NCBI GenBank assembly: GCA_016934455.1
Contig: JAFGSX010000275.1
Location: 1 to 33,569, forward strand
DNA length: 33,569 nt
DNA from: Deltaproteobacteria bacterium
Lineage (GTDB): Bacteria; Myxococcota; JACRCW01; JAFGSX01
Reading direction: 5' to 3'
Under the pieces are notes generated by a model. That model was not told where the DNA came from. It ran no database searches and was given only the letters and a program-made list of their open reading frames with translations. Positions 1 to 33,569 of this stretch are shown one piece after another (the stretch's first letter is position 1; every line of letters begins with the position of its first letter). The position numbers and the translations under genes were made by a program.

Positions 1-276
1 ATAGCCGATGGCGCCCTGGGTATCGGCGCCGCAGGAATCCAGCGGCACCATGTGCAGCTCCTTGGACGCCAGCTCCGAGCGGCGCAGGATGAAGCCGACC
101 TGCGGGCCGTTGCCGTGGGTGATCACCAGCCGGTGGCCCTGCTGCAGCAGCGGCGCCACGTGCCTGCAGGTCTCCATCGCCGACACGTACTGGTCGTGCA
201 CGGTCTGGTGCTTGTCGTCGAGAATCAGCGAGTTGCCGCCGACGGCGAGAACGATCAGCTTGCTTTCATCGGACAT
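1..276 (-). CDS. arcC: Carbamate kinase, N-terminal 92 aa (runs off window start)
   Basis: Manual translation of the minus strand from ATG at 276: MSDESKLIVLAVGGNSLILDD...HGNGPQVGFILRRSEL...DSCGADTQGAIGY, with GGN, HGNGPQVG and TQG.IGY motifs of the amino acid kinase/carbamate kinase family. Not in the ORF track because it is open-ended. Confidence 0.9.
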   Translation of the reverse strand, partial: MSDESKLIVLAVGGNSLILDDKHQTVHDQYVSAMETCRHVAPLLQQGHRLVITHGNGPQVGFILRRSELASKELHMVPLDSCGADTQGAIGY

Positions 277-360
277 CGGACACCTCTTCCCCCGGAGCAA
301 CGAGGCGTGAGAAATAGCAGATCAGGCGCCGTCAAGCCAAGCGCGCGTTGAGCGGTGTAG

Positions 361-1200
361 TCAGCGCTCCAAGATCCAGCTCATGGCGCAGGCGAAGAGG
401 TCGCTTTGGGTGCTGTGCGACTGGACTTCGAAGCGGGTACGCGCCTTGGAGATCTCGGCCGACAGCCGGTCGACCGCCAGTTGCGCGCGCGCCGTCTCGA
501 CGTCGCGCAAACGCGACTTCTCGACCCCGCCGCTGGCGTTGAACTCGAGGATCTTGTTGAGCTCGTCGGCGTCGAACCAGGTGCCGTGGTCGCGGCAGAC
601 ATCGATGATCACGCCGCTGCGCCGGGCGTAGTTGGTCGGGTTCATCATGCGCTTGCAGACCGGGCACGGGATGTACGCCGTCCGCTGGGGCGGCAGCCGG
701 TCGTTCGCGGCGCCGGGATCGGCCACCGGCAGCGCTTGCGGCGCCACCGACTCGAGCCGCTTGGGCGCGTCGCGGTAGATGTGCTCGAGGGTCTCGTGAT
801 CGAGCCACATGCCCAGGCACTGGCCGCAGACCTCGACCGGATACTCCGAGCAGGTCTGAAAAAAAAGCGGCATTTGGCAGCGCGGGCAGTCGTGCGTCGA
901 GGCGCGCATGGTATCGGCCGTCAGCGGTCGCACGCTGGCGCCGCACTGATCGCAGAACCTGGCCTCCTCGCGCAGCGCGGCAAAGCACTTGGGGCAGTTT
1001 CTGCGGGTCAACTGCGTGTGGCAAAAACGGCAGCGCTGGGCCTTCGCCTCGATCGTGCCGCCGCAGGAGGGACAGCGGATCGCTCCCAGCTCGTGCTCGG
1101 GCACGGTCAACAGCGCGCTGCAGCGGCACTGCAGGGTGGTGCCGGCCGGATAGGATCGCACGTCGTATTGCAGGCCGCAGGCGGTGCAGGAGATGATCAT
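361..1200 (-). CDS. Multi-zinc-ribbon protein with C-terminal zf-TFIIB-like domain
   Basis: Many CxxC pairs (CTAC, CPSC, CRFC, CPKC, CDQC, CPRC, CGQC) and CPVCKRMMNPTNYARRSGVIIDVCRDHGTWFDADEL, typical of zf-TFIIB domains. Confidence 0.85.
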   Translation of the reverse strand: MIISCTACGLQYDVRSYPAGTTLQCRCSALLTVPEHELGAIRCPSCGGTIEAKAQRCRFCHTQLTRRNCPKCFAALREEARFCDQCGASVRPLTADTMRASTHDCPRCQMPLFFQTCSEYPVEVCGQCLGMWLDHETLEHIYRDAPKRLESVAPQALPVADPGAANDRLPPQRTAYIPCPVCKRMMNPTNYARRSGVIIDVCRDHGTWFDADELNKILEFNASGGVEKSRLRDVETARAQLAVDRLSAEISKARTRFEVQSHSTQSDLFACAMSWILER

Positions 1201-1334
1201 CGCGCGACCTCGGGCTGCTGTTTGGCCTCATGCTATCGATGCCGGGCGCGACCCGTCAACGCGCAGCGCTTGGGCGCTTGGGGTCGCAGGCGGCTCGCGC
1301 TACAATCACCGGCTCCGGTTGGAGGCAAGCCCCG

Positions 1335-1688
1335 ATGAGACTCTCCATCTCCATCGCGTCCCTCGTCGCCGCGGCAGCGCTGGTCGCGGCGTGCACCACC
1401 GCCAACGAGCAGGCGCTGACCAGGATGTCCGCGCAGCAGCGCAACTTTCTCGACGAAAAGATCGGCAGACTGCGTCCCGACATGAGCGAGCGCCACGTGA
1501 CCGAGGTGCTCGGGCTGCCGATCCGCGGCGCCGGCGAGCCGCGGGTCTGCTATCAGGCGCCCGGCGACGACCGGCCGACCGAGGTCTGCATCCGCTTCGA
1601 GCTGTACAAGGCCCGCTACGTCGACTGGATCGCGATGGGCGAAAACGGCTTCGAGTACAGCGTGGATCTGCAGCAGCCGGCCAAGTGA
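1335..1688 (+). CDS. Small putative lipoprotein (possible SmpA/OmlA-like fold)
   Basis: MRLSISIASLVAAAALVAACTT signal peptide with lipobox VAAC; ATG at 1335. Confidence 0.7.
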   Translation: MRLSISIASLVAAAALVAACTTANEQALTRMSAQQRNFLDEKIGRLRPDMSERHVTEVLGLPIRGAGEPRVCYQAPGDDRPTEVCIRFELYKARYVDWIAMGENGFEYSVDLQQPAK

Positions 1689-1842
1689 TACGAAATTCGG
1701 TTGATTCGGATTGCATTGGCCTGGGTCCCCGAAACAGCGGCAAGTCTTTTTCTCGTCGCTGACGTGCCGAAAAAAGCCCAAGCGCCGTCCCCCTCCGGGC
1801 ATGGTCGAATCAACTGTTTTTTTTTGAGCGGGCAGCGGCGCG

Positions 1843-2583
1843 TTACTTGGGCGGCTGCAGCAAGCGCAGCTCGGTGCTCAGCTTGGACATGTTGCGGACC
1901 ACCGCCGGCACCCGCCGGAACAGATGGATCGGGCTCTTGCGCTGCTCCTCGACGCCGACCGGGATCTCGAGCACCGTGCGGCCCATCTTCTGCGCCCGGA
2001 TCACCAGCTCGGATGCGAACAGATCCTTGTCGAAGACGCAGGCCCCCAGCACCGGCGCCATGCGCTCGCGGTTGAACGCCTTGAGACCGTGGGTGTCGGT
2101 GCCGCGAAAGCCGGTGGCCAGCCGCAGCATGCCGTTGAAGACGCGCGTCGCGACCTTGCGCACCAGCGGCCGCCGATCGTCCGAGCCCGGCAGCGCCTTG
2201 CTGCCGATGACCAGATCGACCGATCCCTCGCGCAGCAGCGCCAGCGCGCGGGTGTAGAAGCCGACGTCGCACAGGTCGATCTCGTCGCACACGACGTAGT
2301 GGCCGCGGGCGATGACGGCGCCGCTCTTGAGCGCCTTGCCGTAGTTGGGTTCGGACGTCTCGATGATCACCAGCTCGGGGATGTCCGACTCGAGCAACCG
2401 GGCGACCATCACGGTGCGGTCGATGCAGCCGTTGGCGCTGAGGATCAGCTCGAAGTCGAGGCGGATATGCCGCAGCTTCTCGGCCAGCCCGCGCAGCGCC
2501 CACTCGACGGTGGCCTCCTCGTTGTAAACCGGGATCACGACCGAGACCTCGGGCATGTTGGCGCGTCGCTTCGGCTTTATCAT
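1843..2583 (-). CDS. Glycosyltransferase family 2
   Basis: PEVSVVIPVYNEEATVEWALRGL...ANGCIDRTVMVA...; GT-A N-terminal motifs. Start could also be ATG at 2556. Confidence 0.88.
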   Translation of the reverse strand: MIKPKRRANMPEVSVVIPVYNEEATVEWALRGLAEKLRHIRLDFELILSANGCIDRTVMVARLLESDIPELVIIETSEPNYGKALKSGAVIARGHYVVCDEIDLCDVGFYTRALALLREGSVDLVIGSKALPGSDDRRPLVRKVATRVFNGMLRLATGFRGTDTHGLKAFNRERMAPVLGACVFDKDLFASELVIRAQKMGRTVLEIPVGVEEQRKSPIHLFRRVPAVVRNMSKLSTELRLLQPPK

Positions 2584-2637
2584 GCGCTTCTCTCCGAATC
2601 TCCGGTGGCCACCATTACCATCGATGGCGGACAGCGG

Positions 2638-4554
2638 CTAGCTCTTGCGCGCCAGAAGCTCGGACATCATGGTCTGATACTCTTTGGCGGGGTAGAGCTC
2701 CATCGCCATCTCGAGCGCCTCGCGCACCAGCTTGAACTCGCCGCGCAGCGACGCCAGCTCGGCGTGGCGCGCCAGGATGCTGGAGGCCGACTTGTAATCG
2801 ATCTGGCCGAGCGCGGCGCGCGCCTGCTTGCGGCCCTCGCGGTCGGCGATCATGTTGTGGGCCTTCTCGACGGCGTTCATGACCTTGTGCGCCAGCTCCG
2901 GCGCGTGCTTGACCAGCGGGCTCGACGGCCCGAAGCGATCGCGCCGCTTCTGCAACTTCTCGCGCAGCACGTTGGGGTGCTCGGACCAGTGCATGCCCAG
3001 CACATCGAACACGTTGGCCTCGAGCAGCCGTTCGCATTCGGCCTCGAACTGGACCCGCGGATCCTGATTGGAATTGTAACGGGCGTCGTCGAGGAATTCG
3101 ATAAGCTGGTAGATGATAAAGATGTAGACCAGGCGCACGGTGGAGGGCCGCAGCATGCCGGCCACCCGCATCATCTCGGACAGATCGCGCGTGCCGTCGA
3201 GCACCACGTCGAGAAAGCGCGCCTCCTTGGGCTCGAGCTTGAGCCCGTACAGGGCGGGCGATTTCTGCGGCACCGGTACCGGGTAGCGGCTCCAGAGCGG
3301 CCCGAGGGAGACCTCGAGGTCCTGGGTGCGCGGCTCGCGCAGCGTTCGCCGCAGCAGCTCGTTGACGATGCCGCGCGGATCGCGCGGATGCTTGTCGGAC
3401 TTGATGCGGTCGGGCAGCACCGGCGCCATCGAGATCGTTCCGCGCGGGATCAGGACGACGCGCAGCAGCGCTTCCTTGTCCTCGTCGCTGATCATCATGG
3501 CGCCCGAGCGAAACGGGATCTCGATCTTTTCCTGACCGCACTCGACCTTGAAGGTGCCGATCGCGCGCAGCTTTCCCAGGGTGTAGAGCACCTCGATCAG
3601 CGTCGACTTGGTGGCCGGCCGAGGGTCGGGCGGCGCGGCGAGGTTGAGCTGCAAGATCGCCGGCGGCGAGTCGGGATTTTGCATCGGCCGCGGCGGGAGC
3701 GTCACCCCGCTCGAAACGCCGGCCGGGCGCAGCGCGCCCGCTGTCGAAGCTGACCCCGCGACCCCGGTCGCGGTCGGCGGTTCGCGCATGCGCTTGAGCT
3801 GTTCGATCACCTGAAAGGGCTGGCTGAAGATCAGGGCGGCCCGGTTGCCCTGGGCAAAGACGACCTGGGCCGTCAGCTCCTCGCCCGGCGCGCCCCCGGA
3901 GAGCGCGATCCTCACGTTGAGACTGCCAAAGCCGGGCGCTCCGCCGACGGCATCGACCATGAAACCGCCGGTCTTCTGCAGCTCGTCCTGCACCGCGTCG
4001 ATGGCGGCGACGTTGGCAAACGCGATGGTGTCGTTGACCAGCGTCGGTGTCGGCGCCGGTGGTTGAGCCGGCGCGGTTGGCTGAACCGGCGCCGGTGGTT
4101 GAGCAGGCGCGGGCGGCATCTCGGCCGGCGGCGTCACTGGCACCGCCGTGTCCTGCAACAGGATCGGCTCCGGCACCGGCGCGGCTCTCTCCGGCGCTGC
4201 GATAGCCGGTGATGGCGACGGGGCCGTCGCGGCCTTCAGGCGCGTCTCGAGGCTGTCGGCCAGAACTTGAAGCTGATCGCGCACGTGGTCTTCCGCGCTG
4301 ACCACCGACAGCAGCGAAAGCTCGCCGCGCTGGCCGACCATCTGTACCTGTGCGATGACGCGGTCGTCGATGCCGGGGACCTCGATCTCCATCGCAAACG
4401 GCTGCAGCGGTGTCAGCGGCGCGATCGATCGCACGGCGATCGCGCCGCGGTTGAATGACCTGCGAAAGACGTCGAGAAATGCCTCGGCGCTGGCAAAGCG
4501 CAGCACACCGCCCTCGAGCACCGGATGCGGAGATGTGGAGCCGGTCGCGACCAC
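2638..4554 (-). CDS. Large regulatory/scaffold protein: PilZ-like N-terminal region, Pro/Ala-rich linker, C-terminal DnaJ-like region
   Basis: ORF 2638-4644; VLEGGVLRFASAEAFLDVFRRSFNRGAIAVRS..., PAPAQPPAPVQPTAPAQPPAP linker, NVFDVLGMHWSEHPNVLREKLQKRRDRF...NMIADREGRKQAR J-like region. Start uncertain (GTG 4554 chosen). Confidence 0.6.
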   Translation of the reverse strand: MVATGSTSPHPVLEGGVLRFASAEAFLDVFRRSFNRGAIAVRSIAPLTPLQPFAMEIEVPGIDDRVIAQVQMVGQRGELSLLSVVSAEDHVRDQLQVLADSLETRLKAATAPSPSPAIAAPERAAPVPEPILLQDTAVPVTPPAEMPPAPAQPPAPVQPTAPAQPPAPTPTLVNDTIAFANVAAIDAVQDELQKTGGFMVDAVGGAPGFGSLNVRIALSGGAPGEELTAQVVFAQGNRAALIFSQPFQVIEQLKRMREPPTATGVAGSASTAGALRPAGVSSGVTLPPRPMQNPDSPPAILQLNLAAPPDPRPATKSTLIEVLYTLGKLRAIGTFKVECGQEKIEIPFRSGAMMISDEDKEALLRVVLIPRGTISMAPVLPDRIKSDKHPRDPRGIVNELLRRTLREPRTQDLEVSLGPLWSRYPVPVPQKSPALYGLKLEPKEARFLDVVLDGTRDLSEMMRVAGMLRPSTVRLVYIFIIYQLIEFLDDARYNSNQDPRVQFEAECERLLEANVFDVLGMHWSEHPNVLREKLQKRRDRFGPSSPLVKHAPELAHKVMNAVEKAHNMIADREGRKQARAALGQIDYKSASSILARHAELASLRGEFKLVREALEMAMELYPAKEYQTMMSELLARKS

Positions 4555-4665
4555 GCGCTGACCCCGTTTCGTCGTCGGGGCAACCCACCCCTTTACGCGA
4601 GCATGGTAGCAGCTCGCCCTGGTGAGATAAACAGCGAGCCCCAACCCGGCCGGCCCAAAGCGGCG

Positions 4666-5580
4666 TCAGCGCGGCGCGGTTGCCTCCTCGAGCAACACCA
4701 GCCGCCCCGGCTCGAGTCGCGCCCGCACGCCCACCGGCAGCGCGCTGTTGGGTGCGCGGTGGCCGATCGCCAGCCCGCGCACCACCGGCACGCCGATCTC
4801 CATCAGCCCCCGCGCCAACGCGTCGCCGGCGACGATGCTGCCGTCCGGTTCGTCGCAGTCGACAAAGTCGCCGAGCGCGATCGCGGCCACGCCTGCGAGC
4901 ACGCCGGCCAGCCGAAGCTGGGTCCACAGCCGGTCGATGCGGTACGGGCGCTCTCCGGTCTCCTCGACGCACAGGATGCAGCCGTCGAGGCGCGGGCAAT
5001 AGGGCGTGCCCGCCAGATGGGCCAGCAGGGTGAGATTGCTGACGTAGAGCGGGCCTTCGACCGGCGCGCGCAGGCCGACGCTGTCGAGCGGATAGCCGAG
5101 GCCGTTCACCTCCGCGCTCAGCAGCCGCCACAGCAGCTCGCGGCTGGCTGCCGGCTCGTCGGCGAGAGAGGTGACCACCGGGCCGTGCAGCGCGACGCAG
5201 CGAAAGCGCTCGTACCAGATCGCGATCAGGGCGCTGATGTCCGAAAAACCGATCAGCAGCTTGGGTCCGCTCCTGACCGCGCTGGCGATGCGCGGCAGGA
5301 TCCGGCTGGAGCCGTAGCCGCCGCGGGCGCACCAGATGGCGGCCACCGCCGGGTCGGCCAACGCCTCGGCCAGGTCCTGGGCGCGCGCCTCGTCGTCGCC
5401 GGCCAGATAGGCGCTGCTGGAGAAGGCGCCGGCGGGAACCTCGACCTGCAGCCCCCAGCCGGTGAGCACGTCCCTTCCGCGCTCGAACCTGGCGCGATCG
5501 AACGGGCTGGCGGGCGCGACGACGCGAACCCGGTCGCCCGGCCGCAGGCGCGGCGGGCGAGCGATGTCGGTGTGCGGCAT
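4666..5580 (-). CDS. LD-carboxypeptidase (peptidase S66 family)
   Basis: LRPGDRVRVVAPASPFD...WCARGGYGSSRILPRI...LIGFSDISALIAIWYERF...ALHGPVVTSLADEP. Confidence 0.92.
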   Translation of the reverse strand: MPHTDIARPPRLRPGDRVRVVAPASPFDRARFERGRDVLTGWGLQVEVPAGAFSSSAYLAGDDEARAQDLAEALADPAVAAIWCARGGYGSSRILPRIASAVRSGPKLLIGFSDISALIAIWYERFRCVALHGPVVTSLADEPAASRELLWRLLSAEVNGLGYPLDSVGLRAPVEGPLYVSNLTLLAHLAGTPYCPRLDGCILCVEETGERPYRIDRLWTQLRLAGVLAGVAAIALGDFVDCDEPDGSIVAGDALARGLMEIGVPVVRGLAIGHRAPNSALPVGVRARLEPGRLVLLEEATAPR

Positions 5581-5690
5581 GAGCGCTCCGGCGTGCGCGC
5601 GTCAGCGCGCGCCGGCCTCCGTCTTACCAAAGGCTCCGGCCCCGCGATATAGTCGAAAACGGCCGCGCCGCGCGGCCACCAGGGGGTACC

Positions 5691-6716
5691 ATGTGGGCGT
5701 GGATCCTGAGCGCAGCGCTGCTGGCGCCGGCGCAACCGATCGACGCGCCGGTGGCCGATACGCAGCCGGCGCCGAGCACCTGGAGCGCATTCGAGGAGCG
5801 CTACCTGCTCGAATGCCGGGCGCCGGTCGGAATCAGCGTCGAGCCGGTCGTGCGCACCGTGCGCGGCGTCAAATACCGAATCGAGGGCAGCCGGGTGGTT
5901 CGCGAGGGCGCCGCGCCCAAGCGGATAGTGGTCGGCATTCTCTCTGCGCTCAAGGACGTGACGCCGGAGACCCGCGCCAACGTGCAGCGGGCGGTCGCCG
6001 CTTTCAAGCGCGCCCGGGTCGACATCGTGGTCGCCAACGGCGACGTCGCTCTCAACGAGTTCGATCTCGAGGAGGCGATGAAGCTGCTCGGCCAGACCGG
6101 CTTTCCCACCTTCGTGCTGATCGGCAACTCCGAGGGCCGCGGCGCTTTCAACCGCGCCTTTACGCTGGCCGAGAAGGAGTACCCCAACCTGTTCAACATC
6201 AACTGGGTGCGCCACGTCGACCTGGGTGTCGTCGATCTGGTCTCGCTCGCCGGCTACTACAACCGGCCGTTCATCCACCAGAAGTCGGGCTGCCACCTGG
6301 CGCCCGAGGACGTCGAGGAGACCGGCCGGCTGGTCGACCAGCTCAACGCCAAGGGGCGCACCGTGGTGGTGGTGTCGCACGCGCCGCCCAAGTCGCGCGG
6401 CGCCGACGCCATCGACCGCGCCGAACAGTTCGGCAACGTCGGCGATCCCGAGATCCTCAAGCTGATCGACGAGCGCAAGATCCGGTTCGGGCTGTTCGGC
6501 CACATCCTCGAGGCCGGCGGCCGCGCGTCGAGCGATGTCCGGCTGGGCAAGCCGGCCAAGCCCAAGAAGAAGCACCCGCAGCTCTACGTCAATGCCGGCG
6601 CAGCCTCGGCGATGCCGTGGCAACTGCTCGGCGGCAAGACCGCGCGCGGCATGGCCATGATCGTCACCATCGAGGCCAGCGGTGCGAGCTACGAGGTGCT
6701 GCGCCTGCGCAAGTGA
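5691..6716 (+). CDS. Exported calcineurin-like metallophosphoesterase-family protein with divergent metal-binding motifs
   Basis: N-terminal signal peptide; IVVANGDVALNEFD, IGNSEG, VVSHAPPKSRG, FGLFGHILEAGG. Confidence 0.7.
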   Translation: MWAWILSAALLAPAQPIDAPVADTQPAPSTWSAFEERYLLECRAPVGISVEPVVRTVRGVKYRIEGSRVVREGAAPKRIVVGILSALKDVTPETRANVQRAVAAFKRARVDIVVANGDVALNEFDLEEAMKLLGQTGFPTFVLIGNSEGRGAFNRAFTLAEKEYPNLFNINWVRHVDLGVVDLVSLAGYYNRPFIHQKSGCHLAPEDVEETGRLVDQLNAKGRTVVVVSHAPPKSRGADAIDRAEQFGNVGDPEILKLIDERKIRFGLFGHILEAGGRASSDVRLGKPAKPKKKHPQLYVNAGAASAMPWQLLGGKTARGMAMIVTIEASGASYEVLRLRK

Positions 6717-6734
6717 TTGCGCCGAGCAACGCGC

Positions 6735-7664
6735 TCAGGGCGCGTTGAGGCTGTCGACGACGCCGGCCAGATCGACCTCCGGCCGGTAGCACAGCTCGCG
6801 CCGCGCGCGCTGGTCGTCCACCAGGCAGCTATAGAGGATGTGCACCAGCTCGGGCGGCGGAAAGTCGACCAGCCGCAGCTTCCAGAGCGCGTTGAGCGCG
6901 CCCTGTGCGACCAGCTTGGGCACCGGGATGCTGCTGCGGCCGAGCTCGCGCAGCAGCGTCGACAGCGGCGCCACGCCGGGGCCGGCGAGGTTGTAGATGC
7001 CGCGCGCTCCGCGCTTGAGCGCGAGCCGCATGGCGGCGATGACGTCGTCGCTGTGAACAAGCTGGATCAGCGGATCGAACCCCAGCAGCGTCACCACCGG
7101 ATCCTGTCGCAAGTAGCTGGTGGGGCCGTTGCGGATGCCAGGTCCGACGAGGTGCACCGGCCGCAGCACCACCACCTCGAGGGCCGGGTGCTTCCAGAAG
7201 AACGACTGCACCAGCAGGTCGACCGCGATCAGATCCTGGATCCCGGCGTACGCCTGCGACGCCATCAGCGGCGCGTCCTCGGTGTGGTAGCCGCCCGCCT
7301 CGGGTCGCGGCCCGTAGATGTTGGCCGAGGAGAGAAAGACGAACTTGCGCACGCCGTACTTGTGGCAGTACTCCAGCAGCTTGGTCGTGCCCCACAGGTT
7401 GAAGCTGTAGTGCAGGCTCATGTCGGCGCGCGGGTCGTGTATGAAATTGAGGTGGATCACCGCGTCGAGATCGCGGCGGCGAAAGAGGTTCTCGGCCGCC
7501 TTGCGCCGAATATCGACCTGGTGGAAGGCCACGTCCCGCGGCAGATCGGGCAGCGGCCGGCGGTCGATGCCGACGACGTCGAAGTCGCGGTGAAAGCTGC
7601 GCGTCAGCAGGCGGCCGAGGTTGCCGGCCATGCCGGTGATGAGAATGCGCTGGCGCGCGGCCAT
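6735..7664 (-). CDS. NAD-dependent epimerase/dehydratase (extended SDR)
   Basis: MAARQRILITGMAGNLGRLL... (TGxxGxxG-like), VFLSSANIYGPRPEAGG, VLRPVHLVGPG; ATG at 7664. Confidence 0.85.
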   Translation of the reverse strand: MAARQRILITGMAGNLGRLLTRSFHRDFDVVGIDRRPLPDLPRDVAFHQVDIRRKAAENLFRRRDLDAVIHLNFIHDPRADMSLHYSFNLWGTTKLLEYCHKYGVRKFVFLSSANIYGPRPEAGGYHTEDAPLMASQAYAGIQDLIAVDLLVQSFFWKHPALEVVVLRPVHLVGPGIRNGPTSYLRQDPVVTLLGFDPLIQLVHSDDVIAAMRLALKRGARGIYNLAGPGVAPLSTLLRELGRSSIPVPKLVAQGALNALWKLRLVDFPPPELVHILYSCLVDDQRARRELCYRPEVDLAGVVDSLNAP

Positions 7665-7703
7665 CGGCTGTCCTTTCCGGAGGGGTCGTCGGGCGCCCCC
7701 TCT

Positions 7704-7726
7704 CCCGACGGAGCGAGTCCGTCGGG
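7704..7726. repeat. Perfect intergenic palindrome CCCGACGGA-gcgag-TCCGTCGGG
   Basis: 9-bp perfect arms, 5-nt loop, between two minus-strand CDSs; no adjacent T-run. Confidence 0.6.
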
Positions 7727-7744
7727 GCCCCCACCCCGCCAGCA

Positions 7745-8593
7745 CTAGCTGAAGATGCGGCCTGCGCGCTCGCGCAGCCCGAGCTCGATCAGCTTTTGCA
7801 CCTGCACCACGACCTGCTGCACCTTGCGATCGATCGCCGCGTCGTCCTCGTCCTCGTCGCCGGAAAAGCGCAACGCCTTGCCGAAGTAGATGCGGTACTT
7901 GGTCGGCAGCGGCAGCGGCAGCAGCGTCGGCGTGATCGGGAGCGCCGGCATCCCCAGCAGGCGCGCCAGCGGCTTCAGGTCGAACAGCGCCAGCGCCTGT
8001 TCCTCGGCGCCGATCACCGCCGTCGGCACCACCGGCGCGCCGCTGCCCAGGGCCATCCGCATGAAGCCGCGGCTGAACTCCTTGAGCTGGTAGCGCTGCG
8101 ACCACAGCTTGTTGATGCCGCGGGTGCCCTCGGGAAAAACCAGCACCGCCTCGTCGGCGGCGAGCAGCCGCCGGCACGAGTCGGGGTCGCCCACGATCTG
8201 TCCGACGCGCGAGAAGAAATAGGAGACAAACGGCAGCGTCGAGGCCCAGCGCTCGACCATGGCGCGCACCACGCGCGGCTGCGGCGCGCTCAAAAAGACC
8301 GCGCCGATGACCATGGCCGCGTCGAACGGAAGCTGACCGCCGTGGTTGGCCACCAGCAGCGCCCGGCCGGCGGGGATGTTCTCGCAGCCGTGGGTCTCGA
8401 CCCTAAAATAGTACTTGTAGAAATACTGGCCGACCGCGAGCGCGTACCTGAAGAAGTCCGGCGAAAAGCCGAACGGATCATAGCCATACTCGTTGAGGTT
8501 GTCGCGCGGCAACTGCTCGAGCCGGCGCTTCGCGTCGGGGTCGAGCAGTCTATCGACCAGGGCATGGCTCAGGTCGCCGATCGACATCAGCAT
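7745..8593 (-). CDS. Lysophospholipid/1-acylglycerol acyltransferase (PlsC/LPLAT superfamily, MGAT-like subgroup)
   Basis: LLVANHGGQLPFDAAMVIGAVFL...; VLVFPEGTRGINKLWSQRYQLKEFSRGFMRMAL. Start ATG 8593 (TTG 8629 alternative). Confidence 0.85.
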   Translation of the reverse strand: MLMSIGDLSHALVDRLLDPDAKRRLEQLPRDNLNEYGYDPFGFSPDFFRYALAVGQYFYKYYFRVETHGCENIPAGRALLVANHGGQLPFDAAMVIGAVFLSAPQPRVVRAMVERWASTLPFVSYFFSRVGQIVGDPDSCRRLLAADEAVLVFPEGTRGINKLWSQRYQLKEFSRGFMRMALGSGAPVVPTAVIGAEEQALALFDLKPLARLLGMPALPITPTLLPLPLPTKYRIYFGKALRFSGDEDEDDAAIDRKVQQVVVQVQKLIELGLRERAGRIFS

Positions 8594-8669
8594 CGTCGCC
8601 ACGTTAGACGCGGTTGGCTGTCCGATCAAGTTGCTTGACGGTTGCGAAGAGGAAAATCTGCGAGCGGGG

Positions 8670-9176
8670 TCAGACCTGGGTCTGCATCGTCTGCTTGACG
8701 CCGCTGGTGGCCTTTTCGACCACCTTGGACGTCAGCTCGAGCTCCTGCGAGTACTTGTAGACGCCAGCCTGGATCGCCAGCAGCTCCTGCTGGCCAAAGT
8801 GCCTGCCGCTGGTCGCCATCTTGATGATCTCGTCGAGCTTGTTCTGGCCATCGACGATGCCCGAGAGCATCTTTTTAAAGCCCTTGCCGGTGCCCTCCTT
8901 GCTGGCCTCGACCGACTTGACGCCGAGCGAGGTATCGGTGGCGTTGAGCTTGGCAGCCTGCAGCGTCTCGATCGCCTTGACCGGCGCCTCGACCTGGCGC
9001 ACGCCCTCGACCTGCTGCGGCCCCTGCGCGCCCTGCACCTGCTGCGCCTGCATCACGTCGTTGAACTTGTTGGGCTGCAGTTGCTGCTGCTGCTGGATCT
9101 GCTGCTGCGCTTGCTTCTGGATCTCCTCGACCATCTTGGCCGAGGCCTGACCCAAGCCGCCAACTGGATTTGCCAT
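8670..9176 (-). CDS. Candidate type III secretion inner rod protein (SctI/YscI/HrpB-like)
   Basis: C-terminus GQQELLAIQAGVYKYSQELELTSKVVEKATSGVKQTMQTQV matches the C-terminal pattern of YscI/HrpB inner rod proteins; Gln-rich N-terminal half; ATG at 9176. Confidence 0.7.
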   Translation of the reverse strand: MANPVGGLGQASAKMVEEIQKQAQQQIQQQQQLQPNKFNDVMQAQQVQGAQGPQQVEGVRQVEAPVKAIETLQAAKLNATDTSLGVKSVEASKEGTGKGFKKMLSGIVDGQNKLDEIIKMATSGRHFGQQELLAIQAGVYKYSQELELTSKVVEKATSGVKQTMQTQV

Positions 9177-9223
9177 GACCGCCTCCTCGGGGTGTCTCAC
9201 CCAGGCACCCGGGAACCACATCT

Positions 9224-9250
9224 ATTATCGGCCCGGCGCGCTGCAGGTTG
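9224..9250 (-). promoter_or_regulatory. Putative FliA/sigma-28-like promoter upstream of the SctI-like gene: CAAC-N14-GCCGATAAT
   Basis: Minus strand reads ...gagcagCAACctgcagcgcgccggGCCGATAATaga...; GCCGATAA equals the canonical FliA -10 consensus; -35 is non-canonical. Same CAAC-N16-CGATAAT arrangement at 11822-11848. Confidence 0.4.
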
Positions 9251-9324
9251 CTGCTCGGTCCGAGAAACTCCGTAATATATCCGATAAGTTATGATCCGCG
9301 TGCCAACATGAGGCAATGCTTGGA

Positions 9325-10149
9325 CTAATCGTTGTCGTGGATCAGCTCGCGCAGCAGCCGCGACAGCTTCTCGACCGCCTTGGCGTGCAGCCGCGAGGTC
9401 CAGCTCTTGGAGAGGCCGAGCGCGTCGCCGACCTCCTGCAGGCTCATCTCCTTGAAATAGTACATTTTGAGCAGCGTGCGCTCCTGCTCGGGCAGCCGCT
9501 CCAGCGCGTCGCGCACGTACTTCTTCATCTGCACGTCGCCGACCTTGATGTCGATCGGCTCGGCCTCGATGTCCGGAAGCTGCAGCCCCTCGATTCCCTC
9601 CAGGCTGGTGACGTAGATGGTGACCAGGTTCTGCACTGCCTCGGCCAGCTCGGTCACCTCGTCCTCGGCGCTCTTGCCCTCGTCTCCGACCGCGACCCGG
9701 TCGGCGACGTTGGTCAGGTAGGAGTTGGCGCGCTCCTCGAACCTGAAGCGCGCGTACTCGTTGCGCGATACCCACCCCATGTTGCGCAGCCCGTCGTAGA
9801 TGGCGCCGCGGATCCGGTAGTACGAAAAGGTCATGAAGTTGGCGCCAAAGCGCGGGTCGAAGCGGTTGGCGGCCTCGAGCAAACCGACCATGCCGTACTC
9901 GACCAGGTCGTCGAACTCGATCTCCTTGGCCAGGCTCTTCTTGACCTTGCCCGCGATCGAGCGCACGTAGGGCAGGTACTGATCGATCAAGTTCTGCTGG
10001 TTGACCTTGCCATTGGAACCGATGGCCGCCGGCCTCTCCTTGACCGAAGGCTGCGATTTCGATGGCGGCACCGACGCCACCGGGGGTTGGGCAGCGGGTG
10101 GCGCTGCGGGCTTGACACTGCCCTTTTTTCGGCTCGGTGCCGGGGTCAT
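9325..10149 (-). CDS. FliA/WhiG-type sigma-70 family RNA polymerase sigma factor
   Basis: LIDQYLPYVRSIAGKVKKSL...IEFDDLVEYGMVGLLEAANRFDPRFGANFMTFSYYRIRGAIYDGLR (region 2); LPEQERTLLKMYYFKEMSLQEVGDALGLSKSWTSRLHAKAVEKL (region 4). ATG 10149 or GTG 10158. Confidence 0.93.
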   Translation of the reverse strand: MTPAPSRKKGSVKPAAPPAAQPPVASVPPSKSQPSVKERPAAIGSNGKVNQQNLIDQYLPYVRSIAGKVKKSLAKEIEFDDLVEYGMVGLLEAANRFDPRFGANFMTFSYYRIRGAIYDGLRNMGWVSRNEYARFRFEERANSYLTNVADRVAVGDEGKSAEDEVTELAEAVQNLVTIYVTSLEGIEGLQLPDIEAEPIDIKVGDVQMKKYVRDALERLPEQERTLLKMYYFKEMSLQEVGDALGLSKSWTSRLHAKAVEKLSRLLRELIHDND

Positions 10150-10168
10150 CCGCTCCACCGCTTTGCGC

Positions 10169-10558
10169 TCACGACTTTGCCAGTCGCAGCAGTTGGCTGT
10201 GGATTTTTTGGGCCATCTCCTCGTCGCGCTCGATCAGGTCGGTGACCGACTCCTCCATGCGCTTGATGCCGTGGCCCTTGAGACCCTTGAACCGGTCGCG
10301 GATGACGGCCTTGACGAACCGCTTGGTGGTCTCGGACTTGTCCTGCTTGCCCTGGGCCAGCTCCTTGGCCACGCCCATCAGCTCGTCGAGCAAGGCCGAG
10401 CGCATATGCCGCACCAAGGCCTCGGTGGATTCGACCTCGCCCGCGCGCCCCACCATCTGCGCGAACTCGGTGCCGCGAACGCCCTTGGCGCCCCTGGCCT
10501 TGCCGGCGCCACCTGCCTTGGCGCCGCGCGTCGGACCCGAGGGGCGTCTGATCTGCAT
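10169..10558 (-). CDS. Basic hypothetical protein encoded immediately upstream of the sigma factor; possible T3SS accessory
   Basis: MQIRRPSGPTRGAKAGGAGKARG...TEALVRHMRSALLDELMGVAKEL...; basic N-terminus, helical C-terminal half; 19 bp from the sigma gene. Confidence 0.6.
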   Translation of the reverse strand: MQIRRPSGPTRGAKAGGAGKARGAKGVRGTEFAQMVGRAGEVESTEALVRHMRSALLDELMGVAKELAQGKQDKSETTKRFVKAVIRDRFKGLKGHGIKRMEESVTDLIERDEEMAQKIHSQLLRLAKS

Positions 10559-10641
10559 CGACAACTGGCTACCTCCCGTGCGCTCAGCGCAGTAGCTCTG
10601 GGAACCTGCGCCAGGTAGCGCTGCTGCCCTGGCTCGGCCTG

Positions 10642-10668
10642 ATCATCGCTCCCCCCCGCCGGTCGATG
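10642..10668 (-). promoter_or_regulatory. Weak third match to the shared element: CATC-N16-CGATGAT
   Basis: Minus strand ggCATCgaccggcgggggggagCGATGATc; same spacing as the other two sites with one mismatch in each half; 83 bp upstream of ATG 10558. Confidence 0.2.
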
Positions 10669-10697
10669 CCAGCAGACGCGCGCGCGTGGCGCCGCGG

Positions 10698-11120
10698 TCA
10701 GGGCAACTTTTCAAAACAGCCGACCTGGTGCGCCTCGATCAAGCTACGGGCGAAGTCGGCGGCCAGGCTCTTGGGCTCCATCTCGACGGCCGCCTTGAGC
10801 TCGGTCAGCGCCTCGTCGAACTTCTTGAGAAAGATCAGCGCCTCGCCGACGTGCGCGCGCGCCAGCGCCGAACCGGGGTTGACCCTGAGCCCCTCGCGGT
10901 GCGACTTGAGGGCCTGCTGGAACTTGCCCTGCGAGAAGTACATGTTGCCGAGGGCGACGTGCGGGATCTCGCTGTGCGGGATCAGCGACGCCACACCCAT
11001 GAAGACCTCGGCTGCCTCCTTGAACTTGTTGAGCTCCATGTACAGGTAGCCGGCCTCGAGGAGCAGCGCGACTTCGCTCTGCGGCACGTCGACGATGCCC
11101 TTGACGATGTACTCGCTCAT
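10698..11120 (-). CDS. TPR protein, LcrH/SycD-like class II type III chaperone candidate
   Basis: ALLLEAGYLYMELNKFKEAAEVFMGVASLIPHSEIPHVALGNMYFSQGKFQQALKSHREGLRVNPGSALARAHVGEALIFLKKFDEALTELKAAVEMEPKS: three TPRs in a small ~140 aa protein. Confidence 0.7.
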   Translation of the reverse strand: MSEYIVKGIVDVPQSEVALLLEAGYLYMELNKFKEAAEVFMGVASLIPHSEIPHVALGNMYFSQGKFQQALKSHREGLRVNPGSALARAHVGEALIFLKKFDEALTELKAAVEMEPKSLAADFARSLIEAHQVGCFEKLP

Positions 11121-11196
11121 TGCGGTCCCCGTCGCTGATACTGCGCTGGTCGCATTCTCCGGCAGAACCGTCATCGCAAACAAGGAAAAAAAGGGC

Positions 11197-11231
11197 AAAA
11201 AAAAGGCGGCGCCCGATGTGCGGGCGCCGCC
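11197..11231 (-). terminator. Strong rho-independent terminator downstream of the 11252-11761 gene
   Basis: Minus strand: GGCGGCGCCCG-cacat-CGGGCGCCGCC-TTTTTTTT; perfect 11-bp stem and 8 Ts. Confidence 0.9.
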
Positions 11232-11251
11232 CCGTTACCGCCAGAGACCGA

Positions 11252-11761
11252 CTACCGGACGTTGTTGATGGTCGACTTCGCCGTGTCGTGCTTGGTCTTC
11301 ATCACGTTCGAGATCGTCGTGAACTGACGATTCTCTCCCTGCATCTTCTCCTGCAGTTGCAGATACTGCAGCGAGAAGCTCATCTGCATCTCCTGCATCG
11401 CCTTGGTCTGGTCGAGCAACTGCTGCTGCGAGCCGGCCGAGCTGGTCGCGCCGGTCGAGGAGCCGGTGGGGTCGCTCATCGTGGGACCGGTGCCCGGGAT
11501 GTACTGGGTGCCGTCCGCGTTGTAGCCGCCGCCGGTGATCGAGCTGGCCGCGCCGTTGACGGCCGCCGAGACCACGGCGCCGCCTGGAACAAAGGGAGCA
11601 GCCACACTGGTCGCGCCTGCGACAGCGCCCGCGCCAGTGGCCACGCCGTTGCGCACCATAGTGCCAAAATCGGTCCGTGGAGTCTGACGCACCGTGGTGG
11701 TGCTAGAATCCAGTTGGACCGACCCTCCGCGCCCTGTTCCGGTGGTAGAAATGACACCCAT
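11252..11761 (-). CDS. Candidate T3SS-exported extracellular protein (filament/needle/translocator-like), function unassigned
   Basis: No Sec signal; Ser/Thr/Gly-rich N-terminus, central hydrophobic Ala/Gly/Val stretch, helical C-terminus QEMQMSFSLQYLQLQEKMQGENRQFTTISNVMKTKHDTAKSTINNVR. Confidence 0.55.
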   Translation of the reverse strand: MGVISTTGTGRGGSVQLDSSTTTVRQTPRTDFGTMVRNGVATGAGAVAGATSVAAPFVPGGAVVSAAVNGAASSITGGGYNADGTQYIPGTGPTMSDPTGSSTGATSSAGSQQQLLDQTKAMQEMQMSFSLQYLQLQEKMQGENRQFTTISNVMKTKHDTAKSTINNVR

Positions 11762-11821
11762 GGCTGGCTAACCTCCCTCCCGACTTCATTTGTCGGGACG
11801 TTATCCGTTGTCTACGTAACG

Positions 11822-11848
11822 ATTATCGCTGTGCCGGATGAACTGTTG
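11822..11848 (-). promoter_or_regulatory. Putative FliA/sigma-28-like promoter upstream of the 11252-11761 gene: CAAC-N14-AGCGATAAT
   Basis: Minus strand ggCAACagttcatccggcacAGCGATAATc; shares CAAC and CGATAAT at identical spacing with 9224-9250. Confidence 0.4.
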
Positions 11849-11888
11849 CCCCGATCTTTGACCGATGGCAGCGTTTTGGCGCACCCTG

Positions 11889-12224
11889 TCACTTGGGCGC
11901 TGGACCGGCCAGACCAGACTTGGTTTGCCAAAGAAATTCAAGGAGATCCTGCGTGCGCTCGTAGGCCGCGATGGCCTTGCGCACGGCCCCCTTGTCGCGC
12001 GCGTTGCCCGCCTCGGCCAGCGCCCGCAGCGCCTCCAGCCGCTGCTCTGGGCCGCTCCAGTCAAGCTTCTCCTGCTCGAGCAGCCGCTCGATGGTCGGAA
12101 AGCCGGCGCCGGTCGACTCGTCCCCGGCTGCGGGCTGGCCTTTCTTCTTCTTGCCGGCGGAGAGCGGAACCTTCTGGGCATCCGAGGCCTTGAACGTCTT
12201 GAGATCCTGCTTGGGCTTGGCCAT
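11889..12224 (-). CDS. Small Lys-rich hypothetical protein in the T3SS-like cluster
   Basis: MAKPKQDLKTFKASDAQKVPLSAGKKKKG...FPTIERLLEQEKLDWSGPEQRLEALRALAEAGNARDKGAVRKAIAAYERTQDLLEFLWQ; ATG at 12224. Confidence 0.65.
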   Translation of the reverse strand: MAKPKQDLKTFKASDAQKVPLSAGKKKKGQPAAGDESTGAGFPTIERLLEQEKLDWSGPEQRLEALRALAEAGNARDKGAVRKAIAAYERTQDLLEFLWQTKSGLAGPAPK

Positions 12225-12265
12225 CTTCTTGTGCTCCCTCTGGCTCTCTGGGCGCTCGCTGCCGG

Positions 12266-12877
12266 CTATGGATCGCTGGGATCGTAGGCGTCGGTCGGCG
12301 TCGGCTGCGTGCATTTTTCTTCGACGTTGCTGACCGCGTCGTCATCGACGTCGCAGGGCGAGGCGCCGGTCACAAAATCATCCACGGTCAGCGGCCCGAC
12401 GCCGGTGTCCTCGCTGGTGTTGGGCATGTCACGGCACTGGTCCATTGCCACGAAGTCGCTGTCGGTGAAGGTGACCTCGATCACGTCGCTGGCCGGCTTG
12501 GACAGCGCCAGGGTTTTGGTCGCCTGGGCGAGCAGCAGCCGGTAGGGTTTGTCTACGCCCCAGCTTCCGTCTCCACCGTGCGCCGTCGTGTCCATGATAA
12601 AATAATCGAGCGTCGCCACGCGGTCGAGCCGCGCCGTGATGTTGGGGCAATCGCCGCTGACGCTGTTGTCGGCGGTATTGACCACCAGATCGCAGGAGCG
12701 ATGAGCCATGCCGGAGACGAAGAGCTGGGCCCGGATGTCAGAGGGCGGTGCCGCGCAGACCACGCGCTCCGGAAGCTGCAGGGAGATGGTGACCGTGGCG
12801 TCCGGATCGGCCGCGGCGCAGCCGACGGCGACCGTCAGCGCCAGTCCGCCCGCAACGGCGCGCAGCGACATCGTCAT
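12266..12877 (-). CDS. Putative exported lipoprotein with Asp-rich C-terminus
   Basis: MSLRAVAGGLALTVAVGCAAADPDATVTISLQLPERVVC...; lipobox-like VAVGC; C-terminal DVDDDAVSNVEEKC resembles a thrombospondin type 3-like Ca-binding motif. Confidence 0.7.
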   Translation of the reverse strand: MTMSLRAVAGGLALTVAVGCAAADPDATVTISLQLPERVVCAAPPSDIRAQLFVSGMAHRSCDLVVNTADNSVSGDCPNITARLDRVATLDYFIMDTTAHGGDGSWGVDKPYRLLLAQATKTLALSKPASDVIEVTFTDSDFVAMDQCRDMPNTSEDTGVGPLTVDDFVTGASPCDVDDDAVSNVEEKCTQPTPTDAYDPSDP

Positions 12878-13596
12878 GGTGCGTTCCCCAGAGGCGCCTG
12901 GACCGGCGGCGGCGCCGTCACTCTGAGAGTCACGGTCCCGGGCGCCTCGGGTTCTTGCGACAGGGCATAGATCACCACTCCGATCACCGCGCCGGCGACG
13001 ACGACCGCTGCCACGCCGCTGGCCACGACCGCGATCACCAGCCCCGTGCCGTCGCCCTCGCCATCCTCGGTCTGCCCCGAGCCCGAGCCGATGTCCGGTA
13101 GTCCGCCGCTGGAGCCGGCATCGGTGCTGTCGCTGTTTATCGTTCCGGCGTCCGACCCGGTCACGCCGGCGTCGGAAGAGCTGGCCGCAGCAGCGGCGAC
13201 GGCGATGCGCAGTGGCTTGGGCTGGCTGCCGACCAGGGCCGGCCCGTTGCCGTGGATGTCAAAGGCTTCGAGGAAGTACTCGATGTCACCGGTGACCGCG
13301 CCCGCCGGGATGCTGGCCACATACTCGTCGCCCGTGGTCTTGACCAGCGAGGCGCTCAGAAACTCGCCTCCGCCGGCCAGACGGTAGTGCAGCCGGGCCT
13401 CGAAGACGCCCGATTGGTCGGTGATGGTGGTCCGGATCTCGATGGGTTCACCTATGACCGCACGGGTGATCGGCTGGTGGGACATCCGGGGCGCCCTGCG
13501 ATCGCGCATGGTCGCGGCAGCGGCCGGGCTCGCCATCGCGGCGAAGACGCAGACGCCTACAAGACCGGAGAGACTCCAATGTCGCACCGACACCAT
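12874..13596 (-). CDS. Exported, C-terminally membrane-anchored hypothetical protein
   Basis: N-terminal signal (LVGVCVFAAMASPAAAAT), beta-rich VIGEPIEIRTTITDQSGVFEARLHYRLAGGGEF..., TM segment LVIAVVASGVAAVVVAGAVIGVVIYAL; ATGA overlap with the next gene. Confidence 0.7.
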   Translation of the reverse strand: MVSVRHWSLSGLVGVCVFAAMASPAAAATMRDRRAPRMSHQPITRAVIGEPIEIRTTITDQSGVFEARLHYRLAGGGEFLSASLVKTTGDEYVASIPAGAVTGDIEYFLEAFDIHGNGPALVGSQPKPLRIAVAAAAASSSDAGVTGSDAGTINSDSTDAGSSGGLPDIGSGSGQTEDGEGDGTGLVIAVVASGVAAVVVAGAVIGVVIYALSQEPEAPGTVTLRVTAPPPVQAPLGNAP

Positions 13597-13693
13597 GGCA
13601 AGTGCATGTTACCTGCCGAGTCGCGGTCAGCGCAACAATCTCGTCACGCAATAGGTCGCGGGCGGCACCCGGCGCTGGCTCATCGCCGCGCGG

Positions 13694-14008
13694 TCAGTGC
13701 TGGTAGCGCAGGCGCACCGATCCGATCTGGATCTCGTCGCCGTGGCCGAGCACACGGTGGCCGCTGATTGGCTGGCCGTTGACCAGGGTGCCGGCCCGGC
13801 TGCCCAGATCCTCGATGAAGTAGCAGCCGTCGCGGTAGAAGAGCCGGGCATGCAGGCGCGACACGCTGCTGTCGTCGAGCGGCAGGTCGCTGTTGCTGAG
13901 GCGGCCGATCAGCACCTGGCGGTCGAACAGCGGGAATATCGCGCCCTGGCCCATTCCCTCGATGACGACCAATCGCGCGATCGTCAGGTTGTGGGTTTCG
14001 GACTGCAT
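13694..14008 (-). CDS. Single FHA-domain protein
   Basis: VLIGRLSNSDLPLDDSSVSRLHARLFYRDGCYFIEDLGSRAGTLVNGQPI: canonical FHA GR...SRxHA...N motifs. Confidence 0.93.
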   Translation of the reverse strand: MQSETHNLTIARLVVIEGMGQGAIFPLFDRQVLIGRLSNSDLPLDDSSVSRLHARLFYRDGCYFIEDLGSRAGTLVNGQPISGHRVLGHGDEIQIGSVRLRYQH

Positions 14009-14011
14009 CGG

Positions 14012-16264
14012 TTACCCGCCATGGGTGTAGAAGACCATGATCTTGAGCGGGGTCTGGAACTGAGGATTGTTGAGCTCGATGTTGAAGCGCTTGCCCGGCC
14101 CGAAGCCTATCGGCGTCTTGTCCCGTTGCCCGCCGCCGACGCTCACCAGGGTCCACGGGGTGGAGTCGAGACGCATCCGGATCTCGTCGCCGACGATCGT
14201 GTAGTCGAGCCTGATCCTGACCTCGACGCTGCCGCCGTAGACGTTGATGCGGCCTTTTTCGGCATACAACTGAAAGGCCTGGCTGCCGCGTCCGCTCCGG
14301 TTGCTGTGGCTCACCGTCAGTTCGCGCCCCGGGTTCACGGTGACCGTGCCGAGCGCGCGCTTGACCGGCGGCGGCTGGGTCACCGGTTGCCTGCCGTTGG
14401 AGCGGTCCGGGCTGCTGGCGCCGGTGTCTGGCCGCGCTGCATCGCGTCGGCTGTTCTTGACGACCGGCGGCGCCACCGCTGCATCCAGCAGCCTGACCGC
14501 TATGCGCGTCGACGCGGTATCCGGCCGCGCGCGCGCGGCGTCGGGGATGATAGGCGCCGCGATCGCGGTGGCGGTGTCGACGGCGAGCGACGCCGCATCC
14601 AGCGAGGAGAGCGCGATCGCTGCCGCGTCGTCGCCTTGGCTCCACGCCACCGCGGCGGCATCGGTCGCTGCGGCGACAAATCCGGCGTCGACTTGGACCG
14701 CGCTCGATGCGAGCTGTCGCCAGAGCGCCAGCGCCAGGACGACGGCGGCGATCGCGATGCCGGTCCCGACCATCAGCGGAAGCAGGCGCGCCTTGGGTTG
14801 CGCCAGCGGCTGGCTCAGGTCGTAGGCGTCGAGCGGGCTGCCGGTCTTGGCGGCCGTGGCCTTGGCCGCCAGTGCGTCGTAGGCCCGGGTCTCCTCGCCG
14901 CTGACCGGCACGGCGTTGGTCGGCTTGGTCGTCTCGTCGCGCGGGGCGATCTCGTTGACCGGCTTGGTCGCCTCCTCGTGGTGGAGGGGCGGCGAGGCTC
15001 GCACCAGCTTGGCTGCTGCCGCGGCGTCCATCGGCACCGTGCGCAGCTCGGGGTCGAAATCCGACTCCTGTTCAGACGGGATCGGATGCTTGGCGCTGTC
15101 GGCGAAGACGTCGGAGATCGCTATGTCGACTTCGGCCACGTCGAGGCCGCGGGTGGGAGCGGCCTCGTCGACCAGGTCGATGACGTGCGCGGAGGGGTCG
15201 GAGCGCGCCAGCCGGGTCGGATCGTCGCCGCCGGTCCGTCGGCGGTCGGTGACCGGCTTGCGCACCAGGCTGCGGCCGATGCCGGAGCCGGTCTCGAGCA
15301 GCACCTGGCGGTCCTCGGCGATGCAGTCCGCGAACAGATCCTCGAGGTACTCGCTGAGGCTGCGCTTCTCGCGGCGGACGGCGCCGTCGAGCAGCAGCCG
15401 ATCGAGATCCTCCCGCATGCCGGTGCAGTCGCTGTAGCGGCGGTTGCGGTCCTTGGCAAAACCCTTTTTCAGGATGGCGTCGAACGGCGCCGCGTCCTCG
15501 CGGTACTTGGCGACCGGCGACGGATCCTTGCGCTGGATCGCCTCCAGCGAGAGCACGATGTTGTCGCGGTGGAACGGGTTGAAGCCGGCCAGCATCTCGT
15601 ACAGCACGATGGTGAGAGAGAAGATGTCCGAGCGCTTGTCGAGCGGCTCGGCGGCGCTCTGCTCGGGCGACATGTAGACGAACTTGCCCTTGATGGTTCC
15701 GGTCTCGGTCTTGTTGACCGACATCGTGCTCTTGGCGATGCCGAAGTCGATGATCTTGAGGTCGCCTGCGTAGGAGATCAGCAGGTTGTGCGGGTTGATG
15801 TCGCGGTGGATGATGTTGAGCGGCTCATGCGCGGCGTCGGCCAGATTGTGCGAGTAGGAGAGGCCGGAGCAGGCCTGGCCGATGGCGTCGACGACGTAGG
15901 CGAGCGGGATCGGCGTCTGCCTCTTGTAGGCGCGTGTGATGACGTCCTTGATCGAGCGGCCGTGCACGTACTCCATGGCGATGTAGAGGTGCTCGTCGAC
16001 CTCTCCCATGTCGTAGACCTGCACCACGTTGGAGTGGCTGAGCATCGCCGCGATGCGGGCCTCGCTGAAGAACATGTCGACGTACTGCTTGTTGTCGAGG
16101 TGGTGCTGCAGGATGCGCTTGATGACCAGGATCTTCTCGAAACCGACCGGACCGGATTGCTTGGCCAGGAAGATCTCGCCCATGCCGCCCGAGGCGAGCT
16201 TTTTGAGCAGCAGGAACTTGCCGAAGCGGGTACCGACGCCAGATTGTTGATCCGACCCCGACAT
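14012..16264 (-). CDS. Membrane-associated Hanks-type Ser/Thr protein kinase
   Basis: LASGGMGEIFLAK, ILVIKRIL (Lys), IIHRDINPHNLL (HRD), KIIDFGIAK (DFG), GKFVYMSPEQ (APE-like); TM LLPLMVGTGIAIAAVVLALALW. Confidence 0.95.
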   Translation of the reverse strand: MSGSDQQSGVGTRFGKFLLLKKLASGGMGEIFLAKQSGPVGFEKILVIKRILQHHLDNKQYVDMFFSEARIAAMLSHSNVVQVYDMGEVDEHLYIAMEYVHGRSIKDVITRAYKRQTPIPLAYVVDAIGQACSGLSYSHNLADAAHEPLNIIHRDINPHNLLISYAGDLKIIDFGIAKSTMSVNKTETGTIKGKFVYMSPEQSAAEPLDKRSDIFSLTIVLYEMLAGFNPFHRDNIVLSLEAIQRKDPSPVAKYREDAAPFDAILKKGFAKDRNRRYSDCTGMREDLDRLLLDGAVRREKRSLSEYLEDLFADCIAEDRQVLLETGSGIGRSLVRKPVTDRRRTGGDDPTRLARSDPSAHVIDLVDEAAPTRGLDVAEVDIAISDVFADSAKHPIPSEQESDFDPELRTVPMDAAAAAKLVRASPPLHHEEATKPVNEIAPRDETTKPTNAVPVSGEETRAYDALAAKATAAKTGSPLDAYDLSQPLAQPKARLLPLMVGTGIAIAAVVLALALWRQLASSAVQVDAGFVAAATDAAAVAWSQGDDAAAIALSSLDAASLAVDTATAIAAPIIPDAARARPDTASTRIAVRLLDAAVAPPVVKNSRRDAARPDTGASSPDRSNGRQPVTQPPPVKRALGTVTVNPGRELTVSHSNRSGRGSQAFQLYAEKGRINVYGGSVEVRIRLDYTIVGDEIRMRLDSTPWTLVSVGGGQRDKTPIGFGPGKRFNIELNNPQFQTPLKIMVFYTHGG

Positions 16265-16359
16265 CGCGGTCGCCGATCTCCGCTGTTATCCGGTGCTGCC
16301 CATTAATAATAAACGATACCCGTTGCTAGAAAATAAGCCACTTTTGTACTACCTGCCCG

Positions 16360-18492
<2,133 letters not shown>

Positions 18493-18496
<4 letters not shown>

Positions 18497-19512
18497 GGCA
18501 GTTCCGGCCCGTCGCCCGGCGCGCCCAGGTTGAGCCGGGCCTGGATGCGCCGGAACACGGCGCGCAGAAGCTGTAGCTGCCGCACGTGGCGCTGGAACTG
18601 CGGCGCCCGCGGGCCGGAGACGATGGCCAGCTCCTCGAGAAAGGCGACCGCCTGTTCCAGCGACTGCTCGAACGGCAGCAGCGCGGCCAGCAGGCTCTGC
18701 AGCTTCTGCAACTTGTCGAGGTGCCGGTCGTCGGGCGGCTGCTGCGGCGACTCACTGTCGCCGGTCGTCAGGCGCGCGTTCTCCTGCTTGAGCCATTCGA
18801 CCTGCCTGACCGCGCGCTCGAGCCGCTCCTTGAGCACGCTGGCGCGGTCGCGCAGGAGCGAGACCTCCGAGCGCAGCCCGGTGCTCTCGCTGGTGCGCTG
18901 GGTCGCCTCGTCGATGGCGCGCAGAAACTGCTTCTTGAGCTCGGCGATCTCCTCGTCCTTGAGCTTCTGCGCCACCTCGGCGTCCTGCAGCCGGCGCCTG
19001 AGCAGCGCGAACTCGGTCGTGGCGTCGGTCGCCGTCGCCTCGACCGGCTTGATGTTCAGGATCTGGTCGATCAGATCGCCCAGCGCGGCCGGCTCGGGCA
19101 GCGGCGCGGGCAGCACCTCGGTCGCCATCTGCGCCAGCAGCTTCTCGCGCTCCTGTGCCGTCCCCGACTGGGCGGTGAAGAGCACCGGGAAGTCGCTGTT
19201 GCGGGCGCGGATGCCGGCTGCCAGAAAGCGCCGCCAGTCGTCGTCCCCGGCGGCGACGCAGATCAGCGCGGCGAACTGGCCGTCGCTGATCGCCTGCACC
19301 GCCTGCGATCCGGTCTCGACCAGCGAGCAGGCGAAGCCGGCCGCCTCGAGCTTCTTGAGCGCCAGCGAATCGACGTGACCGGGGTCGATGATCAGCAGCC
19401 GCACGCCGGCGCGGTGGGAGGACGTGGCCAGCGTGCGTATGTTGTCGAAATCGTTGTCGACGCCCGTGCTCACCTCGATGGCGAAGTCGTTGTCGTCGTC
19501 GAGCTCGCTCAT
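18493..19512 (-). CDS. Receiver-like domain plus long coiled coil, hypothetical
   Basis: RLLIIDPGHVDSLALKKLEAAGFACSLVETGSQAVQAI...PVLFTAQSGT receiver-like fold, then heptad-rich region to ~aa 270. Confidence 0.65.
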
Positions 19513-19528
19513 CGACGGCCCCCCTTGG

Positions 19529-20455
19529 TCACTCGTTCTCGTCGTCGGCCAGGTAAGAGAGGATCACCTCATCCAGGCTTTTCTCGTCGAGCAGATCCTC
19601 GCCGAAGATGGTGTCGTTGGGCGCCGGCATCTCGACCGGTTTCTCGCTCAGCGCCCGCGCCGCGATGACCTCGGGCGGCGGCTCGCGCGTGGGCTCTGGC
19701 CGCGGCCAGGGATCCCACAGCGAGCGGACGGTCGGCTGCTGCTGCTGCTGCGCCGTCGAAGCCGCTGGCGGTTGCGCTGCCGCCGTCAGCGGCCGCAGCA
19801 CCGGCGCCCACGTGGTGGCCGGCGGCGCGGGCAGGATCTCGGCTGGCGGCCCGGCCGGAGGTGGGACTGACGGCTCCGCGGGCGCGGTCACCGCCGGCGC
19901 CGGGACCGCGGGCTCCGACATGGGCTGGGTGGCATTCTGGTCGGCGAACGGGTTGTCGGTGTCGGCGGCCAGCTCCGGTGCGATCTCGCTCGCCATCGCG
20001 GCGGGCACCGTCTCATCCGGCGGGGTGATGCCGACGTCGTAAAACGGGTTGGCGATGTCGGTCTCTGCCGCGGTCGCGGCGGCGGCCGTAGCGGCGGCCG
20101 GTATCGCCGCGGTCGGTGCCGGGATGTCGACCGGCGCCGGCGCCACCCGCGGCAACGCCTGGGTCGTCGCCCTGGGCCTGGGCGGCGGCGCAATGCTCTC
20201 GCTGGCGGCTTGGTCGTAGGTGCCGTGGATCAGGTTGCGCAGCATCTGCTTGTGCTGCTCCTCCATCATCTTGCGCACGACCTGGTCGAGGTTGGCCGAC
20301 CCGACCAGGTCCGAGTAGCTGGTCTTCTTGGTGGCGATGATGTTACCGCCGACGAACAGGTGGGTGATGATGTGCGGTGCCTTGATCCCCGAGTCCTCGG
20401 TCTGGATGTGGTAGACCGTGCCGTTGTGTTTGATGTTGTGGTTGAAACCGGTGAT
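19529..20455 (-). CDS. Hypothetical protein with conserved N-terminal domain and long Pro/Ala-rich tail
   Basis: MITGFNHNIKHNGTVYHIQTEDSGIKAPHIITHLFVGGNIIATKKTSYSDLV, a pattern I associate with deltaproteobacterial proteins; ATG at 20455. Confidence 0.75.
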   Translation of the reverse strand: MTGFNHNIKHNGTVYHIQTEDSGIKAPHIITHLFVGGNIIATKKTSYSDLVGSANLDQVVRKMMEEQHKQMLRNLIHGTYDQAASESIAPPPRPRATTQALPRVAPAPVDIPAPTAAIPAAATAAAATAAETDIANPFYDVGITPPDETVPAAMASEIAPELAADTDNPFADQNATQPMSEPAVPAPAVTAPAEPSVPPPAGPPAEILPAPPATTWAPVLRPLTAAAQPPAASTAQQQQQPTVRSLWDPWPRPEPTREPPPEVIAARALSEKPVEMPAPNDTIFGEDLLDEKSLDEVILSYLADDENE

Positions 20456-20539
20456 CATCGACCGCGTCGCCCTCGAATCGAAGCGGGGCAAATAGCATAG
20501 CACCCCGTGGCCTGCAAGAAACGCGGTCGGCCATCGCTG

Positions 20540-21211
20540 CTAGAATCCTATGCGGTGCAGGCGGGCGCTCTGCGGGGCGCGGAAAAAGCTGCGCAGCTCT
20601 CGCAGAAGCGATGCGAACCGGCGCTCGGCGATGAAGCTGCGCTCGAGAAAGTCGCAGTAGCGCAGGGCGCAGCGGTTGGCCATCCGGTAGCGCTCGCGCT
20701 GCTCGCTGCTGAGGGCGCGGTCGAGGACGAAGCGCTGGAACAGCGCCCGCCGCAGCGCCTCGGGCAGCGGCCCGCAGTCGATGCGCCAGCGCAGCAGGCG
20801 CGCCGCCAGGTACTTGTCGACCTCGGCCTGCAGCTCGAGCTCGAGCTGGGTGACCGGGCGATCGCCGGCGGCGCGGTGCGCCAGCAGCACGAAGTGGCTC
20901 ACCGCCTCGAGCGCGATGCAGAAGTCGCCGAAGCTGGCCGCGGCGAGGCGCAGCGTGCCGTCCTCGCCGATGCGCTCGAGCGCGCCGCGCGAGGCGGCGT
21001 CGATGTAGACGGCCAGCGCCAGGCCGTCGCCCTCGTCGAGGACGTAGACCTCCTCGCGCGCGCCCGGCCGCGCCCGGATGGCTCCGCGCCGCGCCAGCTC
21101 GCGGCGCGCCTCGTCGTCGATCACGAAGCGCTCGATCGGCGCCTGCCGCGGCGTGCGATACAGGCCCTCGAGGTGGCGCTGCAGCAGCCCGAGCGGGCTG
21201 AGGCGGCTCAT
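20540..21211 (-). CDS. Hypothetical protein
   Basis: MSRLSPLGLLQRHLEGLYRTPRQAPIERFVIDDEARRELARR...; ATGA overlap with upstream gene at 21208-21211. Confidence 0.75.
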   Translation of the reverse strand: MSRLSPLGLLQRHLEGLYRTPRQAPIERFVIDDEARRELARRGAIRARPGAREEVYVLDEGDGLALAVYIDAASRGALERIGEDGTLRLAAASFGDFCIALEAVSHFVLLAHRAAGDRPVTQLELELQAEVDKYLAARLLRWRIDCGPLPEALRRALFQRFVLDRALSSEQRERYRMANRCALRYCDFLERSFIAERRFASLLRELRSFFRAPQSARLHRIGF

Positions 21212-21846
21212 TGGTCGCCGTCCGGGTTCTTGACCGCCGCGTTCGGGTCGAGGCCGTGCGCGCGCAGCTTCTCGGCCACACGGCGGCTGCCGGTGCGCAG
21301 CCACAGGTCGTACAGCCGCAGCAGCGATTCGTTGCTCGGCGCCGACCCGTCCGACTGCAGCGACACCCGCGCCAGCACCTCGACCAGTTGCCGGAATTTC
21401 TCGGCCAGCTCGGCGAACACGGTGGCGGTCGCTCCGACGAACCGGCGCAGGCGCAGCACCTCGGAGAGCTGACCGTAGGCGGTGCCGCCCATCGAAATGT
21501 AGTACTCGACGTCGACCAGCGATCGGGCCAGGCTCTCGCCGAAGAAGCCCGAGATGTAGAGCGAGGAGTCGCCCAGGCGTTTGAGCAGCCGCACGCGCTC
21601 GTCGACCGGCGCGCTCTCGGCGCGAGCCAGCAGCAGGGCCAGGGCATCTCGCTCGCGGTGGCCGCTGTCCGCGTCCAGCCGGTACAGCCGGTCGCTCAGC
21701 ATGAACTCGCACAGCAGACGGACCATGTAGAACTGCACCTCATCGGTGACGATCACCCGGCGCTCGGCGACCGCCTGCTGGACGATCCCGGCAAAGTACG
21801 ACTCGAGCGTCTCGTCGCTCAGGGTCACGATGCAGTTCTCGGTCAT
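21208..21846 (-). CDS. Hypothetical protein, translationally coupled to the downstream ORF
   Basis: MTENCIVTLSDETLESYFAGIVQQAVAERRVIVTDEVQFYMVRLLCEFM... Confidence 0.8.
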   Translation of the reverse strand: MTENCIVTLSDETLESYFAGIVQQAVAERRVIVTDEVQFYMVRLLCEFMLSDRLYRLDADSGHRERDALALLLARAESAPVDERVRLLKRLGDSSLYISGFFGESLARSLVDVEYYISMGGTAYGQLSEVLRLRRFVGATATVFAELAEKFRQLVEVLARVSLQSDGSAPSNESLLRLYDLWLRTGSRRVAEKLRAHGLDPNAAVKNPDGDQ

Positions 21847-22141
21847 CTTTCGCTCCGCCTCTCGGCGTCTGGCCCTCGATCAAATTTTAGCGCGAGACAG
21901 GGCACGCGGCATGCCCCATTGTCCGAATATCGAACTCGGCGCCCTGGCCCGGGATGCCCGGATCCTGCTCAACGATTCGATATTGCTGGTCAAATCCGGC
22001 AACAGTGGCGATCTCGAGGGTCGCCCTTGCCAGTGACCCATGGGTGATTACTGTTCCGGCGCCATTGTCGAGTCAACAACGCCCAGCGGGGGCGCCGAGC
22101 AGGTGGCACGGGCCCCGGGGCTGGCGCGCAAGGGAGCAGCG

Positions 22142-24143
<2,002 letters not shown>

Positions 24144-24150
24144 CGCCGCG

Positions 24151-25821
24151 CTAGCGCTTACCCGCCCTGACCAGGGTGACCAGCTCCGGTGCGCGCCCCG
24201 GCGCGGCGTCTATGACGACGCGGATCCCCCGCGCCAGCAGCTCGCGCTCGATCTCCTCGGGCGACAGCACCGTTGCGTCGGCACACCAGAACAGACGCTC
24301 GAAGGCGGCGGCCAGTCGGCTCGGCCTCCAGGTGTACATCGAGAGCGGTGAGATCCCGCTCGCCGTGGGCAGCTCCGGCGGTGCGCCGCGATGGACCACA
24401 GCCACCACGCCCGCGTCGCCGGCCAGCTCGAGCGCGCGCTGGTAGGGCAAGACGGACTGTCTGAAGGCCCGGACATCGGCGAGCCGGGAATCGACCACCG
24501 CGTAGAGCGACAGGCCATGGACGAGCAGCAGCCCGCTGCCGGCGAGAACGAGAGCGCGGCTGCCGGACAGCAGGCCCGGGGCTCCTCGCCGCGGCAAGGT
24601 GAGCAGATAGCCGGCGGTCGCCGAGCCGATGCAGATGGCGAAGAACAGATAGTGGAACGACCAGTTGGCCAGCCAGCACGGGATCGTGTAGGCCACCATC
24701 ACCCCGGGCCACAGCAGCTCTCGGCGCCGCCCGCGTTCGCGCCGCAGGAACTGGATCGCGCCGGCTCCGGCGCCGATCAGCAACAGCCACTCGCAGCAGA
24801 GGAAGACGCTGTTCCAGGCGTGCTGAATCGCGCCCGGCAGGTAGCTGCGCCACGGGAAGCCCGCGCTGCGGCGCAGGACGCCGGCGACCGGTCCGCTTCC
24901 GATCCCGAGGGCGGGCGCGGCAGCGGCCTCGCTCTCGATCACCTGGCGCCAGAGGCCGAAGAACTGCCCCCAGTCGACGAAGGGAGAGAGCAGGGCAGCG
25001 CCGGCGAGCGCGCCGCCGGTGTAGACAGCGGCCAGCTCCAGCCGGCGCCGCCAGCGGACCGGCGGGGCTCCCGCGGTGGGTGTCAGCGCGCAGGCCAAGC
25101 CGACCAGCGGCAGCGGCAGGCAGAGGACGAGCTTGCTGAACACCCCGGTCACCGCCGCCAGGGCCGCCAGCGCGGCGAAACCCAGAGCGGCCGCGCGCCT
25201 CGATCGCAGCAGATCGTCGCGCGCCCGCCCGGCGGCGAGCAGCGTCGCCAGCAGGCAGCCGATCGCGAACGGTTCGGCCGAGATGCGCGAGAAGTAGAAG
25301 AGCAGCGGGAACGACGTGGCGTAGAGCAAGGTGGCGACGATCGCGGCGCCGCGATCGCGCAGCAGCCTCCGCGCGAACAGATAGAGCAGAGCGATCGCCG
25401 CCAGGTGCGCGGCGGAGACGACGAGCTTGGAGGCAAAGCCGACCGCCGCCAGGTGACGCGCCGTGAACTCGGCGAAATCGGCGCCGCGGGGGGCGGCCAG
25501 CGCATAGCCGATCCGCTGCACGCACCAGAGGGCGAGTTGCAGGGGCGTGCCCGGATGGCCGGGGAATGGCGGCCCGCTGCCGAGGGCGAGCTCGTGCGCG
25601 CTGCCGAGGTACCAGCCGCCGGGGTCGTTTTCGAACCAGAAGTCCTGGCCGAGGACCCGGTTGGTCCAGATGCCGCACGGCGCGGCGTAACTGAGCAGGG
25701 CGGCGAAGACGGTGCCGCCTCCGATCCCGATCGCCGCCCACTGAGCCAGCCGCTGCGGCGGCAGGGCGGCTGACCAAGGGGCCGAAGCAGCGGGAGGTGC
25801 ATCGCGGGTAGCGTCGGCCAC
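24151..25821 (-). CDS. Polytopic membrane protein, ArnT/PMT-like (GT39/GT83-type) glycosyltransferase candidate
   Basis: Multiple hydrophobic segments; early acidic loop WFENDPGGWYLGSAHELALGSGPPFPGHPGTPL; GTG start at 25821. Confidence 0.65.
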   Translation of the reverse strand: MADATRDAPPAASAPWSAALPPQRLAQWAAIGIGGGTVFAALLSYAAPCGIWTNRVLGQDFWFENDPGGWYLGSAHELALGSGPPFPGHPGTPLQLALWCVQRIGYALAAPRGADFAEFTARHLAAVGFASKLVVSAAHLAAIALLYLFARRLLRDRGAAIVATLLYATSFPLLFYFSRISAEPFAIGCLLATLLAAGRARDDLLRSRRAAALGFAALAALAAVTGVFSKLVLCLPLPLVGLACALTPTAGAPPVRWRRRLELAAVYTGGALAGAALLSPFVDWGQFFGLWRQVIESEAAAAPALGIGSGPVAGVLRRSAGFPWRSYLPGAIQHAWNSVFLCCEWLLLIGAGAGAIQFLRRERGRRRELLWPGVMVAYTIPCWLANWSFHYLFFAICIGSATAGYLLTLPRRGAPGLLSGSRALVLAGSGLLLVHGLSLYAVVDSRLADVRAFRQSVLPYQRALELAGDAGVVAVVHRGAPPELPTASGISPLSMYTWRPSRLAAAFERLFWCADATVLSPEEIERELLARGIRVVIDAAPGRAPELVTLVRAGKR

Positions 25822-25861
25822 GGCTCGACCATAGCGTACTCGCGGCGAACGGTCGAATCCG

Positions 25862-27769
25862 TCAGCGCGCGCGCCTGAGAAACGCCGCCAGCTTCTTGCC
25901 GACGGGGGAGTCGGCGGAGACCAGGCACGAGGCCTTCTGGGCGATAGCGCGGGCACGCTCGGGATCGCTGGCGAGCATCTTTTGCGCCTGCTCGAGCCGG
26001 GCGGTCGCGTCGGCGGCCAGACGATCGAGCTGTTGCTGGTGCTTGGGGTCGCCCGAGTTGAGCCGGCGGGCGCGCTCGAAGTGCGGTCGCGCCGCGCAGC
26101 CGTCGCCCCGGCCGAGCAACTGGACTCCGATCAGGTAGGTTAGGTCGGCGGTCAGCTCCGCGATCGTCTGGCGGTACAGGCTGCCGCCGGGCGCGAGCGT
26201 GCGGTCGAGCCGGTCAGCTTCGTTCAGCAGCGCCAGTCCATGCTGCGCCTGCTTGTCGCGATGCGCGACCTGCGCCCTGGCGTAGGTCCGGCCAAAGGTC
26301 TCGATCTGTCGCGACATCCGACGGGCGGCGGCACCGACGCCAGCCCGGTTAAACAGGTCGTGCAGCAGCTTCTGCGCGGCAGCGCTGTCGCCGCGCGCAT
26401 AGGCGCGGGACGCCGGTTGCAGCGCGGTCGCGATCGCCTGCCGCTGCTGCTGATCCTGATGCCGGTCCCGCTGGTCGAGCAGGGAGACCATCTCGGCGCG
26501 CAGCGCGCCCGCCTCCTCGTCCTCGGGATAGCGCTGTTCGTGGGAGTCCAGCAGCTTGCCGGCGGCCTCGCACTTCCCCTCGTCGAGCAGGCGGCGGACC
26601 GAGTCGAGGCTGGCGTTGCGCAGCTCCTCCTGCGCCACGCGGATCGCCTCGCTGGCGCGTTTTTTCGCCGGCGTTTCGTTCTGGATCTTGGCCGCCAGCG
26701 CGCGCGCGCGATCGAGATCGCCCTGGGCGATCGCCCGTTCGACCTGGCCGGCGATCTCGAGCTGGTCGAGCTGGCGCTGTGCGGCGTCCCGCAGTTGCTG
26801 CGCCTCGACATCGTGGGGGCGCGCTTCGAGAAAGGCCTGGACCGCGACCAGCACGTCCTGGTAGCGCTGTGCCTTCATGTCCTCGTGCGCCTTGACCAGC
26901 AGATCGGCGAGCACCGGGTCGAGCCGGAGCCGCACCTTGCCGACGGTGTTCATGTAATAGAGCGCGCCCCCCGCTGCCAGCGCGCCGGCCAGCACCAGCA
27001 CCACCAGCGCGAACGCCAGGATCGCCAGCGGCCGGTGTCGCGGCCGTCGCCGCGGCCGGGGTAGCTGCTCGGTCAGCCCGGCCAGGGTCTTGCTGGCCTC
27101 GGCGCCGGGCTCGGCCGGGCGTTCGGCCGGCGACGGCCCCTCGCTGATCAGGAATCTCAGGATCGTCTCGCCGCACTCGATCTCGTCGCCGTGCTTGAGC
27201 AGGGCGCGCCGCGTGGGACGGCCGTTGACCAGGGTGCCGCCCTCGCTCCCCAGGTCGACCACCTCGTAGTGACCCGCGGCGTGCCGGATGGCGCAGTGCT
27301 CGCGCGACACGGTCTCGTCGCGCAGCACCAGATCGGCGCGCTCGGAGCGGCCGATGATCATCTCGTTGTAGATCAGATCCTGACCCGTGCCCTTGTCCTT
27401 GCCTATCAGCACGGTCAACCGGGCGCCCTCGGACACCCGCTGCCGCGGCTGCTCGGCGCAGCGCGTCTCCTCCAGCTCGCGCGCGCTGACGCGCTCGGAC
27501 TCGGCCGCGATCGAGCTCAGCGCCGGGTGCTCGCCGGTGGGGACCTGGGAGAGATCGGACTCGGCCACGAGCCTCTCGTCGTCCGCGGGCCCGCCCTCGA
27601 GCCTGCCCTCGAGCCTGCCCTCAAGCCCGCCCTTGAGCCCGCTCTCGGTTCCGAGCCACTCGCCGTCGATCTGGAGCTGGTCGGTGGTCTCGCCGACCGG
27701 GCTGCCCAGCACCGAGTCGCCCTCGCGTTCGCGGCGGCGGTCGGCAGCACGGCGTCCCCTGTCGGCCAT
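25862..27769 (-). CDS. FHA domain - single TM - TPR/coiled-coil protein
   Basis: MIIGRSERADLVLRDETVSREHCAIRH...DLGSEGGTLVNGRPTRR (FHA), TM LAILAFALVVLVLAGALAAGGALYYM, then helical repeats; ATG at 27769. Confidence 0.88.
   Translation of the reverse strand: MADRGRRAADRRREREGDSVLGSPVGETTDQLQIDGEWLGTESGLKGGLEGRLEGRLEGGPADDERLVAESDLSQVPTGEHPALSSIAAESERVSARELEETRCAEQPRQRVSEGARLTVLIGKDKGTGQDLIYNEMIIGRSERADLVLRDETVSREHCAIRHAAGHYEVVDLGSEGGTLVNGRPTRRALLKHGDEIECGETILRFLISEGPSPAERPAEPGAEASKTLAGLTEQLPRPRRRPRHRPLAILAFALVVLVLAGALAAGGALYYMNTVGKVRLRLDPVLADLLVKAHEDMKAQRYQDVLVAVQAFLEARPHDVEAQQLRDAAQRQLDQLEIAGQVERAIAQGDLDRARALAAKIQNETPAKKRASEAIRVAQEELRNASLDSVRRLLDEGKCEAAGKLLDSHEQRYPEDEEAGALRAEMVSLLDQRDRHQDQQQRQAIATALQPASRAYARGDSAAAQKLLHDLFNRAGVGAAARRMSRQIETFGRTYARAQVAHRDKQAQHGLALLNEADRLDRTLAPGGSLYRQTIAELTADLTYLIGVQLLGRGDGCAARPHFERARRLNSGDPKHQQQLDRLAADATARLEQAQKMLASDPERARAIAQKASCLVSADSPVGKKLAAFLRRAR
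27595..27642. repeat. Four tandem 12-bp units (consensus cctcgagcctgc) inside the FHA-TM-TPR gene
   Basis: cctcgagcctgc/cctcgagcctgc/cctcaagcccgc/ccttgagcccgc; encodes GLKGGLEGRLEGRLEG on the minus strand. Confidence 0.8.
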
Positions 27770-27939
27770 GTGGTCCGTTCTCCCGGGCACCCCCGCAAAA
27801 CCCCCGCCGGGGTGCGATCTGACAGATTTCATTGTATCGCGCCCGGCCGGCAATCGCGCGTTTTACGCTGGCCGTTTTTTTGGCGCTGGCGAGGACCGGT
27901 CGTACCATGGGCCGTGGCGAGATGCGTGGAGGCCGGACG

Positions 27940-28179
27940 ATGTTTCGCACCGGGCTGCGCCTGTACATCGAGGCGGCGTTCGCCGCGCGCCGCAATCCCG
28001 GCCTGCTGTGCCAGCTCGAACGAGCGCAGGCGCACGGCTGGGATCGCTGCCCGCGCTGTGGCATGCGGCTCGGTCTCGAGGGTTACCGCCGCACCGAGAC
28101 GCGCTTCATGCACCAGGAGATCCTGGTCTGCACGCGCTGCGGCGCGCGCCACGTCCTCGTGTGCGAGTGCATCCATTGA
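27940..28179 (+). CDS. Small zinc-ribbon protein
   Basis: MFRTGLRLYIEAAFAARRNPGLLCQLERAQAHGWDRCPRCGMRL...LVCTRCGARHVLVCECIH; GGAGG RBS before ATG 27940. Confidence 0.65.
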   Translation: MFRTGLRLYIEAAFAARRNPGLLCQLERAQAHGWDRCPRCGMRLGLEGYRRTETRFMHQEILVCTRCGARHVLVCECIH

Positions 28180-28223
28180 GATGTCGACGCCGGAGCAGGG
28201 GTCGTCGGCAAATCAAACAGCGG

Positions 28224-28251
28224 TTGACATGGTGCGCCACGCTGCTTAAAT
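28224..28251 (+). promoter_or_regulatory. Putative sigma-70 promoter for tRNA-Leu
   Basis: TTGACA-N16-TTAAAT, about 50 bp upstream of the tRNA 5' end. Confidence 0.6.
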
Positions 28252-28301
28252 CACCCGCAATCGAGGGTGCCGGGCCGTCTGCTCCGGCCGCTCGACGCTG
28301 C

Positions 28302-28387
28302 GCCTCGGTGGCGGAACTGGTAGACGCGCACGGTTCAGGTCCGTGTTGGTAACACCAGTGGAGGTTCGACTCCTCTCCGAGGCACCA
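28302..28387 (+). tRNA. tRNA-Leu (anticodon CAG), CCA encoded
   Basis: Acceptor GCCTCGG/CCGAGGC, anticodon stem-loop CACGG-TTCAGGT-CCGTG, long variable arm TTGGTAACACCAG, T-loop TTCGACT, terminal ACCA. Confidence 0.96.
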
Positions 28388-28388
28388 G

Positions 28389-28417
28389 GCCCCGGTCCCT
28401 GACCGGGGCTTTTTTTT
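28389..28417 (+). terminator. Rho-independent terminator of tRNA-Leu
   Basis: GCCCCGGTC-cct-GACCGGGGC-TTTTTTTT. Confidence 0.93.
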
Positions 28418-28514
28418 GTGCGCTCATCCCGGGGCACCAGATCGCTGTCCCGAAAATGGGAATTTTGGCCACCGGCAGTTATAATGCACCTGATTTCGGC
28501 CGGGAGCGAAGGGG

Positions 28515-29681
28515 ATGGCCAGGGAAAGCGCGAACGACAGCGGCGAGCGAGCGGAGGCGCAAGAGTCGGTGGCGATGTCGCCCGCCGCGGGCTCGGCCTA
28601 CGCCGAGGAAGATGATCCGAGCTTCGCCGAGCTCAAGATCGATGCGGAGCTGATCGCGCAGATCGACGAGATCGTCGGTCGCCGCGACCGCCTGTGGCAG
28701 CTCATCCGAAACACCGAGGAGAAACGGGCTCAGGTCAAGACCGACATCTACACCCGGGTGCTGGCGGATTATCACAAGCAGGTCGCAGCCGTCGACGAAG
28801 AGTACGAGCCGGTGAGCCACCTGATCTGCCAGGCGCTGGCGGTGGTCGCCGAGCACGAGAGGTCGCTGCGTGAGGATCTGGAGCACGTCAACGACGCGAT
28901 CGTCGAGATGCGCTTTCGCTGCGAGGTGGGCGAGTTCTCGGAGGAGGATCTGTTCCCGATGGAGGCCGAGAACCTGCGTCAGCTCAAGGAGCTGAGCGCG
29001 CGGCTGCAGGTGATCGACGCCACCTACGCCCGGTGCCGCGAGTACCTGCGCGAAGAAGATTTCTGCCAGGTGACCGGCATCGGTGGTTCGACCGGCGCTG
29101 CCACCGAGGACGAACGGATACCGGCGGACGAGCCGGCCGCCGGGGTCGCCGACGAGGATCTCGATGTCGAGACCGCGGACGTCGGCGGCGTGGTCGATCG
29201 GTACCACGCGGAGGGCGATTTCGAGGCGGCGGTCTTCACGGGCGAGGCGCCCAGATTCAAGTCAGAGGCGCAGCGCGTCGACAGCGATGCGGTGGAGACC
29301 CAGTACGAGCCGCGGCCCGCCATGCGGCGACCGGCGGACGAGAGCGTCGCCCAGCGCGAGCGCGCCGGCGTCAAGAGGCCGCATTGCTTCATCGTGGTCA
29401 AGAACGAGCAGGGAGGCGACGAGGCCTATCTGCTGGGCGACGAGCCGTTTGCCATCGGTCGTCACCCCAAGAACAACCTGGTGCTCAACGACCGGGGCAT
29501 CTCGCGCCGGCACGCGCGGATACTGCCCGAGAACGGCGGCCGCTACTCGATCCAGGATCTGTCCAGCGGCAACGGCGTCTTCGTCAACGGGGTGAGGCTG
29601 CAGGAGAAGGTCGAGCTCAACAACGGTGACCACATCGTCATGGGCGCATGCCAGATGAGCTACGTCGAGAAGACCGAGTAG
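28515..29681 (+). CDS. Helical N-terminal region plus C-terminal FHA domain protein
   Basis: FAIGRHPKNNLVLNDRGISRRHARILPENGGRYSIQDLSSGNGVFVNGVRL; consensus TATAAT -10 at 28480-28485 upstream. Confidence 0.9.
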   Translation: MARESANDSGERAEAQESVAMSPAAGSAYAEEDDPSFAELKIDAELIAQIDEIVGRRDRLWQLIRNTEEKRAQVKTDIYTRVLADYHKQVAAVDEEYEPVSHLICQALAVVAEHERSLREDLEHVNDAIVEMRFRCEVGEFSEEDLFPMEAENLRQLKELSARLQVIDATYARCREYLREEDFCQVTGIGGSTGAATEDERIPADEPAAGVADEDLDVETADVGGVVDRYHAEGDFEAAVFTGEAPRFKSEAQRVDSDAVETQYEPRPAMRRPADESVAQRERAGVKRPHCFIVVKNEQGGDEAYLLGDEPFAIGRHPKNNLVLNDRGISRRHARILPENGGRYSIQDLSSGNGVFVNGVRLQEKVELNNGDHIVMGACQMSYVEKTE

Positions 29682-29686
29682 TCGCC

Positions 29687-31150
29687 GTGCCCCGGCGCTT
29701 CGTCTACGAGCTGTTCGAGCGCGGCGCCGCCGCGGCAGCGCCGTCGCTGGCTCCGGCTGGCGACCGGCCGGCGAGGCCCGAGCGCGCGACCGCACCGCTG
29801 ACCGTGAGCCAGGCGGTGCGCGCGATCAGGCTCCACCTCGAGCAAGCGTTTGGCGATCTGCTGATCGAAGGCGAGGTCTCCAGCCTGTCGCGGCCGGGCT
29901 CGGGCCACTGGTACTTCACGCTCAAGGACGATCGCGCGCAGCTTCCGGCAGTCATGTTCGCCGGCGACAACCGGCGGGTCGCCTTTGCGCTCGAGGAGGG
30001 GCTGGCGGTGCTGGCGCGCGGTCGCGTCACCTACTACGAGGGCGGGGGGCGCGCGCAGCTCGTCGTGGTCAGGCTGGAGCCAGCCGGGGTCGGCGCGCGC
30101 GCGCTGGCGCGGCGCCAACTGGCCGAGAGGCTAGCCCGGGAGGGCCTGTTCGACGAGACGCGGCGGCGGCGGCTGCCGCGGCTGCCGCGCTGCCTGGGCG
30201 TCGTCACCAGCCCGACCGGAGCGGCCTGGCGCGACATCGTCAAGGTGGCGCACCGCCGCTTCGCGGAGCTGCCGATCGTGCTGGCACCGACCCGGGTCCA
30301 GGGCGAGGGCGCCGACGCCGAGATCGCGCAGGCACTGCGCCGGCTCGACGAGAGCGGTCTCTGCGACGCGATCATCCTCGGCCGCGGCGGCGGCTCGACC
30401 GAGGATCTGGAGCCGTTCTCGAGCGAGGTGGTGGTGCGCGCCGTGGCCGCCTGCGCCACGCCGGTGATCAGCGCGGTCGGCCACGAGATAGACGTCGCCC
30501 TGTGCGATCTGGCCGCCGATGCGCGCGCCGCGACACCGAGCGCGGCGGCCGAGCTGGCGGTGCCCGAGCGGGCGGCGATCGCGGGGGCGCTGCGGCAGCC
30601 GCTGCAGCGCGCCGCCTGGCTGCTGCGGCGGCACCTGGCGCGGGAGCGGCTGCGGGTCACCGCCAGCGGCAAGGCCCTGGCCGATCCGCGCCTGCTGTTG
30701 CTGGTCAAGCGCCAGGATCTCGATCGCCGGTCGACACGGCTGCAGCGGTTGCTGGCAGAGCGCCTCGGTGGTGCGCGGCGGCGAGCGGATCGCCTGGCCG
30801 AGCGGCTGCGGCGCGCGGCGCCCGCGGCGCAGATCGCCGGGGCCCGGCTGGCTATCGATCGGTTGTCGCTGCGGCAGCGGGCGGCCAGCGGTCGGCTGCT
30901 GCGCGAGGCGCGCGGCCGGCTGCAGGCCACCGCGGCGGCCCTGGACGCGCTGTCGCCGCTGGCGGTGCTCGGCCGCGGATATGCGATCTGCACCCGCGGC
31001 GGGCATGTGATAAAAGATGCGCAGGCGCTGCGCGTTGACGACGATATCGGCGTGCGCCTGGCAAGAGGTGCCGTGCAGGCGGTCGTGCGCGGGTTGGCGA
31101 CAGACGACGGACGGGCCGCACCGGGGAGCGAAGGGAGAGAGCCGGCGTGA
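29687..31150 (+). CDS. xseA: Exodeoxyribonuclease VII large subunit
   Basis: LTVSQAVRAIRLHLEQAFGDLLIEGEVSSLSRPGSGHWYFTLKDDRAQLPAVMF...GVVTSPTGAAWRDI...IILGRGGGSTEDLEPFSSEVVVRAVAACATPVISAVGHEID; GTG start likely. Confidence 0.97.
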   Translation: MPRRFVYELFERGAAAAAPSLAPAGDRPARPERATAPLTVSQAVRAIRLHLEQAFGDLLIEGEVSSLSRPGSGHWYFTLKDDRAQLPAVMFAGDNRRVAFALEEGLAVLARGRVTYYEGGGRAQLVVVRLEPAGVGARALARRQLAERLAREGLFDETRRRRLPRLPRCLGVVTSPTGAAWRDIVKVAHRRFAELPIVLAPTRVQGEGADAEIAQALRRLDESGLCDAIILGRGGGSTEDLEPFSSEVVVRAVAACATPVISAVGHEIDVALCDLAADARAATPSAAAELAVPERAAIAGALRQPLQRAAWLLRRHLARERLRVTASGKALADPRLLLLVKRQDLDRRSTRLQRLLAERLGGARRRADRLAERLRRAAPAAQIAGARLAIDRLSLRQRAASGRLLREARGRLQATAAALDALSPLAVLGRGYAICTRGGHVIKDAQALRVDDDIGVRLARGAVQAVVRGLATDDGRAAPGSEGREPA

Positions 31151-31425
31151 AGCAGATGCGTAAAGCGCGGCGCTGGCCACCGCTGGAGGCGAATGCTCCG
31201 TTCGAGCAGGTGGCCGAGCGGCTCGAGGAGATCGTGGCTGTGCTCGAGGCGGGCGATCTGCCGCTCGAGAGGTCGCTGCAGGCGTTTGAGGAGGGCGTCG
31301 CGCTGGCGCGGCGCGCCCAGCAGAGCCTGGACGCCATGGAGCGACGGATCGAAGTCCTGACGCGCGAGGGCGACCTCAAACCCCTGCCCCAGGAGAGCGT
31401 CGATGACGCCGTCGAAGACGAGTGA
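31147..31425 (+). CDS. xseB: Exodeoxyribonuclease VII small subunit
   Basis: FEQVAERLEEIVAVLEAGDLPLERSLQAFEEGVALARRAQQSLDAMERRIEVL. Confidence 0.95.
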   Translation: MKQMRKARRWPPLEANAPFEQVAERLEEIVAVLEAGDLPLERSLQAFEEGVALARRAQQSLDAMERRIEVLTREGDLKPLPQESVDDAVEDE

Positions 31426-32326
31426 GGGCGCGGCGGCGACGGTGGAGTATCTCGAAGCGCTGCGTCTCGAAGTCAACCAGCGCCTGTCCGCCTCGCTCGA
31501 AGGGCTGCGCGATCGCCGGTCGCTGGGCGCGATACGGCCTCCGGCCCGGTTGCTGGAGGCGATGCGCTATAGCCTCTTGGCCGGCGGCAAGCGGCTGCGA
31601 CCGGTGCTGGTGCTGGTGGCCTGCGAGGCCACCGGCGGCCGACGCGAAGACGCCTGGCCGGCGGCGCTGGCCATCGAATACCTGCACACCTATTCCCTGA
31701 TCCACGACGATCTCCCGGCCATGGACGACGACGATCTGCGGCGCGGCCGGCCGACCCTGCACCGGGCCTTCGACGAGGCCACCGCCATCCTGGCCGGGGA
31801 CGCGCTGTTGACCGAGGCATTCGGCCTGCTCGCGCGCGCACGCCGTCAACCGGCGCGGCTGGTCATCGAGCTGGCGCAGGCGGCTGGCAGTTGCGGCATG
31901 GTCGGCGGCCAGCAGCTCGACATCGAGGCCGAGCACAGACCGCGAGCCGAGATCCAGCTCGAGACGATCCATCGCGCCAAGACCGCCCGCCTGTTCGTGG
32001 CGGCGGCGGCCATGGGTGGCCTGGCCGCCGGAGCGCCGCAGCGGCAGATCGCGCTGCTGCGCCGCTACGGAGCGGTGGTCGGCCACGCCTTCCAGGTGGC
32101 AGACGACCTGATCGACGTCGTCGGCGACGCGGCGGCGACCGGCAAGGGGCTTGGCCGCGACGCGGCGCGCGGAAAGTACACCTACGTCGTGCGCGACGGC
32201 ATCGACGCCACCCGCTGCGAGGCGCGGCGGCTCGGGCAGCGCGCCAGGGAGCTGGCGGAGGCGCTCGGCGAGCGCGCGGCGCCGCTGGTGACGATCGCGG
32301 AGCGGGCGGTCGAGCGCGTCGCCTGA
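31403..32326 (+). CDS. ispA: Polyprenyl (farnesyl/geranyl) diphosphate synthase
   Basis: LLAGGKRLRPVLVL, YSLIHDDLPAMDDDDLRRGRPTLHRAFDEATAILAGDALLTEAF, FQVADDLIDVVGD. Confidence 0.95.
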   Translation: MTPSKTSEGAAATVEYLEALRLEVNQRLSASLEGLRDRRSLGAIRPPARLLEAMRYSLLAGGKRLRPVLVLVACEATGGRREDAWPAALAIEYLHTYSLIHDDLPAMDDDDLRRGRPTLHRAFDEATAILAGDALLTEAFGLLARARRQPARLVIELAQAAGSCGMVGGQQLDIEAEHRPRAEIQLETIHRAKTARLFVAAAAMGGLAAGAPQRQIALLRRYGAVVGHAFQVADDLIDVVGDAAATGKGLGRDAARGKYTYVVRDGIDATRCEARRLGQRARELAEALGERAAPLVTIAERAVERVA

Positions 32327-32436
32327 CCGTCAATTCGCATAACCATGGCCGCTGTGGCAGACTTGGGCATATGAGGAGGAAGCGCGCAGGCGGCATTGGC
32401 ATTGGCGCGGGTCGCGGAGGCGCGCGGGAGCGAGAC

Positions 32437-33569
32437 ATGACTCGATGGACGATGGCGTGTACGGCGACGGCCCTGATCGTCTGGGGAGCGGGTTGCCCGC
32501 CGGCGGGCGAGTGCCAGACCAATGCGGACTGCCCGGCCGGGCAGATCTGCGCCACCGGCAACGTGTGCAGGGATGCGACCGATCCGATACCGGGCCGCGA
32601 CAGCGGACCGCGCGACGCAGCGCTCGCCGACCATGCGCTCGCCGACCAACCGCTCGAGGACACCCAGGGTCAGGATCTGAGCGCGCGCGACAGCGCGACC
32701 GGCGTCGACAGCGGCTCCTCCGACAGCGGCTCCTCCGACGGCGGCAACCCGCAGCAGGTGACGGTCTTCACGTCCTGCAACGGCCCGCGCGCGCTGGCTC
32801 TCAATCCGGCCCAGGACGAGCTCTACGTCGCCTGCGAGGAGGACGACACGATCAAGGTGTATCAGCCGGTGACCGGCGAGGAGCAGCGCGAGCTGACGTC
32901 GCTGCCGTCGCCCTGCGAGCCGCGCTCCCTGCACCTGCTCGAGAGCATTGCCCAGCTCTGGGTGGCGTGCGGCGACAGCAGCAGTCAGAAGGTCTACAAC
33001 ACCAACCCGCAGACCGGCGCGGCCAACGAGGCCGGATTCGGCTACGGCGGCCTGGGCCGGAGCGCGCGCTTTGCCTCGTGCAGCGACCGCCTGGTCTGGG
33101 CCGACGCGGGCGGCGGCACCTATCACCTGCGCCAGATCGGATCGGGCACCACCTCGTCGCTGGTCGCCGACGGGACCGGGCTCAACCTGGGCAACGGTGT
33201 GGCCATGGTGGACACCGGAGCGTCCTTCTTCACCAACTACAACACCGCCAACGGCGATCTCACGCGCCGCGACCGGAACAACGGCGTGATCACGAATTTC
33301 ATAGCGCCCAGCATCAACAACCAGTTGATCGCCTATTCGCCCGCCACCGGACTGCTGATCATCTCCAGCAACTCCGCCTACTCGCGCCTAAGTGCCTGCT
33401 GCGGCGAGGCATTTGGCCCGGCGCAGAATTTTGGTCTCGGCGCCGACGTCCAGGCGCTGGTCATGCGGCCCGACGGGAACTTCGCGTTTCTCGGCCGCTA
33501 CAGCTCGACCTCGACCACCAGCACCATCGACATGATCTCGATGGATCCGGCGCAGACCTCGCCCACCGC
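32437..33569 (+). CDS. Cys-rich lipoprotein with Ser/Asp/Gly linker and YVTN-like repeat domain (3' truncated by window end)
   Basis: Manual translation from ATG 32437: MTRWTMACTATALIVWGAGCPPAGECQTNADCPAGQICATGNVCRDATD...GSSDSGSSDGGNPQQVTVFTSCNGPRALALNPAQDELYVACEEDDTIKVYQPVTGEEQ...; open to the window end. Confidence 0.75.
   Translation, partial: MTRWTMACTATALIVWGAGCPPAGECQTNADCPAGQICATGNVCRDATDPIPGRDSGPRDAALADHALADQPLEDTQGQDLSARDSATGVDSGSSDSGSSDGGNPQQVTVFTSCNGPRALALNPAQDELYVACEEDDTIKVYQPVTGEEQRELTSLPSPCEPRSLHLLESIAQLWVACGDSSSQKVYNTNPQTGAANEAGFGYGGLGRSARFASCSDRLVWADAGGGTYHLRQIGSGTTSSLVADGTGLNLGNGVAMVDTGASFFTNYNTANGDLTRRDRNNGVITNFIAPSINNQLIAYSPATGLLIISSNSAYSRLSACCGEAFGPAQNFGLGADVQALVMRPDGNFAFLGRYSSTSTTSTIDMISMDPAQTSPT

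Follow-up and report, generated by a model that had tools for sequence, protein, structure and literature searches.

Six consecutive genes on the minus strand (8670-12224) of a Myxococcota contig raise the question of whether a rod-like protein, a flagellar-type sigma factor, a putative chaperone and a possible secreted structural protein can be attributed to a type III secretion system (T3SS) when no other part of such a system is visible around them. The window, i.e. the whole stretch of DNA analysed, was the 33,569-nt contig JAFGSX010000275.1 of assembly GCA_016934455.1 (Deltaproteobacteria bacterium; Myxococcota), a bin that is 82% complete. Our results favour the view that the locus is the late-export module of a Myxococcota non-flagellar T3SS (T3SS* lineage), split from its core, in which a needle-tailed protein, p169, would add an axial structure.

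Organization of the locus

Starting upstream, the module opens with p110 (11889..12224), a small conserved protein that might be a co-chaperone, by position only. It is followed by p169 (11252..11761; 169 aa), whose conserved C-terminal helix is homologous to SctF (see below), and by a small TPR protein of 140 aa (10698..11120), an LcrH/CdsG-like chaperone candidate on the basis of profile matches. The conserved p131 (10169..10564) lies between the chaperone and sigma genes and has homologues at the equivalent position in relatives. The last two genes encode a FliA/WhiG-family sigma factor (9325..10158; 277 aa, GTG start) and a SctI-like inner-rod protein (8670..9176; 168 aa) with an almost invariant C-terminus, ELTSKVVEKATSGVKQTMQTQV. 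All six are minus-strand genes, and the set was encountered in identical order in distant Myxococcota, far beyond chance. The C-terminal motifs of the SctI-like protein and p169, already pointed out in a first-pass annotation, held, both being almost invariant in distant relatives. Its statement that no export-gate, ring, ATPase or secretin genes are visible also held for those ORFs of the window that were inspected (5-17 kb).

Core genes in the same assembly and synteny in relatives

ATPase and export-gate genes of the non-flagellar type are present in the genome. SctN (613 bits, cut-off 604.75), SctR (220.6, cut-off 208.6) and SctU (366, cut-off 358) were found on other contigs, the flagellar models remaining below their own cut-offs. 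SctS passed both the T3SS and the flagellar cut-offs and SctT neither, the latter being nearer to FliR; both scored better with the FliQ/FliR models. A SctJ-type gene, followed by a FliG-like gene, was located on contig C457. No SctV (FHIPEP) match was obtained in this 82%-complete bin. An orphan module, as the first-pass annotation had called it, was suspected from the missing FHIPEP gene and abandoned once SctR, SctU and SctJ turned up; this part of the annotation failed, as the assembly has the rest of the system on different contigs.

In related Myxococcota, the module continues directly into sctJ...NOPQRSTU, i.e. the cluster type of the myxobacterial T3SS*. The order p110-p169-TPR-(p131)-sigma-SctI-SctJ-SctN-O-P-Q-R-S-T was contiguous at loci L074, L086 and L124/L125 and partial at L084, L068/L069, L070, L071 and L180/L181; linkage of the module to sctJ and further core genes was observed in L068-L071, L074, L084, L086, L125 and L181. 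At L069, the module was adjoined by SctV (hrcV, 823 bits, over cut-off; FlhA, below). A second locus type, p169-SctI-SctJ-...-QRSTUV, was observed in L127 and L137. A SctI-like gene occurred in 149 of the 161 genomes with an export gate (FHIPEP) versus 4 of the 30 without (P 7e-19, not corrected for phylogeny). Read the other way, 149 of the 153 genomes carrying a SctI-like gene possessed FHIPEP, and three of the remaining four had SctR and SctU. The core genes elsewhere in the assembly and the FHIPEP co-occurrence across Myxococcota, together with synteny, support the proposed late module of a non-flagellar T3SS, composed of rod, sigma factor, LcrH-type chaperone and secreted structural protein.

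Rod protein, TPR protein and small conserved proteins

Taken singly, the SctI-like protein displayed only weak matches, to NCBIfam SctI (0.016; 15.3 bits against a cut-off of 39) and to Pfam YscI (0.03, below cut-off). Its affinity to SctI holds at the family level, where the SctI profile was matched by 23 of 38 members (best 4e-4) and was the commonest match; two members weakly matched the CT668 family. A weak match to FliE (0.087) was also recorded, and a FliE identity was not favoured since the family scan prefers SctI. In relatives with an intact cluster, sctJ adjoins the SctI-like gene, which is not the case in the window itself. A PDB profile search with the SctI-like alignment returned no T3SS protein, and the AlphaFold2 model was too poor for a fold search. 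No similarity was detected between the SctI-like and needle-tail families. The module reading would have been refuted by the absence of any YscI/HrpB profile match for this protein and of T3SS core genes in this or related genomes; neither came true.

The proposed LcrH-like chaperone matched LcrH_SycD (4e-7), CdsG (1.8e-5) and SctY (3.5e-5). It remained under the specific chaperone cut-offs (29.7 bits vs 104.8 for LcrH_SycD, 25 vs 170 for CdsG), and generic TPR families scored higher. Within its family (n=17), LcrH_SycD was matched by all members, CdsG by 15 and SctY by 14, and the PDB profile search with the TPR alignment retrieved generic TPR proteins only. A chaperone role is backed by gene context, chaperoning itself being inferred. 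The p110 family (19 sequences) had no match in Pfam or the PDB and resembled no known family at profile level; p131 had no family match in profile searches.

A needle-type tail in p169

The C-terminal helix of p169 is homologous to T3SS needle subunits (SctF), a relationship that is new here; export and polymerisation of the protein are inferred. The link was established through a 76-aa tandem family of T3SS* clusters, with which the p169 C-terminus aligned at 97.4% (hhalign). The alignment score was 53.7, and none of 200 column shuffles exceeded 19.3; shuffling and reversal served as controls, column rotation being none as it merely relocates the same columns. In turn, 5 of 16 members of the 76-aa family matched T3SS_needle_F, every other family being matched at most once, and the family matched chain F of PDB 7Y6C at 6e-4, an entry that contains the needle fragment EsaG33-73 (PMC9426511). 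When the Pfam profile T3SS_needle_F was run on 191 whole genomes, 93 matches were listed, of which at least 23 fell on p169 genes and 13 had a FHIPEP gene no more than 5 kb away; at E<=0.1, none was obtained in the window's own genome.

Direct evidence was scarcer. Needle profiles (T3SS_needle_F / III_needle) matched 4 of 30 p169 members (best 1.1e-3) and 2 of 30 in another scan; the window p169 itself was unmatched, and it is its orthologues that answered the comparison with SctF-type profiles. One needle-tail protein from another genome exceeded the needle profile cut-off. In profile searches, no window protein exceeded the SctI or SctF cut-off. The commonest Pfam match of the p169 family was the unrelated helical Arg_decarb_HB (9 of 30), PDB profile searches with p169 alignments retrieved no T3SS protein, and a fold search with the AlphaFold2 model was empty. 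This low-confidence model displayed a disordered first half and one long helix. As p169 is not a helical hairpin of about 80-90 aa and, with 169 aa, is approximately twice the size of a needle subunit, it was filed as needle-tailed and not as SctF. The candidate secreted structural protein of the first-pass annotation is hence refined to a protein with a SctF-homologous C-terminus that has a promoter-like element in common with sctI.

Needle-type tails terminate proteins of 89-560 aa, many of them otherwise unrelated, and an LcrH-like neighbour was present at 17 of 30 tail-protein loci, with none in 70 kb of control. Since the tail also ends much larger proteins, it need not signify 'needle'. 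p169 was near universal, the large tail proteins were variable, and the 76-aa proteins comprised little beyond the tail.

Sigma factor and promoter-like element

The best match of the sigma factor among 94 families was FliA_WhiG (3.5e-45; 154.5 bits, under the 189.6 cut-off), and Sigma70 regions 2 and 4 were above cut-off. A motif scan revealed the promoter-like element CAAC-N16-CGATAA upstream of sctI (9225..9250, minus strand) and of p169 (11823..11848, minus strand), i.e. two matches in the window where 0.06 were expected, a number reached in none of 100 shuffles. The element, spacing included, also precedes the orthologues and is preserved over the phylum. It was further found before sctP (a SctP-like gene of the core cluster with FliK and HpaP domain matches), other needle-tail genes, and the genes for a LysM-M23 protein and a C39 peptidase. 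The LysM-GH46-M23 protein and the C39 peptidase, the latter without evident signal peptide, are candidate substrates. The common element is shown; the genes that carry it likely form a late-gene regulon under the probable control of the neighbouring FliA-like sigma factor, whose promoter specificity is inferred. A scan for sigma-70-type promoters found none upstream of the module genes. An intrinsic terminator (11203..11233, minus strand; 13-pair stem and T run; z -3.9) follows p169, which would make the latter its own transcription unit; a simple scan recovered a hairpin and T run at 11 of 16 p169 orthologue loci, including that of the window.

Proposed mechanism and alternative readings

In the scheme we propose, the sigma factor would read the CAAC-N16-CGATAA promoters and switch on the late genes, i.e. 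sctI, p169, the ruler-like sctP and further substrates encoded elsewhere. Until export via the SctRSTUV gate, p169 would stay in the cytoplasm with its C-terminal helix held by the TPR protein, in the manner in which YscG/EsaH bind the needle C-terminus. SctI would then assemble into an inner rod where the gate and the SctJ ring lie, and on this rod p169 would build a SctF-like axial structure. As no secretin is known, this structure might be short or periplasmic. A bolder reading, towards which the balance of evidence does not quite tip, is that predatory Myxococcota do not have a needleless T3SS* after all: its axial structure would come from the SctF-helix family, and a dedicated sigma-28-like factor would co-express the proteins of this family with rod, ruler and candidate prey-wall-degrading substrates. 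The members of this family would, just as tentatively, be p169, which is near universal, the short proteins encoded in tandem in Myxococcaceae and large variants elsewhere, by analogy with the common end helices of flagellar rod, hook and filament proteins. A role in predation remains inferred.

Three other readings were considered. Within the same T3SS module, p169 could be a translocator or tip protein with the TPR protein as its class II chaperone. The N-terminal half of p169, being hydrophobic, would insert in a membrane, and the needle-like tail would merely dock the protein on the export channel or chaperone. This is supported by the LcrH_SycD matches throughout the TPR family, by a conserved, moderately hydrophobic stretch of p169, VAAPFVPGGAVVSAAV (maximum 19-residue hydropathy 1.5), and by the size range and LcrH-like neighbours of tail proteins. 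Yet it appears unlikely: p169 had no match to translocator profiles, it is near universal where the large tail proteins vary, and the second locus type has it directly before sctI and sctJ. In other systems, this is the place of needle genes. Even less probable is a reading in which the tail serves as a generic signal for export or for chaperone recognition; p169 and all other proteins with this tail would then be effectors, and the system would lack an axial structure. The position of the tail at the extreme C-terminus of many unrelated proteins, several of whose genes carry the promoter-like element, would fit, but what the tail matches, in the same C-terminal register, is the needle family rather than any known export signal, the 76-aa proteins contain little else, and a ruler-like SctP gene and an inner rod are retained.

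A degenerate or flagellar remnant, with a FliE-like rod protein and a sigma factor left from a lost flagellum, would agree with the weak FliE match, the FliA-family sigma factor and the proximity of SctS and SctT to FliQ/FliR models. It is strongly disfavoured, as SctN, SctR and SctU are of the T3SS type, the rod family favours SctI, and strong conservation and promoter-like elements kept over the phylum argue against decay.

The late-export module reading bears on current views of T3SS*, which is needed for myxobacterial prey lysis and is regarded as needleless with unknown effectors (PMC10433427, PMC12075869). In injectisome evolution, it has been given a basal position, SctF being inferred to have been lost (PMC3459982). 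Needle-tailed proteins with conservation across the phylum, a place beside sctI and a promoter-like element in common with it would alter both the needleless and the SctF-loss views, and they make substrate exit from the predator an experimentally testable question. Through the element, a first set of candidate substrates can also be named, the LysM-GH46-M23 protein and the C39 peptidase among them.

Comparison with known systems

The inferred late-gene control resembles that of flagellar class 3 genes (FliA, sigma-28) by its FliA-family sigma factor, by the inclusion of rod and ruler genes and by a -10-like CGATAA similar to GCCGATAA, the flagellar -10 consensus. It differs by its -35-like part, CAAC, and by its target, a non-flagellar T3SS, with the caveat that promoter recognition is inferred. 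The chlamydial gene order is cdsE-cdsF-cdsG-CT668. Likeness to this cluster lies in the CdsG matches of 15 of the 17 TPR members and the weak CT668 matches of two SctI members; it is not known to include a sigma factor (this comparison was made without chlamydial sequence). As in YscE-YscF-YscG, PscE-F-G and EscE-EsaG-EsaH, a small protein, a needle-tailed protein and a TPR protein are encoded by consecutive genes upstream of sctI, and within these SctE-SctF-SctG sets the needle subunit is bound through its C-terminal helix by the TPR chaperone (PMC3084799, PMC9426511). The window departs from them by the 169-aa length of p169, by a p110 without profile similarity and by p131 and the sigma gene between chaperone and rod genes.

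The closest system is the Myxococcus xanthus T3SS* (MXAN_2434-2464; Myxo NF-T3SS in Abby and Rocha 2012), for which SctI has been reported (PMC10433427, PMC3459982). Myxococcaceae-like sampled genomes possess SctI, SctJ, SctN, SctQ, SctRSTUV, LcrH-type chaperones and an FHA/SctD-like protein, the identity of these clusters with MXAN_2434-2464 being based on gene content only. Contrary to that system, the window has its late module separated from the core genes. According to the literature, T3SS* has no needle homologue, whereas the p169 and 76-aa tandem proteins of such clusters are shown here to be homologues of needle subunits.

Organization and distribution of the module

All six minus-strand open reading frames reported in the first-pass annotation were confirmed, i.e. 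p110 (12224-11889), p169 (11761-11252), a small TPR protein (11120-10698), p131 (10564-10169), a FliA/WhiG-family sigma factor (10158-9325, profile 3.5e-45) and an SctI-like (inner rod) protein (9176-8670). For the proposed LcrH-like chaperone, T3SS matches of the TPR protein included LcrH, CdsG and SctY, without reaching the specific cut-offs; chaperoning itself is inferred. The proposed YscI/SctI identity received only weak single-sequence matches, all below cut-off: Pfam YscI (0.03, residues 96-167 against profile positions 25-94 of 94), NCBIfam SctI (0.016) and FliE (0.087). When the family was scanned with NCBIfam, SctI was the commonest match (23/38 sequences, best 4e-4). Single-sequence profile searches with p110, p169 and p131 gave nothing useful. 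Upstream of the module (13694-16264) lie FHA-domain protein and Ser/Thr kinase genes, which are common in Myxococcota.

Close relatives of the SctI-like protein, searched for in a bacterial and archaeal genome collection, occurred in Myxococcota or delta-proteobacterial bins and displayed an invariant stretch of 20 residues at their C-terminus. Two of their loci, L005 and L008, carried p169, TPR, p131 and sigma genes, L008 also containing p110. This recurrence is not due to chance. Among 191 Myxococcota genomes, the SctI family was present in 153, the p169 family in 154 and FHIPEP (SctV/FlhA) in 161. The SctI-like gene occurred in 149 of the 161 FHIPEP-positive genomes versus 4 of the 30 negative ones (P 7e-19, uncorrected for phylogeny), and three of these four, including the window's own genome, displayed SctR and SctU.

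Assignment to the myxobacterial T3SS

A search of the rest of the assembly (82% complete, 613 contigs) for T3SS core genes, none of which had been noticed near the module, located them on three contigs: C334 (SctN, SctO-like, SctP-like, SctQ, SctR, SctS, SctT and an FHA protein), C322 (SctU plus genes for an LcrH-like chaperone and a protein of 400 aa) and C457 (where a gene for an SctJ-type lipoprotein is followed by a FliG-like gene). SctN, SctR and SctU scored above NCBIfam T3SS cut-offs, flagellar models remaining under their own. SctV was absent from the FHIPEP search of this assembly, which the missing 18% may account for. Across several of the phylum's families, the order p110-p169-TPR-sigma-SctI-SctJ-...-SctN-O-P-Q-R-S-T-U was contiguous (L074, L086, L124/L125, L084, L068/L069, L180/L181); a second locus type displayed p169-SctI-SctJ-...-Q-R-S-T-U-V (L127, L137). 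SctV of L069 scored 823 bits against the hrcV model, above that model's cut-off of 692, and stayed below the FlhA cut-off. Synteny with the core in relatives, the core genes of this genome and the SctV type in L069 thus assign the module to the Myxo NF-T3SS, of which it is likely the late part; this system is likely also the T3SS* of predation papers.

A needle-like C-terminal tail

T3SS* cluster L069 contains several tandem genes coding for 76-aa proteins. Such needle-like genes occur in 2-8 copies, tandem or dispersed, per Myxococcaceae genome (L169, L171, L172 and others). Pfam T3SS_needle_F was matched by 5/16 family members, no other family being matched more than once, and the family profile matched PDB 7Y6C chain F (6e-4). 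This structure is EscE-EsaG33-73-EsaH, EsaG being a needle protein (PMC9426511). Although the printed chain name says co-chaperone, we infer that chain F is the EsaG fragment, since its 43 residues fit only that one. The C-terminal 38 residues of p169 aligned with the 76-aa family (hhalign, 97.4%) in the same register through the last residue, scoring 53.7 versus at most 19.3 in 200 column shuffles and 13.8 when reversed. The SctI family, aligned against both families, matched neither.

The least biased test was considered to be the Pfam needle profile applied to six frames of the 191 genomes (E<=0.1): 69 displayed a match, versus 1/14 control genomes. At least 23 of the 93 listed matches hit p169 genes, and 13 were located no more than 5 kb from an FHIPEP gene. 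Nearly all examined proteins (89-560 aa) ended in the tail, stopping at most 1-2 residues later, and one, in genome G078, exceeded the Pfam cut-off. Six proteins encoded by the window's genome carry the tail: p169 plus five with lengths of about 370-560 aa (L177 2823-4022, L182, L184, L185, L186), and the gene for one of these five adjoins sctU and an LcrH gene. Four of the five displayed a shared coiled-coil stretch before the tail, or a glycine-rich region.

It remains possible that p169 is a translocator and not a needle subunit. It is called needle-tailed here, not SctF, because it fails the SctF size criterion. The Pfam needle profile did not match the window's own p169, and family members matched an unrelated helical family (9) more often than T3SS_needle_F (4), HrpA pilin (3) or III_needle (2). 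AlphaFold2 modelled p169 as a single long C-terminal helix (108-168) with a disordered remainder, the SctI-like model being poor; merely three and seven sequences were usable for these two models. The candidate secreted structural protein of the first-pass annotation is narrowed to one whose C-terminus is homologous to SctF; its secretion and assembly on SctI are inferred.

A putative late-gene regulon

CAAC was located exactly 16 bases before CGATA in 23/25 inspected regions upstream of sctI and p169, which were picked after CGATAA enrichment had been noticed (12/17 and 11/13 regions; 0.59 and 0.45 occurrences expected). The window contains two matches to CAACN{16,17}CGATAW (0.06 expected; 0/100 shuffles reached two), both on the minus strand, preceding sctI (9225-9250) and p169 (11823-11848); the p110 upstream region lacks the element. 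The whole genome displayed 22 sites versus 6 for the reversed pattern; roughly a quarter of the 22 may be attributable to chance. Downstream genes include sctI, p169, the SctP-like gene, 151-aa and 400-aa genes by sctU, a 310-aa gene and a 369-aa tail gene; outside the core, their products are a LysM-GH46-M23 protein, one resembling C39 peptidases and one with DUF1521 whose gene has an LcrH gene beside it. In other genomes the element precedes many tail genes. Its -10-like part resembles the sigma-28 -10, making the FliA-like sigma of the module the natural candidate reader, a recognition that is inferred. p169 has its own strong terminator, which might fit a highly expressed single gene, expression being inferred.

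The LysM protein (L246 2-1822, contig C274) is a 607-aa open-ended product with three LysM, GH46-like and M23 peptidase domains, without evident signal peptide. It may be a prey-wall lytic T3SS substrate, export and prey lysis being inferred. The 290-aa C39-family peptidase-like protein (L247 205-1074, contig C61) likewise lacks an evident signal peptide. DUF1521 proteins, encoded beside LcrH-like chaperone genes (L248 3794-5721, contig C291; L069 6793-7842), are possible effectors, one within a T3SS* cluster; the domain belongs to T3SS-secreted NopE proteins of Bradyrhizobium (PMC6506597).

Comparison with known systems

Full-text literature searches, which did not cover the original 2022 paper, revealed no SctF homologue or such promoter reported in myxobacteria. 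The FliG-like protein (L221 126-1193, contig C457; 3.7e-5) is encoded directly 3' of the SctJ-type gene, a pair recurring in other Myxococcota; Myxo systems are reported in the literature to be without FliG. Abby and Rocha (PMC3459982) described the Myxo NF-T3SS, in which SctI was already known, and the rod assignment adds a further example but no new kind. T3SS*, the subject of the predation papers (PMC10433427, PMC12075869), has been termed needle-less in reviews and research up to 2025.

What the first reader, a model, noticed from the sequence alone, without database searches (positions are those of the whole stretch)
9224..11848. Shared 27-bp element CAAC-N16-CGATAAT upstream of two genes of the cluster, resembling a divergent FliA promoter
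On the minus strand, 9224-9250 reads CAACctgcagcgcgccggGCCGATAAT and 11822-11848 reads CAACagttcatccggcacAGCGATAAT. Both halves are identical at identical spacing while the spacers are mostly unrelated, and each lies 47-60 bp upstream of a start codon. GCCGATAA is the canonical FliA -10, and reading GCAA as the -35 gives the canonical N15 spacing (consensus TAAA-N15-GCCGATAA), although the -35 sequence itself is poor. A FliA-type sigma is encoded between the two sites. This suggests a dedicated sigma regulon driving late T3SS genes.
Basis: partly seen in the sequence, partly recalled or inferred. Interest (0 to 1): 0.7.

Follow-up and report, generated by a model that had tools for sequence, protein, structure and literature searches.

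The report
Sigma-28-like promoters of myxobacterial T3SS regulon
The two short DNA elements are real switches: they belong to a promoter shared across Myxococcota bacteria, probably read by a dedicated flagellar-type sigma factor, which turns on parts of a protein-injection machine used in predation and flags many unknown proteins as its likely cargo.

Summary
Both CAAC-N16-CGATAAT elements lie 47 and 60 bp upstream of ATGs. Across the 5.6-Mb genome only three exact copies exist; the third is 52 bp upstream of an unlinked gene for a C39-peptidase-like protein with a disordered N-terminus. The gene cluster around the sigma is conserved across Myxococcota, and the element recurs upstream of the same two orthologs (SctI-like inner rod; p11252, with a needle-like C-terminal tail), including in Myxococcus xanthus. 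In 80 sigma loci, spacer 16 gives 44 sites; other spacers give 0-11. Genome-wide, 69 sigma-bearing genomes hold 510 copies against 61 at spacer 15; genomes without the sigma show no clear excess, three outliers apart. The sigma forms a clade apart from flagellar FliA and has a changed -35-recognition helix, which fits the non-canonical -35. Unlinked targets look like effectors (LysM/GH46 muramidase-like, DUF1521, M48, DUF6209/7689, many unknown). M. xanthus T3SS* effectors are reported as unknown, so the motif is a genome-wide handle on candidates. Needle-like tails in several targets also question the label 'needleless'. Not shown: TSSs, direct sigma-promoter pairing, secretion, or 'late' timing.

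The parts
9224..9250 (-). Promoter element A: CAAC-N16-CGATAAT, 47 bp upstream of the ATG (9176) of the SctI-like gene
   Evidence: same element at the same place in L063, L067, L069-L072 and in many loci
11822..11848 (-). Promoter element B: CAAC-N16-CGATAAT, 60 bp upstream of the ATG (11761) of p11252
   Evidence: 12 of 14 p11252 orthologs score 9/10 or better at spacer 16 and at most 1 of 14 at any other spacer
9325..10149 (-). FliA/WhiG-family sigma factor, proposed reader of elements A and B; region 4.2 helix LSKSWTSRLH
   Evidence: Pfam Sigma70_r2 and r4; NCBIfam FliA_WhiG 154.5 bits, below the 189.6 cut-off; clade separate from flagellar FliA; helix conserved
8670..9176 (-). SctI-like (type III secretion inner rod) gene, downstream of element A
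   Evidence: 9 of 15 family members match NCBIfam SctI and 5 match yscI_hrpB, all weakly; alignment A2
11252..11761 (-). p11252, 169 aa, downstream of element B; C-terminal needle-like tail SNxMKxxxDxxxxxINNxR
   Evidence: alignment A1; PF09392 needle family in 2 of 14 members at E 0.02 or weaker; hhalign to the tails of PF09392-positive proteins, probability 96.9%; C-terminal helix 109-168 in a low-confidence model
11203..11233 (-). Intrinsic-terminator-like hairpin (13 pairs, 11 G-C, then T-run) just after p11252: predicts a short p11252 transcript
10698..11120 (-). TPR protein resembling LcrH/SycD type III chaperones
   Evidence: LcrH_SycD 29.7 bits, below cut-off 104.8; conserved in the cluster
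10169..10558 (-). Small protein (about 129 aa) between the chaperone and the sigma; disordered N-terminus, helical C-terminus; role unknown (candidate secreted or anti-sigma protein, speculation)
   Evidence: no structural or Pfam match of weight
11889..12314 (-). Conserved cluster gene of unknown function upstream of element B (start codon uncertain)
   Evidence: orthologs at the same place in L068-L074 and L080

Best explanation
The two elements are promoters of one regulon. The sigma factor encoded between them (9325-10149) recognises (c)gCAAC-N16-CGATAA(T/G): the -10 is that of FliA (sigma-28), the -35 is its own. In the window it switches on (i) the SctI-like inner rod gene and (ii) p11252, a small, probably exported subunit with a needle-like tail, on a short transcript closed by a strong terminator. 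Elsewhere in the genome the same promoter drives scattered genes whose products look like substrates of the myxobacterial T3SS (the 'Myxo' NF-T3SS, T3SS* of M. xanthus). Shown by computation: element, spacing, conservation, position before start codons, co-occurrence with the sigma, changed recognition helix. Inferred: direct recognition by this sigma, export of the targets, and that these are late genes as in the flagellar FliA class.
For: Footprint: element at spacer 16 upstream of p11252 orthologs (12 of 14 score 9/10 or better; other spacers 0 or 1) and of SctI orthologs (8 of 14 by my count from the table), not upstream of the other cluster genes. In 80 sigma loci from named genomes, including M. 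xanthus AM003 (L305), spacer 16 gives 44 sites on the sigma strand in 38 loci, other spacers 0-11, reversed pattern 1; 43 of the 44 precede an SD-ATG ORF, in nearly all cases a p11252 or SctI ortholog. Genome-wide: 510 vs 61 sites (N16 vs N15) in 69 sigma+ genomes, binomial p about 1e-89 (related genomes, so not independent); 58 vs 51 in 45 sigma- genomes. 56 of 108 sites in 7 genomes have an SD-preceded ORF 15-135 nt downstream against 17% of random positions; own genome 5 of 5. Target proteins: C39-like peptidase, DUF1521, LysM + GH46 (1-mismatch site), M48, PLD-like, DUF6209/7689. T3SS apparatus genes in this genome: SctR, SctQ-, SctT-, SctP-like. Sigma clade 100/100 apart from the FliAs of the same genomes bar one long-branch row; invariant SKSWxSRxH helix.
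Against: No TSS, expression or binding data were reachable. Three genomes without a close sigma ortholog also have the motif excess: G006 (16 vs 1; 100% complete), G025 (11 vs 0; 75% complete), G001 (6 vs 0; 92%). Several genomes with the sigma have few or no exact sites (G012, G105, G109, G066); 42 of 80 loci lack an exact N16 site, some holding one-mismatch or N17/N18 versions. About half of the genome-wide sites lack a good downstream ORF by my criterion, so the lists contain chance hits. SctI and needle assignments are weak by profile. Linkage of sigma and apparatus is direct in other genomes (G002, G029, G049) but not in this fragmented assembly, where SctV was not found.
Confidence: 0.88

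Rival explanations
1. The element is a real promoter, but a different sigma (a flagellar FliA or another sigma-70 relative) reads it and the sigma in the cluster reads something else.
For: The -10 is the standard FliA -10; three genomes have the motif without a close ortholog of this sigma; many Myxococcota also carry flagellar FliAs.
Against: In the Myxococcaceae-like family f10 genomes such as G049 this is the only FliA-type sigma with a strong match, yet most carry 4-11 sites against 0-2 at spacer 15. Sites track this sigma across genomes, lie next to its gene, and its -35 helix differs from FliA just where the -35 differs.
Confidence: 0.08
2. The element is a binding site of a transcription factor (a two-box operator) rather than a sigma promoter.
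For: Two half-sites at fixed spacing are also a usual operator layout; no TSS is mapped.
Against: The spacing, the asymmetric halves, the CGATAA half equal to the FliA -10, the fixed orientation towards the gene, and the ATG distance of about 25-125 bp fit a promoter; opposite-strand copies are rare (5 vs 44).
Confidence: 0.03
3. Chance resemblance between two unrelated upstream regions.
For: With 2 mismatches the window alone is not unusual (10 of 100 shuffles reach the count).
Against: Phylum-wide conservation at one spacer upstream of the same two genes and genome-wide enrichment.
Confidence: 0.01

Closest known systems
FliA (sigma-28) and its class 3 flagellar promoters
   Same: Same sigma family by profile; same -10 (GCCGATAA); same overall spacing; drives genes of a type III-secreted filament (flagellin there, rod and needle-like subunits here).
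   Different: -35 is (c)gCAAC instead of TAAA; recognition helix SKSWxSRxH instead of the ESRVSQxH/AARxxQLH type; separate clade; linked to a non-flagellar T3SS, also in genomes without flagella; region 3 not detected by Pfam.
HrpL (ECF sigma) and the hrp box of plant-pathogen T3SSs
   Same: A T3SS-dedicated sigma whose two-part promoter marks apparatus and scattered effector genes and can be used for genome scans (PMC2957411, PMC3879358).
   Different: HrpL is an ECF sigma with an unrelated promoter (my knowledge); here the sigma is FliA-type.
Myxococcales 'Myxo' NF-T3SS / T3SS* (MXAN_2434-2464)
   Same: Same phylum; the sigma, SctI and LcrH-like chaperone genes lie in this cluster in Myxococcus-like genomes (SctV 20 kb from the sigma in G049).
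   Different: The papers read here (PMC3459982, PMC12075869, PMC10433427) do not mention a sigma factor, describe the system as lacking a needle, and (review) call its effectors unknown.
Chlamydia sigma-28 late genes (hctB, tsp)
   Same: Sigma-28 used for late genes in a T3SS-bearing bacterium (PMC12282069).
   Different: The reported Chlamydia sigma-28 targets hctB and tsp are not T3SS parts (my knowledge); they are compared there with the ordinary bacterial sigma-28 consensus.

Membership tests
FliA/WhiG (sigma-28) family sigma factor | Profile match to FliA_WhiG over regions 2-4 | tested here: inconclusive
   Best family, E 3.5e-45, full-length, but 154.5 bits is below the curated 189.6
FliA/WhiG (sigma-28) family sigma factor | Groups with flagellar FliA rather than standing apart | tested here: not met
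   Separate clade from the FliAs of the same genomes, 100/100, bar one unstable long branch
FliA/WhiG (sigma-28) family sigma factor | -10 GCCGATAA in target promoters | tested here: met
   CGATAA required by the pattern; preceding C in 59% of ORF-supported sites; footprint
FliA/WhiG (sigma-28) family sigma factor | -35 TAAA | tested here: not met
   gCAAC conserved instead
T3SS-dedicated sigma regulon (HrpL-like in function) | Same promoter before apparatus genes and unlinked effector genes | tested here: met
   SctI and p11252 plus unlinked effector-like genes in own genome and relatives; effector status itself untested
T3SS-dedicated sigma regulon (HrpL-like in function) | Transcription depends on the sigma | not testable with these tools
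   Needs a mutant or in vitro transcription
SctI inner rod (8670-9176) | Match to SctI profiles | tested here: inconclusive
   9 of 15 members match NF038054 and 5 TIGR02497, window member 15.3 bits vs cut-off 39
SctF needle (p11252) | Match to PF09392 | tested here: inconclusive
   Two members at E 0.02 or weaker; link through PF09392-positive tails 96.9%; protein is twice the usual needle length

The most novel reading that the evidence does not exclude
The most early-branching non-flagellar T3SS lineage kept flagellar-style transcription: a FliA-derived sigma with its own -35 switches on an external needle-like subunit, the inner rod and a set of secreted predation effectors, so the 'needleless' T3SS* is neither needleless nor without identifiable substrates; the small protein just upstream of the sigma could be a FlgM-like exported anti-sigma.
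Probability: 0.3. Interest if true: 0.92.

Novelty: new variant of a known kind. Interest (0 to 1): 0.78.

Why it matters
T3SS* of Myxococcus xanthus is needed for prey lysis, yet its effectors are stated to be unknown and no needle has been found (PMC10433427, PMC12075869). A conserved promoter that marks the regulon gives a direct, testable list of candidate effectors in any genome carrying the sigma, as the hrp box did for plant pathogens. It also bears on the flagellar origin of non-flagellar T3SSs (PMC3459982): a flagellar-type sigma serving the lineage placed nearest the root. I found no paper in the held library that connects a sigma factor to this system, but subscription papers were not searchable.

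Tried and rejected
Chance: rejected by spacer, reversed-pattern and phylogenetic controls. Canonical FliA -35 reading (TAAA): rejected, CAAC is the conserved half. Sigma autoregulation through its own element: no element upstream of the sigma, chaperone, p10169 or p11889 genes in relatives; read-through from B is possible but a strong terminator follows p11252. p10169 as FlgM-like anti-sigma: structure model and Foldseek gave nothing, left as speculation. p11252 identity from PDB by sequence: no match; AlphaFold model low confidence, pLDDT 55. Taking one-mismatch sites at face value: many of the own-genome ones are GATCAT/GATGAT matches without a suitable downstream ORF.

Full report
CHECK OF THE OBSERVATION. 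The two elements are in the sequence as described: CAACCTGCAGCGCGCCGGGCCGATAAT at 9224-9250 and CAACAGTTCATCCGGCACAGCGATAAT at 11822-11848, both minus strand, 47 and 60 bp before ATG codons at 9176 and 11761. The window is one contig (C452) of a 5.6-Mb, 613-contig, 82% complete assembly. In the whole genome only three exact copies exist; the third, C61:126-152 (L001), lies 52 bp upstream of an ATG that opens a 290-aa protein with a C39-peptidase-like domain behind a Ser/Thr/Gln-rich N-terminus. With T or G at the last position there are five copies in the genome, against one reversed and no spacer-15 copy; all five have an SD-preceded ORF 47-68 nt downstream.

CONSERVATION. Orthologs of the sigma (about 45-64% identity) occur widely in the phylum. 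In most of the 20 fetched neighbourhoods the order p11252 - TPR chaperone - (p10169) - sigma - SctI-like gene is kept. Scoring CAAC + CGATAA in 260 nt upstream of each gene: upstream of p11252 orthologs, 12 of 14 reach 9 or 10 of 10 at spacer 16 and 0-1 of 14 at spacers 12-15 and 17-20; upstream of SctI orthologs, 8 of 14 do (my count from the table); no such signal for the chaperone, p10169, sigma, p11889, p12874 or the lipoprotein gene. In 80 further loci fetched by the sigma alone from named genomes, 44 sites at spacer 16 stand on the sigma strand in 38 loci, 5 on the other strand; other spacers give 0-11; 43 of the 44 precede an SD-ATG ORF, nearly always p11252 or SctI. Among these is M. 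xanthus AM003 (L305), 70 nt before the p11252 ortholog. In some Archangium-like loci the SctI element overlaps the 3' end of the sigma gene, so coding constraint may contribute there. The spacer-18 hits (11 in 7 loci) are mostly in more distant 'Deltaproteobacteria' records and look like a lineage variant.

GENOME-WIDE REGULON. Over 117 phylum genomes: 69 with the sigma, 510 copies of CAAC-N16-CGATAAK against 61 at N15 and 80 reversed; 45 without, 58 against 51. Three sigma-less genomes (G006, G025, G001) have an excess that I cannot explain; two of them are incomplete. The genomes are related, so the p-value (about 1e-89) overstates independence; the contrast between groups and the spacer control carry the argument. 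Of 108 sites inspected in seven genomes, 56 have an SD-preceded ORF of at least 80 aa 15-135 nt downstream, against 17% of random positions in the same loci. In those supported sites CAAC is preceded by G in 66% and by C at the position before that in 55%, and CGATAA is preceded by C in 59%.

WHAT THE TARGETS ARE. In this genome: SctI-like, p11252, the C39-like protein, a 377-aa DUF1521 protein and a lipoprotein; from one-mismatch sites also a LysM + GH46 protein (at least 484 aa), a 430-aa LysM protein and a largely low-complexity protein of at least 480 aa. DUF1521 is the domain of NopE1/NopE2 and of a Vibrio coralliilyticus type III-secreted protein (PMC6506597). In relatives: DUF6209 + DUF7689, M48 peptidase, PLD-like, thioredoxin with EF-hand, and many without a Pfam match. 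Several start with an EF-hand-like DxNxDG stretch (my reading). A peptidoglycan-cutting set would fit a system needed for prey lysis, but secretion of any of these is inference.

T3SS CONTEXT. Apparatus genes of a non-flagellar T3SS are in this genome on contig C334: SctR over its cut-off, SctQ-, SctT-, SctP- and FliO-like. SctV was not found in this incomplete assembly. In a complete Myxococcus-like genome (G049) the sigma lies 20 kb from SctV in the long T3SS locus; in G002 and G029 it lies on the SctR contig within about 8-12 kb.

THE SIGMA. Closest families are FliA/WhiG, below the curated cut-off; Pfam finds regions 2 and 4 but not 3. A tree separates it from flagellar FliAs of the same genomes with full support, apart from one long, unstable row. 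The region 4.2 helix reads SKSW(T/A/V)SR(L/R)H in all members compared, where the solved WhiG/FliA-like relative reads TESRVSQIH and flagellar-type sigmas of the phylum read AAR(V/I)CQLH or EARVCQLH. The changed -35 and the changed helix support each other; the pairing is inferred.

NEEDLE-LIKE TAILS. T3SS* is called needleless. A search for PF09392 in 146 phylum genomes found 17 matches in 11 genomes, two genomes over the cut-off. Several are 250-470-aa proteins ending in SNxMKxxxDxxxxxIxNxR; those in G078, G040 and G017 carry the CAAC-N16-CGATAA element close upstream although they were found without it. The p11252 family ends in the same kind of tail, and hhalign links it to these proteins (96.9%, E 1.4e-10), with weak direct PF09392 hits. 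I take needle-like, exported subunits under this sigma as likely, a real needle as possible.

MECHANISM AND LIMITS. Most likely the sigma, made when the T3SS is being built or used, directs RNA polymerase to these promoters to supply rod, needle-like subunit and cargo together, as FliA does for flagellin and late genes. Shown: element, spacing, conservation, gene-start position, co-occurrence. Inferred: recognition, export, timing, and any anti-sigma control.

Noticed in passing
L234 (G078:C133), L239 (G040:C76), L244 (G017:C53), L242, L238, L243, L240: Proteins of about 250-470 aa or more with a C-terminal T3SS-needle-like tail in Myxococcota said to be needleless; three genomes have the CAAC-N16-CGATAA element upstream.
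   Followed up: partly
G006, G001, G025 (genome handles): Strong CAAC-N16-CGATAAK excess without a close ortholog of the sigma; G006 also has several very large ORFs with needle-like tails but no SctI or full-length p11252 ortholog by these profiles.
   Followed up: partly
L290, L292, L296, L315, L319: CAAC-N18-CGATAA sites near sigma orthologs in distant records, apparently a lineage-specific longer spacer.
   Followed up: no
L133, L196, L231, L184: Several regulon proteins begin with an EF-hand-like DxNxDG stretch, and one in this genome has the metal-triggered DUF1521; a possible calcium theme.
   Followed up: no
window 11889-13596: Three genes upstream of element B (unknown protein, lipoprotein-like, membrane-anchored protein) are conserved next to the sigma cluster in relatives.
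   Followed up: no
G066:C361, G105:C16, G109:C231: Second p11252 + SctI-like gene pairs away from the sigma-linked cluster, possibly a second T3SS locus.
   Followed up: no
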